This document shows, piece by piece, positions 1 through 64,000 of a stretch of 64,000 bases of DNA (the stretch's first letter is position 1; every line of letters starts with the position of its first letter). Origin of the DNA: Alphaproteobacteria bacterium. Its GTDB lineage: Bacteria > Pseudomonadota > Alphaproteobacteria > Rhizobiales > Rhizobiaceae. The translations under genes were made by a program, and so were the position numbers. The notes beneath the pieces are model-generated. The model did not search any database and was not told the DNA's origin. It saw only the letters and a list, made by a program, of their open reading frames with translations. The DNA lies in the NCBI GenBank assembly GCA_024742485.1, contig JANSYK010000001.1:682001-746000 (forward strand), written 5' to 3'.

Positions 1-1
1 G

Positions 2-475
2 GGTGTTTGCGCAAACTCCGACGACTGCTATCTGGTTTTGCGGGGGCTGCGCACCATGGGCGTGCGCCTGAGCCATCATCAGCATGCGGCGCTTGGCCTT
101 GCGAAGGATTTGCAGGGCAAAGCGGGTGTGGCGAAGGTTCTGCATCCCGCACTGCCCGATTTTCCCGGGCACGATCTCTGGAAACGCGACTTCAAGGGAT
201 CAAGCGGACTGTTTTCCATCGTTCTTGACGGTGGCGATAAAGATCACTGGGTCGCCAAAGCACACGCTTTTCTCGACGCCTTGCAAATTTTTGGATTGGG
301 ATATTCGTGGGGCGGTTTTGAAAGCCTTGCCGTCCTGGTGTCGCTCAAGGACAGAACGATCATACCACCCCCGTCTGAAGGCCCGGTCATCCGGCTGCAG
401 ATCGGACTGGAGGATCGTGAAGATCTCATGGATGACATCGAACGTGGGCTTGCAGCGGCCAATGCCGTTTCATAA
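2..475 (+). CDS. metC: Cystathionine beta-lyase, 3' part only
   Basis: The frame is open from the window edge, so only the C-terminal 157 residues are present. They match the end of the Cys/Met-metabolism PLP enzymes: a DDCYLVLRGLRTMGVRL stretch followed by a GLGYSWGGFESL segment, as in the substrate-binding C-terminal domain. The enzyme cleaves cystathionine to homocysteine, pyruvate and ammonia. The PLP lysine lies upstream of the window. The SWGGFESL version (rather than SLGGVESL) fits the proteobacterial beta-lyase group better than the gamma-lyases, but the exact substrate cannot be fixed from this part. Confidence 0.85.
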   Translation, partial: GVCANSDDCYLVLRGLRTMGVRLSHHQHAALGLAKDLQGKAGVAKVLHPALPDFPGHDLWKRDFKGSSGLFSIVLDGGDKDHWVAKAHAFLDALQIFGLGYSWGGFESLAVLVSLKDRTIIPPPSEGPVIRLQIGLEDREDLMDDIERGLAAANAVS

Positions 476-499
476 GCACGCATGAACGGGAGACACCTG

Positions 500-1861
500 A
501 TGCGCCTCGCATTTGCAACGGCCTTTTTTGCGCTCCTGACATTTGCAGGATCCACAGCCCTTTCCGCTGCCGACAACGGCACGGCGCAATTTCGACAGGA
601 ATTCCTCGCCGGCAAGCTGAAATGGCAGGACGTCCTCGACCGGGCAGCCGCGGAGGGACAGGTCCGTTTCTTGTATTGGGGCGGCAACGATGTGCTCAAT
701 TTGTGGACCGAGAGCGCCATCGGCCCGGCCATGGAAGCGCTCGGTATCACCATTCTGCCCAATCGGTTGACCAATACGAGAGATGCGGTCGATCTCGTCC
801 TGGCCGAAACGAAGGCGGGAAAACGCACCGGACAGGGAGATGCCGATCTGATCTGGCTGAATGGCGAGAACTTCTACACCATGGCGCAAAACGATCTGCT
901 TTTCGGTGGGTTCGCGCAAATCTTGCCCAATTCGGATAATTTCGACTGGAATCCGAACGATCATCGGGCCCATGCCAATTTTTGGGATTTCGGCACGCAG
1001 ATCAAAGACCGCGAAATCCCCTGGTCCAGCGAACAATTCGTTTGCGCGGTGAACCGCCGCTACGTCGCGGAGAATGAGACGCCACATACCTTCGCGGATC
1101 TCAAATCCTATCTGGTCCAGAATCCGCAGAAATTTTCCTATATCAAACCACCCAACGGCAATGGCAGCACCTTTGTTCTGTCGGCGCTCTATGCGTTCAA
1201 TCCTGATGCGACAGGCGCACAACCATTTCAGCAGGCGATCGACACGATTGCGCCGGACGAATTGGCTCGAATCATCGCGCCGGGCATGCGTTATCTGAAG
1301 ACACTCGTCCCTCTTTTGCACAATGACCAGAACGGTGAGACCCATTACCCCCCGGACTCGAAAGCATCGGACAATTTGTTCCGCGAGGGCAAAATACACT
1401 TTACCTGTGAATTCGGCACCTATGCCGCGGCAACCAAGATCGCCACCGGCCACTATCCGAACACCGCGGAAGCAATGATCTTCCCCAAAACATTGATGAT
1501 CAAGAACAAAAACTATCTGGCAATCCCGTCGAATGCGGCCAATCCGGCAGCAGCCCTTGTCCTTGCCAACTACCTGTCTTCCGTCGAGGCCCAGGCTGGC
1601 AAACTGCGTGTTGTCGGATACCCGACGGGCATCGATCACTGGATGCTCACCGACGAAGAGATCAAGTCCATCGAAAGCGCAGCGCCACCGCATGTCGGCG
1701 TGACCCAGGCACAGTTGGACGCCAACGCTGTGCCCGACACCAACGCGTCACTGGTGGACATCATCAACACGGTCTGGCGCAATTACATCGAGAAGGGATC
1801 AGACCGATCGATCGAGGAACTGGTCGCAGACGCCTACGTCCAATCGGGTCACGGCAACTAG
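500..1861 (+). CDS. YnjB-type ABC transporter substrate-binding protein
   Basis: This is a periplasmic solute-binding protein of about 453 residues. It opens with a signal peptide (hydrophobic run, then a STALSA cleavage region), followed by WQDVLDRAAAEGQ, a LYWGGND segment and DADLIWLNGENF, which are typical of the E. coli YnjB family. The ATG at 500 is preferred over one at 482 because GGGAG sits 6 bases before it. The ligand is unknown; thiamine- or polyamine-type substrates have been suggested for the family. No permease or ATPase gene follows: the next gene lies on the other strand, so it is an orphan here. Confidence 0.82.
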   Translation: MRLAFATAFFALLTFAGSTALSAADNGTAQFRQEFLAGKLKWQDVLDRAAAEGQVRFLYWGGNDVLNLWTESAIGPAMEALGITILPNRLTNTRDAVDLVLAETKAGKRTGQGDADLIWLNGENFYTMAQNDLLFGGFAQILPNSDNFDWNPNDHRAHANFWDFGTQIKDREIPWSSEQFVCAVNRRYVAENETPHTFADLKSYLVQNPQKFSYIKPPNGNGSTFVLSALYAFNPDATGAQPFQQAIDTIAPDELARIIAPGMRYLKTLVPLLHNDQNGETHYPPDSKASDNLFREGKIHFTCEFGTYAAATKIATGHYPNTAEAMIFPKTLMIKNKNYLAIPSNAANPAAALVLANYLSSVEAQAGKLRVVGYPTGIDHWMLTDEEIKSIESAAPPHVGVTQAQLDANAVPDTNASLVDIINTVWRNYIEKGSDRSIEELVADAYVQSGHGN

Positions 1862-1875
1862 CGCCAACGCCTATC

Positions 1876-3519
1876 TCAGCGCTTCAGGACGCCGCCAGCC
1901 GACAGCACGGCCTCGCGTGTATCGACATCGAGCAGCGCGGCATCACCAATGTCGACATCAACGACCGGCAGACCACTCTCGGCAATGATTTGCCGCGCGC
2001 CGACGTCACCCTGCAGGGTCGCAATGGCATCAAATGTGGCCCGCGGCAAAACAACCGGATTGCCCCTTACGTCCCCACTGACGGCCCGCACCACGCATTT
2101 GCCGCCAGTTTCGGCAAATGTTTCCAGCAGCTTGCGAAGATGACCGGAATCGATCAATGGCATATCGGCCAACAGGATCAGGACGCCGGATGCGGCTGTT
2201 TTCACGGCCGAGACACCCGCTCTCAGCGATGAGGCCATTCCTTCATCAAAGTCCGGATTGTCGATCACGTCGACATCGAGACCATCAAGCGTTCCACGCA
2301 TCTCCGCTGCGCGATATCCAACAACAACATGGACGGCGCCGCCGCCGCTATGCAGCGCCGTCTCGACCGACTTTCGGATGAGCGGCACACCATTGAACTC
2401 TGCAAGCAGCTTGTGCGGCACCAACGCTTCGGCACTCCCCTGCTGAGCCGTCATGCGGCTCGCTTTACCGGCAGCCAGGACCAGGATATCGACTGTGCGC
2501 GCCGTCACGGACGGACCATCCGAACCGATGCGCGGCTGAGGACGACTGGCAATCTCCTTGAGCAACCCGCCAACACCCATTTGCATGATGCTTCTCGCCG
2601 ACGGCGTTTCACCAGCCAATATCCGAGCCAGGACCCAGTCAAATCCATTCTCCTTCGGGCTGCGGGCACAGCCTGGTGCACCAATCACAGGCACATCCGC
2701 CATATGTCCCAGAACAAGCAGATTGCCCGGATCGACAGGCATTCCAACATGGTCCACCACGCCGTCTGCCTTTGTGATGGCGGCTGCTATGACATCAGCC
2801 GGGTCAACAATTGCCGATGCCCCGAATATGATGATGAGGTCGCACTCGACTAGAAGCGATCTCAAAGCGGAGGCGACCGCATCATCATCGTGATCGACCC
2901 GGCATTCGCGCACGATATGACTGCCAGACGCATCAAGCCTTGCCTGCAGGAGGCGAGTTGTCTTGTCCATGACGGAGGATTTGAGTGACGGCAGTCTGGT
3001 GGCCACCAGGCCAACGCGCGCCGCCGTAAAGGGCAATACGCGCAAAATACCAGCACTATGTGCTGCCTCGGCCGCCGCCGACAGCGCCTTCTCAGGCACG
3101 GCAAAGGGAATGATCTTGATCGTTGCCACCATGTCCCCGGCAGTCACCTGACTGTAATCCGGAAGCGTTGCGATGGTCATCGACGGGTCAACCGCATTGA
3201 ACCGGTCAATGGCTTCGACATCGACACGCAGCACACCATTGTGGCGCGCGAACAGATTGACACGCCCGGTCGCTGACCCACCGGCGCTTATGCCGTCGGA
3301 ATTCAGCTCCTCTGCCAGCAACGCTGCTGCATCGTCTTCATCGACATCATCCGCGTCCAATCGCGCGACAATCACCTTTTCGGTGCCGGCATTGCTCAGT
3401 GCTGCCAGATCGTCCTGCGTCAGCACATGCCCTTTGCGCAGCCGCCTGCCACCACAGATGAGGGAGTGTGCAAGCATCGCACCGAGTGCGGATGAAACGT
3501 CGACCGGGCCGAATTTCAC
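1876..3519 (-). CDS. Molybdopterin-binding domain fused to MobA-like nucleotidyltransferase
   Basis: This is a 547-residue two-domain protein. Residues about 1-330 resemble the MoeA/MogA/CinA molybdopterin-binding fold, with an IIIFGASAIVDPADVI stretch. Residues about 345-545 are a MobA/MocA-type NTP transferase, with the LAAGKASRM nucleotide motif and an ILLADMPLI metal-binding motif. Such fusions are thought to insert molybdenum and attach CMP or GMP to the cofactor of xanthine-dehydrogenase/CO-dehydrogenase-family enzymes. The start codon overlaps the stop of the upstream xdhC-like gene by 4 bases, so the two are probably translationally coupled. No molybdenum hydroxylase structural gene is in the window. 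Confidence 0.85.
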   Translation of the reverse strand: MKFGPVDVSSALGAMLAHSLICGGRRLRKGHVLTQDDLAALSNAGTEKVIVARLDADDVDEDDAAALLAEELNSDGISAGGSATGRVNLFARHNGVLRVDVEAIDRFNAVDPSMTIATLPDYSQVTAGDMVATIKIIPFAVPEKALSAAAEAAHSAGILRVLPFTAARVGLVATRLPSLKSSVMDKTTRLLQARLDASGSHIVRECRVDHDDDAVASALRSLLVECDLIIIFGASAIVDPADVIAAAITKADGVVDHVGMPVDPGNLLVLGHMADVPVIGAPGCARSPKENGFDWVLARILAGETPSARSIMQMGVGGLLKEIASRPQPRIGSDGPSVTARTVDILVLAAGKASRMTAQQGSAEALVPHKLLAEFNGVPLIRKSVETALHSGGGAVHVVVGYRAAEMRGTLDGLDVDVIDNPDFDEGMASSLRAGVSAVKTAASGVLILLADMPLIDSGHLRKLLETFAETGGKCVVRAVSGDVRGNPVVLPRATFDAIATLQGDVGARQIIAESGLPVVDVDIGDAALLDVDTREAVLSAGGVLKR

Positions 3520-4208
3520 GGCAGAGCCACTTCGCGCGTCCGAAGGTGCGCGATCAGTTCGGCCAATATGGCGACGGCAATTTCTGACGGGCTGGCGGCT
3601 CCTATATCCAGGCCGATCGGGGCGGAAATACGCTCTACCGCCTGCTGGTCGATCCCCGAAGCAAGCAAACGATCCACGCGTTTGGCATGGGTTTTCCGGC
3701 TACCGAGCGCACCCACATAGAAACATCCCGCTTCAAGGGCGGCTGCAAGGGCGTCATCGTCGATTTTCGGATCATGTGTAACCGCAGCGAGCCCCGTATA
3801 GGCATCCAGCGGCTGCCTGCTCAAATCATCGGCCGGCCAGTCCGCCACAAGATCCACACCGACAAACCGCTCGGCCGTTGCGAAGGCCGAACGCGGATCG
3901 ATGACACGAACATCAAAACCCGCCATGGTCGCCATGGGAGCCAGGGCCTGCGAAATATGCACAGCGCCGATTATGACCAGCCGTGCCGCAGGCACATGCA
4001 CATTGAGGAAGTAGGTTCGGCCGCCCATCTCGACCGTCGCCGATTTCCCGGTCTGGAAGGCACGCGACACCGGTCCCGCAAGATCTTCGGCGACCACATC
4101 GCCCGGCCGTATCAAACGGCTACCTCCATCGTTAAGATCAGTTAGCATCAGGACGGCGTTACGAGAGGTCCGTGCGACATTCAGTTCTTTGAGCAGGTGC
4201 GGGTCCAT
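3516..4208 (-). CDS. XdhC-like protein, Rossmann (C-terminal) half
   Basis: These 230 residues match the C-terminal domain of XdhC/CoxI maturation factors, including LVIIGAVHISQALAPMA, a VIDPRSAF stretch and a terminal VGALGSRKTHAKR motif ahead of a GLDIGAASPSEIA segment. XdhC-family proteins bind molybdenum cofactor, and some promote its sulfuration before insertion into hydroxylases. The usual XdhC N-terminal domain is encoded by the separate gene 2 bases upstream. It overlaps the next gene by 4 bases, giving the order half-XdhC, half-XdhC, MoeA/MobA fusion. Confidence 0.88.
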   Translation of the reverse strand: MDPHLLKELNVARTSRNAVLMLTDLNDGGSRLIRPGDVVAEDLAGPVSRAFQTGKSATVEMGGRTYFLNVHVPAARLVIIGAVHISQALAPMATMAGFDVRVIDPRSAFATAERFVGVDLVADWPADDLSRQPLDAYTGLAAVTHDPKIDDDALAAALEAGCFYVGALGSRKTHAKRVDRLLASGIDQQAVERISAPIGLDIGAASPSEIAVAILAELIAHLRTREVALP

Positions 4209-4210
4209 CG

Positions 4211-4540
4211 CTACCCAAGCCTTTCAACATAGATCCGAATGGTTCCGCCGCAGGACAATCCAACCTGCCAGGCCGTTTCGTCCGCCACCCCAAATTCCAG
4301 GATCCGCGCTTTGCCATGCCCAATGACCTCGACAGCCTCGGTGACCACGGCCCCCTCGACGCAACCGCCGGAAACAGAGCCCTCGAAATTTCCATCACCA
4401 TCGATCACAAGATGGCTGCCGACCTGGCGTGGCGCCGAGCCCCAGGTCTCAATGACTGTCGCGATCGCGACATCGCGTCCCTCACCCTTCCATCGTTCAG
4501 CCGCGTTCAGCGGATCATGCAGATTTGATGACATTTCCAC
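4211..4540 (-). CDS. XdhC/CoxI family protein, N-terminal half
   Basis: These 109 residues equal the XdhC/CoxI N-terminal domain: ATVIETWGSAPRQVGSHLVI, a GSVSGGCVEGAVV turn and a VGLSCGGTIRIYVE end, the last holding the conserved cysteine-glycine-glycine. The start is probably the GTG at 4540, which has GGGGAG 6 bases upstream; an ATG at 4534 is the alternative. It heads the maturation cluster, with its partner half immediately downstream. A split XdhC is common in alphaproteobacteria, so this is not a frameshift: there is a proper stop and a new start. Confidence 0.87.
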   Translation of the reverse strand: MEMSSNLHDPLNAAERWKGEGRDVAIATVIETWGSAPRQVGSHLVIDGDGNFEGSVSGGCVEGAVVTEAVEVIGHGKARILEFGVADETAWQVGLSCGGTIRIYVERLG

Positions 4541-4649
4541 TATCTGCTCCCCGGTTGGACAGGTTTCAAAAGGCGCAAGCCATGTGATGCCCGATCAACT
4601 CGATCAAGGTCGCTGCCATCACGCCGGGCATCCGACAAGGGACTGCACA

Positions 4650-5144
4650 TCAAAGGCTCCGCCACTCGCGGTCCATGAACAGGAGCGAGGAATGTGCATG
4701 ACCGGTACGAAGGCCAACGACTTCGCCGAAAAGGACCATATGGGTGGCCATCGCCGTGTGTTCCAGCAATCGGCAGTCGAAGACCGCCTTGGCATCCAGC
4801 AGCGCCGGACTGCCCGTGGTGATGGTGTCCCAATCGGCCATGGCGAAGCGCTCATCCGCCGATTTGCCATCAAAGCCGGCAAAGGCTGCTGCCATGGCCT
4901 GGTGTTGGACAGCCAGTGAATTCAGCGCAAAAGTACCGCTGTCGATGAAAATCCAGTTGTTGGGATTGGACCGGTTAAGACAGACCAGTACAGTCGGAGG
5001 GTCATCGGAGACCGAACAGGCTGCCGTGACGGTCACACCGCGGCGCACGCCGTCGAATTCGGTGGTGACCAACTGCACATGACCCGCATAATGGGCCATG
5101 GCGTCACGATATTCCTGTGACTGGACGCTCTTTCTATCCAACAC
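4650..5144 (-). CDS. Flavin reductase family protein
   Basis: A protein of about 164 residues of the flavin-reductase/RutF-like FMN-binding split barrel. Visible motifs are GVTVTAACSVSDDPPTVLVCLNR, a segment ending in FALNSLAVQHQ, and a terminal GHAHSSLLFMDREW. The family uses NAD(P)H to reduce FMN, often for a partner monooxygenase; no partner is adjacent. I place the start at the GTG at 5144, which has GGAG 7 bases upstream, rather than at the TTG at 5174. It lies 109 bases ahead of the xdhC-like genes in the same direction and could be co-transcribed. Confidence 0.85.
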   Translation of the reverse strand: MLDRKSVQSQEYRDAMAHYAGHVQLVTTEFDGVRRGVTVTAACSVSDDPPTVLVCLNRSNPNNWIFIDSGTFALNSLAVQHQAMAAAFAGFDGKSADERFAMADWDTITTGSPALLDAKAVFDCRLLEHTAMATHMVLFGEVVGLRTGHAHSSLLFMDREWRSL

Positions 5145-5433
5145 GCCTGATCTCCAAGGGACTCTGGTCGTCAAATTCAGCTCTGACGGACATACATAGA
5201 CTCAATTGACCGTTTTGGAAGCGCCGTCGGCGTTTTTGCCCGCATGAGGTCAATCGCCGTACGGCAAAGCGCCAGAATTCGAACCATGACGACACTGTGT
5301 GATTTCATCAGTTGGGGTCAGGACTGATTAATGTCATCGCTTTCGCGTTTCAACTTCGATACCACTTGGATATCAACCATGCGAACGCTACAAGTGACAG
5401 CAGAAGAACACCAATGAACAATCGTGCCTGCCG

Positions 5434-6585
5434 ATGAAACTATCCAGAACGTCCCTTTCGGCCCTTGTCCTGTGTACGTTGCTCCAGGGTTCGTTTGCAG
5501 TACCTGCCGCCGCCCAGCCGGTCGATGAAGGCCTGCATATCGGAGTCCTTGCGCCCGAAGAGGGAAATTTCAAGCTTCTCGGCGACGAGATCAATGGCGG
5601 CGTGACGATTTTTGCCAGCAGTGTCGGTGGGCTCGTATCCGATGTCGTTCGGGAGCCTGACACCTGCGACGCAACAGGGGGCGCAGACGCTGCAAGTGCA
5701 TTTGTCGAGGCTGGCGTCGATGCCGTCATTGGTTTTCTGTGCATGGAAAGCCTTGCAGCCGCCCTGCCGATCCTGTCATCCTCGGGCATTCCCGCAATCA
5801 GCCTCGGGGTCCGGTCCAAAATTATCGCTGAAGATGCCGCGAAGAACGGCTGGCTGTTCTACCGCATGGCGCCACGCGCCGATGATGAGGAACGAAAGAT
5901 CGCCGAGGCCATTTCATCCAAATGGCTGGGCCGTCCGCTCGCGCTGATCGAAGACGGAACAATCTACGGCCGCGAACTTGCCGAATCTGTTCGACTCTTA
6001 CTTGAGGAAGTCGGCATAACACCTGTATTTACTGACAACTATCGTCCATCACAAAACAAGCAGTTTGGCCTTGTTCGCCGCCTTGAAAGGGCCGGTGCCA
6101 GCCATGTTTTCATCGGTGGCGACCGCCTGGATGCCGCGATCATCGCCCGGGACAGCAGGGAAGCCGAGCTCAATTTGACATTCATGGGTGGTGACGCGCT
6201 CAACGCCGCTGACAGTGATCCGACCCTGGTCAATGGGTTTCTGGCGGTCACCCTGCCCGATCCGGTCTCGCTCAGCAGCGCCAGGAACGCGCTCGTGCAA
6301 TTCGAAAATACCGGGCGTTCAGCGGATGGATATGCCCTTCCTGCCTACGCCGCCGGCCAAATCCTGCTGGATGCGAAACGCGCGTCCGTTGCCGACGACA
6401 CGCCACTCGCGCAGACCTTGACCGGACGGCTGTTCGAAACGGCGGTCGGACCGGTGGAGTTTGACGATTTTGGCGAACGCAAAGACAACCCTTTCCGATT
6501 AATGGTCTGGCGAAATGGTAACTTCTCTCCAGTCGACCGCACCAATGAAAACAGCAATGCGGTGCTTCCGGAGGCTGCGGAATGA
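5434..6585 (+). CDS. LivK-type ABC transporter substrate-binding protein
   Basis: A 383-residue periplasmic binding protein of the branched-chain amino-acid (LivJ/LivK) type I fold. It has a clear signal peptide ending around AVPAAAQP, then IGVLAPEEGNFKLLGDEINGG, and later VDAVIGFLCMESLAAALPIL and IPAISLG. A seven-base run joins its GGAGG-containing end to the start of the P1 peptidase gene, and the stop overlaps that start (ATGA). No Liv permease or ATPase genes are in the window. Members of this branch without a transporter often sit beside dehydrogenase or peptidase genes; the ligand is unknown. Confidence 0.83.
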   Translation: MKLSRTSLSALVLCTLLQGSFAVPAAAQPVDEGLHIGVLAPEEGNFKLLGDEINGGVTIFASSVGGLVSDVVREPDTCDATGGADAASAFVEAGVDAVIGFLCMESLAAALPILSSSGIPAISLGVRSKIIAEDAAKNGWLFYRMAPRADDEERKIAEAISSKWLGRPLALIEDGTIYGRELAESVRLLLEEVGITPVFTDNYRPSQNKQFGLVRRLERAGASHVFIGGDRLDAAIIARDSREAELNLTFMGGDALNAADSDPTLVNGFLAVTLPDPVSLSSARNALVQFENTGRSADGYALPAYAAGQILLDAKRASVADDTPLAQTLTGRLFETAVGPVEFDDFGERKDNPFRLMVWRNGNFSPVDRTNENSNAVLPEAAE

Positions 6586-7640
6586 GGCAACCTGGCCCCA
6601 TGAACCTGATAACCGATGTTGATGGCCTCCTGGTCGGCAATGCGGAAGATCACAATCTGAAGTCAGGGGTAACGGCCGTGCTGTGTCCGGACGGCGCAAT
6701 TGCCTCGGTTCAAACCCTTGGTGGCGCACCGGGATCACGCGAGACTGATCTGCTGGAGCCGCACAATTCCGTGGAATCGATCAATGCCATTGCCCTTTCT
6801 GGCGGATCAGCCTTTGGGCTGGATGCCGGGTCCGGAGTGCAGGCTGCCTTGCATGAGAAGGGAATCGGGTTCGAGGTCGGTCCGCACCGAATTCCCCTGG
6901 TTCCGGCGGCAATCCTGTTCGACCTTGCCAATGGTGGCGACAAGAACTGGGGCCGATACTCGCCCTACCGCGATCTTGGCTACGCCGCCGCCGGGAATGC
7001 CGGGAGGACCTTTAATATCGGCACGGCTGGCGCAGGCACCGGTGCCCTTACCGCTGGATACAAGGGCGGATTGGGTTCCGCATCGCTGATTTTGGAGAAC
7101 GGCATCACGATTGGTGCGCTGGTGGCAGTCAATCCTCTGGGAAGCGTGAACGTGAACAAGGGCCCCCATTTCTGGGCGGCGCCATTCGAGGTCGAGGCTG
7201 AATTTGGCGGTTTGGGCTATCCCGCACCGATTCCGCCTGCCGCTTCCGATGTACGCCTGAAGTATCGCGACATGGATACCGACGATCTGCCACTGGAGCG
7301 GTCCAACACCACAATCGCCGTCATCGCCACGGATGCCATCCTGTCAAAGGCGGAGGCCAAACGGCTTGCTATCGCCGCCCATGATGGCTTTAGCCGTGCC
7401 ATCTGGCCGACTCATACGCCGGGAGACGGCGACCTCATTTTTGCGCTCTCCACAGCAAAGTGCGAACTGCATCCCGAAGGCTATGACTTTATCGACCTTT
7501 GCGCCGGCGCGGCATCGGTCATGTCGAGAGCCATTGCCCGCGGCGTGTTCGAAGCTGTCGCCGCCGATGGTGACATCATGCCGTCGTGGCGTTCGGCGTT
7601 TCCAGATCTCGTTCAGCCAAACCGGGACAACCAGCCATGA
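6582..7640 (+). CDS. P1 family (DmpA/NylC-type) peptidase
   Basis: A 352-residue member of the P1/S58 N-terminal-nucleophile hydrolases, which self-cleave into alpha and beta subunits. The likely autocleavage site is N242-T243 in [12 protein letters not shown], like the Asn-Thr bond of nylon-oligomer hydrolase NylC. Also visible are [15 protein letters not shown] and the [19 protein letters not shown] glycine-rich part. Known members cut N-terminal D- or beta-amino acids, or amide oligomers. The ATG at 6582 has GGAGG upstream and overlaps the preceding stop. Coupling to a LivK-type binding protein suggests, but does not prove, a peptide or amino-acid-amide substrate. Confidence 0.9.
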
Positions 7641-8317
7641 ACCGACCCGTCAAGATTGCTCCATCCATATTGGCTGCTGACTACGCAAAGCTGGGCCAGG
7701 AAGTGCGGGATGTGATGCAAGCCGGTGCCGATTGGATCCACCTGGACATCATGGACGGCCATTTCGTGCCGAACATCTCTTACGGTCCCGACGTTGTGAA
7801 GGCGTTGAGGCCCCACTGCGAAGCGGTTTTCGACTGCCATTTGATGATTGCGCCCTGTGATCCCTATATCGAGGCGTTTGCCAAGGCCGGGTCAGACATC
7901 ATCACTGTCCACGCTGAAGCCGGGCCCCACCTGCATCGCTCGCTACAGGCCATTCGCGCCCTGGGTAAGAAGGCCGGTGTGTCGCTCAATCCGGCAACGC
8001 CCGAATCCGTTCTCGAATATGTCCTGGACTCGGTCGATCTGATCCTTGTGATGAGCGTTAATCCTGGTTTTGGTGGACAGAAATTCATCGAACCTGTTCT
8101 GGAAAAAACTCGTCGCATCAAAACCATGATCGGGGATCGACCCATCGATCTCGAGATGGATGGGGGCATTTCGGCTGAAACCGCACCGTTGGCCGCACGC
8201 GCCGGCGTCAACGTTTTTGTTGCCGGGTCGGCCATATTCAATGGCAACGGCCCGAACGCCTACGCAGACAACATCTCTTCGATTCGCTCCGCGGTACAAT
8301 CGGCAATTGGTCAGTGA
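7637..8317 (+). CDS. rpe: Ribulose-phosphate 3-epimerase
   Basis: A 226-residue TIM barrel interconverting ribulose-5-P and xylulose-5-P in the pentose phosphate and Calvin pathways. Diagnostic motifs are [13 protein letters not shown] at the N-terminus, [14 protein letters not shown] with metal-binding His/Asp, [19 protein letters not shown] and [11 protein letters not shown]. The ATG at 7637 overlaps the P1 peptidase stop (ATGA); a longer open frame reaching back to 7586 only adds residues with no homology. Overlapping starts and stops run from the LivK-like gene through to the next membrane protein gene, so this looks like one transcript. Confidence 0.97.
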
Positions 8318-8835
8318 TCGGCGGCAAACGCCAGGCCGGGATACGTGAGGTGTCATCCACCCAACCGAATGGCGGCTCAATTGCGCTCATGCATCGGCTG
8401 ATCCGGGCCATCCCACCGACCACACCTGCCATTACAGGTGCTGTCCTATGGGGATGTGCGATGGCAGTCAGCCTGTATGCCGGCGTGGAGTTTGCCATCG
8501 AGGGGCGCACCGCTCATCTCACCACGCTGTTGGTGCTGTATTTTTCAGGTGGTCTGATCTCCTACCCCATGGCTCTGTTCTTCGTTCGGTTTGCTGCCAT
8601 GCACGCAAGCGGCGAAAAACGGTTCTCGGCCGCATTCGTGTCCCTGACTGTTGCCACCATTGGCGGGACGGCCGCATTGTCAGCGGTATTCTTTGGAAAT
8701 GGCGATCCGCAATCGAAGTTCGCCGGCGCACCAGCCGTTTATCATTTTGCTGTGATCGGCATTCGTTATTACCTGCCGCTGGGCATTGTGCTGCTTTTGG
8801 CAGCGAGCTTGTGGTTGGCGCGGTCGACCCGTTGA
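8314..8835 (+). CDS. Small integral membrane protein, function unknown
   Basis: The GTG at 8314 overlaps the rpe stop; a possible internal ATG at 8389 would give 148 residues. I do not recognise a named family. From about residue 35 there are four hydrophobic segments ([77 protein letters not shown]), so it is predicted to be a four-helix inner-membrane protein with a short cytoplasmic tail. Position at the end of the rpe transcript gives no firm functional clue. Confidence 0.7.
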
Positions 8836-8848
8836 GATCGCCAGTGAA

Positions 8849-8862
8849 CTCTGCTAGCAGAG
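8849..8862. promoter_or_regulatory. 14-bp perfect palindrome upstream of purB
   Basis: CTCTGCTAGCAGAG is a perfect 14-base palindrome, 68 bases before the purB start codon, in the only gap between purB and the preceding transcript. It could be an operator half-site pair. The arms are too close for a stable RNA hairpin. No other copy was noticed near the other pur genes. Confidence 0.35.
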
Positions 8863-8930
8863 CCAATGGATGGACGGCGCGATCAAAGCCGTGGTTTCTC
8901 CAATTTAGTATTCCCTAGCGAGCCTGGCCC

Positions 8931-10250
8931 ATGATTCCCCGTTATTCCCGTCCCGATATGGTCGCCATCTGGTCACCCGAAACCCGATTTCGGATCTGGT
9001 TCGAGATCGAGGCACACGCCTGCGATGCGCTCGCCGAACTCGGTGTCATCCCCAAATCGGCGGCCGCCAAGATATGGGAAATGGGTGGTTCGGCGGAGTT
9101 TGACGTTTCGCGCATCGACGAAATCGAAAGCGTGACAAAGCATGACGTGATCGCCTTTTTGACCCATTTGGCTGAAATTGTTGGTCCCGAAGCGCGGTTT
9201 GTGCATCAGGGAATGACCTCCTCCGACATTTTGGACACCTGTTTCAATGTCCAGTTGGTCCGTGCCACCGACCTTCTGCTGGATGATTTGACGGCACTGC
9301 TGGCGGCACTGAAAAAGCGCGCCTTCGAGCACAAGGACACCATCACCATCGGACGCAGCCATGCGATCCATGCTGAACCGACAACCTTTGGGGTGAAACT
9401 GGCACAGGCCTACGCTGAATTCGAACGCTGCCGTACACGCCTTCTGGCGGCCCGCGAGGAGGTCGCGACCTGCGCCATTTCGGGTGCGGTCGGAACATTT
9501 GCCAATATCGATCCGCGGGTCGAGGAACATGTCGCCAAAGCCATGGGACTGTCGGCCGAACCGGTGTCCACCCAGGTCATTCCACGCGATCGCCATGCCA
9601 TGTATTTTGCGACTCTGGCGGTTATCGCCTCATCCATTGAGCGCGTCGCGGTGGAAATCAGACATCTGCAAAGAACCGAAGTTCTCGAGGCGGAGGAATA
9701 TTTTTCACCGGGGCAGAAGGGTTCCTCTGCCATGCCGCACAAGCGCAATCCCGTGTTGACAGAAAACCTGACCGGGCTGGCCCGCATGGTTCGCTCCTAT
9801 GCGCAACCGGCAATGGAAAATGTGGCACTCTGGCACGAGCGGGACATATCTCATTCGTCGGTGGAAAGAATGATTGGGCCAGACGCGACCGTCACCCTGG
9901 ATTTCGCATTGGCCCGCCTGACCGGCGTGATCGAAAAACTCCTGGTCTACCCTGACAACATGATGGCCAACCTGAACAAGTTTCGTGGCCTGGTCCATTC
10001 GCAGCGGGTTTTGCTCGCCCTGACTCAGGCCGGCACCAGCCGCGAAGACGCCTATCGCCTCGTCCAGCGAAATGCCATGAAGGTCTGGGAGGAGGGCAAG
10101 GATTTTCTCACTGAATTGCTGGCCGACGACGACGTGCGCAAGGCCTTGTCGGAAGAGCAGATTCGCGAAAAATTCGACCTCGCCTACCACACCAAACATG
10201 TGGATACGATTTTCGGCCGGGTGTTCGGCTCAGAGCATCCAGGCAACTGA
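8931..10250 (+). CDS. purB: Adenylosuccinate lyase
   Basis: A 439-residue fumarase/aspartase-superfamily enzyme that acts twice in purine synthesis, releasing fumarate from SAICAR and from adenylosuccinate. Diagnostic features are MIPRYSRPDMVAIW at the N-terminus, the FVHQGMTSSDILDTC helix, GRSHAIHAEPTTFG with catalytic histidine, and the family signature GSSAMPHKRNP. Length and architecture are standard for the bacterial PurB. It opens the pur block, about 1.1 kb upstream of purC, with a hydrolase and the DUF1476 gene between. Confidence 0.97.
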   Translation: MIPRYSRPDMVAIWSPETRFRIWFEIEAHACDALAELGVIPKSAAAKIWEMGGSAEFDVSRIDEIESVTKHDVIAFLTHLAEIVGPEARFVHQGMTSSDILDTCFNVQLVRATDLLLDDLTALLAALKKRAFEHKDTITIGRSHAIHAEPTTFGVKLAQAYAEFERCRTRLLAAREEVATCAISGAVGTFANIDPRVEEHVAKAMGLSAEPVSTQVIPRDRHAMYFATLAVIASSIERVAVEIRHLQRTEVLEAEEYFSPGQKGSSAMPHKRNPVLTENLTGLARMVRSYAQPAMENVALWHERDISHSSVERMIGPDATVTLDFALARLTGVIEKLLVYPDNMMANLNKFRGLVHSQRVLLALTQAGTSREDAYRLVQRNAMKVWEEGKDFLTELLADDDVRKALSEEQIREKFDLAYHTKHVDTIFGRVFGSEHPGN

Positions 10251-10266
10251 AGCGAATGAGTGAACG

Positions 10267-10821
10267 ATGAAGGCATCTGACGCCGAGATCCTGATCGTAC
10301 CCGGGTACAAGAATTCCGGCCCTGACCACTGGCAAAGCCGCTGGCAAACCAAGCTTTCAACCGCCCGGCGGGTGGAACAAGCGTCATGGGAAAAGCCCGA
10401 ACGTGAAGAGTGGACCGACTGCATCGCGGCGGCGGTCAATAAAACCGTGAAGCCGGCGATCATTGTGGCCCACTCGCTCGGAGCCGCAGCGGCCATCCAG
10501 GCAATACCGCGGTTCACCGTGAAAGTAGCCGGAGCTCTGCTGGTCGCACCACCCGATGTGGCAAACCCGAACATCCGTCCCAAACATCTCATGACGTTCG
10601 GGCCCTACCCGACCGACCCGCTGCCGTTTCCATCCATCGTCATCGCAAGTCGCAACGACCCGTTTTGCAGTCACGATGTTGCAGACGACATCGCGGCATC
10701 ATGGGGCTCACTGTTCATGGATGCCGGCGATGCCGGTCATATCAACTCGGATTCCGGATTCGGTCCGTGGCCCGAAGGCTTGATGGTCTTCGCGAAATTC
10801 CTCGGTCAGATCGAAGGGTAA
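10267..10821 (+). CDS. RBBP9/YdeN family alpha/beta hydrolase
   Basis: A compact 184-residue serine hydrolase. An N-terminal ILIVPGYKNSGPDHWQSRW is typical of the RBBP9/YdeN family. The likely triad is Ser70 in VAHSLGAA, Asp131 in SRNDPF and His158 in AGHINSDSGFGPWPEG. The natural substrate of these enzymes is unclear. It follows purB by 16 bases and is probably read from the same transcript. Confidence 0.88.
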   Translation: MKASDAEILIVPGYKNSGPDHWQSRWQTKLSTARRVEQASWEKPEREEWTDCIAAAVNKTVKPAIIVAHSLGAAAAIQAIPRFTVKVAGALLVAPPDVANPNIRPKHLMTFGPYPTDPLPFPSIVIASRNDPFCSHDVADDIAASWGSLFMDAGDAGHINSDSGFGPWPEGLMVFAKFLGQIEG

Positions 10822-10829
10822 GTTGCGCC

Positions 10830-11150
10830 CTACTCCTCGACGATCTGTTGCATTGCCGTCTGCATCAATTCGTCCATGGTACGGCGAAGCTGGTGGTCGG
10901 ATTGCGCGACGCCAGCGGCATCGAAATCGCCACGGACTTTGCGAAACACGTCCTCGTCTCCGGCCTCTTCGAAATCGGCCATCACCACTTCCTTGGCGTA
11001 GGCCTCTGCTTCGTCACCTTCTTTGCCGAGCAGTCCGGCGGCCCAAAGGCCCAATAGCTTGTTGCGCCGGGCCTCAGCCTTGAAGCGCAACTCCTCATCA
11101 TGGGCAAATTTGTTTTCGTAGGCTTGGCTACGCTCATCCATGCCGCTCAT
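10830..11150 (-). CDS. DUF1476 / ATPase inhibitor zeta subunit-like protein
   Basis: A 106-residue helical protein beginning MSGMDERSQAYENKFAHDEE and continuing FKAEARRNKLLGLWAAGLLG, the hallmark of DUF1476. The Paracoccus member is the zeta subunit that blocks ATP hydrolysis by F1-ATPase. By homology this one should bind F1 in the cytoplasm. The start at 11150 is set by AGGAGA just upstream; a frame continuing to 11243 has no homology. It is transcribed away from purC, sharing a 251-base divergent region. Confidence 0.9.
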   Translation of the reverse strand: MSGMDERSQAYENKFAHDEELRFKAEARRNKLLGLWAAGLLGKEGDEAEAYAKEVVMADFEEAGDEDVFRKVRGDFDAAGVAQSDHQLRRTMDELMQTAMQQIVEE

Positions 11151-11186
11151 ATCAGGGTCTCCTGAAATAGTGTTCATTCGGTCGCT

Positions 11187-11203
11187 GGCAGTCTCAGACT
11201 GCC
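11187..11203. promoter_or_regulatory. 17-bp palindrome between DUF1476 gene and purC
   Basis: GGCAGTCT-C-AGACTGCC has perfect 8-base arms around one central base. It sits in the divergent intergenic region, 37 bases upstream of the DUF1476 start and 199 bases upstream of purC. Its shape is that of a dimeric repressor operator. No regulator can be assigned. Confidence 0.4.
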
Positions 11204-11305
11204 CGATTGATCCCTGTAAACCAAATCGCCGCTCAAAGATCAATCACTGCACGTACGCAAAGCGAAATAACACCTGAATACGTCAAAAATGAAGGCGTCC
11301 GCCGA

Positions 11306-11334
11306 TTGTGAAACAGCACGCTTTCGGCTAGAGC
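11306..11334 (+). promoter_or_regulatory. Candidate sigma-70 promoter for purC
   Basis: TTGTGA, a 17-base spacer and TAGAGC lie 68 bases ahead of the purC start. The -10 match is only moderate. Confidence 0.35.
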
Positions 11335-11358
11335 ACATCCTTGATGTCAAATTACGGT

Positions 11359-11384
11359 CAGTGCGACCCCTCGTGTACGCACTG
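11359..11384 (+). promoter_or_regulatory. Candidate leader hairpin ahead of purC
   Basis: CAGTGCG and CGCACTG pair perfectly around a 12-base loop. The hairpin ends 17 bases before the purC ATG, next to the probable ribosome-binding region, so it could modulate translation of the pur transcript. It does not look like a known purine riboswitch. Confidence 0.35.
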
Positions 11385-11401
11385 CGGAAACAGAGAAAAT
11401 C

Positions 11402-12166
11402 ATGGTTCGTCGTCGCCGCATTTACGAAGGCAAGGCCAAAGTTCTTTATGAAGGCCCGGAGCCCGGCACTCTCATTCAGTTTTTCAAGGACGATGCCACC
11501 GCCTTCAACAACAAGAAACACGACGTTGTTGAGGGCAAGGGTGTGCTCAACAACCGGATTTCCGAATATATATTCGAGCATTTGAACCGCATCGGAATCC
11601 CTACCCACTTCATCAAGCGCGTCAATATGCGCGAACAACTGATCAAGGAAGTGGAAATCATTCCACTGGAGGTTGTTGTCCGCAACATTGCGGCCGGACA
11701 ACTTGCCAAACGGCTCGGGATGGATGAAGGCACAGTGTTGCCGCGTTCGATCATCGAGTTCTACTACAAGGCGGACGCTCTGGACGACCCGATGGTTTCC
11801 GAAGAACACATCACTGCCTTTGGCTGGGCCAGCCCGCAAGAGATAGATGACATCATGGCGCTTGCCATCCGCATCAATGACTTCCTGTCCGGACTGTTTC
11901 TGGGAGTCGGCATTCAACTCGTCGATTTCAAGATCGAATGCGGCCGTCTGTTCGAGGGTGACATGATGCGAATCGTCGTCGCGGACGAGATTTCTCCGGA
12001 CAGTTGCCGTCTCTGGGACGTTGAAACCAAGAACAAGCTGGACAAGGACCGCTACCGCCGCGATCTCGGCGGGCTGGTTGAGGCCTATCAGGAGGTTGCA
12101 CGCCGGCTTGGAATCGTCAACCAGAACGAGCCGCACCGGGGAACCGGGCCGGTTCTCGTGAAATAG
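11402..12166 (+). CDS. purC: Phosphoribosylaminoimidazole-succinocarboxamide (SAICAR) synthase
   Basis: A 254-residue enzyme joining CAIR and aspartate with ATP. Motifs include [19 protein letters not shown], the [14 protein letters not shown] nucleotide site, [20 protein letters not shown] and [10 protein letters not shown], all standard for bacterial PurC. It is the first gene of a purC-purS pair (17-base gap) and lies divergent from the DUF1476 gene. Length equals the usual bacterial form. Confidence 0.97.
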
Positions 12167-12183
12167 CGGCAGGATAGGTACAA

Positions 12184-12426
12184 GTGATCAAGGCGCGCGT
12201 GACCGTCACACTGAAGAACGGTGTTCTGGACCCGCAGGGCAAGGCCATCGAGGGTGCCCTCGGCACACTCGGCTTCGATGGTGTCGAGCAAGTGCGCCAG
12301 GGCAAGGTATTCGACCTGGAACTGGCCGGAACGAACGCATCAGAGGCCGAGCAGCAAATCACAGCCATGTGCGAGAAACTGCTGGCCAACACCGTGATCG
12401 AAAACTACGCGGTCGAGATTCTGTAG
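12184..12426 (+). CDS. purS: FGAM synthase subunit PurS
   Basis: An 80-residue subunit of the small-type formylglycinamidine ribonucleotide synthase complex (PurS-PurQ-PurL). The sequence IKARVTVTLKNGVLDPQGKA and the VEQVRQGKVFDLEL stretch are diagnostic. It follows purC by 17 bases. In most relatives purQ comes directly after; here a reverse-strand dioxygenase gene separates them, so stoichiometric co-expression of S and Q would need a second promoter. Confidence 0.95.
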   Translation: MIKARVTVTLKNGVLDPQGKAIEGALGTLGFDGVEQVRQGKVFDLELAGTNASEAEQQITAMCEKLLANTVIENYAVEIL

Positions 12427-12446
12427 GGCAGACGTGTTACTGTGGA

Positions 12447-13283
12447 TCACAATTCGGTCCGCACCGCCCACAATTCGGGAAAGAATGTCCGGTCCAGTGC
12501 CGTTTTCAAGAACCCGACACCGGACGATCCTCCCGTCCCCTTCTTGTGTCCGATGATCCGTTCCACGGTTTTCATATGGCGAAACCGCCATTGCTGAAAA
12601 TGATCTTCGACGTCGACCAGTTCCTCCGCCAGCTCATAGAGTTCGAAATACTGGTCTGGATTTCGGTAGATCTGCAGCCACGCCGCCGATAGCTCTTCGT
12701 TGATGACGTGGTTTTTCGAGAAATCGCGGTTCAACAGCGTATCGGGGATTTCGAACCCCTGGCGGGCAATCAGCGCAATTGCCTCGTCATATATGCTCGG
12801 CCCACGGAAGGCAGCCTGCATTCTTTCATAAATCTCGGGACGATGCTTGTGCGGAAGCAGCATGCGCGGATCCTTGGCGCCCAGGAGTATCTCGACCAGC
12901 CGATACTGATGAGACTGGAAACCGGATGCCTGTCCGAGAACATCGCGAAAGGTCAGGTAATCCGATGGCGTCATGGTGGAAAGCACATCCCAGGCGGTCA
13001 CCAGTTGCTCCTGAACCCGTGAAACCCGTGCCAACGCCTTGAATGCCAGACCTGCCTTGTCTTCACGCAGGTTGGCGATGGCAAATTCCAGTTCATGAAT
13101 GATGAGATTGAGCCAGAGTTCCTGCACATGATGGACGATGATGAACAGCATCTCGTCCTGCTTGTCGCTCAAAGGGGATTGGGCGGATAGCAAATCGTCC
13201 AGCCTGAGATAGTCGCCATAGGCCATGCGCTTCTCGAAATCGAGGCGCATGTCCTTTTCCACACGGCTTGTGTCATTGCTCAT
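12447..13283 (-). CDS. kynA: Tryptophan 2,3-dioxygenase
   Basis: A 278-residue heme enzyme that opens the indole ring of tryptophan to N-formylkynurenine. Motifs include MAYGDYLRLDDLLSAQ, FIIVHHVQELWLNLIIHELE (heme/substrate region), SGFQSHQYRLVE and a C-terminal FRHMKTVERIIGHKKGTGG. The start at 13283 has GGAGG 7 bases upstream; the longer frame to 13337 adds no homology. It is alone: no kynureninase or kynurenine formamidase is next to it, and it is inserted in reverse between purS and purQ. Confidence 0.95.
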   Translation of the reverse strand: MSNDTSRVEKDMRLDFEKRMAYGDYLRLDDLLSAQSPLSDKQDEMLFIIVHHVQELWLNLIIHELEFAIANLREDKAGLAFKALARVSRVQEQLVTAWDVLSTMTPSDYLTFRDVLGQASGFQSHQYRLVEILLGAKDPRMLLPHKHRPEIYERMQAAFRGPSIYDEAIALIARQGFEIPDTLLNRDFSKNHVINEELSAAWLQIYRNPDQYFELYELAEELVDVEDHFQQWRFRHMKTVERIIGHKKGTGGSSGVGFLKTALDRTFFPELWAVRTEL

Positions 13284-13485
13284 CTGGACCTCCAATCCGT
13301 TGGCCGCAAAGGCTGGCCGAGCACAAGAACCCGTCAAACGGCCACTGCATTCAATTTATTTTAAGCATAAACTAAATCCAGAGTAGTTGGCTTTGGATAG
13401 CTTGGCAACAGCTATCGCAATTCCAATTCACATGCGTTACAAGGCCGCAGACCCTCCCGATTCCGCATCTGGCGAAGCATCGATC

Positions 13486-14154
13486 ATGAAATCCGCAGTT
13501 CTCCTTCTTCCCGGACTCAATCGTGACCGGGACATGATTGCCGCACTGACGAAGATTTCCGGAAATCCGCCGCTGACGGTCTGGCAAACAGAGACCGAGA
13601 TCCCGGATGTGGACCTGATCGTCATACCTGGCGGTTTCTCTTACGGAGATTATCTTCGTTGTGGCGCGATCGCAGCCCGCATGCCGGTGCTGGACGCCGT
13701 TCGGAAAAAAGCCGCACAGGGTGTTCGCATCCTCGGTGTGTGCAACGGTTTTCAGATATTGCTCGAGGCCGGTTTGCTGCCGGGTGCCCTGATGCGAAAT
13801 GCGTCGCTTCGGTTTGTGTGCCGCGAAGTCGAACTGCAGGTGGCGAATGCACAGACCGCATTCACCAGTCACTACCAGGCCGGACAGATCATCCGTTGTC
13901 CCGTGGCGCATCATGACGGCAATTATTTTACTGAAGGCGAGACGCTGAAACGCATGGAGGACGGCAACCAGATCGTGTTCCGCTACGCCAATGGCAGCAA
14001 CCCGAACGGTTCCATCCATGATATTGCCGGTGTTATCAACCGGGAAGGCAATGTTCTTGGCATGATGCCTCATCCTGAAAACCTGATCGAGGACGCCCAT
14101 GGCGGAGACGATGGACGTCCCCTTTTCAGCGCCGCGCTTGGCATGGTCGCCTGA
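13486..14154 (+). CDS. purQ: FGAM synthase glutaminase subunit PurQ
   Basis: A 222-residue class I glutamine amidotransferase that supplies ammonia to PurL. Cys86 in LGVCNGFQ is the nucleophile, and MMPHPEN near the C-terminus supplies the His. [17 protein letters not shown] is the usual oxyanion region. The start [16 protein letters not shown] at 13486 matches family starts; an upstream extension to 13387 does not. Its own promoter would have to lie in the 202 bases between it and the divergent dioxygenase. Confidence 0.96.
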
Positions 14155-14631
14155 ATGCGCATCATGCCCCCCCAAACCCAAATCGTTCGTCACACGAAGA
14201 TTTTGAATCGACCTCGTTTGCGGATTGCCTCCGCCGTGGGGACGGCGGCGTTGGCCGGCCTGATCCTGAGCGGCTGCCAATCGTCTACGCCAGGCCCCGG
14301 CGACCAGAGCGCCGTTTCGTCCGACCGGGCCCTGACAACCATGGAACGGATTGCCAGGGCGGCAAGCCGATGCTGGTTCAAATCCGGCGACAAGCGATTT
14401 CGTCCCTATCGGCTGGCGCCGGAGCTCAATTCCTTCTCCGGGCGCCCCCGCATCCTCCTGGTGCCGGCCAGCCGGCCCGAGGATCGACCACTTGCTGTTA
14501 TCGAGGCCCAGGGTGATCCGGCAACCGTGCAGGCCTACGGTCCGTTAATGTCAGCGCCGGTTGGCAATCGCATGGCGACCGACATCAAGAGCTGGGCCGG
14601 CGGCTCGACCAGCTGTGGCGCAAAAACCTGA
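14155..14631 (+). CDS. Small predicted lipoprotein between purQ and purL
   Basis: A 158-residue protein whose ATG directly follows the purQ stop. The N-terminus has a basic stretch, a hydrophobic core and a lipobox LILSGC at about residues 36-41, so it is predicted to be a lipoprotein with an unusually long n-region; an internal start could shorten it. The rest has a [20 protein letters not shown] segment and a terminal Cys. I recognise no named family. Its location inside the FGAM synthase genes suggests co-expression, not a purine role. Confidence 0.72.
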
Positions 14632-14651
14632 AAGACGACCATCCCACCATC

Positions 14652-16886
14652 ATGACCCTCCCCGACACGATTGAGATTACGCCGGAACTGATCGAGGCCC
14701 ACGGGCTCAATCCCGACGAATATGACCGGATCCTGGAATTGATTGGCCGCGAGCCGAGTTTCACCGAACTCGGCATTTTCTCGGCCATGTGGAATGAGCA
14801 CTGCTCGTACAAATCATCCAAGAAGTGGCTGCGAACCCTGCCGACGGAGGGTTCGAGGGTTTTGCAAGGTCCCGGTGAAAACGCCGGTGTCGTCGACATC
14901 GGTGACGGCGACTGTGTGGTGTTCAAGATGGAAAGTCATAATCACCCGTCCTACATCGAGCCCTACCAGGGTGCCGCAACGGGTGTCGGCGGTATTCTGC
15001 GCGATGTCTTCACCATGGGTGCGCGTCCGATTGCCGCCATGAACGCCCTGAGATTCGGTGATCCCGATCACCCCAAGACACGGCACCTTGTCTCCGGCGT
15101 TGTCGCCGGCGTCGGTGGATATGGAAACAGCTTCGGCGTTCCCACGGTCGGCGGGGAAGTGGAATTTGATCCGCGCTACAACGGAAACTGCCTGGTCAAT
15201 GCATTCGCGGCGGGCCTTGCCAAATCCGACGCCATCTTTCTCTCCGAAGCCAAGGGGGTCGGCCTGCCGGTGGTCTATCTCGGCGCGAAGACCGGACGAG
15301 ACGGTGTTGGCGGCGCCACGATGGCGTCCGCTGAATTCGACGAATCCATCGAGGAAAAGCGACCTACCGTCCAGGTCGGGGATCCATTCACCGAGAAATG
15401 CCTGCTGGAAGCGTGTCTTGAACTGATGGCATCGGGTGCTGTCATTGCCATCCAGGACATGGGTGCCGCCGGTCTGACCTGTTCGGCGGTTGAAATGGGC
15501 GCAAAGGGAAATCTTGGCGTCGAGCTCGATCTCGACAAGGTTCCGGTCCGCGAAGACGCCATGAGCGCCTATGAAATGATGCTGTCCGAAAGCCAGGAGC
15601 GCATGCTCATGGTGCTGCGGCCGGAGCTGGAGGAAAAGGCCGAGGCCATTTTTGCCAAATGGGGACTGGATTTCGCAGTGGTCGGCAAAACGACCGATGA
15701 TCGACGGTTCCGGGTTTTTCATCACGACCATTGCGTCGCCGATCTGCCGATCCGGGAACTCGGAGACGAGGCGCCGGAATATGACCGGCCATGGCGCGAA
15801 ACGGGGCTGTATTCTCCCCTGCCCGCAGCCAGTATCGAAGAACCGGACGACTACGCCAAGGCACTGCTGCAACTCATCGGCTCCCCCAACAACAGCTCCC
15901 GGCGCTGGGTTTACGAGCAATATGATACGCTGATCCAGGGCAATAGCCTGCAACGACCGGGCGGAGATGCGGGTGTTGTCCGTGTCGAAGGGCACACAAC
16001 AAAAGCCCTTGCCTTTGCTTCGGACGTTACGCCGCGCTATTGCGAGGCCGACCCGTTCGAGGGCGGCAAACAGGCCGTTGCGGAATGCTGGCGCAACCTG
16101 ACGGCTACCGGCGCCGAACCGTTGGCCGCGACCGACAATCTCAATTTCGGCAATCCCGAACGGCCGGAAATCATGGGTCAACTGGTCAAGGCGATCGAAG
16201 GAATCGGTGAAGCATGCCGAACCCTCGGCTTTCCGATCGTTTCCGGCAATGTGTCCCTTTACAATGAAACCAATGGCGAGGCCATTTTGCCGACGCCAAC
16301 AATCGCCGGGGTCGGTCTCATCCCCGACTGGTCTCGAACGGCCGGCATTGGTACGGGCATGGACGGTGACGCAGTCATTCTGTTTGGCGGCGATGGCACA
16401 CATCTCGGACAGTCGGTTTATCTGCGCGATTGCCTCGGACAGACCGACGGTCCACCTCCGTCAGTCGACCTTCGTCTGGAAAAACGGAATGGCGACTTTG
16501 TCCGTTCAGCCATTCGCAACGGCCAGTTCAGCGCCTGCCATGACATTTCCGACGGTGGCCTGGCCCTTTGCCTGGCAGAGATGGCGCTCGCTGCCAATCG
16601 GGGTCTCGATATTGAAATCGATTTGTCCCAGGGACCGGCACATGCACAATTGTTCGGCGAGGATCAGGGCCGATATGTCGCAAATGTTCCTGCGGAACTG
16701 GCCAATTTTGTCTGCATGAATGCAGAAGGCGCCGGTGTTCCCTTTCGCCGGCTTGGAACGGTGACGGGCAATCGATTGACCATCGCCACCGTGCTCTCCA
16801 TATCATTAGAGGAATTGCGCCAAGCCCATGAATCATGGTTCCCTGATTTCATGAGCGAGAGCGGCGCACAATCAGACGCGGCTTGA
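14652..16886 (+). CDS. purL: FGAM synthase large subunit PurL
   Basis: A 744-residue small-type PurL, the ATP-dependent synthetase subunit that makes FGAM from FGAR with ammonia from PurQ. Visible motifs are [41 protein letters not shown]-like substrate-binding residues, [12 protein letters not shown], and [15 protein letters not shown] near residue 640. The length is normal for the small-type enzyme that needs PurS. It follows the lipoprotein gene by 20 bases. Confidence 0.97.
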
Positions 16887-16927
16887 TCGCACACTGAAGA
16901 GACTTACAGAGCAACGGGGAGAACGAG

Positions 16928-17161
16928 ATGGCGATGCAGGCTGGAGACATCGAAGAAATGATCAAAGCCGCCATTCCCGATGCCAAGATCACGATCCGTG
17001 ATCTGGCCGGTGATGGCGACCACTATGCTGCCGAAGTGGTGTCGGAAAGTTTTCGCGGCAAAAGCCGCGTGCAACAGCACCAGATGGTCTATCAGGCACT
17101 GCAAGGCAATATGGGGGATGCTCTTCATGCGCTTGCCCTGCAGACCAGCGCCCCGGAATAA
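16928..17161 (+). CDS. BolA/IbaG family protein
   Basis: A 77-residue BolA-fold protein with the family core VVSESFRGKSRVQQHQMVYQ and a DLAGDGDHYAAEV strand. BolA-like proteins pair with monothiol glutaredoxins (Grx4) to bind a shared 2Fe-2S cluster. A Grx4 gene (18515) lies 1.35 kb downstream on the same strand. In related genomes bolA and grx4 are adjacent; here a small membrane peptide and an ArsR/SRPBCC pair lie between them. Confidence 0.93.
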   Translation: MAMQAGDIEEMIKAAIPDAKITIRDLAGDGDHYAAEVVSESFRGKSRVQQHQMVYQALQGNMGDALHALALQTSAPE

Positions 17162-17239
17162 AGCGCAACATTGTTTGAAGATCGAATGGCCGGTATGCTT
17201 TTCTGATCCGAAGCTCACTCGCTCTGACGGAGAACCGCA

Positions 17240-17395
17240 ATGATCAATATCATTGTCACCGTGGTCATCGTGTTTTTGACCATCATGATCGTCCCACTCT
17301 TCATGCGAAAAGAGCAAACCTGGAAACGAGCTCTGGTATCGGCCGCAATCGTTGCGGTGCTGATTACCCTGTGGGAGCTGTTCGGCGCCAGTTAG
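17240..17395 (+). CDS. Small two-helix membrane peptide (51 aa)
   Basis: A 51-codon frame starting at an ATG with GGAG 8 bases upstream. The translation begins MINIIVTVVIVFLTIMIVPL, then a basic FMRKEQTWKR loop, then a second hydrophobic stretch ALVSAAIVAVLITLWELFG. This is the pattern of two transmembrane helices with a positive connecting loop. I know of no named family. It sits 78 bases after bolA and could be read from the same message. Confidence 0.6.
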   Translation: MINIIVTVVIVFLTIMIVPLFMRKEQTWKRALVSAAIVAVLITLWELFGAS

Positions 17396-17546
17396 AGTAC
17401 ATCGGCTACGGGCGATATCCTCACGAACGCAATGGATCATCGACGACACTTTTGTCTCGCTGTCTGACAAGACAACCCAACGACCAGACCACTCTCCTCG
17501 GGTCGGAGCTGCCGTCAACCTGCCCATTTTCAAGGCTTGCCACTTC

Positions 17547-17579
17547 ATAAGAGATTTCTTATCATAAGGAATGTCTTAT
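17547..17579 (+). promoter_or_regulatory. Tandem ATAAG-N6-CTTAT operator at the arsR-type gene start
   Basis: Two perfect inverted repeats, ATAAG-AGATTT-CTTAT (17547-17562) and ATAAG-GAATGT-CTTAT (17564-17579), repeat with a 17-base period. The second includes the ATG at 17571. This is the expected layout for an autorepressing ArsR-family dimer binding twice on about the same DNA face. Confidence 0.7.
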
Positions 17580-17882
17580 GAAACAGTCTTTGCTGCGCTG
17601 TCCAATCCGGTCCGCCGCTCGATTCTGGAGCGTTTGCGCGACAATCCAAGTTCGGTCCGCAGCCTTGCCGACCAATTCCCCCACAGCCAACCAGCCATCT
17701 CCCAGCATCTCAAGACGTTGAAGGACGCCGGGCTGGTTGGCGATACCGCCGAGGGTACGCGGCGGATCTACCGCGTGCGTCCTGAGGGAATGCGCATGCT
17801 GAAATCCTACCTTGAACAGCATTGGCAGACATTTTTGCTGTCACTGGATGACAATGAAGAGGACGATCAGACCGATGATTGA
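17571..17882 (+). CDS. ArsR family (winged helix) transcriptional regulator
   Basis: A 103-residue repressor with FAALSNPVRRSILERLRDNP and the recognition-helix region FPHSQPAISQHLKTLKDAGLV, then a wing EGTRRIYRVRPEGM. There is no cysteine metal site, so it belongs to the ArsR/SRPBCC-linked group rather than the metal sensors. Two copies of an inverted repeat overlap its start codon, pointing to autorepression. Its stop overlaps the start of the SRPBCC gene by 8 bases, a typical regulator/AHSA1 pair. Confidence 0.92.
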   Translation: MSYETVFAALSNPVRRSILERLRDNPSSVRSLADQFPHSQPAISQHLKTLKDAGLVGDTAEGTRRIYRVRPEGMRMLKSYLEQHWQTFLLSLDDNEEDDQTDD

Positions 17883-18336
17883 ACCTGTAGTTGTGGAACT
17901 GACGATTGATCGCCCTCCCGGCAAGGTTTTTGAACTCTTCACCCGAAGAATTACGGAATGGTGGCCCCTGGAGACTCACTCGCTTGGAGCGTCGGATGAA
18001 AAACCTCCGCAAATGGTCGTCATGGAGCCGCATGTGGAAGGGCGAATATACGAAGTGTCGCAGGACGGTGCCCAACGGCTTTGGGGTTCGGTCATCGCTT
18101 GGGAACCGGGAACACATGTTGCGTTCACCTGGCATGTGGGTCGTGAACCCGAGCGGGGAACACAAGTATCCGTCCGTTTTCAGCTAACGGACTCCGGCGG
18201 GACCCACATAACACTCAGGCATGACAATTGGCACAGGCTTGGCGACGAAGCCGAAGAGCAGCGTCAAGGCTATGAAACCGGCTGGCCGGCACTCTTGAAT
18301 GATGACTTCCTGCCTTTTGTTTCCGCCAATTCGTGA
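17875..18336 (+). CDS. SRPBCC (AHSA1-type) domain protein
   Basis: A 153-residue START/AHSA1-like domain: VELTIDRPPGKVFELFTRRI, WPLETHSLG, a VEGRIYEVSQDG turn and VAFTWHVGRE before a final LRHDNWHRLGDEAEEQRQGYE helix. The fold makes a hydrophobic ligand cavity; ligands of the ArsR-linked members are generally unknown. It starts at 17875, overlapping the regulator gene, so both are controlled by the doubled operator. Confidence 0.9.
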   Translation: MIEPVVVELTIDRPPGKVFELFTRRITEWWPLETHSLGASDEKPPQMVVMEPHVEGRIYEVSQDGAQRLWGSVIAWEPGTHVAFTWHVGREPERGTQVSVRFQLTDSGGTHITLRHDNWHRLGDEAEEQRQGYETGWPALLNDDFLPFVSANS

Positions 18337-18514
18337 AGAACCCAGCCAGGTTTCAACGCCGGACATGGCACAGGGCAGCCGACTGCAGGATCTGTTGCAG
18401 CGCCCTGCATACGGCTAATCGATAATCAGCACTGGAAATCAGTCCGGTTCGGAGTTATTTACGAGCCTGACGGAAACTCCGGGCCTTAACCCCGGCAGCG
18501 ACAGGATTCAGACA

Positions 18515-18850
18515 ATGACCGCGATCAACGAATTTATCGACAATGAAGTCAAGCAGAGCGATATCGTTCTGTTCATGAAGGGCACACCCGATTTTCCGCA
18601 ATGCGGATTTTCCGGTCAGGTTGTCCAGATCCTCGACTATCTCGGTGTCGAGTACAAGGGCATCAACGTCCTTGCCGATGATGATTTGCGCAATGGAATC
18701 AAGGAATTCTCCAATTGGCCGACCATTCCGCAGCTTTACGTCAAGGGTGAATTCGTCGGTGGTTGTGATATCATCCGCGAAATGTTCCAGGCCAATGAAC
18801 TGCAAAGTCATCTCAGCGAAAAGGGCATCACCTACAAAGGCGCCGCCTAA
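18515..18850 (+). CDS. grxD: Monothiol glutaredoxin Grx4
   Basis: A 111-residue CGFS-type glutaredoxin with C30-G-F-S in PQCGFSGQ, the MKGTPDFP glutathione-binding loop, WPTIPQLYVKGEFVGGCDI and a C-terminal helix. It carries a glutathione-ligated 2Fe-2S cluster and works with BolA in iron-sulfur trafficking. Its TAA stop shares one base with the ATG of the ytoQ-like gene. Confidence 0.95.
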   Translation: MTAINEFIDNEVKQSDIVLFMKGTPDFPQCGFSGQVVQILDYLGVEYKGINVLADDDLRNGIKEFSNWPTIPQLYVKGEFVGGCDIIREMFQANELQSHLSEKGITYKGAA

Positions 18851-19317
18851 TGGGCAATTGGAATGTCTATCTCTCCGGTGAAATACACACGGACTGGAGA
18901 GAACAGATCGAGGCCGGCATCAAAGCGGCGGCCCTGCCCGTCGCCTTGAGCGCGCCGGTGACGCATCATGAAGCCTCCGATGATTGTGGCGTCGCCATTT
19001 TGGGTGCGGAACCGGACAAATTCTGGCACGACAACAAGGGTGCCAAGATCAATGCCATAAGAACCCGCACACTGATTGAAAAATCGGACATCGTCGTGGT
19101 GCGGTTCGGAGACAAATACCGGCAATGGAATGCCGCTTTCGATGCGGGTTACGCAGCTGCCCTCGGCAAGTCGCTGATCGTCATGCATGGTCCCGATCAC
19201 CAGCATGCGCTCAAGGAAGTCGATGCCGCGGCCCTTGCGGTGGTCGAGACCCCTGAGCAGATCGTGCGCATCCTGGAATATGTTATCAACAGCCATCTCG
19301 CTGGATATACGCAATAA
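18850..19317 (+). CDS. YtoQ family protein
   Basis: A 155-residue protein matching the YtoQ family throughout: WNVYLSGEIHTDWREQI, LSAPVTHHEASDDCGVAILG, FWHDNKGAKINAIRTRTLI and QWNAAFDAGYAAALGK. The sequence suggests a nucleoside 2-deoxyribosyltransferase-like Rossmann fold, but the biochemical role is not established. It overlaps the grxD stop by one base, so translation is coupled to the glutaredoxin. Confidence 0.93.
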   Translation: MGNWNVYLSGEIHTDWREQIEAGIKAAALPVALSAPVTHHEASDDCGVAILGAEPDKFWHDNKGAKINAIRTRTLIEKSDIVVVRFGDKYRQWNAAFDAGYAAALGKSLIVMHGPDHQHALKEVDAAALAVVETPEQIVRILEYVINSHLAGYTQ

Positions 19318-19463
19318 TTTAACCATTATACCCTAGGTTGTATTGAGCCCGGTATCGATTCACGGCACGATACGGTCCTGAACTGGTGTTGGTTGATCAA
19401 ACGATCGTCGCGCAGGTTCGGGTCAAACGGCTGATGGGGTGTGAGGCTGCGGGCGAGGCACGG

Positions 19464-20750
19464 ATGGACGCACAGAAAAGGGACGGCCATGCAAGTGCTG
19501 CTGCAGGCGATAGTGCTGAATCGGAGGAGCCTGCCAATTTCGTAAAGCGAGCCGGAATCGGATTTCTCGAGTTCATTATTCTCGTCGCTGCACTGACCTC
19601 CTTCGTTGCCCTTTCCATCGATATAATGCTGCCGGTACTCCCGCAGATCGGCGCCACATATGCGATCACCGTTGCCAATGATCGCCAGGCCGTGCTGGTT
19701 CTTTTCATGCTGGGATTCGGTCTGGCTCAGATCGTGTTCGGACCGTTATCCGACCGATTCGGGCGCAACAGAGTGCTGATCCCCGGTGTCATTTTCTACG
19801 CCCTGTCATCTTTCGCCGCGGCATTTGCAGACAATTTCACACTCTTGCTGGTCTTTCGGGTCGCGCAGGGAATCGGGGCCGCTGCGGTCCGCATCGTCAT
19901 CAATGCCATCGTTCGTGATTGTTTCGGCGGTCGGGATATGGCGCGGGTCATGTCCTACAGCTACATGGTCTTCATGATCGTTCCGATCATTGCGCCGGCT
20001 TTCGGACAATGGATTGCCGGATTCTCGTCCTGGCAATGGATATTCATTCTGCTGGGCACATCAGGGTGCCTCATGGCCATCTGGTGCATATTGCGCCTGC
20101 AGGAAACGTTGCCACCGGCAAAGAGGCTTCCGCTGTCCTTCAAGGCGATCGGATTTGCCTTTACCGAAGTGATGTCGAACCGTCAGGCCATGGGATACGC
20201 CGCCGCAACAACGCTGTGTGTCGGGTGCATGCTTTCCTTCATCATATCGGCACAACAGATCTTCTCGACAATCTATGATCTTGGCGAGTGGTTTCCCTAT
20301 GCCTTCGCGGGCGTGGCCGGTTGCATGGCGTTGCTCAGCTTCGCAAACGGACATCTGGTACGGCGTCTGGGCATGCGACCGATCGCCCACAGTGCCCTGC
20401 TGGTTCTGACCGCGCTTGGGTCCATTCTCTTGCTGGTAACCCTGGCCGGCCAACCTCCGTTTTGGCTGGCATTTCTATTGCTCGGTGCAAATATCAGCGC
20501 ATTCGCATTGGTTCCGGCCAACTTCAACGCCCTTGCAATGGAGCCGCTGGGACATGTGGCAGGAACAGCCTCTTCCCTCCTTGGCGTTATAACGTTTACC
20601 GGCGGCGCAGCCCTGGGCGCCCTGGTCGGACACGCGTTCAACGGCACACTTGTGCCGCTAGCTGCAGCCTTTGCCCTGTTTGCCTGGACTGCGAGCGGTA
20701 TCGTGCTTTGGACGGAACGCGGCAAACTCTTTCAAAGGCCGGCTGCGTAG
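19464..20750 (+). CDS. Bcr/CflA-type MFS multidrug effux transporter
   Basis: About 428 residues with 12 predicted membrane helices. Helix 1 is FIILVAALTSFVALSIDIM followed by LPVLPQIGATY, typical of the Bcr/CflA drug:proton antiporter group; GPLSDRFGRNRVLIPG is the MFS motif A loop, and RVAQGIGAAAVRIVINAIV follows in helix 4-5. The start is uncertain: ATGs at 19434 and 19386 give longer cytoplasmic N-termini. The substrate cannot be inferred. It ends 12 bases from the convergent ttcA end. Confidence 0.9.
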   Translation: MDAQKRDGHASAAAGDSAESEEPANFVKRAGIGFLEFIILVAALTSFVALSIDIMLPVLPQIGATYAITVANDRQAVLVLFMLGFGLAQIVFGPLSDRFGRNRVLIPGVIFYALSSFAAAFADNFTLLLVFRVAQGIGAAAVRIVINAIVRDCFGGRDMARVMSYSYMVFMIVPIIAPAFGQWIAGFSSWQWIFILLGTSGCLMAIWCILRLQETLPPAKRLPLSFKAIGFAFTEVMSNRQAMGYAAATTLCVGCMLSFIISAQQIFSTIYDLGEWFPYAFAGVAGCMALLSFANGHLVRRLGMRPIAHSALLVLTALGSILLLVTLAGQPPFWLAFLLLGANISAFALVPANFNALAMEPLGHVAGTASSLLGVITFTGGAALGALVGHAFNGTLVPLAAAFALFAWTASGIVLWTERGKLFQRPAA

Positions 20751-20761
20751 CAACCACCGCT

Positions 20762-21661
20762 TCAGTTCTGTTCATCGGCAGGAGCAAGTCCCGCAAAATC
20801 AAACAAATCACGGTCCATGAGGTGAGACGGGCGAACTTGGCTCAGGGCGCGGATCATGGTGTCCTTGCGGCCGGGCATGCGCTTTTCCAGGTCACCGATC
20901 AGCGCTTTCATGGCGTTTCGCTGCAAACCGTCCTGTGATCCGCACAAATCACAGGGGATGATCGGGAAATCCATGGCCTCGGCCAAACGGGCAAGATCGT
21001 TCTCGGCGCTATAGGCCAAGGGCCGAAGCACCAGAAGATCGCCCTCATCATTGAGAAGTTTTGCGGGCATTGCGGACAGACGCCCACCATGAAGCAGGTT
21101 CATGAAGAAGGTTTCAAGGATATCTTCGCGATGGTGGCCCAGCACCAGTGCCTGGCACTTCTCCTCCCGGGCTATCCGGTAGAGATGGCCACGCCGAAGG
21201 CGCGAACACAGGCTGCAATAGGTCTGGCTTTCAGGAACCTTCTCGGTCACGATCGAATAGGTGTCGCGATACTCGATGCGATGTGCAACACCCAACCGGT
21301 CGAGAAATGTGGGGAGCACGTGTTTGGGGAAATTCGGCTGACCCTGATCCAGATTGCAGACCAGAAGATCCACGGGCAGCAATCCACGCCACTGTAGATC
21401 GAGAAGAACCGCAAGCAGACCGAAGGAATCCTTTCCTCCCGAAAGCGCAACAAGCCAGCGCGGCCTTGCGCCCTTGGAAGGCACGACCATCCCATGGTCA
21501 TCAATGGCCTGCCGAGCTTGTCGCATCAGGCGTTTTCGCAATTTGTTGAACGCGACTGTCGACGGTGCATCGCGGAACATCGGATGGCAGGTGCCGGCAT
21601 CATCCCGGTCGCCACTCCGGTCAGCGGCACGTGATGCCTCGGTCATGTCAATGGCGGTCAT
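20762..21661 (-). CDS. ttcA: tRNA 2-thiocytidine biosynthesis protein TtcA
   Basis: A 299-residue PP-loop ATPase that thiolates C32 of some tRNAs. The loop SGGKDSF is at residues 74-80. Paired cysteines C149/C152 in YCSLC and C237/C240 in PCDLC are the TtcA iron-sulfur and sulfur-transfer residues, and [13 protein letters not shown] is family-specific. The first 30 residues are poorly conserved, so a later start is possible. It follows rpsD with a terminator-like hairpin between. Confidence 0.93.
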
Positions 21662-21720
21662 CTCGGTGTCCTGACGAGTCGAACATTTCGGGCGGGATTA
21701 CCATTTCGGACGGCAGCTGC

Positions 21721-21757
21721 AAACGAAAAAGCCGCCGGCGCAAACCAGCGGCTTTCC
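21721..21757 (-). terminator. Rho-independent terminator downstream of rpsD
   Basis: On the reverse strand AAAGCCGC pairs with GCGGCTTT (21728-21735 with 21748-21755) around a 12-base loop, and a T-rich TTTTTCG stretch follows. It lies 20 bases after the rpsD stop, between rpsD and ttcA. Confidence 0.75.
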
Positions 21758-21777
21758 GAAAAAACAATTTCGAACAA

Positions 21778-22395
21778 TCAACGCGAATAGAATTCGACGA
21801 CCAGGTTGGGTTCCATATGAACCGGATAGGGAACGTCGGCCAGGCCGGGCACTCGCGTATAGGTGGCAACCATCTTGTTGTGATCCGCCTCGATATAGTC
21901 CGGCACATCACGTTCGGCCAACTGTGTTGCCTCGATCACAAAGGCTAGCTGTTTCGATTTGGCGCGAACTTCAATCACGTCGCCGGCCTTGCAGCGATAG
22001 GACGGAATATTGGTGCGCACGCCATTGACCATGACATGGCCGTGATTGACGAACTGCCGAGCGGCGAAAACCGTGGCGACGAACTTGGCTCGGTAGACCA
22101 CTGCGTCGAGGCGCGATTCCAGCAGGCCGATCAGGTTCTCTGGTGTATCGCCCTTGCGCCGGTTGGCTTCGTCATAGATCTTGCGGAACTGCTTTTCACG
22201 GATATCGCCGTAATAGCCCTTCAGCTTCTGCTTGGCCCTCAACTGAACGCCAAAATCGGACAATTTGCCTTTGCGGCGCTGGCCGTGCTGACCGGGGCCG
22301 TATTCGCGCCGGTTGACCGGAGATTTTGGACGGCCCCAGATATTTTCGCCCATACGGCGATCGAGTTTGTACTTTGAAGACTCGCGCTTGCTCAT
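21778..22395 (-). CDS. rpsD: 30S ribosomal protein S4
   Basis: A 205-residue primary 16S rRNA-binding protein. [40 protein letters not shown] and the S4 domain [20 protein letters not shown] with [10 protein letters not shown] are diagnostic. The start at 22395 has AAGGGA upstream; an extension to 22434 runs into the leader hairpin. It is a lone rpsD, separate from the large ribosomal operons, as is usual in alphaproteobacteria. Confidence 0.98.
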
Positions 22396-22418
22396 CGCAT
22401 TCCCTTTCAAAACAATTG

Positions 22419-22440
22419 ACCGGATTGTCGCCAATCCGGT
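22419..22440 (-). promoter_or_regulatory. Perfect 9-bp hairpin with GCGA loop in the rpsD leader
   Basis: On the reverse strand ACCGGATTG-GCGA-CAATCCGGT forms a perfect 9-base stem with a GNRA tetraloop, ending 23 bases before the rpsD start codon and just upstream of the AAGGGA ribosome site. In other bacteria S4 represses its own mRNA through a leader structure, so this is a plausible autoregulatory element. It is not followed by a T-run, so a terminator is less likely. Confidence 0.55.
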
Positions 22441-22590
22441 TGAAGGAAACGCGCCCTCCTCTGCCGGTCTTTTTCACCGACTGACAGAACAACCCTCTTG
22501 CGCTATGCAGCGGTCGTTCACGGGACACGTAACAAATCCGGGAGGAATTTCCCGGAGACCGCGCGGATTTATGACAATCCACCCGGCTTG

Positions 22591-23385
22591 TCAATGCGCC
22601 GGGAGACGGAAATCCAGCCCGAACCCTCTTATGAGTCTGCGGACGGCAAAATCGGGCGTCTGTGAGGTGAAAACCGCCAGATCGTCACCCTCACCGGCCG
22701 ATCCCCTATCCGGCAGCAGGGACTGCGCCCGCCGGGCGATGGCCTCTGCCGGATCAAGCCAGTCCACCGGCCACGGCGCAAGCGCACGGAACCGGTTCAC
22801 CAGAAACGGATAGTGAGTACAGGCAAGCACGACAATATCGGTTTGCTGCCCATTTTGCGTAACGAAACAGGGGGCAATTTCGGCTTCGATTGCCGCCGGT
22901 TCGACGGGCTGCCCGCGAATATAGGACTCGGCCAATCCGGCAAGGTTTTCAGAGCCCACCAGCCTGACATGGCATTGCGCAGCAAAGGATTGGATCAATT
23001 CACGCGTATAGGCGCGTCGGACGGTACCCGGAGTCGCCAGGACTGAAACGAGGCCGGTCTGTGTCTGTTCCGCCGCCGGCTTGATGGCCGGAACAGTGCC
23101 GACAAAGGGCGTTGCCGCAAAGGCATCGCGCAGTTCACCCAGAACAAGCGTTGACGCGGTGTTGCAGGCAATGATGCAGAGCACCGGTTGATGCTTGGCA
23201 ATCAACTCTTGAAAAAGCCGGACGATATGCGCCGTCAGAGCACCCTCGTCCCATCCGCCATAGGGAAATCCGGCATCGTCGGCCACATAGACAAACCGGT
23301 GTTCCGGCATCAGGACCCGCGCTTCCCGCAAGACCGTCAATCCGCCAATGCCGGAATCGAAGACAAGTACGGGCCCGTTGCTCAC
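22591..23385 (-). CDS. murI: Glutamate racemase
   Basis: A 264-residue cofactor-independent racemase making D-glutamate for peptidoglycan. The two catalytic cysteines are C74 in IIACNTAST and C189 in VLACTHYPF, and Asp10 is in the [11 protein letters not shown] opening. The start overlaps the stop of the upstream TrmJ-like gene by 4 bases, so the two are coupled. Confidence 0.97.
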
Positions 23386-24224
23386 GGCTCCGATCCTCCG
23401 GCAACCGGCGCCGATTGCTCATCGTCTTCGACCGGGTCCGGTGGACCGCTGCCGCGAGGCGATTTGCGGCTGAACCGATCCAGTGACCGGATGACACCCC
23501 GAAGCAGCTGGATTTCGGTCTTGGAAAATCCCGGGCGACTGAGCACGGCACGCAATCCATCAACCATTTTGGGTTTCTTCGCCGGGGGTCGGAAGTATCC
23601 GCGCGCTTGCAGGGCCTCCTCGAGTTGATCTGAAAATCCCTGCAGATCGGATTTGGTCGCCGGCTGCACCCGCGGTCCGGAAAATGGTGTTTCGCTGCTC
23701 GGTGCCAATCCGGACTGCATCCACTCATAGGACATCAACAACACGGCCTGGGCGATGTTGAGGGAAGCAAAGGCCGGATTGACGGGATAGGTCACGATTT
23801 CATCGGCCAGGCTGATTTCCTCATTGCTGAGGCCCCATCTCTCTCGTCCGAACAGGACACCGCATTGCTGGCCGGATTCCATTCTTGCGCGCAAGGACTG
23901 TGCGGCAGACTGCGGGCCGCGCACCGGCTTGAAGCCATCGCGCGCACGGGCAGTCGTCGCAAAAACGAAATTGAGGTCGGCAATCGCTGCCTCCAGCGTG
24001 TCGAATACGGCTGTCCCGTCTATCACGTGATCGGCCTTGCTCGCGGCAGCCCGGGCCTTGGGATTGGGCCAGCCGTCCCTTGGTTGGACAAGACGCAGCT
24101 CCGACAAGCCGAAATTCGCCATGGCACGGGCCACCATGCCGATGTTCTCACCCAGCTGCGGCTCGACGAGAATCACCGCCGGCCCGCCGGTTATCAAAGG
24201 TCGCTGTCTGTCAGTGCCCGCCAT
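23382..24224 (-). CDS. TrmH/TrmJ-type SPOUT RNA methyltransferase
   Basis: A 280-residue SAM-dependent methylase of the SPOUT fold. [20 protein letters not shown] and [12 protein letters not shown] form the N-terminal strand-helix, [14 protein letters not shown] is motif II, and a terminal [20 protein letters not shown] is the knot. This is the TrmJ-like group that 2'-O-methylates position 32 of tRNA. The C-terminal 60 residues are a charged extension. TtcA, also acting on position 32, is nearby. Confidence 0.88.
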
Positions 24225-24329
24225 GATCCAGTTTCGCGCTTTTCGTTGCTGCGTTCACTGACATATTGAGATGCAACAGAAAAGACCAGCGGCAAACAAT
24301 CGGCAAGTCCCAGACGGACATGCCTCCAC

Positions 24330-25247
24330 TCAATACAGGCCCTTTTCGTCAATCCATGCATCGACGGCCTGCGCCACTCCTGCCGCCTGCTCGTGCAAGA
24401 TCCAATGACCCGCATCGGAAAACCGGACCACTTTCAGATCCGGCGCATATCGGTCCAGACCATCGAGGCAAACCGGTCGCAGGGCCTCGTCGCGTTCGCC
24501 CCAGACAACAAGATGCGGCATCCTCACCTGTAGGACCTCATCCGGCAAATCAAGAACCGGGACGGCCCCTGCCAATTCAGATGCCGGCGTATCAATGGGC
24601 GGGACAACAACCGGTGAGGCGCGATACCAGTTCAGCATGGCCTCCATGGTACCCTCACCGCTCCAGGCCTCCCGGTAGGCATTCTTGTCTTCCTCGCTCA
24701 TCCAGTCAGTCGCCGAAAACCCGGCGATCATGTTCAGCGTGCGTGAAAAATTGTCCGCAGACATGGCGTCTGCTGCATTGTCGGCCCGCAGCCATGACAT
24801 GTACTGGCTGGCAGCCCGCTGCTTCGGGTCATCGACAATCGCGCGCTGGAACGTTGCAGGATGGACTCCATTGGCCACAACCAGCCCCTTGAGCCTGTCC
24901 GGGTGGCGAAACGCATAGGCATAGGCAACCGCCGACCCCCAATCATGCCCGAACAAAACAAAAGGGTTTTCAGCGCTAAGGTGATCGGCAAGGGCTGCAA
25001 TATCGGCCAGCAAATGCCGTGTCTGATAGGCATCGACCCCGGCTGGTTTTGAACTCCTGCCAAAGCCGCGCTGGTCCGGTGCAACTACAAAATGGCGATC
25101 GGCCAGCAGAGGCATGACGCTCTGCCATGCAGCCCAATATTCCGGGAACCCATGCAAACACAGGATCAGTGGATTGGCCGGGTTTCCCATTGCCGCATAA
25201 TGCAGGCGAATTTCACCCGTATCGAACTCATCGTATCGAACATCCAT
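24330..25247 (-). CDS. Epoxide hydrolase / haloalkanoate dehalogenase-like alpha/beta hydrolase
   Basis: A 305-residue alpha/beta hydrolase with an aspartate nucleophile, D102 in GHDWGSAVAYA, and an oxyanion loop in LCLHGFPEYWAAW. The catalytic His is in SDAGHWILHEQ. The Asp nucleophile marks soluble epoxide hydrolases and fluoroacetate or haloalkane dehalogenases rather than esterases; the cap-domain residues needed to choose cannot be judged here. The start at 25247 follows from the family alignment; the frame extends to 25361 without similarity. Confidence 0.85.
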   Translation of the reverse strand: MDVRYDEFDTGEIRLHYAAMGNPANPLILCLHGFPEYWAAWQSVMPLLADRHFVVAPDQRGFGRSSKPAGVDAYQTRHLLADIAALADHLSAENPFVLFGHDWGSAVAYAYAFRHPDRLKGLVVANGVHPATFQRAIVDDPKQRAASQYMSWLRADNAADAMSADNFSRTLNMIAGFSATDWMSEEDKNAYREAWSGEGTMEAMLNWYRASPVVVPPIDTPASELAGAVPVLDLPDEVLQVRMPHLVVWGERDEALRPVCLDGLDRYAPDLKVVRFSDAGHWILHEQAAGVAQAVDAWIDEKGLY

Positions 25248-25417
25248 TGCCACGCGTTGGTCTCCTCTATCAAGCCCTCGGTCCGGCGGGCGTGACCGCT
25301 CTCCACGGCAGATCCTTTGGTCGTATTTGCCTTCGCGCGTCACAGTGTTATAGGAGCGCACGCTTTATGACATCCTAGAGGGCACGCGGCCCGATCCATA
25401 CAAACGAGGCATTTCCT

Positions 25418-26632
25418 ATGGCAAAGATCAAGGTTGAAAATCCGGTCGTTGAACTCGACGGCGACGAAATGACCAGAATCATCTGGCAGTTCATCAAAGA
25501 CAAGTTGATCCATCCCTATCTCGACATCGACCTGAAGTATTACGACCTTGGAATGGAAAGCCGCGACGCCACCGACGACCAGATCACGATCGATGCCGCG
25601 AATGCGATCAAGGAACATGGTGTCGGCGTGAAATGCGCCACGATCACACCGGATGAGGGCCGCGTCGAAGAGTTCGGCCTGAAGAAAATGTGGCGGTCGC
25701 CAAACGGCACAATCCGCAATATTCTTGGCGGGGTGATTTTCCGCGAACCGATTATCTGCAAGAACGTCCCCCGGCTTGTGCCCGGATGGACACGCCCCGT
25801 CATTGTCGGCCGTCATGCTTTTGGCGACCAGTATCGCGCAACGGACTTCAAATTTCCCGGCAAGGGCAAGCTGACCATGAAATTCGTCGGTGAGGATGGT
25901 CAGGAAATCGAGCACGAGATTTTCGATGCCCCGGCTTCAGGCATTGCCATGGGCATGTACAATCTCGACAAGTCCATCGAGGATTTTGCCCGTGCTTCGC
26001 TGAATTATGGCCTGCAGCGCAAAGTGCCGGTCTATCTCTCGACCAAGAACACGATCTTGAAGGTCTATGATGGTCGGTTCAAGGATATCTTCCAGGAGAT
26101 TTATGAGGCTGAATTCAAGGACGCCTTTGCAGAAGCCGACATCACCTATGAGCATCGGCTGATCGATGACATGGTGGCGGCCAACCTCAAATGGTCCGGC
26201 GGCTATGTCTGGGCATGCAAAAACTACGATGGTGACGTCCAGTCCGATACGGTGGCGCAGGGCTTCGGCTCGCTCGGTCTGATGACCTCGGTTCTCATGA
26301 CTCCCGACGGCAAGACTGTGGAGGCCGAAGCGGCCCACGGAACGGTGACCCGGCACTACCGCCAGCATCAGCAGGGCGAGGAAACATCGACCAACTCGAT
26401 TGCCTCGATCTTTGCCTGGACACGCGGACTGGCGCACCGCGCCAAGCTGGACGACAATGCAGAGCTTGCGCGCTTTGCCCAAACGCTCGAAGAAGTCTGC
26501 GTTGCGACGGTCGAAGGCGGCCACATGACCAAGGATCTGGCACTGCTGATCGGCCCCGATCAGCCCTGGCTGTCAACCATCGGCTTCCTCGACAAGATCG
26601 ACGAAAACCTCAAAGCCGCGATGGCCGCCTGA
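25418..26632 (+). CDS. icd: NADP-dependent isocitrate dehydrogenase, eukaryotic type
   Basis: A 404-residue TCA-cycle enzyme converting isocitrate to 2-oxoglutarate. [60 protein letters not shown] and [18 protein letters not shown] are typical of the homodimeric type II enzyme found in Rhizobiales and eukaryotes, not the E. coli type. AGGCAT lies 8 bases before the ATG. A strong hairpin follows its stop. Confidence 0.98.
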
Positions 26633-26653
26633 CGGCAGGCACCGACAAGAGAA

Positions 26654-26680
26654 CGCAGCGACGCCTCGTGCGTCGCTGCG
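26654..26680 (+). terminator. Strong hairpin downstream of icd
   Basis: CGCAGCGACGC and GCGTCGCTGCG form an 11-base perfect stem with a 5-base loop, 21 bases after the icd stop. No T-run follows, so it may block 3' decay or act with Rho rather than terminate alone. Confidence 0.55.
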
Positions 26681-26694
26681 GCTTGATGGTCCTC

Positions 26695-28077
26695 TCAAGA
26701 TTGCACATGCGCCGCGATCTGCAGGCCGCTGCCGCGAAACGGCAGCGTTCCTGAGCCATCATCTCCAATCCACAAATGCCGGGGCCATTCAAGTCGTTCT
26801 CCGCCCCATGACGATGTCGATGACAGTGACGACCATGGCATCCTGTCGTCGCGTCGGAAGAGGATGCCGCCGGCACCCATTCCACAGTGCACGGCAAGCT
26901 GAAAACCAAATGCCTCGCTGGTTCCGAGATTCTCGCCAAACCAATAGTGCGGACTCCTGCCCGACCGTGGTTGCAGCATGACCGTCAGCGTCTGATTGAT
27001 TCCGGACAGCCCCACCCAGAGAACCTCATGACGCCCATCACGCGATCGGGCACACAACAGGGTTTGCCGGCAACCTGTTGAGGCTTCAGCGCATCTGCCT
27101 TGAAACGACCAGGCGCAGATTGCCGGTGGTGATCCGGCAGCATCATGGACGCCGGTCATCAGCGCCGGCTGGCACCCCCCATCAAGCCCCACCCACTCTT
27201 CCGCAGCGGGCAGGACAAACGGCCAATTGAGCCGCTCGCGGACGGCACCGTCGGTATCCAGCACCTGATAGCGCATCCCGTCATCATCCAGGGCGACCTG
27301 CACGGCATGCAGATACTCGCTCTCCTCCGGCATGCGGTGTTCCGTGCCCGCGCCTGCCGCCGTGATTTGCAGAACACCCTGGTGCGCCTGCACATCGAAC
27401 GCCAGAATATGGCTACACAGATAGGCGAACACGCCCTGCTGCTTCAATATTCGCCAGAATTCACCGGCATATTCCGCACCGATCTGACGCCCATAGGCCC
27501 CGGCATATCCATTGACGGCAAGAACCGGATGATGGCCGATAACGAATTTCCACCGCGCGTCAGCATTTGCCTGCAACGTTGTTTCCAGCCAATCCGTTTC
27601 CACATGGCCTTCCCCGCCGAGATCGCTGCACAGTGTATGAACGAATACAAGGAGCAAATCATCGCGGCGGACAAAATAGGAAAGCCCCTCCTGCCCCGGC
27701 GCCCCGTTACGAGGCAGATGGGAAAGCACATCGGCGAAGACCCGCTCACTCATGGCGCTGTAGGTGGTGTGGTTTCCGGTCGAATTGTAAAGCGGAATGG
27801 AATCGCGATCGAGCCAGGCCATTTCGCTGCTGAGCCAGTGTGCCCACTGCTCCCGCAACTCGGCTTCATCGCTGGTCAGGCCGATGATTTCGTCGCCGGG
27901 AAAAACGACGAAATCCGGTTTCGGTCTAAGTCGCGACACCACCGAATTCATGGCGCGATGGGTTTGTTCATGCCGGGCACCCGGAACGCCTGAGCAACTG
28001 TCACCATAGAGCACGAACTGGTGCCCGGGTTCCTTCGGCAACAGAGCCGGGATGGGCATCTCGGGATTTTGCACCAC
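26695..28077 (-). CDS. Metallophosphoesterase-like protein with atypical motifs
   Basis: A protein of about 460 residues with a calcineurin/purple-acid-phosphatase-like N-terminal domain. It reads FVLYGDSCSG (D26), VVFPGDEIIG, YNSTGNHTT, FVIGHHPVLAV and YLCSHILAFDV: the usual metal ligands are recognisable, but the last GHxH-type motif is SHIL, missing its second His. Residues about 250-460 are an uncharacterised beta-rich region. The start is a GTG at 28077, or the ATG at 28059. It ends a reverse group with the GNAT and glutathionyl-hydroquinone reductase genes. Confidence 0.75.
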   Translation of the reverse strand: MVQNPEMPIPALLPKEPGHQFVLYGDSCSGVPGARHEQTHRAMNSVVSRLRPKPDFVVFPGDEIIGLTSDEAELREQWAHWLSSEMAWLDRDSIPLYNSTGNHTTYSAMSERVFADVLSHLPRNGAPGQEGLSYFVRRDDLLLVFVHTLCSDLGGEGHVETDWLETTLQANADARWKFVIGHHPVLAVNGYAGAYGRQIGAEYAGEFWRILKQQGVFAYLCSHILAFDVQAHQGVLQITAAGAGTEHRMPEESEYLHAVQVALDDDGMRYQVLDTDGAVRERLNWPFVLPAAEEWVGLDGGCQPALMTGVHDAAGSPPAICAWSFQGRCAEASTGCRQTLLCARSRDGRHEVLWVGLSGINQTLTVMLQPRSGRSPHYWFGENLGTSEAFGFQLAVHCGMGAGGILFRRDDRMPWSSLSSTSSWGGERLEWPRHLWIGDDGSGTLPFRGSGLQIAAHVQS

Positions 28078-28091
28078 CGGAACGCCCCGGC

Positions 28092-28607
28092 TTACTGATA
28101 GAGCTGAGGATTGTGCCGATAAATGAGGGCCGGAGCGCCAAACAGATCATGTTTGCGCTCATAGCTTGCACCGAGGCGCTCCGCCAGCGCCATCGACCGT
28201 TCATTGCCTTCCAGGATCAGGCTGATGGCGGTCGTCCAGCCCAGCGTGTTGAAGACGTGGCGCAGACAGGTCTGAGCAGCCTCATGGGCATAACCGCGCC
28301 CCTCGAAACCGTCCATCATCAGCCAGCTCATTTCCGGTTCCGGCCAGCCCTCGGCACAGGTTGGGCCGATCACGCCGCAAAACGCGCCGGATTGCTTCTC
28401 TTCCAAGGCAAATGGACCATAACCGCGAAGGGTCCAATGGCCAGACTCAGCGGCAAAGGTCTGCCAGGCCGCCAGGCGGTCCAGCGGTCCACCACGGTAG
28501 CGCGACCGGTCAGTGGCATAAAAGGCGCAATAGGGTTCAAAATCATCATAGCGGATTTGCCGCAGGATCAGATGCTCAGTCTCAAGCGTTTTCACACTGT
28601 CATTCAT
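28092..28607 (-). CDS. GNAT family N-acetyltransferase
   Basis: A 171-residue acetyl-CoA-dependent transferase of the RimJ/RimL-like GNAT group. LETEHLILRQIRYDDFEPY is the first strand-helix, EMSWLMMDGFEGRGYAHEAA carries the acetyl-CoA-binding GRGYA loop, and LILEGNERSMALAERLGASY is the last strand. The acceptor is unknown. It is 14 bases upstream of the metallophosphoesterase gene in the same direction. Confidence 0.9.
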   Translation of the reverse strand: MNDSVKTLETEHLILRQIRYDDFEPYCAFYATDRSRYRGGPLDRLAAWQTFAAESGHWTLRGYGPFALEEKQSGAFCGVIGPTCAEGWPEPEMSWLMMDGFEGRGYAHEAAQTCLRHVFNTLGWTTAISLILEGNERSMALAERLGASYERKHDLFGAPALIYRHNPQLYQ

Positions 28608-28669
28608 ATCAATGGGAACCTCCGTAAACTGTTCACAACGGACCTGCCGGCCCAGGCTGATCGAAAAAC

Positions 28670-29728
28670 CTACGTCTGCGCAAGGTCGGGATGATCATAG
28701 GCTTCGGGATAGGTGATCGGATGTAGCGGCCCCAATGGCACCACATTGTTCCAGGAGCGGCCAAAATATCCCTGGCGGCAATGCACCAGTGAATTGCTCG
28801 ACGCTACGCCGGGAAGCGCGTGAACGCGGCACAGCCAGCGCCAGAGATGTGCGTAGTCCATGATCCTGGCGCCATTCAGCTTCATTCGGACATAATAGAC
28901 CGGATCGTGCCGGTAGAGCGTTGGGAACAGGCGCAGATCAGCCTCGGTAAACGTTTCGCCAACCAGAAACGGCCGACCATCGGAAGCCAACAACTCCTCC
29001 AATGTCCGCAGCATGGCAAAGTAGTTTTCAAACGCCGTCGCATACACGTCCTGACGGGATGAAAACCCGGCCTTGTAGGCGCCGTTGTTGATCTTGTTGT
29101 AGATCAGTTCGTTCAGGCGGTCGATTTCCTCGCGAACCGGTGCGTCACCGTCTGCCATCGGGTAAAGGTCGGGACGGTCGGCGTCGGACAGCCTGCTACC
29201 CAGTGGCTTGGCCTGCCGGTTGAGCATGCGGATAATCTCGGCGCTCTCATTGGATAGGATGCGCTTTGTCTTCTTGTCGTATAGAATCGGCAGGCTTGTT
29301 TCCTTCGATCCCTCCGCCTCGTAAATCTGCTTTGCAAGACGAAACTGCTTGCCGGTGGCGGTCTCCATCGTGCATTCCGGCAATGGCGTTCCGGTCAGGG
29401 TCGCGACCCTGCCAGGATTGAATTCCCAAAGCCCGGACGCGACCGGATCATCATCTAGGGTGCGGTTCGGAAAAGCCACATCCATGGAAACGCAGTTCTC
29501 GAGACCCAGAATATTCCGTGCCAATGTCACCCTGTGACACCATGGACAGTTGAGAGCCACAAACAGGTGGTAGCGGTCCGGTTCAGCTGGAAAGTCAGGG
29601 TCTTCGCCCAGAACGTTTCGAAATCCGCTGACACCACGAACGAATTCGCCCCTTGCCCGGCGGGACACCGCATCCGTCTGCGACTCCTCAACAGCAGTAT
29701 CGGAAGCATCGGATTTCGGATCTGACAT
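28670..29728 (-). CDS. Glutathionyl-hydroquinone reductase (Xi-class GST)
   Basis: A 352-residue GST of the Xi class, homologous to YqjG/PcpF/ECM4. The catalytic Cys61 is in NCPWCHR; ESAEIIRMLN and a large C-terminal helical domain with YYVRMKLNGARIMDY follow. These enzymes remove glutathione from glutathionyl-hydroquinones. The start at 29728 is preferred; the open frame reaches 29791. Confidence 0.92.
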   Translation of the reverse strand: MSDPKSDASDTAVEESQTDAVSRRARGEFVRGVSGFRNVLGEDPDFPAEPDRYHLFVALNCPWCHRVTLARNILGLENCVSMDVAFPNRTLDDDPVASGLWEFNPGRVATLTGTPLPECTMETATGKQFRLAKQIYEAEGSKETSLPILYDKKTKRILSNESAEIIRMLNRQAKPLGSRLSDADRPDLYPMADGDAPVREEIDRLNELIYNKINNGAYKAGFSSRQDVYATAFENYFAMLRTLEELLASDGRPFLVGETFTEADLRLFPTLYRHDPVYYVRMKLNGARIMDYAHLWRWLCRVHALPGVASSNSLVHCRQGYFGRSWNNVVPLGPLHPITYPEAYDHPDLAQT

Positions 29729-29847
29729 GGCGAATGCTCTCGGGTCGTTCAGCGATTCCGGACATGATAGCGAACTGAATGCGGGCCGCAATGCGAGGCG
29801 CGTGTGTCGACATTTCGAACAGAAGCCGTTTTCTGCTAGGAAGCCGC

Positions 29848-30273
29848 ATGCCGATGCCTCAGCAATATCAACGTGCCTCTCCGGTTTTTGACAAGATCCT
29901 CAACGATCTGAAAGAGACGCTTGACCTTGCAACCCGCAATCAGGCCTATACCTGCCTTCAATCAGTGCTGATTGTCTTTCGCCGACGATTGCGTCCGTCC
30001 CAGATATTGGCGTTCGCCGACCTCTTGCCGCCAGTTGTGCGGGCCATTTTCGTCGCCGACTGGAATGACGGTGAATTTGTATCCGGCTTCGGCAAGAAGG
30101 AGGAACTGACCGAGGAAGTCAGGTCCATTCGTCGCCACCACAATTTCTCAGGTGACAATGTGATTGAAGGGGTCACATCGGTTTTGCGCGGTACCATGGA
30201 TGAAGGTTCGCTGGAAGACGTCCTGGCATCCATCTCGCCGGACGCCACGGACTTCTGGTCCTTGAGACAATGA
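29848..30273 (+). CDS. DUF2267 domain protein
   Basis: A 141-residue protein with the DUF2267 layout: VFDKILNDLKETLDLATRNQ, YTCLQSVLIVFRRRLRPSQ, ILAFADLLPPVVRAIFVADW and VTSVLRGTMDEGSLEDVLA. The two helical repeats resemble phage-like domain pairs; the function is unknown. GGAAG lies 3 bases ahead of the ATG at 29848. It is convergent with alaS, 10 bases apart. Confidence 0.85.
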   Translation: MPMPQQYQRASPVFDKILNDLKETLDLATRNQAYTCLQSVLIVFRRRLRPSQILAFADLLPPVVRAIFVADWNDGEFVSGFGKKEELTEEVRSIRRHHNFSGDNVIEGVTSVLRGTMDEGSLEDVLASISPDATDFWSLRQ

Positions 30274-30283
30274 CCTGATCCGG

Positions 30284-32944
30284 TCAGGCAGCAATCGCGC
30301 CGGCAACGGCTTCAAGTGCACCATCCGCCTTCGAAGCATCGGGACCGCCGGCCTGTGCCATGTCGGGACGGCCTCCACCGCCTTTTCCGCCAAGGGCTTC
30401 GGAAGCCTTGCGCACCAGATCCACCGCACTGACACGTTCAGTCAGATCCGGCGTCACAGCAACAACGACACTGGCCTTGCCTTCACCGGACACGCCGACC
30501 AGCGCCACAACGCCGGACCCAAGGCTCGCCTTGGCATCGTCCGCCATTCCCTTCAGGTCGCGCGGCTCGACACCAGTCACCACCTTGCCGAGGAATTTCA
30601 CATCACCGACCAGGCGGGTCTGATCACCGGATGGCCCGGCCTCGCCGCCCAGGGCCAGTTTCTTTTTCAGCTCGCTGACTTCGCGCTCCAGCTTCTTTCG
30701 CTCGTCGATCAGAGACCCGACGCGCGATACGACTTCACCCGGCTGAACGCGCAGCGTTGATGCCAGCGATTTAACCCGTGTGTCCTGTTCGCTGAGATAT
30801 TGGCGGGCCGCCTCTCCCGTCAGCGCTTCCAGTCGCCGAACACCGGCAGCCACCGCGCTTTCACCGATCACGCGCACCAGACCGATATCTCCGGTGGCCT
30901 GCACATGGGTGCCGCCACACAATTCGACGGAATAGGTCTCTCCCTGCTTGTCGCCATGCAGGGCTGTTCCCATCGAAACCACCCGAACCTCGTCGCCATA
31001 TTTTTCCCCGAACAGCGCCATGGCACCTTCCGCGATGGCATCATCGACAGCCATCAATCGGGTGGTGACAGGACTGTTTTGAATGACGATTTCATTGGCG
31101 ATGTCCTCGACCGCCGAAATCTCCTCTTCACTCACCGGCTTGGGATGTGAAATATCGAATCGCAACCGGTCCGGCGCCACCAGCGACCCCTTCTGCGCCA
31201 CATGCTCACCGAGCACCTCGCGCAGGGCCTCGTGCAGAAGATGGGTCGCAGAGTGGTTTGAGCGCAGTCGGCTGCGCCGCTGATGATCCACACTCAGCAC
31301 GACTTCCGCTCCGGTCTGCACCGTACCCTCTTCAACGGATGCCACATGAACGAAAAGCCCGTCGGCCTTTTTCTGCGTATCGGTCACGGCCAGCCGAAAC
31401 CCGTCACCGGTGATCACTCCGTTGTCACCCATCTGGCCACCGGACTCCCCATAGAATGGTGTCTGGTTGACAATCAGCTGAACGGCATCGCCAGCCTTGG
31501 CAGTGTCGACGACTTCACCATCACGCACGACTGCCAGAACGACGCCTTCGGCCTGTTCCGTGTCATATCCGAGGAAATCCGTTGCGCCCAATCGGTCACG
31601 CAGTTCCAGCCAGATGGTCTCCGTTGCCGCATCGCCGGAGCCGGACCAATTGGCTCGGGCTTCGGCCTTCTGGCGCTCCATGGCCGCATCAAAGCCTGCA
31701 TCATCAACCGTGATGCCGCGCTGCCGCAGTGCATCCTGCGTCAGATCAAGCGGAAAGCCGTAAGTATCGTAGAGCTTGAATGCTGTTTCGCCGTCCAGCT
31801 CATCGCCTTCTGCAAGATTGGCACTGGCATCCGACAGCAGGTTAAGACCGCGTTCGAGGGTCTTGCGAAACCGGGTTTCCTCCAGCTTGAGCGTTTCTGA
31901 AATCAGTGCTTCGGCCCGCAGAAGTTCCGGATAGGCCCGCCCCATCTGTTCGACAAGCGACGGCAGCAATTTCCACATTAACGGCTCGTGCGCGCCAAGC
32001 AATTCCGCATGGCGCATGGCACGGCGCATAATCCGGCGCAACACATAGCCACGCCCCTCATTCGACGGCAGCACACCGTCGGCAATCAGGAACGCCGTGG
32101 AGCGCAGATGATCGGCAATCACCCGGTGGCTGCTTTGGGCCTTGCCTTCGGCCGGAACACCGGTCAATTCGACCGAAGCCGCAATCAATGCCTGGAAGAG
32201 GTCAATGTCGTAATTGTCATGTTTGCCCTGAAGAAGGGCCGCAATGCGCTCCAGCCCCATGCCTGTATCGATGGACGGTCGCGGCAGATCGACACGAAGA
32301 TCCGTTGTCTGCTGCTCATACTGCATGAAGACAAGATTCCAGATTTCGATGAAACGGTCACCATCCTCATCCGGCGATCCAGGCGGTCCACCCGGAATGT
32401 GATCGCCGTGATCATAGAAGATCTCAGAACACGGTCCGCAGGGACCCGTATCGCCCATTGCCCAGAAATTGTCGTGGGTCGGAATACGAATGATACGGTC
32501 TTCCGGCAGTCCGGCAATCTTCTTCCAGAGATCAAAGGCCTCATCATCCGTATGATAGACGGTAACGCACAGCCGGTTTGCATCGATTTCGAACTCGCGG
32601 GTCATCAGGTTCCATGCAAGTTCGATGGCGACATCCTTGAAGTAGTCCCCAAAGGAAAAATTGCCGAGCATCTCAAAGAAAGTGTGGTGGCGCGCCGTGT
32701 AACCGACATTGTCCAGATCATTGTGCTTGCCGCCGGCACGTACGCATTTCTGCGACGTCGTGGCGCGCGTATAGGAGCGGTGCTCAAGGCCCGTGAAGAC
32801 ATTCTTGAACTGCACCATGCCCGCATTGGTAAACATCAATGTCGGATCATTGCGCGGGACAAGCGGGCTCGACGCGACAATCTCGTGACCGTTCTTGCCG
32901 AAATAGTCCAAAAACGCCGATCGGATTTCGTTTACGCCAACCAT
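30284..32944 (-). CDS. alaS: Alanyl-tRNA synthetase
   Basis: An 886-residue class II synthetase: [53 protein letters not shown], the editing motif [16 protein letters not shown], and the zinc-type [13 protein letters not shown], followed by the C-Ala domain ending in [13 protein letters not shown]. The start at 32944 has AAAGGG upstream; the frame to 33064 overlaps the recA terminator. It follows recA in the same direction. Confidence 0.98.
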
Positions 32945-33070
32945 GACATGCCCTTTGAATATCGCTCTCGAGGCCGTTTCCCGAACGAACGCCCCTGTTT
33001 CCTTGCGGCTTTTATCGGTCGCTTGAACAACTGTCCAGCATGGCATGCGCGGAACCTCCGGCACACAAAA

Positions 33071-33100
33071 AACCAGCGGCGGGAAAACCCGCCGCTGGTT
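33071..33100 (-). terminator. Rho-independent terminator downstream of recA
   Basis: On the reverse strand a perfect 13-base stem, AACCAGCGGCGGG with CCCGCCGCTGGTT around TTTT, is followed by TTTTTT. It lies 29 bases after the recA stop and separates recA from alaS. Confidence 0.88.
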
Positions 33101-33129
33101 CGTTGGTTCCGCCCGGCTGAATGGAGCGG

Positions 33130-34215
33130 CTAGGCCTGCTCCGCCACATCGTCATCGCTGTCGGGACGTCCCTCTTCCAGCAATTGCTCGGCGATCAGCC
33201 CGGCATTCTGCCGCAAGGACAATTCGATCTCTTCAGCCGCTTCAGGATTGTCACGCAAAAACTGCTTGGCGTTTTCGCGGCCCTGTCCGAGACGTTGGCT
33301 GTTATAGGAGAACCAGGCACCGGATTTTTCGACAATCCCGGCCTTGACCCCCAGATCGATCAATTCACCGGTCTTGGAAACGCCCTCCCCATACATGATG
33401 TCGAATTCGACCTGTTTGAAGGGCGGTGCCATCTTGTTCTTCACGACCTTGATGCGGGTCTGGTTGCCAACCACTTCATCGCGATCCTTGACCGAACCGA
33501 TACGTCGGATATCGAGACGGACGGAGGCATAAAACTTCAGCGCGTTGCCGCCACTCGTCGTTTCCGGCGAACCGAACATGACACCGATCTTCATGCGAAT
33601 CTGGTTGATGAAAATCACCATGCAGTTCGATCGTGAAATCGACGCGGTCAATTTCCGTAGTGCCTGGCTCATCAGGCGCGCCTGCATGCCCGGCAGGGAA
33701 TCGCCCATCTCGCCTTCAATTTCCGCCCGTGGCGTCAGCGCTGCGACGGAGTCGATCACCAGAACATCGATGGCGCCCGAACGCACCAATGTGTCGGTAA
33801 TCTCCAGCGCCTGTTCGCCCGTGTCGGGTTGCGAGATCAGAAGGCTCTCAAGATCGACACCAAGCTTGCGCGCATAGATCGGATCCAGTGCGTGTTCCGC
33901 ATCGATGAAACCGCAAATCCCGCCATTCTTCTGCGCTTCGGCAATGGTGTGCAGCGCCATGGTCGTCTTGCCGGAGCTTTCCGGTCCGTAAATTTCGATA
34001 ATGCGCCCCTTGGGAAGACCACCGACACCCAGTGCGATATCCAACCCCAATGACCCGGTCGATACGGTCTCGATCTCCGTGATCTGCTCATTCGAGCCGA
34101 GTTTCATGATCGAACCCTTGCCGAAGGCCCGCTCAATCTGCGTGAGCGCCGCATCAAGCGCTTTGCTTTTGTCCACCGAATTTTCCTCTACAAGCCGCAA
34201 CGAGTTCTGAGCCAT
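33130..34215 (-). CDS. recA: Recombinase RecA
   Basis: A 361-residue strand-exchange protein and LexA co-protease. Walker [30 protein letters not shown] and QIRMKIG are diagnostic, and an acidic C-terminal tail ends SDDDVAEQA. The start at 34215 ([20 protein letters not shown]) has GGTGGA upstream. The promoter carries an SOS-like box, so it is probably LexA-controlled. Confidence 0.99.
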
Positions 34216-34271
34216 TCCGTCCACCTTTAGGTTATATACGCATTGCTGGCAATGAATGCCGCATGGACAGG

Positions 34272-34300
34272 AATGTACTCTATTTGTTCTCATTTGACAA
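34272..34300 (-). promoter_or_regulatory. recA promoter with SOS-type box
   Basis: On the reverse strand TTGTCA, a 17-base spacer and TACATT form a good sigma-70 promoter, about 57 bases from the recA ATG. Inside the spacer lies GAAC-N7-GTAC (34275-34289), one base from the alphaproteobacterial LexA box GAAC-N7-GAAC, so LexA would cover the promoter. Confidence 0.6.
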
Positions 34301-34608
34301 CTTGGAATTAAATAACTGATATTATTGTATAAAAATTGATGTGTTCTGTTTATGTCTCACACAGGTGTCAATGAAACGTTCCCATGCGGCGGTCGATTCA
34401 CGATATCCTATCCGGACCAGGCGATTCGAACCGGATCATGGCAACCATCCGGCAGCGGTTGCGCAAAACGCGTAGTTCCTGCCATCACCGGAACAGATCA
34501 TTGGCCGTTCATGCCTTGCCCCGAGGCGCCGAAATTGCGAGGAAATTGGCTCTGGCCTAGACTGGTCGCCAGGAGATGATCACCACAATGCCGCAGGATG
34601 ATTGATCC
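34301..34608. other. recA-psuK intergenic region
   Basis: About 390 bases separate the divergent starts of recA and psuK. Besides the recA promoter and a psuK promoter candidate I see nothing clear; a 75-codon frame at 34352 has no plausible ribosome site or composition. Confidence 0.5.
34535..34563 (+). promoter_or_regulatory. Candidate sigma-70 promoter for psuK
   Basis: TTGCGA, a 17-base spacer and TAGACT end 46 bases before the psuK start codon. Both hexamers are near consensus. Confidence 0.45.
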
Positions 34609-35544
34609 ATGACCCGCTTTCTTGTTCTCGGCGGTGCCCATCTCGACCGGCGCGCCACCCTTTTGGCCGAAACCCGCCCCGGTGCCAGCAATCCCGGCCA
34701 CTGGTATGAAGAACCCGGCGGTGGCGGTTTCAATGCCGCGCAAAATCTGTCGCGCCTCGGCAACCATGTCCAGTTGGTGTCCGTGCGCGGTGGCGACCAG
34801 GCGGGCGAAGCGGTCGCCCAGGCTGCCGAGGCAGCGGGCATCATCGATATGGCTCAGGTCTTTCTCGATCGAGCCACTCCCAGCTACTCGGCCATTCTGG
34901 AACACGATCGCAATCTGCTGATCGGTGTCGCCCATATGGATCTCTATGACCATTTTTCTCTGCGCCAATTGTCCCGGCGATCGATACGGGAGGCACTGGA
35001 AGGCAGCGATCAAGTGCTATGCGACGCCAACCTGCCGCAGGACACCCTTGCCGCTCTCGCCGCCAAAGCTGCAGATGCGGGCAAGCCGCTTGCCGCCATA
35101 GCCATTTCACCGGCAAAGGTCATCCGCCTCTCCGACCAGTTGCCTCATCTGTCGATCCTCTTCATGAACGAGGCGGAAGCCACAACATTGAGCGGCGATG
35201 AAACGCCGGAAAACTGGCCGACTCGGCTTCGCGCCGCGGGATTGCAAAGCGCGATCATCACCAGGGGCGCCGAACCATTGGTCGGCTTTGATCCCGAGTG
35301 CGTTTTTCAGATCGCCACGCCACCGGTAACAGATGTTGCCGACGTAACCGGCGCCGGTGATGCGCTCGCAGCGGCCACACTGAACGCGCTCCACAATGGG
35401 ACGCCGCTTCCGCAAGCGGCGCGGGCCGGGATTGCCGCCGCGTCGATCACCATCCAGTGTGTCTCGGCAACCGCCGCCGAGCTGAACGACAAGGTCCTCG
35501 ACGAAGCAATGGCTCTTGTGCCGGAGCCCGATCTTCTGTCATGA
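34609..35544 (+). CDS. psuK: PfkB-family kinase, probable pseudouridine kinase
   Basis: A 311-residue ribokinase-fold kinase. PGGGGFNAAQNLSRLG-like substrate loop, VRGGDQAGEAVA, and the ATP/anion hole VADVTGAGDALAAATLNAL are seen. PfkB kinases are hard to assign alone, but the next gene, 30 bases on, is pseudouridine-5'-phosphate glycosidase. A pseudouridine kinase is therefore the best reading: pseudouridine to pseudouridine-5'-P, then to uracil and ribose-5-P. Confidence 0.85.
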   Translation: MTRFLVLGGAHLDRRATLLAETRPGASNPGHWYEEPGGGGFNAAQNLSRLGNHVQLVSVRGGDQAGEAVAQAAEAAGIIDMAQVFLDRATPSYSAILEHDRNLLIGVAHMDLYDHFSLRQLSRRSIREALEGSDQVLCDANLPQDTLAALAAKAADAGKPLAAIAISPAKVIRLSDQLPHLSILFMNEAEATTLSGDETPENWPTRLRAAGLQSAIITRGAEPLVGFDPECVFQIATPPVTDVADVTGAGDALAAATLNALHNGTPLPQAARAGIAAASITIQCVSATAAELNDKVLDEAMALVPEPDLLS

Positions 35545-35574
35545 GACGGTTTCGATGATTCCAACCAGGACCTT

Positions 35575-36495
35575 ATGATGGCCAGTGCCCTTCCCCTCAC
35601 CTTTTCGCCAGACGTCCGCCGGGCGCTGGATGCCGGACAACCGGTCGTCGCGCTGGAATCCACCATCATCACCCATGGCATGCCCTGGCCTGGCAATCTG
35701 GAAATGGCACTGGCAGTCGAGGCCATCATTCGCGACGGTGGCGCCGTGCCGGCAACCATTGCAGTTCTCGATGGCAAGCTGCATATCGGTCTCGAGGAGG
35801 ACCGGTTGACCCACCTGGCCAAAACCTCGGATGCCCTGAAGGTCTCGCGCGCAGACCTGCCATTTGCCATGGCGACGGGCCGAACCGGCGCAACCACCGT
35901 CGCCGCCACGATGATTGCTGCCGAACGGGCGGGCATCAGGGTTTTCGCCACCGGCGGTATCGGCGGGGTTCATCGCGGCGCAGAAGAAAGCTTCGACATT
36001 TCCGCCGACCTGGACGAACTTGCCCGGACGAAAGTCATCGTGGTCTGTGCCGGTGCCAAAGCGATCCTCGATATTCCCAAGACCCTGGAGGTCCTGGAAT
36101 CGAAAGGCGTGCCGGTGGTAACATTCGCAAGCGACACGCTGCCGGCCTTCTGGTCCCGCGAATCCGGAATATCCACGCCGCTGCGGCTCGATGATCCGGC
36201 GCAGATCGTCGGCTTTCAGCATGCTCGCGACAGCCTTGGCATCGACGGTGGCATGCTGGTTGCCAATCCCGTTCCCCAGGACCACGAGATTCCCCGCGAA
36301 GAGATGGAGCGCCACATTTCCGAAGCTCTGCAACAGGCCGAGGCACAGGGGATCAAGGGCAAGGATGTCACGCCTTTCCTGCTTGCGAATATCTTCGAGA
36401 TCACCGGCGGCAGAAGCCTTGAGACCAATATTGCCCTCGTCAAGAACAACGCCGTTTTGGCGGCACGGATCGCAAGCGCCTTCCCGTCCAATTGA
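35575..36495 (+). CDS. psuG: Pseudouridine-5'-phosphate glycosidase
   Basis: A 306-residue lyase that splits pseudouridine-5'-P to uracil and ribose-5-P. Diagnostic motifs are QPVVALESTIITHGMPWP, RTGATTVAATMIAAERAGI, VFATGGIGGVHRGAEESFDI, the catalytic-Lys stretch CAGAKAILDIPKTLEVLE, and a final EITGGRSLETNIALVKNNA. It follows the kinase gene by 30 bases and runs into the DUF3052 gene after 11 more. Confidence 0.96.
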   Translation: MMASALPLTFSPDVRRALDAGQPVVALESTIITHGMPWPGNLEMALAVEAIIRDGGAVPATIAVLDGKLHIGLEEDRLTHLAKTSDALKVSRADLPFAMATGRTGATTVAATMIAAERAGIRVFATGGIGGVHRGAEESFDISADLDELARTKVIVVCAGAKAILDIPKTLEVLESKGVPVVTFASDTLPAFWSRESGISTPLRLDDPAQIVGFQHARDSLGIDGGMLVANPVPQDHEIPREEMERHISEALQQAEAQGIKGKDVTPFLLANIFEITGGRSLETNIALVKNNAVLAARIASAFPSN

Positions 36496-36506
36496 GGAAG
36501 CCGACC

Positions 36507-36911
36507 ATGACGGGCTATTCCGGAACGCCACTGGCCAAGAAGCTCACCCTGAAAGACGGCTTTCGCGTGTTTTGGCTCGACATGCCGGCCAGTGTCCGCG
36601 AGGAAATCGCCACACAGAAGCTGGATCTCGTCAATGTCGGCCGCACAGACGAAATGGACGCCGCCCACCTCTTTGTCACCGAAGCCGCTCTGCTGCGTGA
36701 GCTGTTGACCGGACTGCGCGGCACCATCGCCCAGAACGGCATGATCTGGGTGTCGTGGCCCAAAAAGGCCTCGAAACGCCCGACCGACATCACAGAAGAC
36801 GTCATTCGCGCCATTGCCCTCCCGATGGGACTGGTCGACATAAAGGTGTGTGCGGTTGATGCGGTGTGGTCGGGCCTGAAGCTGGTGATACGTAAGGAAC
36901 TTCGCATCTGA
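36507..36911 (+). CDS. DUF3052 family protein
   Basis: A 134-residue protein opening TGYSGTPLAKKLTLKDG, with LRGTIAQNGMIWVSWPKKAS and ALPMGLVDIKVCAVDAVWSG. These are standard DUF3052 features. Function is unknown. The ATG at 36507 has GAGGAAG 8 bases upstream and follows psuG by 11 bases, so it belongs to the psuK-psuG transcript. Confidence 0.9.
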   Translation: MTGYSGTPLAKKLTLKDGFRVFWLDMPASVREEIATQKLDLVNVGRTDEMDAAHLFVTEAALLRELLTGLRGTIAQNGMIWVSWPKKASKRPTDITEDVIRAIALPMGLVDIKVCAVDAVWSGLKLVIRKELRI

Positions 36912-36918
36912 ACGGCAA

Positions 36919-36946
36919 AAGGCGCCGATCTTTCGACCAGCGCCTT
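36919..36946. terminator. Candidate terminator after the psuK-psuG operon
   Basis: AAGGCGC and GCGCCTT form a 7-base stem with a 14-base loop. A-rich flanks allow action in either direction, but neither side has a strong T-run. It lies between the DUF3052 gene and the convergent YiaD-like lipoprotein gene. Confidence 0.4.
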
Positions 36947-37066
36947 ACGACAAAAAACAATACGTTCCGGGCAATTCAGATTATTGCGCAATCGGCAGAA
37001 CCCGAATGCAACAATGAAATCAACCCGCTGCCCCTTGTTCCGTTTCCGGCAATACGTTGAGACGAC

Positions 37067-37717
37067 CTAGGAAAGCGGTACGATCTGGATCTCGACCCGC
37101 CGGTTTTGCGCGCGGCCGGCTTCGGTCGCATTGCTGGCAATAGGCCGTTCCTCGCCAAACCCGGTGACATACATGCGGCGTGGATCGACCCGTTGAGCTG
37201 ATAGGTAGCTCGAAACCGACTGCGCACGCTGCTGCGACAGATTGAGATTGTATTGGGCGGTTCCGGTTGTGTCCGTGTAGCCGTATACATCGACGAGAGT
37301 CTGGTTGTACTTGTTGAGCACCAGAGCAACCGAGTTGAGCGTCGGGTAGAAGCTCGGATCGATCTGCGCCTGATTGAGCGCGAATGTGATATTGGACGGC
37401 ATGTTCAAGATGATGTTGTTGCCATTGCGCGTCACCGACACACCGGTTCCCTGCAATTGGGCACGCAACTCCGATTCCTGCCGGTCCACGTAATTACCGA
37501 CGGCACCACCGGCGAGTGCGCCAATGCCCGCTCCGATCAGCGCGTTGCGGCGGTCATTGCCACCGGCCAGCAGCCCAATACCGGCACCCAGTCCGGCGCC
37601 AAGCGCAGCGCCGCCGGCGGTCCGCGAGACCTGCCGCTCTCCCGTATAGGGATTCGACGTTGTACATGCCGCCAGGAATGTACCTGCCATCAGCAAAATT
37701 GCGATTTTCTTAACCAT
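37067..37717 (-). CDS. OmpA-like peptidoglycan-associated lipoprotein (YiaD family)
   Basis: A 216-residue outer-membrane lipoprotein. The signal peptide ends in the lipobox FLAACTT, and a glycine-zipper region (GGAALGAGLGAGIGLLAGG, then GALAGGAVGNYVDRQ) follows. The OmpA domain contains ITFALNQAQIDPSFYPTLN, VYGYTDTTGTAQYNLNLSQ and RRVEIQIVPLS. It binds peptidoglycan noncovalently. The start at 37717 is fixed by homology; the frame to 37876 enters the cckA 3' region. Confidence 0.93.
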   Translation of the reverse strand: MVKKIAILLMAGTFLAACTTSNPYTGERQVSRTAGGAALGAGLGAGIGLLAGGNDRRNALIGAGIGALAGGAVGNYVDRQESELRAQLQGTGVSVTRNGNNIILNMPSNITFALNQAQIDPSFYPTLNSVALVLNKYNQTLVDVYGYTDTTGTAQYNLNLSQQRAQSVSSYLSAQRVDPRRMYVTGFGEERPIASNATEAGRAQNRRVEIQIVPLS

Positions 37718-37885
37718 GCGACTCAAATCCCTCTCAAAGGTCCCCGCGATAATATCAAAGGCTGAAGTGGCATCAATAGCAACAATGCGGCGCCAATGTG
37801 TTCCTTTTGTGCGCAGGACCGCCAATGCATCACCCGCACAGCACACCCCATTGCGTGCGCCGCCGAGACACCTCACGGACTTTGA

Positions 37886-40498
37886 TCAGCCCTCGATCAC
37901 ATCCTTTACAGCCGTTGCCAGCTGTTTCAGCGAAAACGGTTTTGGCAAAAATCCGAACTTCGCATCTTCGGGCAGATTCTTGGCAAAGGCATCCTCGGCA
38001 TACCCGGACACAAAGATGAATTTCATGTCGGGATGGTCCTTGCGCAATTCGCGCAGAAGTGTCGGCCCGTCCATTTCCGGCATGACCACATCGGAAACGA
38101 CTATATCGATCGCATCGCCAAGTTCCTCGATGACTTCCAGGGCTTCAACACCCGACCCGGCCTCGTGAACCGTGTAGCCACGGGTTTCCAACATGCGTTT
38201 GCCGCCGCGACGAACGGCTTCTTCATCTTCGACCAGAAGCACGGTGGCGGATCCGGTCAGGTCGGTACGTTCCTTGTCCTGTGCGGCGGCAGGCTCTTGG
38301 GATGGTGCGGCGTCGCTCTCGGTGGATATGTCCTGCGTGCTGCCGGCGTCGGAGACACCCTCCGTTGCAACGTCCAGATGGCGCGGCAGGTAGATACGGA
38401 AGGTTGTTCCCTCTCCAATCTGCGAATCCGCATAGATATAGCCACCCGATTGCTTGATGATGCCGTAAACCATGGAAAGGCCGAGACCGGTTCCCTTGCC
38501 AACATCCTTGGTGGTAAAAAACGGCTCGAAAATCTTGTCCATCACGTCCGGTTCAATGCCCGTGCCTTCATCGCTCACCTCAATCACCACGTAATCGGCG
38601 ATCTCCATTCCGCGGTGGTTGAGCGCCTCGATATCCCCTTCAGAGATATTCGCGGTGCGGATCTTCACTATTCCGCCCTCGGGCATGGCATCACGGGCAT
38701 TGACCGCCAGGTTGATGATCACCTGCTCGAATTGGCCGAGATCGGTTTTGACCGGCCACAGATCCCGGCCGAACTCCACGTCGAGTTTGACATGGGAGCC
38801 GGTCAGGCGATCGACCAGCATGCGCAGGTCGCCAATGACATCGGTCATCGACAACACCGTCGGACGCATGGTCTGCTTGCGCGAAAATGCGAGCAGCTGC
38901 CGCACCAGAACGGCGGCCCGATTGGCGTTGCGCTTGATTTCCATCAGGTCGGCGAAACTGGAATCGGAGGGCCGGACGGACAACAGGAGATGGTCGGCCG
39001 AAAGCAGGATTGCAGTCAGCACATTGTTGAAATCGTGGGCGATGCCGCCCGCCAGTGTGCCGACAGCGTTCATTTTCTGGGTTTGCGCCATCTGACCTTC
39101 GAGCGCCTTCTGCTCGGTCATCTCGACCGCATAGATAATGGCGGCCTCTTCGCTCTCGCCACTGTCGACCACCGCTGTCACATAGAACCGGAAAAACCGG
39201 TCGCTGTCGGCTGCGTGGCGCGTATCGATCGGGTCGATGTCTCCTTGACCGTCGCGCGCCGACTTGAGCGCCTGTTCGAAATGGGTCCGGTCGGCCTCGT
39301 GGATCACCACATCAAACGGGCTGCCCTTTTCAAGATCGTCACGCGAGACCGCCGCCGAGAACATCTTCAGGAATAGGGCATTGGTGCGCAGGATCTGCCC
39401 CTCGCCGTCCACCGACGCGATCGCCATTGGCGTGTTGTTGAAAAAGCGGGTAAACCGCATTTCCGCAGCGGCTGTCCGGTCTTCGCTATCGGCCTCACCC
39501 GTGCGCATCAAGACGATGGTCCGGCTCTCTCCGGGCGCGCCGTCATGAGTGGCGCTGACCCGGTGCACAAGACGCACCGGCAGACTTTTGCCGTCCTTGC
39601 GCCGCATATCGAGATCAAGCGTGGCTGTCTTGTTCAGACCAGGTGCCGCCTGAACGGATTCAATCAGAGCCATCCCCTCGCCGGCGATCAGATCCCTGAG
39701 CGCGATGGAACCGGGAGAAAATGCCGTCAGATCCAGGCCAATCCAGTCAGCAAGCGTTGCATTGATATAGGCCACGTCGCCGTTGTCGCCGGTCGACAGG
39801 AATCCGGCAGGCGCGTGGTCGAGATAGTCGATCGCATGCTGCAGTTCCTTGAAGAAACGTTCCTGATCCTCGCGTTCGGCAGTGATGTCGGACAGTTGCC
39901 AGGCCTGCAATTGCTCACCGCCGCTCCCAAGATCCAGCAGACGGGCTCTCAACCGGTACCAGCGTGGTCCGACCGGGCTTTCAGCCTTGTCACCCAATCC
40001 GTTGAGCAGACGGAATTCTTCCTGCCCTTCCTTGCCCTCACGGATCTGATTGGTCAGCCGATACACAGCTTCAGCTGCCTGATTGTCGCGGGAGAATATC
40101 GCCTCGATCGACAAAACGTCATTTGAACTCGCCGCACCGGTCAAGGCAGCATAGGTCTGGTTGGCATAAACCACGCGGCCCTTCTTGTCGGTGACCACGG
40201 TGCCTTCCGGATGTCCGTCGATAAACAGCCTGGACAGGACATCTCCGCCGGCACGCGGCATGATCTGAACGAAGCCGATAAAAGTCGAGACGAGGTAGAA
40301 GATGCCGACCATGGCCAGAATGCCCAGCAGTCCCAATGCGAAATTGGGGTCCAGTCGGTTTTCAAGATAAACGAAAGCAACAGCCGCCACCACCAGCACG
40401 ACAGCCAGAACGATCAGGCGAATGACCGTGCCGGGCTTAGAATGCCGGTCTATCACCGGAGTCGGATAGCTGCCATCCGACTGGTTCTTCCGCGCCAT
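37886..40498 (-). CDS. cckA: Cell-cycle hybrid histidine kinase CckA
   Basis: An 870-residue sensor kinase. Two membrane helices lie at about residues 27-46 and 52-75, then PAS domains; His487 in [15 protein letters not shown], an HATPase domain with [14 protein letters not shown] and [14 protein letters not shown], and a C-terminal receiver with Asp803 in [12 protein letters not shown]. CckA passes phosphate through ChpT to CtrA and controls the cell cycle; in Caulobacter it is polar. ChpT and CtrA are not in the window. Confidence 0.96.
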
Positions 40499-40828
40499 CA
40501 GTGTCCCCTTGAAGCGGATGTGATTCCCTTCAATTTCCGGTTCGTTTGAATCACATTCCTCGACACAAGGAAAGAGACACCGACTGGATGGTCACAGATT
40601 GCAGTGTATTACCGCCAAAATACGCGGCACGGCCCAGGCGAAACACCCGGATACCAGCAACCGCCGGTCGGATCCCGGTGCGCATGAACACCGATTCCCG
40701 GGCCAGTAACTGTGTGATACACAGAAATTGACGTCCGCCACGCTTGCAAGGGCTTTGTTCGCCCTCTACCCTTTGGTGGGCGAACGTTTTGGCGGATGCG
40801 CCAGAGGATAAGGCGGGATTGATAAACG
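40499..40828. other. Divergent cckA / fliO-like intergenic region
   Basis: This 330-base gap holds the promoters of both neighbours, but none is clear. The only sharp feature is the inverted repeat GTTCGCCC-N13-GGGCGAAC at 40757-40785, 44 bases before the FliO-like start. Confidence 0.5.
40757..40785 (+). promoter_or_regulatory. 8-bp inverted repeat upstream of the FliO-like gene
   Basis: GTTCGCCC and GGGCGAAC are perfect complements around 13 bases. This may be an operator or a weak hairpin. Its spacing does not fit the SOS box of recA. Confidence 0.35.
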
Positions 40829-42022
40829 ATGGATGATACGCTTTTGGGCGCGAATAGCATGTCCCTGGAAACCATGGCGCTGATTGCCGGGGCTGCCGTT
40901 GTCTGCCTTGCCCTGATCGTGTGGTTTGTCAAACGGCGCGGCATGATCTTTACGCGTGGCGGCGGCAACCGTCAGCCGCGCCTTGCGGTCCTGGACGCTG
41001 CCGCGGTTGATTCGCGCCGTCGGCTTGTCCTCGTTCGCCGCGACCATGTCGAGCACTTGATCCTGATCGGCGGACCAAGCGACCTCGTCGTCGAAAGCGG
41101 CATTGGCCGCTCAGCGGCGGCGCAGGCCGAAAAGGCCAAACAGGCAGCGAAAGCGGCAGCCAAGGCCGCAGCAAAAGCCAATCAGGAAAAACGCCCGGCA
41201 GACGATGCTGCGGCACCACCCGCACAACCGGCCAAACCATCGCCGGCCATTGCCGCTGAACCGGCCAAACAGCCCGCAAAGGCCGCATCAGAGAAAAAAC
41301 CGGCGGAAAGTCCCGAAACAGTTGCGGCCAAGCCCGCAAAAAAGGAAGAAAGCGCACCGAAGCCCGCAGAGGCAACACCACCACGGTCTCAGGCAGCACC
41401 GGCGAAATCCACACCGGTTGAAGCGGCAACTGTTGCGGCAACGGTGGTTGCGGCCAACGCGGTCAATGGCCATGAAACCCCGGATACCAGCGCCAAGCCG
41501 ACCGAAACGGCTGATGCGCCAGCAACCCAAACTGTTGCCCATGCCCCCGCAAAAGCTGATCTGTCCGGCACCGAACCCGCTACAGGTCCGGCCATAAAGA
41601 ACGAATTTGAAGATGCTCTTGAGGCCGCACGCGGGATGGTCATGCCGGAGAGCACCGGTGAGACCAGTCCAAAACAGGTACCGGACACGCCTGCCAACTA
41701 CGCCCATGCGGTGCCCGCTCCACCGGAATCAATCGATCCGGTTCCGGCGCCACCGCCACCGCCATCGGAGGAGGCAGCGACAATTGCAGCGGCACCGCTC
41801 GCTGACCAAGGCCCTGTTGCGGCCGCGGCAGATGAGCTGACCGCCGATTTCAACCGGGTTCTCGAGGCCGAAATGGACCGCCCGGACACCAAGAAGGTCG
41901 TCGATTTTGAAGCGGCGCAGGCTCAGCCAGGCAAATCGGAAGAGCCGACCGAGAAGCACGACGTCGCGTCCCTCGAAGATGAAATGAAAAAGCTTCTGGG
42001 TGATCTGACCGTCAAGCAATAA
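40829..42022 (+). CDS. FliO-like membrane protein with long Ala/Pro/Lys-rich tail
   Basis: A 397-residue protein. Residues about 17-36 are one membrane helix (LIAGAAVVCLALIVWFVKRR), followed by the FliO-type core RLAVLDAAAVDSRRRLVLVRRDHVEHLILIGG split into two strands at about residues 49-80. The rest, residues 95-360, is low-complexity Ala/Pro/Lys-rich, then a conserved-looking acidic ending EDEMKKLLGDL. Orthologues beside cckA are annotated as FliO-like, but no other flagellar genes are here, so a flagellar role is unproven. Confidence 0.75.
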   Translation: MDDTLLGANSMSLETMALIAGAAVVCLALIVWFVKRRGMIFTRGGGNRQPRLAVLDAAAVDSRRRLVLVRRDHVEHLILIGGPSDLVVESGIGRSAAAQAEKAKQAAKAAAKAAAKANQEKRPADDAAAPPAQPAKPSPAIAAEPAKQPAKAASEKKPAESPETVAAKPAKKEESAPKPAEATPPRSQAAPAKSTPVEAATVAATVVAANAVNGHETPDTSAKPTETADAPATQTVAHAPAKADLSGTEPATGPAIKNEFEDALEAARGMVMPESTGETSPKQVPDTPANYAHAVPAPPESIDPVPAPPPPPSEEAATIAAAPLADQGPVAAAADELTADFNRVLEAEMDRPDTKKVVDFEAAQAQPGKSEEPTEKHDVASLEDEMKKLLGDLTVKQ

Positions 42023-42055
42023 AAAAGCGGCGCTCCTTCGGCGCCGCCATTTTTG
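42021..42055. terminator. Bidirectional terminator between FliO-like gene and dksA
   Basis: GCGGCGC (42027-42033) pairs with GCGCCGC (42041-42047) around a 7-base loop. AAAAAA precedes and TTTTT follows, so it can terminate both convergent genes. Confidence 0.85.
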
Positions 42056-42085
42056 TCGCAAAATTGCCTCGGTGCAATTCCGGCC

Positions 42086-42505
42086 CTATTCGTCCCGGTA
42101 CACTTTCTCTCGCCGTTCGTGTCGTTCCTGCGCCTCGATGGACAGCGTTGCAATCGGCCTTGCATCAAGTCGTTTCAGGCTGATGGGCTCGCCGGTTTCT
42201 TCGCAATAGCCATAGGTGCCCTCATCAATGCGCCTGAGCGCCGCATCTATTTTGGAAATCAGTTTTCTTTGTCGATCGCGAGCACGGAGTTCGATCGCAC
42301 GATCCGTCTCGGACGAGGCCCGATCGGCAACATCCGCATGATTTTCGTTGTCTTCCTGCAGGTTTCCCAGTGTCTCACGCGCTTCACGCAGAATCTCGTT
42401 TTTCCAGGTGTTCAGCTTGGCTCGAAAATAGGCCTTCTGCTTGGTACTCATGAACACCTCGTCATCCGAGGGAACATAGGAACCAAGATCAATTCGTTCA
42501 TTCAT
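42086..42505 (-). CDS. dksA: RNA polymerase-binding protein DksA, cysteine-poor type
   Basis: A 139-residue DksA/TraR protein: MNERIDLGSYVPSDDEVFMS start, coiled coil ILREARETLGNLQEDNENHAD, and the tail GYCEETGEPISLKRLDARP. It binds the RNA polymerase secondary channel to support ppGpp control. Only one cysteine of the usual four-cysteine zinc finger remains (GYCEET), typical of rhizobial DksA, so zinc is probably not bound. A promoter lies at 42540-42568. The start at 42505 has AGGA upstream. Confidence 0.93.
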   Translation of the reverse strand: MNERIDLGSYVPSDDEVFMSTKQKAYFRAKLNTWKNEILREARETLGNLQEDNENHADVADRASSETDRAIELRARDRQRKLISKIDAALRRIDEGTYGYCEETGEPISLKRLDARPIATLSIEAQERHERREKVYRDE

Positions 42506-42823
42506 GGTGATTCCTCGGTAGCAGTGCGTTTTTGGCGTGTGTATAGCCAGACCGACCGCGCGACACAAGCCGGAAATACAATAATCGATCAGAATGTTGT
42601 GACCGGCTGATCCACGGTAAGCATTTAATATATATTGGGTTTTTTCACCGTTTGATGGCAGTATCCACAGGTGCGGCTCTGCTCGCCAGCATGAAAAAAC
42701 CGACACCCCCTGCGAGGCCTTCAAGCCATTATTTGGATGAACACTCGAATGCCCGCTTGCAGTATCTGTCCGCTGCTGGAATGGTGTCCAGAACGATCAC
42801 GACAATTCTCAACCGGGCAAACC
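42506..42823. other. Divergent dksA / SixA-like intergenic region
   Basis: 318 bases contain the dksA promoter. Beyond that I see a T-rich stretch near 42640 and no gene-like frame. No tRNA or RNA structure was recognised. Confidence 0.45.
42540..42568 (-). promoter_or_regulatory. Sigma-70 promoter for dksA
   Basis: TTGTGT, a 17-base spacer and TATACA on the reverse strand end 34 bases before the dksA ATG. It is the strongest match among the promoters listed here. Confidence 0.6.
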
Positions 42824-43360
42824 ATGGCCAGAACCAAGACCATTCTCCTTCTTCGCCATGCCCATGCGGCGTGGGCGCAACCGGGCATTCGCGATTTCGA
42901 CCGCCCACTTGATGAGCGCGGTGTTGAAGATGCCGGTGTGGTCGGCCGCGCAATGGCTGCAGAGGGATTAAATCCGGATTTGGTGCTCTGTTCACCGGCA
43001 AAGCGATGTGTCCAGACCTGCGATATCATTACCGCCCTGCTGCCGGACACATGTGATATCCGGCATTTACCGGCGCTCTACAGCAAGGACCACCGATACT
43101 ACGTTGAGCAGCTGGCGGAACAGGAGGCGGAGACCGCTCTTCTGATCGGTCACAACCCGATGATGGAAGACACGGCCCACGCGCTGGCCCATTCAGCCGA
43201 AGACTGGCCGGCTCACCGCCTGCAAAAGGGGTTTCCAACCTCCGGCCTGGCTGTTCTCGACATGGTCCAATCGTTTGACAGGGCGGACTTTGGCGGTCAC
43301 CTGACTCGCTTTCTGACACCCAAAAGGCTGAAAAAGGGGAAACACGATGGACCGTCGTGA
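42824..43360 (+). CDS. SixA-like histidine phosphatase
   Basis: A 178-residue phosphatase of the phosphoglycerate-mutase/SixA superfamily. The RHG-type motif is LLLRHAHAAW, the second phosphate-binding Arg region is CSPAKRCVQT, and TALLIGHNPMMED carries the second His. SixA-type enzymes act on phosphohistidine in signalling proteins. A phosphorelay target is a guess suggested by cckA 2.3 kb away. Confidence 0.88.
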   Translation: MARTKTILLLRHAHAAWAQPGIRDFDRPLDERGVEDAGVVGRAMAAEGLNPDLVLCSPAKRCVQTCDIITALLPDTCDIRHLPALYSKDHRYYVEQLAEQEAETALLIGHNPMMEDTAHALAHSAEDWPAHRLQKGFPTSGLAVLDMVQSFDRADFGGHLTRFLTPKRLKKGKHDGPS

Positions 43361-43659
43361 CGGACCAGACGCGGCCAAACGTGAATCAGATTCTCAAATT
43401 TTTAAAACAACTCATTGAAAGAAATAACCTTTCTCGACACATCCCTCAAACCGCTTGAATGCTGCCCATCATGATTCCTATATGCTTCAGGAAAGACAAT
43501 TACCGTGGGAAGCCGGTACGGGGTCAAACCGGGGTTCCTTGGAGCAGCACAGGGTTTGAGGGAATTGGCAAATCCTGAATGTACCAACAAAATCAACGAC
43601 CGCCGCCGTTGTCACGTTTTTGACTAACCGTGAAACTGTCCAGGTTCAGCAGGTGAAAT

Positions 43660-45132
43660 TTGGCATCGTCGCTTACCCGCATTTCCGATGAAGCATTAAT
43701 CACACTCGACAATCTGGTTGATCGCGCCGGAAGCCTGGTTCAACCGACGATGAGGTTTGGCGTGACGGGGCTGTCACGCGCCGGAAAAACCGTTTTCATC
43801 ACCGCGCTGGTGCACAATTTGCTGCATGGCGGCCGGTTGCCATTGTTCAAGGCGCAGAGCGATGGCCGGATTGCCAAAGCCTATCTTGAACCGCAACCGG
43901 ACGACGGTGTTCCGCGTTTTCAATATGAAGACCATGTTGCAGCGCTGATCGACGATCGGATCTGGCCGCAATCGACCCGGGCCATATCGGAGTTGCGACT
44001 GACGATCGAGTACGAATCGGCCAGCGCCTGGAACCGCATGTTCTCCAGCGGCAAACTGACCCTCGACATCGTCGATTATCCGGGTGAATGGCTGCTCGAC
44101 CTGCCCCTGTTGCAACAGGATTTTCGCACCTTCAGCGAAAAGGCACTGGAACTGGCCCGCTCACCCGCCCGGTCCGATTTGGCGGAACAATGGCTTGACG
44201 GCGCTGCCCAGCTTGATCCCATCGGACCGGCGGACGAAACGAAGGCGCGCGAAATGGCGGCCTTGTTTTCCGACTATCTACGGGCCTGCCGCAGCGATGA
44301 CAAAGCGCTATCAACCTTGCCTCCGGGGCGCTTTCTCATGCCGGGTGACCTGGAAGGATCGCCCGCCCTGACCTTTTGCCCGATCCCCGATTTGCCTGAC
44401 GGCTCGGCTCCGGACGGCTCACTTTGGGCGATGATGGAGCGTCGCTTCGAATCCTACAAATCGCTTGTCGTCAAACCCTTCTTTCGCGAACATTTTGCCC
44501 GCCTCGACCGTCAGATCATTCTCATCGATGCGATGCAGGCCATGAATGCCGGCCCGGAAGCGGTGCAAGACCTTGAGCGGGCGCTGGTTGATATTTTGTC
44601 CTGTTTCAGGTCCGGGCGAAACAGCCTGCTCACCTCCCTGTTCTCGAGGCGCATCGACCGCGTGCTTGTTGGTGCGACCAAGGCCGATCACCTGCATCAT
44701 GAAAGCCACGACCGGCTGGAGGCCATAGTCGGCAGGCTCGTCGAAAGAGCCACACAGCGCGCTGGCATGGCTGGCGCCGAAATAGATGTTCTTGCGCTGG
44801 CAGCTGTCCGTGCCACGCGCGAGGGCAAGACCGGACAGGGCAAAAACAAATTGCCCCTGATTGTCGGAACACCGCTGAAGGGTGAAAAAATCGACAACGA
44901 GACGTTTGACGGAATGGCAAAGACCGGAATCTTTCCCGGCGATCTGCCGGAAAATGCGGACTTGTTCTTCGAACAACTCGGATCGAACAAGCCGGAAGAC
45001 CGCCCGCATCTCAATTTCGTTCGATTCCGACCACCAACGCTGGAAAAAACCGCAGAGGGCGTCACCCTGTCCCTGCCGCACATTCGGCTGGACCGGGCTT
45101 TTGAGTTTTTGTTCGGAGATTGGCTTGCATGA
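43660..45132 (+). CDS. ycjX: YcjX family P-loop protein
   Basis: A 490-residue predicted GTP/ATP-binding protein with Walker A GLSRAGKTVFIT (G37 to T44), the LDIVDYPGEWLLDLPLL switch region and LVGATKADHLHHESHDRLE. YcjX is paired with YcjF across proteobacteria; a stress role has been proposed. The start is a TTG at 43660 with AGGTGAAA 4 bases ahead; no ATG is closer to the conserved start. The stop overlaps the next ATG (ATGA). Confidence 0.93.
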   Translation: MASSLTRISDEALITLDNLVDRAGSLVQPTMRFGVTGLSRAGKTVFITALVHNLLHGGRLPLFKAQSDGRIAKAYLEPQPDDGVPRFQYEDHVAALIDDRIWPQSTRAISELRLTIEYESASAWNRMFSSGKLTLDIVDYPGEWLLDLPLLQQDFRTFSEKALELARSPARSDLAEQWLDGAAQLDPIGPADETKAREMAALFSDYLRACRSDDKALSTLPPGRFLMPGDLEGSPALTFCPIPDLPDGSAPDGSLWAMMERRFESYKSLVVKPFFREHFARLDRQIILIDAMQAMNAGPEAVQDLERALVDILSCFRSGRNSLLTSLFSRRIDRVLVGATKADHLHHESHDRLEAIVGRLVERATQRAGMAGAEIDVLALAAVRATREGKTGQGKNKLPLIVGTPLKGEKIDNETFDGMAKTGIFPGDLPENADLFFEQLGSNKPEDRPHLNFVRFRPPTLEKTAEGVTLSLPHIRLDRAFEFLFGDWLA

Positions 45133-46256
45133 CGACGAAGCGCAGAAAACCGACATCCGTGCCGATGATCGATGATACAGAGCGAAAACCCGAGCCGACG
45201 CCGAAACGATCAGCAGCAAAGGCCGCACCAAGGCGGCCGGTGTCAGTTTCCGAGCCGGATCGAATCGTCGAAGACAGCCATGATCCCTTTACACCCGTCA
45301 CGGGAGACGCGGCGGCACTGGCGTCACTGTCCGGAGCGGATGCCGAAACAATCGATGCACTGACACCCGAGGTCGCAAAACCGCGCCGCAGGCGAATATC
45401 CTTCACCAAAATAGCCTTCGCTGCCTTCGGTCTGCTGTTCTCACTGGTCTTTGCAGTGTGGCTGGATGGGGTGATCCAGTCATTCTTCGCGCGAGCGCCC
45501 TGGTTGGGCTGGACGGCGTCGGCCCTTGTGGCAATTGGCGCGTTGTCGCTGCTTGTCGTCGCTGTCAGGGAAGTTGTTGCCCTGATCAGGCTCGACAGCG
45601 TTCAATCCCTCAAAATACTGGCCGAAGCGGCCGCAAATGAAAAGAACCCGGCGAAAGCCCGTCAGGTTTTGTCACGACTGCGGACCCTCTTCTCCGGCCG
45701 CCCGGAAACGGCCCGCGACCGCGCGCGCCTCGCTGAATTCGACGACGACATCATCGATGGCCCGCATCTTGTCGACCTGGCGGAAACAACGCTGCTGGGA
45801 CCGCTGGACAGCGAGGCGCGGATATTGATACTCGCCGCTTCAAAACGGGTTTCAGTGGTCACGGCTCTCAGCCCGCGCGCTTTCGTGGACATCGGATATG
45901 TGCTGTTTGAAGCCATGCGGCTCATTCGCGGACTGGCACTGCTTTACGGTGGGCGGCCCGGAACATTGGGCATGGTCCGACTGACGCGCGATGTCGTTGG
46001 TCATCTCGCCGTCACAGGGTCGATAGCCATCGGTGACGGTGTGATCCAGCAGCTTCTTGGACACGGACTTGCCACCAAACTGTCGGCCAAGCTCGGTGAA
46101 GGCATTATCAACGGCATGATGACGGCGCGCATCGGCATTGCCGCCATGGACCTTTGCCGGCCCCTTCCCTTTCGCGCGGCCAAGCGTCCGGGCATCGGAG
46201 AATTTGTTGGCGATTTGACACGCCAGGCAACCGGAACAAAGAAAAACAAAGCTTAG
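45129..46256 (+). CDS. ycjF: YcjF/TIGR01620 family membrane protein
   Basis: A 375-residue protein with a basic disordered N-terminus, two helices (FTKIAFAAFGLLFSLVFAVWL and LGWTASALVAIGALSLLVVAV), and the DUF697-like C-terminal domain with ALSPRAFVDIGYVLFEAMRL. It is the standard partner of YcjX, translationally coupled through a 4-base overlap. The usual biological role is unknown. Confidence 0.92.
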   Translation: MTTKRRKPTSVPMIDDTERKPEPTPKRSAAKAAPRRPVSVSEPDRIVEDSHDPFTPVTGDAAALASLSGADAETIDALTPEVAKPRRRRISFTKIAFAAFGLLFSLVFAVWLDGVIQSFFARAPWLGWTASALVAIGALSLLVVAVREVVALIRLDSVQSLKILAEAAANEKNPAKARQVLSRLRTLFSGRPETARDRARLAEFDDDIIDGPHLVDLAETTLLGPLDSEARILILAASKRVSVVTALSPRAFVDIGYVLFEAMRLIRGLALLYGGRPGTLGMVRLTRDVVGHLAVTGSIAIGDGVIQQLLGHGLATKLSAKLGEGIINGMMTARIGIAAMDLCRPLPFRAAKRPGIGEFVGDLTRQATGTKKNKA

Positions 46257-46288
46257 GTCGGGAGCGGTGCGCAGCCTGAACGGCACCG

Positions 46289-46585
46289 TCAGGCCTCTCC
46301 GACGCCGACACAACATTGATCGGTCAGATAGTCCATCAGGTCCGACATCGCGTCATAATTGGCAAAATTGTAGATTTCACGTCCCTTGCGCCCCTGCCTC
46401 ACCAATCCGGCGTCCACGAGGGCTGACAGATGATGGGCAAGCGTCGAAGCCGGAATCTCCAGATGCCGACCTATCGCGCCGACATTCAGACCGTCATCGC
46501 CGGCCTTGATCAGCAGGCGAAATACGGAAAGGCGGGCATCATGGCCCAGCGCAGAAAGTGATTTTGCTGCCGTGGCGGTGTTCAT
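46289..46585 (-). CDS. ArsR family transcriptional regulator
   Basis: A 98-residue winged-helix regulator: LSALGHDARLSVFRLLIKAG and the recognition helix PASTLAHHLSALVDAGLVRQ, then REIYNFANYDAMS. A C-terminal vicinal CC (QCCVGVGEA) could be a metalloid or thiol sensor, but the position differs from the classical CxC site. No adjacent arsenic genes are present. It is divergent from the secreted protein gene at 46795. Confidence 0.9.
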   Translation of the reverse strand: MNTATAAKSLSALGHDARLSVFRLLIKAGDDGLNVGAIGRHLEIPASTLAHHLSALVDAGLVRQGRKGREIYNFANYDAMSDLMDYLTDQCCVGVGEA

Positions 46586-46794
46586 GGGCCATACATAACC
46601 GGTCTCATGGTTTCGTCAATCATCGCCAGTCCGATGCCTGGTTCCTAGGTGCAGGCAGTGGGAGCAAGGAGCTGAATAAGCCCACAGTTTCCCCTCCATT
46701 GATTCGTCTGTTACAATCCGTGTACGCCATTTCAACCCGCCATTAACCATTCCGGTGGATTGTGGGCTGTCGTCCAATCGTTGCGAGCCGCCTC

Positions 46795-47316
46795 ATGTTT
46801 TTCCGTCTCACCCTGGCACTTCTTGTTCTTTTCGCCATAGGCCTGCCTGCGCCTTCGTTCGCCGGCTCCAAGGACAAGGCGTTTTTTGACTCCGTCGAGG
46901 GTGTCTGGCGTGGTCCTGGCGAGATCGTCGCCGGCAAGTACAAGGGCACCAAATTCGTCTGCAAACTCAAAGGCGGCCCCGCCGATGAAATCGCACTGGG
47001 CATGATGCTCGATGGCCACTGCCGCGTCGGGATTTTCTCGCAGAAGATGTCGGCCTTTATCGCCGGCAAGGGAAACAAATACTCCGGAAGGTTCCTGGAT
47101 GGCGCGCGTGGTGAAGGTTTGGACATCACGTCAGGTCGGGTAAGAGGCAACAAGATCGTTGTTGGCATCAATCGCCGGAAACTCAACGGCGCGATGGTGG
47201 CTCACCTGAAAAAGCCCAACACCATGGATGTAACCATATCCGTCAAGGTCGGCGAAACGCTGGTACCGGTCATCGGAATGACCCTGGAACGCAACACCAA
47301 AGTCGGATCCCGCTAA
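46795..47316 (+). CDS. Secreted protein, function unknown
   Basis: A 173-residue protein with a signal peptide FRLTLALLVLFAIGLPAP, cleaving after SFA. The mature part has VEGVWRGPGEIVAGKYKG, a CKLKGG and a DGHCRVGIF cysteine pair, and beta-strand patterns typical of a lipocalin-like barrel, which is an inference. A GTG at 46762 would add 11 residues. I recognise no named family. It is convergent with folK. Confidence 0.7.
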   Translation: MFFRLTLALLVLFAIGLPAPSFAGSKDKAFFDSVEGVWRGPGEIVAGKYKGTKFVCKLKGGPADEIALGMMLDGHCRVGIFSQKMSAFIAGKGNKYSGRFLDGARGEGLDITSGRVRGNKIVVGINRRKLNGAMVAHLKKPNTMDVTISVKVGETLVPVIGMTLERNTKVGSR

Positions 47317-47831
47317 ACCGCGTCATCGTCGCGCCACCATTCACCGTCGCTGCTGACCGGCTCAATCCCTGCAGCATCGCTGTCCTGCGCCCAGCGGCTC
47401 ACGGACCGTCCCTGAATTATCAGATCGGCAGCGATTTCCTGCAGCGGCACCAGGACGAATGCGCGCTCATGCATGTAGGGATGCGGGATCGACAGTCCCT
47501 CCTCGTCCACCGCCATGTCTCCATAGGTCAGGACATCGATGTCAATGAGCCGTGGCCCCCACCGTTCCTGCCGCTTCCGCTTGAGCTGCCTTTCAATCTC
47601 AAGGCAGACCTCGAGAATGGCTCGCGGTTCGAGAGACGTCTCGACCAGCACACAGCAATTGTAGAACCAATCCTGATCGGTTTTGCCCCAAGGCGGTGTG
47701 CGATAGAGGCGGGAGACAGCCGCCACGCGGATCGCAATGTCCGCATCAAGGAGGCGCAGCGCCCTCGCCATCGTTGCAGGCGGATTTCCCAGGTTTCCCC
47801 CGAGACCGAGCGTGACGCTCCGGGTCATCAT
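47313..47831 (-). CDS. folK: 2-amino-4-hydroxy-6-hydroxymethyldihydropteridine pyrophosphokinase
   Basis: A 172-residue HPPK of folate synthesis. TLGLGGNLGNPPATM, VSRLYRTPPWGKTDQDWFYN and RWGPRLIDIDVLTYG with metal-binding Asp residues are diagnostic. The start is the ATG at 47831 or the next one at 47828; a longer frame to 48026 overlaps folB. It is the third of folP-folB-folK, read in that order. Confidence 0.95.
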   Translation of the reverse strand: MMTRSVTLGLGGNLGNPPATMARALRLLDADIAIRVAAVSRLYRTPPWGKTDQDWFYNCCVLVETSLEPRAILEVCLEIERQLKRKRQERWGPRLIDIDVLTYGDMAVDEEGLSIPHPYMHERAFVLVPLQEIAADLIIQGRSVSRWAQDSDAAGIEPVSSDGEWWRDDDAV

Positions 47832-47835
47832 GCCG

Positions 47836-48210
47836 TCAGTCGGCCGCAGCGCACTCAACCGAGACCTCCGCATAGTCCAGAATGCCTGCAATCGGCGCAC
47901 TTGGCTTGCGCACCACGACCAGAACCCTTCGAATAGGCTGAAAAGTGTCGCAAAGAACCGTGCCGATGCGATGGGCAAGGGCTTCAATGAGGTAGAAGCG
48001 CTCATTTTGCACGACCTGCTCCGCAACCGAAAAAACCGCGCCGTAATCTACTGTGCTTTCCAGATCGTCGTCGCTGAGTGCCCGCGTCGGGCGCACCTCC
48101 ATTTCGATATCGACATAAAAGCGCTGGCCGAGTTCGAATTCGCTTTCCAAAGCCCCATGTCGGCCAAAAAAGGCACAATTCTTGAGTTTGATCTTGATCG
48201 TTTCGGTCAT
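47836..48210 (-). CDS. folB: Dihydroneopterin aldolase
   Basis: A 124-residue FolB: KNCAFFGRHGALESEFELGQ, YVDIEMEV, STVDYGAVFSV and FYLIEALAHRIGTVLC. It converts dihydroneopterin to HMDP. It overlaps the folP stop by 4 bases and ends 4 bases before folK. Confidence 0.96.
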   Translation of the reverse strand: MTETIKIKLKNCAFFGRHGALESEFELGQRFYVDIEMEVRPTRALSDDDLESTVDYGAVFSVAEQVVQNERFYLIEALAHRIGTVLCDTFQPIRRVLVVVRKPSAPIAGILDYAEVSVECAAAD

Positions 48211-49067
48211 GGCAACTTCCCGTCTCGTTTGACCGCCAATGTAGCGTCAGCCATCGCCAGGGCATCTTTGCTTGTCGCCACGTCGTGAACGCGAAACAAC
48301 GCCGCGCCTTCCATCCGGAGCAGTACCGTCGTCGCTGCGGTCGCCACGTCCCGCTCGTGCATCTCCCGACCACTGACCGACCCGATGAAGCGCTTTCGCG
48401 ATGTGCCCGCGATCAGCGGAAATCCAAGATCATGCAATTCTGCGAACCGTGCCATCAATTCCACATTTTCGTCTTTGTCCTTGGCAAAACCAAAACCCGG
48501 ATCAAGTATGATGGCATCTTCGGGAAGTCCGGCAGCCAGGGCAAGCTCGACAGACCGGGAAAGAAAGGCGCGCTGGTCAGCAATGACGTCCGCCTCTTTG
48601 CGCCGATCCCGCCCGGTGTGCATGATACAGACACCGGCGCCCAGTTCAGCGGCTGTCGCGGCGATATCGGGATCCTTCTGCAAGCCCCAGACATCGTTGA
48701 TAATATGCGCGCCGGCTTCGCATGCCATTCGCGCCGTTTGCGCCCGGTAGGTGTCGACAGATATCAGCACATCGCTGCGTTGCGATACCGCCTCGATAAC
48801 CGGCATGATTCTGGCTTGTTCGGTTGATGCATCGATTTCCTGGGCACCGGGGCGCGTCGATTCCCCACCTATGTCGACGATGGCAGCCCCTTCCCGATCC
48901 ATCCCCAGCGCCGCGTCAATCGCTGCCTGGGCCGTATCGAAGCGGCCCCCGTCGGAAAAGGAATCCGGCGTGACGTTGACAATGCCCATCAGGTGACCGC
49001 GCGGGCCCAGATCGAGGAAACGGCCGTGACCGACGCGCCAGCGCCGTGTTGCAAAATTGTCCGTCAT
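48207..49067 (-). CDS. folP: Dihydropteroate synthase
   Basis: A 286-residue TIM barrel condensing HMDP pyrophosphate with p-aminobenzoate, the sulfonamide target. MGIVNVTPDSFSDGG, GAAIVDIGGESTRPGA, ISVDTYRAQTA and IAGTSRKRFIG are diagnostic. Gene order folP-folB-folK with overlaps indicates one transcript. It is 30 bases downstream of the ferredoxin reductase gene. Confidence 0.97.
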   Translation of the reverse strand: MTDNFATRRWRVGHGRFLDLGPRGHLMGIVNVTPDSFSDGGRFDTAQAAIDAALGMDREGAAIVDIGGESTRPGAQEIDASTEQARIMPVIEAVSQRSDVLISVDTYRAQTARMACEAGAHIINDVWGLQKDPDIAATAAELGAGVCIMHTGRDRRKEADVIADQRAFLSRSVELALAAGLPEDAIILDPGFGFAKDKDENVELMARFAELHDLGFPLIAGTSRKRFIGSVSGREMHERDVATAATTVLLRMEGAALFRVHDVATSKDALAMADATLAVKRDGKLP

Positions 49068-49097
49068 GGCAATCCCGGGTCGTTGACTTCAGTCGCC

Positions 49098-50470
<1,373 letters not shown>

Positions 50471-50503
50471 GAATTCCGGCTCCGCTCATTCAGTCCCACA
50501 GCG

Positions 50504-50531
50504 GAGTTAAAGAGCCTGACAGGGATGTCAA
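50504..50531 (-). promoter_or_regulatory. Sigma-70 promoter for the ferredoxin operon
   Basis: The reverse strand reads TTGACA, a 16-base spacer and TAACTC. The -35 is consensus. The -10 ends 33 bases before the ferredoxin start. Confidence 0.5.
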
Positions 50532-50645
50532 GCTCCGAGGAGCAATTCTGTACAGCAGGTGTCCGCATTGCGGCGAAAACCGCCGCAAATCAACAGATTA
50601 TGTCCGGCTTACGTCCGGCGACCGGACACACACCCTGTCGTTCGA

Positions 50646-51026
50646 TCAACGCGATAGTCCGGAGACGAAGTTTTCGACATCCACGACCGCTTCGCTGAGC
50701 GCGTCATGCAGGATCCCGTCATTCGGGTCCTTTTCCAGACACTTGGCGGCCTTCGACACACAGAAGGCACCGACATTCGATGCAGATCCGTAAAGTGTCC
50801 GCACGACGGCAAGCCGGTCCTTCTTGCCGGTCAGATGACTGGAGCCGCAGAGCTGGTTGACACATTGGCGCGCCTGACGCGCAAACAGTCCCAGGACCTG
50901 CGCCTCCGCTTCCTTGTCTCCCATCGTCTTGCGGGCCAGATGGACAAGATCGATCGGCCGCTCACTGGAGGGGCTGACACTGTTATGAAGATCCGGAGAC
51001 TGAAAAGCCTCGCTGTAGCAAGCCAT
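50646..51026 (-). CDS. Hpt-fold protein lacking the phospho-accepting histidine
   Basis: A 126-residue protein. RPIDLVHLARKTMGDKEAEA, LGLFARQARQCVNQL and VVRTLYGSASNVGAFCVSK match the helices of histidine phosphotransfer domains. In Hpt proteins the key motif reads HxLKG; here the same place is RTLYG, with CGG for Arg where His is expected and TAC for the Lys. It therefore probably cannot carry phosphate and may act as a binding partner or inhibitor. It is divergent from the GPR-like gene. Confidence 0.75.
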   Translation of the reverse strand: MACYSEAFQSPDLHNSVSPSSERPIDLVHLARKTMGDKEAEAQVLGLFARQARQCVNQLCGSSHLTGKKDRLAVVRTLYGSASNVGAFCVSKAAKCLEKDPNDGILHDALSEAVVDVENFVSGLSR

Positions 51027-51126
51027 GATTTTCCCTTTCCCGATAGTCCCGCTTTCCAGTGCATCGCAGATTCATCGGAATTGCCTTAATGTCGGCGTAG
51101 ATTGGTGCAAAAAACTGAGCTTATGG

Positions 51127-51141
51127 TTAACGCGGGGTAAA
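51127..51141. promoter_or_regulatory. Near-consensus CtrA-type site
   Basis: TTAA-CGCGGGG-TAAA differs by one base from TTAA-N7-TTAA, the CtrA box. It sits between the Hpt-like gene and the GPR-like gene, and CtrA is the output of CckA. Confidence 0.35.
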
Positions 51142-51201
51142 TACCGGAAATCAGGTCAATTTTTCGTTCCACTGAGATAATCTGTGATAATTCGTTAAGG
51201 A

Positions 51202-51220
51202 CGCGAACCCTTTATTCGCG
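51202..51220. repeat. CGCGAA-N7-TTCGCG inverted repeat
   Basis: A 6-base inverted repeat with a 7-base spacer, 221 bases before the GPR-like start. It could be an operator; no regulator is assigned. Confidence 0.4.
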
Positions 51221-51269
51221 CACATTAATTTGTTTCCAATGAGTATCTGTGCAAGAAAGGAAAGCTGGC

Positions 51270-51356
51270 ATGCGACCGCTTATTTTGCGGCGTATGGAGT
51301 GGGTTGGTGTTGATTTGTTTTCTATCGAAACAGGAGAAACACCGCGCTGGCGGTAG
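51270..51356 (+). CDS. Candidate 28-codon leader ORF ahead of the GPR-like gene
   Basis: ATG at 51270 with AAGGAAAG 5 bases upstream, then 28 codons to TAG. The peptide starts MRPLILRRMEWVGVD and ends in a basic, aromatic GETPRWR tail. It lies 84 bases before the giant gene in the same direction, so it could be a translational leader or a small protein. Its ribosome site is better than that of the main gene, but there is no homology support. Confidence 0.35.
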   Translation: MRPLILRRMEWVGVDLFSIETGETPRWR

Positions 51357-51440
51357 CAAACTCGCTCTCCGGTTATCCGGAACGGGTGCCCAGGCAAATA
51401 TGCCGGGTTGGTTTGTACAGAGTACGAGGCATTGATCAGG

Positions 51441-54400
51441 ATGGCGAAAAGAAGCGCTCAAAGTAAGTCTGTCGGCGACGATCCACTCAAGGCGTTGGAA
51501 GACGCTCTGCGGCTGGATCTTGAGAAAGACGGCGGATTGGATGGATCGGACGAGCCATCCTTGGATGACTTGGAAGCACAGGTTGCATCTGCGGCTGCCG
51601 AATTGGCAAAGGCCGATAGTGCGCCCGCGCCTGCCCCCGCTCCAAAGAGACAGCCGGCGCGCGCAGCTTCAAGCGCCCCACAACGCGCTGCTGCGCAAAA
51701 GCAGGCCGCGCCGAAGGAAAACGCCGGATCGGGCCGGTTGCCGCGACAGCAGCAAGCCAGGCCCCAGCCTCGTCCGCAAAAACGGGCCAGCGCCATTGCT
51801 GCCCAAAAACCGCCGCAGGCAAAACCATCATCTCCGCTGTTCGCACCGGCCAATGATGACAGCCGGGAATCGCGCGCCGCGATCATGCGCTCTCTGGACG
51901 GCAAGGGTGCCCGTTCGTCGAAGGCCATTACCTATGGACTTGCCGGGCTGTGGGTCATCGGTGGGCTTGGATTTGCAAACCTGGCCTATGGTCCCGGCAT
52001 CTGGCAGGCCCGTTCACTGGGCGATTTCGCCACCTACCCTGAATATCTGGTCACATTTCTGGCCGTCCTCCTGCCCGCGATGCTTATCCTGGCATTTGGC
52101 ATGATGATCGCGCGCGCCCAGGAAATGCGCGCCGTTGCCCGCTCAATGGCCGAGTTGGCTGTTCGGCTGTTCGAGCCTGAAACGATGGCAACCGACAACA
52201 TCATGCGTGTCGGACAGGCCGTCCGCCGCGAAGTTTCAGCCATCAATGAAGGCATAGAAAGAACCATTGCGCGCGCCTCCGAGCTGGAGACACTGGTGCA
52301 TTCGGAAATCAATGCGCTGGAACACAGCTATTCGGACAACGAAGTCAGGCTTCGCAGCCTTGTCGAAGGTTTGAGCAACGAACGCGAGGCGATTGTCAGC
52401 CACTCCGAACGGGTTCGAGCATCCATTGTCAGTGCGCATGAGCAATTGCGCGAAGAACTGGAAACCGCCGGTGACGAGATCTCCGGCCGCATTTCGACAT
52501 CGGGCAAGGCCGTCGCCGCCCTGTTGGACACGCGTACCACGAAACTCGGTGAACAGGCTGACGAACTGACCCAGTCTGTTTCGGACCTGCTGCAGAAGCG
52601 GACCGAAGCGCTGATGCTGTCATTCGGCAATTCGGGCCGTGCCCTTGCCAAGGAATTCGACAACCGGCTTGAAGCCCTTCAGGGCAATCTGACCGACCAT
52701 GGCGAACAATTGCTGGGTGAGTTCGAAACACGTGCTTCGTCGATCGACAGCAACACCAAGAAACTCAACACCATCCTCAATGAACGGGCACGTCAGCTCA
52801 ACGAAACCCTGATTACCCGTACCAAGGAAATCACGGAAAGTCTGACTGTCGGAGAACAGGCACTCAGCAGCGGCCTGGATGGCGTCATTGAATCGCTCAA
52901 CGGCAAACTCGACGAAAAGGCGGTCAATTTCCGCCAGAGCCTGCAGAACCACACCGAAGACACCATGAGCGATCTGGATACTCGCTCGGGCTTCTTCGCC
53001 GAGCGGTTGCAGGGAACCATATCGCAGCTCAACACGGCCTTCGATGAGCGTGTTGCCGAGTTTACATCGGCCTTTGAAGACCGCAGCGGCACACTGGCTT
53101 CCAAACTCAGTGACAGCCTCCGCGACATCAATGACACCCTGTCCGGCAGCACCGGTACAATCGAGGGAATTCTGAACTCCAATGCCACGCGCATTGCCGA
53201 CGGACTGGCTGAAAAAACCGCTTCGCTTGAAGAAATGCTGAGCGGCAGCAGCCTCGAAATCGAGCGCAAGCTGGAAGCCAAGGTCGGATCCGTTGAAGCC
53301 GCCCTCAACACCACGAACGAGCGCGTTGACGATCTCATGCAGGGTGGAACAGAAGCCATTGGACGTGCCGTCGGAGAACGCACGGCGGCCTTGGCATCAA
53401 CTTTGGATTCAAGTGCCAAGAACATTGCCGGCCTGCTCAACAGTGGCGCACAGACCATCAACAATGCGGCCATAGAAAACGCACAGCAGCTTGAATCGAC
53501 TCTAAGCAGCAGTGCTGAGCGTCTCGAAGGGCTGATCAGCTTCGGCACGGCGTCCATCAACAATGCGACCACGGACAGTGCAGAAAAACTGGAAACCACA
53601 CTGGGAGCCAATGCGGAACGTCTGCAAACGGTCTTCAAGGAAGGCACGCAGTCGATTGCCGGAACCTCCAACGAGAGCACCCAGGCACTGGCCAACACTC
53701 TGACAACCAATGCCGATCGACTGGACGGATTGCTGACCGAAGGCGCATCCGCCGTGAGCAAGGCGGTGACGGAAAACACCCACGCCCTCGCCGTTACTTT
53801 GGGATCGAATGCCGAGCGGATCGACAACATTATCCGTGAAGGCAAGGACACGATTGCCCGGTCTGTCGTCGACAACACCCAGTCACTTGGTTCGACCCTG
53901 GAAGAAACAGCCCAGCAGATTGACGGGCTGATGAAGGAAAGCACCAGCGCCATCGCACAATCGGTCGAGGGCAATGCGCAAAATCTTGCAGAAACCATGC
54001 AGGAAAGCGCAACGCGGATCGACACGCTGATGAAGGACAATGCATCTGCCATCACGCAATCGGTGGAAGGCAATGCACAGGTTCTCGCGTCGACACTGGA
54101 AGAACGGACCCATGCATTGGGTACGACCCTTCAGGACCGTGGTCGGGCCCTGGCTGCCGCCCTTGACAGCAGCACCGGCACACTTGCGTCCGCTTTGGAG
54201 GAACGTGAACTGTCGTTGACATCCACATTGGATGACCGGACCCAGACGCTGTCGGCCAATCTGGATGACCGGACCCAGACGCTTTCTGCCAATCTGGACG
54301 ACCGGACACAGACGCTGTCTGCATCCCTGGACGACAGAACGCACGCCCTCGCCTCCACCCTGGCCGATAGCGCCACGCAGATCAACGGACTGGTCAGTGA

Positions 54401-57050
54401 AGGCGCTGAAGCGATCGCCAAATCGGTCGAAGGCAACACACGGGCGCTGGCAGCCACCTTGGGCTCCAACGCCGAGCGTCTCGATAATCTGGTGCGCGAC
54501 GGTGCTGAATCCATCACCAAATCGGTGGTCGACAACACCCAGGCGCTGGAACTCACGCTCGAGACCAACGCAGATCGTATCGAAACGATGCTGAACACCG
54601 GCAACAATGCGATTTACGACACGCTTGCGAAGGAAACAGCGGCCCTTTCCAACAAACTCGACGAATCCGTTGGATCCATGGACGCCATTCTCGTCGAAAA
54701 TGTCGAGCGCATCGGCACAACGATGGACGGGCGGACCGCCAATATCGAAGAACGCCTGCAGACAATGAACACGGCGTTGAATTCAGGACTCGAAAGCGTC
54801 AGCACGACGATTGAAAGCCAGGCACGCGGCATGGCCACCTCCCTGCGGGAAGCCGTGTCACAAGCGGTTGAGCAAATGGATGCCGAAGCGGAACGCTCGG
54901 CGCAGTCGCTTGACGGCATCAGCGAGAAATTTGCGTCGCAGCTCAATTCGGCCGCAGCCAATTACTCCGAGGCGGTTGAAGTGCGGATCTCCGAGCGGGC
55001 CGAGTCGCTGAACAGGCAACTCTCGGAACTCACCGGGCATCTGAGTGAAAGCGAAACCGGCATATTGACAGCGGCGCAGTCGATCACAAGCGCAGCCACA
55101 AGCGCCGGCGACAAGATGGAACAGCAGGCTCAGGCCATTGCCGTTCAGTTTGCCGATAGCGAAAAGGCGCTGGATGTGCGCAATGACGCCATTCGTTCCG
55201 CGCTCGATGAAAGGACGCGGGAGCTTAACTCCATGCTCTCCAGCCGTTCCAGCGAGTTTGCCAGCCTGATCGAAGAAAAGGCTGCTCCGCTGGTCGAAAC
55301 CTACGCTGAGCATGGCAACGAGATTGCCAGACGCCTGGACGAAATCAGCCGCGACAGCGCTGAGAAGATGAATGCCCAGAGCACCGCCTTGGTCGATGCA
55401 CTGACATCGCGCACAAGCGAAACCCTGGCAGCCATCGAAAGCGCCGGCAGCGGCCTGAAGTCCGAAGTCACGGAACTGGTCGCCGAACTTGGCCGAAGCA
55501 ATTCTGCGATTTCCAACCTGGTCAACAACACGGCCGCAACGCTTGTCGATGTCGACACCAAACTGACGGAAACAACAGAGAAGTTTGCCGGTTCTGCCGG
55601 CAAGGCAGCCGAACTGTTCGCCGACTCCACTCAGGTGCTTCAGTCGAACATCAACCAGCTCGACACGATCTCCAACGACACGCTTGGACGGGTCAGTGCG
55701 ATCGCCGGAAGCTTTGATGATCATTCGAAGGTTCTGGCCTCCGCATCCGATCTGCTGGGTTCGGCACAATCGAGCCTCGCCAACACCCTGGAAGAGCGCA
55801 AGGACGCCCTGGATGGCCTGTCCAGCGGTCTGGTCAAGCGGTCCGAAGAAATCGAAAAGACCATGCGGTCACTCGAAACGATTGTCGAAGATGCCTTTGG
55901 CAAAGCCAAGGAAAGGGCGACATCGACAGCCTCAGAGCTCTCAGGCAGCCTGTCGTCGTCGCTTGAAAAGATCGGCGGGATGCTGGCCGATACGGAAAGC
56001 CGCTCCGCCAGTGCCGCGGAAAAGATGCGCGGTGCGATCAAGGACGCGGTGGAGGATGCCGTCAAGCGTTTCTCCGGTGCAACCGACGAGATCCGCAAAT
56101 CCGCCGGCGAAATTCGCGACGAATTGAAGGAGACCAGATCGGAAATCAAGAAAGGCGTTTTCGATCTGCCGGAAGAAACACGCGAAAGCACAGCAGCGAT
56201 GCGCAACGCCGTATCCGAGCAGATCAAGGCGCTGCAGGATTTGTCCGCGATCGTCGAGCAATCTTCCCAGATGCTCGAACACTCCGGACCTGGTGCGCCT
56301 GAGCCAAAGACCGTTGCGCCACCTGCCCCGACACCAGCACCTGCGCCTGCACCCGCTGCAGCCGCCGTCGCTGCGACGGCCGCGCCGTCGGTCACCAAGG
56401 AGCCTCAGCCCGCTGCTGTGTCAGCTGCGCCCGCTCCGCGCCCCAGCCGGGTCACCTCGCCGATGGAAACCAAACCGGCTGCAGCCCCGGCACCTGCCAA
56501 ACCGGCGACCGGACTACGGGGTGGATTGTCCGCCTCGACGACCACCGGTGCGTCTCGGCCAAACGACACCCGCAAGCCGCAGGGTGAAGGATGGGTCCGT
56601 GATTTGCTGCGTGGTGCTTCGCAGGACGAGGACAGCGCCGCCACGCCGCAACGCAATGCAGGTGCAGCAGCACCCAACAGCAATGGCCGCACCAGAAACC
56701 CGCGTCAGATGGTGGAATCACTGAATTCGCTGTCGGTCGACATTGCCCGCGCAATCGACCACGACGCCTCCGTTGATTTGTGGAGACGGTACCAGAGTGG
56801 TGAACGGGATATCTTCACCCGCCGCCTTTACACACTCAAAGGGCAAAAGACCTTTGAGGAAATCAAGACCAAGTACAATCAGGAACCCGAGTTCCGCAGT
56901 GCAGTCGATCACTATATTCTTGATTTTGAAAAGCTGCTCGGAGATGTCGCGAAAAACGATCGCGACAAGGTGGTGACCCAGACCTATCTGACCTCAGATA
57001 CCGGCAAGGTCTATACCATGCTTGCCCATGCAAGCGGCCGTTTGAAATAG
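51441..57050 (+). CDS. Giant membrane-anchored coiled-coil protein, Growth Pole Ring (GPR)-like
   Basis: 1,869 residues. Residues 1-160 are Ala/Pro/Gln-rich and basic; helices at about 163-184 and 201-224 anchor it in the inner membrane; residues about 230-1615 are nearly unbroken apolipoprotein/MCP-like helix with 11-residue repeats; residues 1615-1690 are Ala/Pro-rich; a conserved globular end (1753-1869) includes SVDIARAIDHDASVDLWRRY. This layout matches GPR (Atu1348) of Agrobacterium tumefaciens, which forms a ring at the growth pole and is essential for polar growth and rod shape. The start at 51441 is the ATG in AGGATGGCG; an upstream frame at 51408 adds 11 residues. Confidence 0.8.
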   Translation: MAKRSAQSKSVGDDPLKALEDALRLDLEKDGGLDGSDEPSLDDLEAQVASAAAELAKADSAPAPAPAPKRQPARAASSAPQRAAAQKQAAPKENAGSGRLPRQQQARPQPRPQKRASAIAAQKPPQAKPSSPLFAPANDDSRESRAAIMRSLDGKGARSSKAITYGLAGLWVIGGLGFANLAYGPGIWQARSLGDFATYPEYLVTFLAVLLPAMLILAFGMMIARAQEMRAVARSMAELAVRLFEPETMATDNIMRVGQAVRREVSAINEGIERTIARASELETLVHSEINALEHSYSDNEVRLRSLVEGLSNEREAIVSHSERVRASIVSAHEQLREELETAGDEISGRISTSGKAVAALLDTRTTKLGEQADELTQSVSDLLQKRTEALMLSFGNSGRALAKEFDNRLEALQGNLTDHGEQLLGEFETRASSIDSNTKKLNTILNERARQLNETLITRTKEITESLTVGEQALSSGLDGVIESLNGKLDEKAVNFRQSLQNHTEDTMSDLDTRSGFFAERLQGTISQLNTAFDERVAEFTSAFEDRSGTLASKLSDSLRDINDTLSGSTGTIEGILNSNATRIADGLAEKTASLEEMLSGSSLEIERKLEAKVGSVEAALNTTNERVDDLMQGGTEAIGRAVGERTAALASTLDSSAKNIAGLLNSGAQTINNAAIENAQQLESTLSSSAERLEGLISFGTASINNATTDSAEKLETTLGANAERLQTVFKEGTQSIAGTSNESTQALANTLTTNADRLDGLLTEGASAVSKAVTENTHALAVTLGSNAERIDNIIREGKDTIARSVVDNTQSLGSTLEETAQQIDGLMKESTSAIAQSVEGNAQNLAETMQESATRIDTLMKDNASAITQSVEGNAQVLASTLEERTHALGTTLQDRGRALAAALDSSTGTLASALEERELSLTSTLDDRTQTLSANLDDRTQTLSANLDDRTQTLSASLDDRTHALASTLADSATQINGLVSEGAEAIAKSVEGNTRALAATLGSNAERLDNLVRDGAESITKSVVDNTQALELTLETNADRIETMLNTGNNAIYDTLAKETAALSNKLDESVGSMDAILVENVERIGTTMDGRTANIEERLQTMNTALNSGLESVSTTIESQARGMATSLREAVSQAVEQMDAEAERSAQSLDGISEKFASQLNSAAANYSEAVEVRISERAESLNRQLSELTGHLSESETGILTAAQSITSAATSAGDKMEQQAQAIAVQFADSEKALDVRNDAIRSALDERTRELNSMLSSRSSEFASLIEEKAAPLVETYAEHGNEIARRLDEISRDSAEKMNAQSTALVDALTSRTSETLAAIESAGSGLKSEVTELVAELGRSNSAISNLVNNTAATLVDVDTKLTETTEKFAGSAGKAAELFADSTQVLQSNINQLDTISNDTLGRVSAIAGSFDDHSKVLASASDLLGSAQSSLANTLEERKDALDGLSSGLVKRSEEIEKTMRSLETIVEDAFGKAKERATSTASELSGSLSSSLEKIGGMLADTESRSASAAEKMRGAIKDAVEDAVKRFSGATDEIRKSAGEIRDELKETRSEIKKGVFDLPEETRESTAAMRNAVSEQIKALQDLSAIVEQSSQMLEHSGPGAPEPKTVAPPAPTPAPAPAPAAAAVAATAAPSVTKEPQPAAVSAAPAPRPSRVTSPMETKPAAAPAPAKPATGLRGGLSASTTTGASRPNDTRKPQGEGWVRDLLRGASQDEDSAATPQRNAGAAAPNSNGRTRNPRQMVESLNSLSVDIARAIDHDASVDLWRRYQSGERDIFTRRLYTLKGQKTFEEIKTKYNQEPEFRSAVDHYILDFEKLLGDVAKNDRDKVVTQTYLTSDTGKVYTMLAHASGRLK
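54099..54362 (+). repeat. Eight tandem 33-base (11-residue) repeats in the GPR-like gene
   Basis: Eight in-frame 33-base units encode 11-residue blocks. Units five and six (54231-54296) code for the identical DDRTQTLSANL, and unit seven (54297-54329) for DDRTQTLSASL; the others diverge, for example EERTHALGTTL and DDRTHALASTL. An 11-residue period is the hendecad of straight coiled coils and apolipoproteins. Low divergence of units five to seven suggests recent duplication. Confidence 0.85.
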
Positions 57051-57361
57051 AAATGACGGCCGGGCAGCCGATACAGCGCATGCCCGGCCGGTCTCCTGTT
57101 CAACGGGAACTCCGGTAGCACTTCCCGACAGACATATTTGCGCAACTGGCACATGCGAAGGCAAACCAACCTGAAACTGTGTTCTGGCCATGCATGCCGG
57201 GGCCAGCAGGGTGATGAATCACTCCTCGCTGTCTGCATTGCCCACGCCGACCGATGCACTGTATCGCACGCTGTAACCGCACCTACCCGGACAAGCAGCT
57301 TGGCGCATGAAGACGAGGTCGGTCAGTATTGAGGATCGTTGGTCCTGTTCACAAGGCCAGA
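57051..57361. other. Convergent gap after the GPR-like gene
   Basis: 311 bases between convergent ends. The first 40 hold an inverted repeat; otherwise I see nothing: frames here have no ribosome sites or family motifs. Confidence 0.45.
57057..57090 (+). terminator. Candidate terminator after the GPR-like gene
   Basis: CGGCCGGGC and GCCCGGCCG form a 9-base GC stem with a 16-base loop, 7 bases after the stop. There is no T-run, so it may need Rho. Confidence 0.5.
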
Positions 57362-57964
57362 TCAGATGATTTTGAGCGCCCATGAAACGATGTCACGGAC
57401 AACCTCACCATTGGCCCGGTCGAGCGCCGCAATGAACGCATCCTTGCCCTCGCCGCTGACCGGCGATGTAGCCTGAAACACCCGCTGCGCCCTGACAACG
57501 CCGTTTCGGTCATTGATGATGCGTACCGAGATTTCGACAACCGCGGTGTCCCCACCACCGGCCACCACCTCGAATGCCCGGATTGTCGGTGAAACCAGAT
57601 AGTCGACCGCAAGTCCGTCACCGGGCTTGCCAACGCCGCCCAGCCGCTTGGAATCCTCAAAAGCCTGGATCAGCTTCTGTTGCACGACCGCCGGCAGATT
57701 ATCGTTCCACTGGGATTTTGAGAGATATTCAATCGATGACGGTGAGGTGCGGACCACGATGTTCGAACCGTCCAGCGATTTCAGCGCCGTCGGATCCGTC
57801 ACGACGATCTGGCGCCGCCTGGAATAGGGTCCGCGTACCGGTTCGATATCGGTCAATTCGAAAGTATCAGGCGGCGGGCCGCTGAAAACCGAGCAACCGG
57901 GCAGCATGGCGGCACTGACGATCAACAACGCAGCGGCGCGCAGGTGTTTTTGCCTTTTGGTCAA
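57362..57964 (-). CDS. ABC-type transport auxiliary lipoprotein (PqiC/DUF330-like)
   Basis: A 200-residue lipoprotein with lipobox LPGCS and the LSKSQWNDNLPAVVQQKLIQAF motif of the auxiliary components of Mce transporters. The mature part probably sits at the outer membrane. It closes the mlaE-mlaF-mlaD series and follows mlaD by 166 bases. Confidence 0.9.
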   Translation of the reverse strand: MTKRQKHLRAAALLIVSAAMLPGCSVFSGPPPDTFELTDIEPVRGPYSRRRQIVVTDPTALKSLDGSNIVVRTSPSSIEYLSKSQWNDNLPAVVQQKLIQAFEDSKRLGGVGKPGDGLAVDYLVSPTIRAFEVVAGGGDTAVVEISVRIINDRNGVVRAQRVFQATSPVSGEGKDAFIAALDRANGEVVRDIVSWALKII

Positions 57965-58130
57965 TTCGGTCCCCTCACTTCTGCCTTTCGGCAGCCCATT
58001 TTACCCATACATTCGTCGACAAATCCACACCAGACAGTTTCACGTTTTGTCAGAAACGTGACAACTGTGTGGAATGTTGGTTTTATCGCTGCATTCAGGT
58101 TTTGCCGTTTCCGTCAAAACCCGAATTGCT

Positions 58131-59510
58131 CTAGCGGCGCCGACGGCCATCATACTGTTTTACCGTACCCTGTGTCCCGAATATCAGACTATTCGGTTGA
58201 TCGCCAATATTCGTGATCGTCCGTTCGATCCGCGTGATCGACCGGCGCGCCTCTGACACAAGCGCATCAAAGTCGCGCAGTCCGGAGCCGGAAAACCGCT
58301 GCAGATTGGACGCGATCGGCCCGATATGCGCGTTGATCTTGTTGGCGACCTCCTGAAACGTCTGCAAGGTCTTCTTGGCTTCCGCGATCAGGCCGGAAGT
58401 GTCTCCGTCACCCTGCCCCAGGAAACCGTCAAGTTTCTTGAGCGTTGTCTGAACCATCAGGGCGGCATCGTTTAAGCGAGCCGTCAGCTGGTCTGCATTG
58501 GTGATAATGTTGTTGATATCCTGATTGCGGTTGCCAATCGTATCGGCCACCTGAACGAGACTGTCGATCCCTTGGCGGGCCTGTGCACTCGCCGCTGATA
58601 CATTGTCGACGGTCTCGCTGATTTTCGTGGTGTCGACCGCGTCGACGATGGCGTCGACGCGGGCCAGCGTCACATTGGCGTCCTGACCCAATTTGGCGAT
58701 ATTCGCCGCCGCGGTTCTGGCCTCTTCCAGAACCGGTCTGATCTGATCCGACGCATTGGCGACATCAACGGAGACTTTTTCTACATTGCGCACGATCGCC
58801 GTCACGCGTTCGGGCTCAACCGCACCAATCAAGGCTTCCGACTTGGCCACGATGCCTTCGAGCTTGCCTGAAACGTTCTGGAGCGTTGTCGAAAGTGACG
58901 AGACGCTCTTGAGAAAATCACTGATGCCATCGGAATTCTCAGCCAGCGCCGCGGAAAAGCGCTCTGCATTGTTGACGGTTTCGGTCAGCGGCCCCTTCGC
59001 CGTTTCGACAAATCCTTCGACATCCGTGACCGCCTTGCTGACCCGCGCCATGATATCTTCCGCCGTCGCCAACAGATTGGTGACACTCGATTCATCGGCA
59101 GTCAGAACCGCAAAGCTTCCTTTATCGGCTGCTTCCTCGAGAATGTTCTTTCCACCGGCCTTTCCTGCACTGAGTTCGATATGCGATTGGCCCGTCAATC
59201 CCTGAATTCCCAGTTTGGCCTTGGTGGTCTCATAGACCGGTGCCGTGGCGCGAACCTCTGTCATGGCCAGGACGAAATTCGGATCGACACCATCAATGGT
59301 CAATGATCGAACGGAACCGATGCGAATCCCGTTGAAGAGCACCGGGGCGCCCACCGACAGACCGCTGGCCGATCCGGGAATTCTGATTTCGAGCTGTGCC
59401 ATTTCGCCCGACTTGCCGAATGTCGCCATCCAGTAAACGAAGCCGAACGCTGCAGCCATGACCAGCAGGGTAAAGAAGCCCACAATTGTGTAATTGGCCT
59501 TGGTTTCCAT
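58131..59510 (-). CDS. mlaD: MlaD family MCE-domain protein
   Basis: A 459-residue periplasmic protein. One N-terminal helix (YTIVGFFTLLVMAAAFGFVYWM), then an MCE domain at about 38-118 (LEIRIPGSASGLSVGAPVLF, GLTGQSHIELSAG), then about 300 residues of helical coiled coil. MlaD-type proteins form a hexameric ring through which lipids pass between membranes. At 459 residues it is longer than the roughly 180-residue E. coli MlaD, the usual state in rhizobia. Confidence 0.94.
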   Translation of the reverse strand: METKANYTIVGFFTLLVMAAAFGFVYWMATFGKSGEMAQLEIRIPGSASGLSVGAPVLFNGIRIGSVRSLTIDGVDPNFVLAMTEVRATAPVYETTKAKLGIQGLTGQSHIELSAGKAGGKNILEEAADKGSFAVLTADESSVTNLLATAEDIMARVSKAVTDVEGFVETAKGPLTETVNNAERFSAALAENSDGISDFLKSVSSLSTTLQNVSGKLEGIVAKSEALIGAVEPERVTAIVRNVEKVSVDVANASDQIRPVLEEARTAAANIAKLGQDANVTLARVDAIVDAVDTTKISETVDNVSAASAQARQGIDSLVQVADTIGNRNQDINNIITNADQLTARLNDAALMVQTTLKKLDGFLGQGDGDTSGLIAEAKKTLQTFQEVANKINAHIGPIASNLQRFSGSGLRDFDALVSEARRSITRIERTITNIGDQPNSLIFGTQGTVKQYDGRRRR

Positions 59511-59571
59511 TCTACCCTGTCCGCTCCAGCATTGCCGGCATTGCAGATCCCATCATAGTGGCATTCCTCGA

Positions 59572-60390
59572 TTATGGCCCTACTTTTTCCGCCCGCACAA
59601 GCGAACGGGCGCGTTTGCCCTGGAAATAGGATTTGATCCACGGATCATCATTGGCCAGCATGTCCTCGATCGTTCCTGCAAGTGCAATTCGCCGTTGCCC
59701 CAATACGGCTATTCGGTCACACACCGAAAACAGACTATCCAGATCATGGGTCACCATGTAAACGGTCAGGCCAAGCGTATCCCGCAATTTCGCGATCAAT
59801 TCATCGAATTCCGCTGCACTGATGGGATCCAGACCCGATGTCGGCTCGTCCAGAAACACCAGGTCCGGATCAAGTGCCAGCGCTCGGGCCAGTGCGGCGC
59901 GCTTGGTCATGCCGCCGGAAAGTTCCGAGGGATACAGATCAGCAGTCTCCGGCCGCAATCCCACCAATTCGATTTTCAGCAGGGCCAGCTCATCCATCAG
60001 CTTTTTCGGAAGGTCGAGATACTCACGCATCGGCACCTGGATGTTTTCCAGAACCGTCAGCGCCGAAAACAGTGCGCCATGCTGAAACAGCACACCCAGC
60101 CGCATATCCAGCGCGATGCGCTGTTGAGGACTTGCTGAATCATAGTCCACCCCCAGAATCTTGATCGTTCCGGCCTGCCGGCGGGACAATTGCAGAATCG
60201 TTCGCAGCAGAACCGATTTACCGGCGCCGGATGCACCGACAAACCCGAGAATTTCACCCCTTAGAATATCCAGATCGAGGTTTTCCAGCACGCGATGCGA
60301 GCCAAAAGACACGCTGATTCCGCGCGCTTCCAGGATGATCTCGCGCGGCGCGGCGTGGCCGTTTCCGGCGGTGATGTCCGATGGCGCCAT
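59572..60390 (-). CDS. mlaF: MlaF-type ABC transporter ATPase
   Basis: A 272-residue ABC ATPase. Walker A is GASGAGKSVLLRT, the signature is YPSELSGGMTKRAALARAL and Walker B is LVFLDEPTSGLDP. It energises phospholipid transport with the MlaE permease. The ATG at 60390 shares one base with the permease stop; the frame to 60654 is not coding there. Confidence 0.95.
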   Translation of the reverse strand: MAPSDITAGNGHAAPREIILEARGISVSFGSHRVLENLDLDILRGEILGFVGASGAGKSVLLRTILQLSRRQAGTIKILGVDYDSASPQQRIALDMRLGVLFQHGALFSALTVLENIQVPMREYLDLPKKLMDELALLKIELVGLRPETADLYPSELSGGMTKRAALARALALDPDLVFLDEPTSGLDPISAAEFDELIAKLRDTLGLTVYMVTHDLDSLFSVCDRIAVLGQRRIALAGTIEDMLANDDPWIKSYFQGKRARSLVRAEKVGP

Positions 60391-61685
60391 CAAAAGTCGA
60401 TTGCCCCGTAGAATATGGCGAACACGCCGTCCACCAGAATCACCACAAAGATCGATTTGACCACGGCAGAGGTCACGTGTCGTCCCAGTGATTCGGCACT
60501 GCCGCCGACTTTCAGCCCCTCGACCGAGGAGACGATACCGATGATCAGCGCCATGAAAGGTGCCTTGATCATTCCCGAAACGATCGTTGACATGTCGATA
60601 GCCTCGCGCAGACGCGTCAGAAACGTTTCCGGCGTGATGTCGGAATAGACCCAAGTCGTCATGCAGGCACCGAATAGCGCCGCGAAATTGGCCACGATGG
60701 TCAAGGCGGGAAGCATAACCGTCAACGCGACCAGCCGCGGAAAGACAAGCACGCCAACCGGATTGAGGCCCATGACCTTGAGCGCATCAACCTCCTCTCG
60801 CATCTTCATGGAACCGATTTCAGCGGTGATGGCGGAGCCTGACCGGCCGGCGATCATGATGGCCGTCAGAAGGACGCCGATTTCACGCAGCTGCAAGATA
60901 CCGACGAGATCGACCACAAACAGTTCAGCGCCAAAATAGCGCAGCTGGAAGGCCCCCTGCTGCGCGATGATGCCTCCGATCAGGAATGACATGAGCGCAA
61001 TTATCGGAACTGCCCGAACCCCCATATGGTCCATCTGGCTGACAATCGCCGCCGCCGATATGCCCGACGCGCGGTTGACCTTGACCTGTGCCCCACGCAC
61101 GGCGGATCCGAGAATGAAAAGGGCGGCTACAAAATCATCCCTGAACGCATAGGTCAATCGCCCGACCGGGTCGAAAATGCGTTGTGCCCAGGACGGTTTC
61201 GGTCCGCTGTCATCATGATCGGAATGCTTGACGGTCAGCGCCTTCCCAACCGCATCCAGCAGGGTCACGCGGTCACCAGTCACCGAATGGAAGGCGGCGT
61301 CAATTCCCTTTTTTTCAAGCCGTATGCGCATCCGGGCGGCAATCAGTGCGCCGGATGTATCCATATTGCGCACACCGGCCAGATCGATCGCAACGGCTCC
61401 ACTGCTGATCGAATCAACCGTTTTTCGCACTTTGGCATCAATCTCGGCGACGCTGTGCAATTGCCAGTCGCCGGAAAGCTGAACGATGGTCTGTCCTTCG
61501 TTCTGGGTCACTTCAATGCGGGGAGGAATCATTTCTCCATGCGGATCAAGCTTCTGGTTGGCAAGACCCGGCGACGCGGACTCATGTGCGGACGACAACG
61601 ACATCCTGAACACATAGCCAGTTAATCCCCCCGTGTCACCGACAAACAAGCCGGTCCGGCGAGCATTGACGGGAGCCTGTGACAT
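60390..61685 (-). CDS. mlaE: MlaE-type permease with N-terminal STAS domain
   Basis: About 431 residues from 61685, or 404 from the ATG at 61604. Residues about 55-145 form a STAS-like domain (VAIDLAGVRNMDTSGALIA). The rest is the MlaE permease with FLIGGIIAQQGAFQLRYFGA, LREIGVLLTAIMIAGRSGSA and MREEVDALKVMGLNPVGVLV. The STAS fusion replaces the separate E. coli MlaB. GGAG 10 bases before 61685 favours the longer start weakly. Confidence 0.92.
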   Translation of the reverse strand: MSQAPVNARRTGLFVGDTGGLTGYVFRMSLSSAHESASPGLANQKLDPHGEMIPPRIEVTQNEGQTIVQLSGDWQLHSVAEIDAKVRKTVDSISSGAVAIDLAGVRNMDTSGALIAARMRIRLEKKGIDAAFHSVTGDRVTLLDAVGKALTVKHSDHDDSGPKPSWAQRIFDPVGRLTYAFRDDFVAALFILGSAVRGAQVKVNRASGISAAAIVSQMDHMGVRAVPIIALMSFLIGGIIAQQGAFQLRYFGAELFVVDLVGILQLREIGVLLTAIMIAGRSGSAITAEIGSMKMREEVDALKVMGLNPVGVLVFPRLVALTVMLPALTIVANFAALFGACMTTWVYSDITPETFLTRLREAIDMSTIVSGMIKAPFMALIIGIVSSVEGLKVGGSAESLGRHVTSAVVKSIFVVILVDGVFAIFYGAIDF

Positions 61686-61872
61686 CGGTGCACCGGGCTC
61701 CAGCCCACATCCGCCATACGGAATCGAAACCTGCCGCGTGCCTCGAAATACAGATGGTGATTATGTGGTGGATGACGGGTCGGAGCCGTGCAACAATCCG
61801 CTGACATTCATCACGCTTACCGCTAACCAGAATGACCTGTTGGGCAGGTCAACGGGCAAAGGAAGAACAACC

Positions 61873-62652
61873 ATGGACCTTGGATTATCCGGCAAAAAAG
61901 CCATCACCTGCGCCTCCAGCCGAGGACTTGGCAAGGGATGCGCCATGGCACTGGCCGAAGCCGGATGTGAAGTGGTGATCAACGGACGCGATGCATCGGT
62001 TCTTGCCGCAACGGCAGATGAAATCCGCACGCAGACCGGCGCTTCCATTGTGGAGGTCGCCGCCGATGTGTCGAGCAATGACGGACAGGCTGCCCTGCTT
62101 GAGGCCTGCCCGGAGCCAGACATTCTGGTCAACAACAATGGTGGACCGCCCTTTCGCGACTTTCGCGAATTGGATCGCGCGGCCCTGCTGGAGGGTGTTA
62201 CGCAAAACATGATCACACCGATCGAACTGGTCCAGCAGGTCATCGACGGCATGTGCGCACGCGGCTTCGGTCGGATAGTCAACATAACATCCACTTCCGT
62301 TTACATGCCCATTCCCGGCCTTGATCTTTCATCCGGCGCCCGCGCCGGACTGACATCGTTCCTGGCTGGAGTCGCACGCTCCGTTGCCGACAGGAATGTC
62401 ACGATCAACACCCTTCTTCCCGGAAAAATGGATACCGACCGTCTGGCACCGGCTGTCGACAAGGCGGCGTCGGAATTCAATCTCAGTCGCGAGGAAGCGA
62501 AGGCCAAACTGGTGGAAACGGTCCCGGCCCGGCGCATGGGAACGGCAACGGAATTCGGCCAGGCATGCGCCTTTTTGTGCTCGGCACAGGCCGGCTACAT
62601 CACCGGACAAAATCTGCTTGTTGACGGCGGGCTGGTTCCCAGCGCCTTCTGA
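61873..62652 (+). CDS. SDR oxidoreductase with non-canonical active site
   Basis: A 259-residue short-chain dehydrogenase-like protein. The nucleotide motif reads ITCASSRGLGKG, with Cys in place of the usual Gly of TGxxxGxG. NNNGGPPFRDF and INTLLPGKMDTDRL are normal. The active site usually S-x12-YxxxK here reads NITSTSVYMPIPG then LSSGARAGL, so the Tyr is Leu and the Lys is Arg. It belongs to the atypical SDR group and may bind a ligand or use another residue. AGGAAGA precedes the ATG. Confidence 0.88.
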   Translation: MDLGLSGKKAITCASSRGLGKGCAMALAEAGCEVVINGRDASVLAATADEIRTQTGASIVEVAADVSSNDGQAALLEACPEPDILVNNNGGPPFRDFRELDRAALLEGVTQNMITPIELVQQVIDGMCARGFGRIVNITSTSVYMPIPGLDLSSGARAGLTSFLAGVARSVADRNVTINTLLPGKMDTDRLAPAVDKAASEFNLSREEAKAKLVETVPARRMGTATEFGQACAFLCSAQAGYITGQNLLVDGGLVPSAF

Positions 62653-62718
62653 ATCTGGCACATCGATGCGACAACGGCACGGCGAAATGCCGAACACCGG
62701 AACCACGGAGCTGTAGAA

Positions 62719-64000
62719 ATGGACGCGGACAATCGGGAAAAAGACGGCTTGCAGGGTGGTGATCTGGATGAAAATGCCCATTTCTACCATCAATATCCAA
62801 GACCCGGTAAGCTCGAAATTCAGGCCACCAAGCCGCTGGGCAATCAACGCGACCTGGCGCTGGCCTATTCTCCAGGCGTTGCAGCACCCTGTCTGAGCAT
62901 TCAGGACAATCCCGAAAGCGCCGCCGACTACACCGCCCGTGCGAACCTTGTTGCCGTCGTAACCAATGGTACCGCCGTTCTCGGGCTGGGTTCGATCGGA
63001 CCATTGGCCTCCAAACCGGTGATGGAGGGCAAGGCCGTCCTGTTCAAGAAATTCGCCGGCATTGACGTCTTCGATATCGAATTGGATGCGCAAACCGTTG
63101 ATTCGATGGTTTCCGTGGTCGCGGCACTCGAGCCGACATTCGGCGGCATCAATCTGGAGGATATCAAGGCGCCCGAATGTTTTGAGATCGAGTCGCAACT
63201 CCGCGAGAAAATGAACATTCCGGTCTTTCACGACGACCAGCACGGAACTGCCATCATTGTTGCAGCAGCGGTTCTCAACGGACTGGAACTTGCCGGCAAG
63301 AAACTGGCGGAGGCAAAAATCGTCACCAGCGGTGCCGGCGCCGCCGCGCTGGCCTGCCTCAACCTGCTTGTTGAACTGGGTGCCAGGCGCGAAAACATCT
63401 GGGTCCACGATATTGAAGGGCTCGTATATGAGGGCCGTACTGAATTGATGGACCAATGGAAAGCTGTTTACGCCCGAGCATCGAAAGCGCGGACATTGCA
63501 GGAAAACATTTCCGGTGCGGATGTCTTTTTGGGCCTGTCAGCCGCCAATGTTCTCAAGCCGGAGATGCTCACCGATATGGCTGAGAAGCCGCTGATCATG
63601 GCGCTTGCCAATCCGGTTCCCGAAATCATGCCCGAGGTGGCACGGGACGTTCGTCCCGACGCAATGATCTGCACCGGACGCTCCGATTTTCCGAACCAGG
63701 TCAACAACGTCCTGTGCTTTCCCTATATTTTTCGCGGGGCGTTGGATTGCAGTGCCAGCACCATCAATGAAGAAATGAAGATGGCGGCGGTCAAGGCCAT
63801 CGCCGGCCTGGCCCGTGAGGAAGCCTCGGACGTGGCAGCAAAAGCCTATTCCGGCGACACGCCCGTATTTGGTCCCGATTATCTGATTCCATCGCCCTTC
63901 GATCCGCGCCTCATATTGCGCATCGCACCCGCTGTCGCCAAAGCCGCCCATGATTCCGGGGTCGCCGTCCGGCCGATCCAGGATCCGGATGCCTATCTCG
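62719..64000 (+). CDS. maeB: NADP-dependent malic enzyme, 5' part
   Basis: The frame runs off the window after 427 codons. Motifs include [55 protein letters not shown] and [20 protein letters not shown]. It oxidatively decarboxylates malate to pyruvate. In this family a phosphotransacetylase-like domain follows at the C-terminus, beginning near the window end. GGAG lies 9 bases ahead of the ATG at 62719. Confidence 0.95.

Follow-up and report, generated by a model that had tools for sequence, protein, structure and literature searches.

A probable GPR/RgsE growth-pole scaffold of a Rhizobiaceae-type bacterium and its predicted kinship with TipN

Introduction

Rhizobia confine the growth of their wall to a single pole and do so without an MreB system. 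GPR, the Growth Pole Ring protein of Agrobacterium, is to our knowledge one of the few known scaffolds for this polar growth. In Caulobacter, the new pole is marked by TipN, which binds ParA and directs the placement of the flagellum.

According to excerpts of PMC8262873, six GPR foci make up a ring at the growth pole of Agrobacterium, and cells without GPR become rounded. RgsE of Sinorhizobium meliloti (SMc00190) is a protein of 2,089 aa that is 42% identical to GPR, and it contacts TolQ, RgsA and RgsS (PMC7327166, excerpts). The relationship of these scaffolds to TipN has been worded in different ways: in the excerpts consulted, GPR has 'similarity' to TipN in PMC8546619, and TipN, at 882 aa, is called 'analogous' to GPR in PMC13170164. 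Furthermore, a TipN-like factor has been postulated in Hyphomonas (PMC6650430, excerpt), and, according to an excerpt of PMC5182065, TipN is missing from the majority of alphaproteobacterial genomes.

Here we analyse an open reading frame in a stretch of 64,000 nucleotides (the window, by which we mean that whole stretch). Our main reading, to which we give a probability of about 0.87, is that it encodes GPR/RgsE, the scaffold of the growth pole, in a bacterium of Rhizobiaceae type, and that this protein is a member of a TipN/GPR family across Alphaproteobacteria. A middle part whose length varies greatly connects two conserved ends; in the window's order this middle is an 11-residue helical repeat. 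The gene's kind is already known; new to a specialist would be the domain-level link to TipN, the unnamed C-terminal domain (CTD), a ShpA-type neighbour that has apparently lost its active His repeatedly, and the register-locked stalk.

Results

Identity and layout of the window protein

The gene is a single uninterrupted frame (ATG at 51441, stop at 57048-57050), the parts of which are listed in Table 1. When the 6.87-Mb genome that carries the gene was searched for paralogs at the protein level, only the self-match came back at E <= 0.001. The window protein was 45.6% identical to a 2,089-aa protein of S. meliloti strain Ak57 over 1,778 aligned residues and 44.3% identical to its A. vitis counterpart (locus L051) over 1,807 residues, against 76% and 79%, respectively, over the last 130 residues. 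The Ak57 protein is annotated as 'kinesin' in its record and was taken as RgsE by its match to the published length. That record (L002, CP090106.1) is labelled plasmid pSymB and is 3.7 Mb long; the rgsE-like, folP and cytochrome c1 genes that it bears suggest a chromosome under the wrong label.

A contig search for relatives gave 596 candidates and 580 confirmed loci, of which the best 80 were used. Their titles name Rhizobium, Sinorhizobium/Ensifer, Agrobacterium, Shinella, Hoeflea, similar genera and 'Rhizobiales bacterium', and by the usual placing of these genera we call the 80 loci Rhizobiaceae-type. The closest relative among the matches listed is from an uncultured 'Rhizobiaceae group' member (L035; 92% identity in the CTD by the contig search, 67.8% over the whole protein), and in the other comparisons CTD identity to Rhizobiaceae-type relatives was 76-91%. 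Among 84 rows from the matches listed (the window included), the 58 with both anchor motifs have stop-to-stop frames of 1,671-2,668 residues, and frames lacking an anchor extend up to 2,975 residues.

Table 1. Positions of the scaffold gene, its parts and its neighbours in the window
Feature	Position	Strand	Basis
gpr/rgsE ortholog (predicted), 1,869 aa	51441..57050	+	alignment to S. meliloti 2,089-aa protein; 80 named loci
Pro/Ala-rich N-terminal segment, ~residues 41-150	51561..51890	+	composition
Membrane helix 1 (predicted), ~residues 163-185; conserved Trp, weak hydropathy	51927..51995	+	alignment
Membrane helix 2 (predicted), residues 206-224; conserved Pro	52056..52112	+	hydropathy and alignment
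Conserved juxtamembrane helix, ~residues 225-306; common to TipN-like family	52113..52358	+	
Hendecad stalk, ~residues 307-1208; 11-residue repeat, 33-residue super-repeat	52359..55064	+	
DNA tandem repeat, period 33 bp (one hendecad), 2.8 copies, 91% matches	54229..54322	+	
Trailing helical region with phase shifts, ~residues 1209-1580, to near FDLPEE (1574)	55065..56180	+	
Linker, ~residues 1581-1740, Pro/Ala-rich at 1601-1700	56181..56660	+	composition
Conserved C-terminal domain (CTD), residues 1741-1869; all-helical model	56661..57047	+	
Divergent ShpA-type protein of predicted HPt fold; Arg for phospho-His, Tyr for motif Lys	50646..51026	-	
2Fe-2S ferredoxin; 75/75 loci (best 80 of 580 plus L002 and L004)	50150..50470	-	
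ABC transport auxiliary lipoprotein (PF03886), convergent	57362..57964	-	
MlaD/MCE protein (PF02470), convergent	58131..59510	-	
ABC transporter ATPase (PF00005), MlaF-like by position	59572..60654	-	

In a hydropathy scan of the window protein, the helix at residues 206-224 was strong (mean 2.56) and the only one above the cut-off of 1.6, whereas the helix at ~163-185 fell below this cut-off and was recognised by its alignment with the helices of relatives and by an invariant Trp (20 rows). The predicted topology, with two N-terminal membrane helices and the bulk of the protein in the cytoplasm, is that of GPR/RgsE. Pro/Ala-rich stretches lie at ~41-120 and 1,601-1,700. The preliminary description, which was made from the letters alone, had named a GPR-like layout with two membrane helices, Pro/Ala linkers and a conserved C-terminal domain, and all of these were recovered: the closest proteins share the membrane module, the repeat, the CTD and the gene neighbourhood, and the similarity to the S. 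meliloti and A. vitis proteins runs from end to end rather than being confined to unrelated coiled coils. Its figure of about 1,400 residues of helical repeat was slightly high but fair, given a proline-free run of 1,036 residues from residue 247 and the FDLPEE motif at 1,574. Like the window protein, RgsE and GPR (Atu1348) have N-terminal membrane helices, Pro/Ala linkers, a CTD and a long helical repeat that scores as PF01442; at 1,869 aa, however, the window protein is shorter than RgsE (2,089 aa) and GPR (2,115 aa; PMC8262873, excerpt). Thus, by alignment and layout, we assign the window protein as the GPR/RgsE ortholog. Across the whole window, the site GANTC is rare (148 found vs 333 expected), as expected if CcrM methylation is used.

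The C-terminal domain

No family in Pfam or NCBIfam covers the CTD. The preliminary description had proposed to check its conservation by profile search: within the class, a 4-row profile matched in 147 of 385 genomes at E <= 0.001, and a 58-row profile matched in 155 of the same 385 (108 of 277 genera) at E <= 1e-4, leaving 230 genomes with no match at that threshold. A single match per genome was found in 146 of the 155; the other nine had three matches (G231, G344) or two (G021, G068, G099, G153, G285, G345, G363). In a phylum-wide sample the CTD was present in 110 of 398 genomes, all 110 from the window's class or closer, and within this sample it was found only in that class.

In 60 loci from other families, the CTD ended no more than 20 residues from the frame end in 58 of the 59 measured, the CTD of L172 having scored too low for its position to be taken; in L161 a stop lies inside the CTD match of its frame. 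The exception, L156 (genome G300), carries its CTD 411 residues before the end of the open frame, followed by several membrane helices, and is a possible fusion or frame artefact. At the hydropathy cut-off of 1.6, at least two N-terminal helices were found in 43 of these 60 loci, one in 15 and none in two, one of the latter being L152, which is truncated where its contig stops. Frames in group f25 are short (329-481 residues) and almost without stalk; the f25 locus read, L172, is a short version with two membrane helices and a CTD.

The AlphaFold model of the CTD is all-helical, with middling confidence (pLDDT 70.9, pTM 0.62), and gave no convincing fold match when compared with PDB structures. 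The preliminary description was right that the domain is conserved, but its statement that no function is known did not stand: according to excerpts of PMC8262873, Agrobacterium GPR lacking the last 221 residues no longer complements, and removal of the last 10 residues gives curved cells. Judged by its profile matches, the CTD is a widespread, undescribed domain.

Relation to TipN

For comparison with TipN, a Caulobacteraceae-like group (f66) was selected by PopZ similarity. The PopZ of one of its genomes, G458, is 100% identical to the C. crescentus PopZ sequence. G458 also encodes a protein with 112 residues identical to C. crescentus ShpA (PDB 2ooc), and its CTD protein is 882 aa long from the first ATG; by length, architecture and genome identity, we took this 882-aa protein as TipN. 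The 4-row CTD profile had missed all three f66 genomes of the class sample, while the 58-row profile found them with modest scores. A 55-row CTD profile matched in 66 of 80 f66 genomes at E <= 1e-4 and gave no match at that threshold in the remaining 14. These 14 include all seven sampled genomes of the f66 genus g296 (G404, G416, G428, G437, G445, G451, G457), where the missing match may reflect loss or divergence of the TipN-like protein.

Profiles of 14 TipN-like proteins from f66 were compared with GPR-side rows by hhalign. The CTD of f66 matched that of 58 GPR-side rows at 98.6% (E 1.3e-15, 115 columns) and that of 16 rows from the window's order at 95.1% (E 3.2e-8), and the membrane module matched that of 20 GPR-side rows at 99.0% (E 4.3e-18, 172 columns). 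Reversed alignments and 30 column shuffles of each domain, used as controls, never rose above 4.8%, and cross-comparisons of CTD with membrane module stayed at 0.1-0.3%. Because both ends match and the controls are negative, TipN and GPR are probably homologs at both ends, and the profile comparisons favour placing TipN and GPR/RgsE in one family, as homologs more than analogs. C. crescentus TipN thus appears to share its membrane module and CTD with the window protein and likewise has a helical middle; it differs in being less than half as long (882 aa) and in the period of that middle (3.59 vs the hendecad 3.66).

We had considered that the printed statement on the rarity of TipN was contradicted by these matches, a reading that was dropped after the class-wide recount: with a relative in 155 of 385 genomes, the statement could hold to the letter even though the family reaches widely. 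The preliminary label 'of polar-growing Rhizobiales' was too narrow for the family, which is class-wide and includes TipN-like proteins, but it fits the hendecad stalk, which was found only in the window's order.

The hendecad stalk

In residues 331-1560 of the window protein, hydrophobicity peaked at a period of 3.66 with a power of 98, compared to 0.3 at the heptad period of 3.5, and sequence identity peaked at lags of 33, 66, 11 and 22. The S. meliloti stalk had the same period with lags of 22, 44, 29 and 11, so the strongest repeat lag is 33 residues in the window protein and 22 in S. meliloti. The hydrophobic phase was nearly constant from ~439 to 1208. Two positions of the 11-mer were strongly hydrophobic (79% and 82%) and the rest polar, acidic or small; this narrow stripe favours a coiled-coil rod.

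The period peaked at 3.64-3.69 in all 78 Rhizobiaceae-type rows measured among the matches listed and in four of four same-order loci from families f2 and f3, whereas nine of nine loci outside the window's order peaked at 3.57-3.63 (these 13 non-Rhizobiaceae-type loci being hand-chosen). In a separate measurement, a TipN-like protein peaked at 3.59 and a Sphingomonas protein at 3.57. The hendecad stalk is a candidate rhizobial specialisation. Long members of ~2,000-2,400 residues also occur outside the order (L135, L147, L158 and L167; families f40, f70, f108 and f130), and since their periods are strong but different (3.57-3.63), long stalks seem to have more than one origin.

Anchor-to-anchor distances, measured in 58 of 84 rows from the matches listed, took 45 distinct values between 806 and 1,690 residues. 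In these 58 rows the distances were not multiples of 7, 11, 22 or 33. They stayed in helical phase for a period of 11/3 residues (R 0.611, p 5e-8 over the 45 distinct lengths, a p value that is only indicative because the species are related and unit duplication could contribute); the largest R of 2,000 random sets was 0.377, and a free scan gave a best period of 3.6645. The stalk region contains DNA repeats of 33 and 99 bp, which suggest recent unit duplications, and the kept register could stem from duplication of the 33-bp unit instead of selection. At the textbook helix rise of 0.15 nm per residue, 1,700 residues amount to ~255 nm, near the 200-nm ring. In an excerpt of PMC8262873, an extended helix of 1,700 residues is put at 600 nm.

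Neighbouring genes

Gene order was read in the best 80 of the 580 loci plus L002 and L004 (82 in all), with the upstream side present in 75 and the downstream side in 79. Upstream, the divergent Hpt-like gene lies beside the scaffold gene in 75/75 loci, and folP is found in 72/75. The window, like S. meliloti Ak57, has ferredoxin, Hpt and folP upstream, the gene order by which we recognise GPR/RgsE. A pyridine-nucleotide-disulphide oxidoreductase gene (window 49098-50216) lies between folP and ferredoxin; only 9 of these 75 loci have such a gene on the upstream side. Downstream, and always convergent, MlaD is present in 49/79 loci and the auxiliary lipoprotein in 50/79; the Mla genes are present in the window but absent in S. 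meliloti Ak57. Of the 60 other-family loci, eight have MlaD-like genes near the scaffold gene and nine have the auxiliary lipoprotein there, and the 14 f66 loci read had neither an Mla nor an Hpt neighbour. An Hpt-like neighbour occurred in 12 of the 60 other-family loci at E < 1e-6 (f2, f3, f6, f12, f118, f123, f125), with weaker matches in L128 and in L150 (a long, unrelated-looking frame); a Sphingomonas plasmid locus has an Hpt neighbour by annotation that the Hpt profile did not reach.

In Caulobacter, ShpA passes phosphate from ShkA to TacA, which drives spmX (PMC7010744, excerpt). ShpA (2ooc) was the best PDB match of the Hpt profile (E 6e-17) and its only match in G458 at E <= 0.001. 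The window's Hpt-like protein itself had no match in Pfam, whereas 45 of 50 family members match PF01627. Its structural model (pLDDT 81.4) gave a Foldseek probability of 1.00 to many HPt proteins, the best E value being 2.5e-3 and none at <= 0.001, and a TM of 0.73 by target with 2ooc. The model thus predicts an HPt helical-bundle fold. Unlike ShpA, the window protein lacks both the phosphoacceptor His, where it has Arg, and the motif Lys; moreover, shpA is apart from the scaffold gene in the Caulobacter-like genomes read, while the two genes adjoin in the window. In the C. crescentus-like genome, the start of the shpA open frame is overlapped on the opposite strand by a tRNA-Lys gene (L212, 1879-1954), and the solved ShpA starts downstream of this gene.

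Among the matches listed, 62 of 78 Rhizobiaceae-type loci retain the phospho-His and 16 have lost it; it is gone in the window and present in S. meliloti. All 12 other-family loci retain it, and two Sphingomonas-type loci, L003 and L128, have lost it. A tree of the 78 rows needs no more than three changes, which fall on the window together with L035, on a single Pseudorhizobium and on 13 grouped rows of Ciceribacter/Peteryoungia. This tree was quick, 27 of its 74 inner branches are weak, and the change count itself cannot tell gain from loss; the three changes are read as losses because outside families keep the His. The eight different replacement residues in the 16 loci had pointed to many losses, a reading that was discarded in view of the tree. 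Since the gene stays in place after loss of the His, a role independent of phosphate transfer is suggested, and gene order makes the ShpA-like neighbour a likely partner or regulator within the pathway of the scaffold.

Alternative readings

The window protein is extremely unlikely to be a long coiled coil of no particular kind, perhaps with a ZorA-like tail, that has nothing to do with polar growth. It does match the NCBIfam ZorA model (E 1.9e-17), but the score of 62.8 bits is below the curated cut-off of 190, the best stretch (995-1176) lies inside the repeat, and the membrane module, CTD and gene order all fit GPR. Coiled-coil proteins are prone to spurious matches, and this bears on the proposal that GPR and TipN are merely analogous, as PMC13170164 labels TipN in the excerpt consulted: two-helix coiled-coil proteins would then have converged on a polar role, in line with the stated absence of TipN from most alphaproteobacterial genomes and with the 230 genomes of our sample that gave no CTD match. 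The parts that match are, however, the two ends, the repeat not being involved; their E values are low, with shuffles, reversals and cross-comparisons all negative, and the CTD occurs once per genome in nearly all matching genomes. We regard mere analogy as highly improbable, and common descent of the two ends remains our preferred reading.

A more serious competitor concerns the repeat, which may be a true apolipoprotein-like lipid-binding array whose membrane-folding modules sort lipids at the pole. This published view, argued in PMC8262873 with two domains modelled on apolipoprotein A-IV (excerpts), has support here: over the whole window protein, PF01442 'Apolipoprotein' scores 187.5 bits against a cut-off of 90, as is also published for GPR (PMC8262873, excerpt), the only PDB matches of residues 331-1300 at E <= 0.001 were two entries of apolipoprotein A-IV (5e-8 and 9e-8), the 11- and 33-residue helical periodicity is that of the apolipoprotein A1/A4/E family, and MlaD of a lipid transporter is a frequent neighbour. 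Yet the best single PF01442 stretch in the genome search reached 45.9 bits, below the cut-off. The window protein differs from the apolipoproteins in its membrane anchor and in having no proline punctuation over the 1,036-residue run, and its two strongly hydrophobic positions in 11 make a narrow stripe that looks more like a coiled-coil core than a broad lipid face (measured in the window protein alone). Register is preserved along the whole stalk, something that separate modules would have no use for, and members outside the order have other periods. We therefore consider a lipid-binding array possible but rather unlikely; a continuous hendecad coiled coil fits the sequence pattern better than separate lipid-binding modules.

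Discussion

The mechanism that we propose is conditional throughout. The membrane helices would anchor the scaffold at the new or growing pole, and the hendecad stalks of several chains may assemble laterally, forming a long coiled-coil rod in the cytoplasm. This rod would carry the CTD on its Pro/Ala linker near the growing pole, where the CTD heads might dock partners of the envelope-building machinery, the products of the ShpA-type and Mla-type neighbours being candidates.

A bolder picture, which we offer as doubtful speculation, is that of one ancient pole-scaffold family comprising GPR, RgsE, TipN and many unnamed proteins of alphaproteobacteria, with the CTD as their common working head. 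The rhizobial hendecad rod would then be a molecular ruler for the growth-pole ring, and the ShpA-type protein an ancestral partner, the His-less version of which would only bind, coupling the scaffold to the cell-cycle phosphorelay or uncoupling it.

The ShpA-type and Mla-type neighbours offer two concrete candidate partners. The CTD merits a family entry of its own, and it may serve as a handle for finding the TipN-like factor postulated in Hyphomonas, as the family appears to extend well beyond the named TipN sequences. Finally, a tie of GPR and TipN by two probably homologous domains would make results from the two model systems directly comparable.
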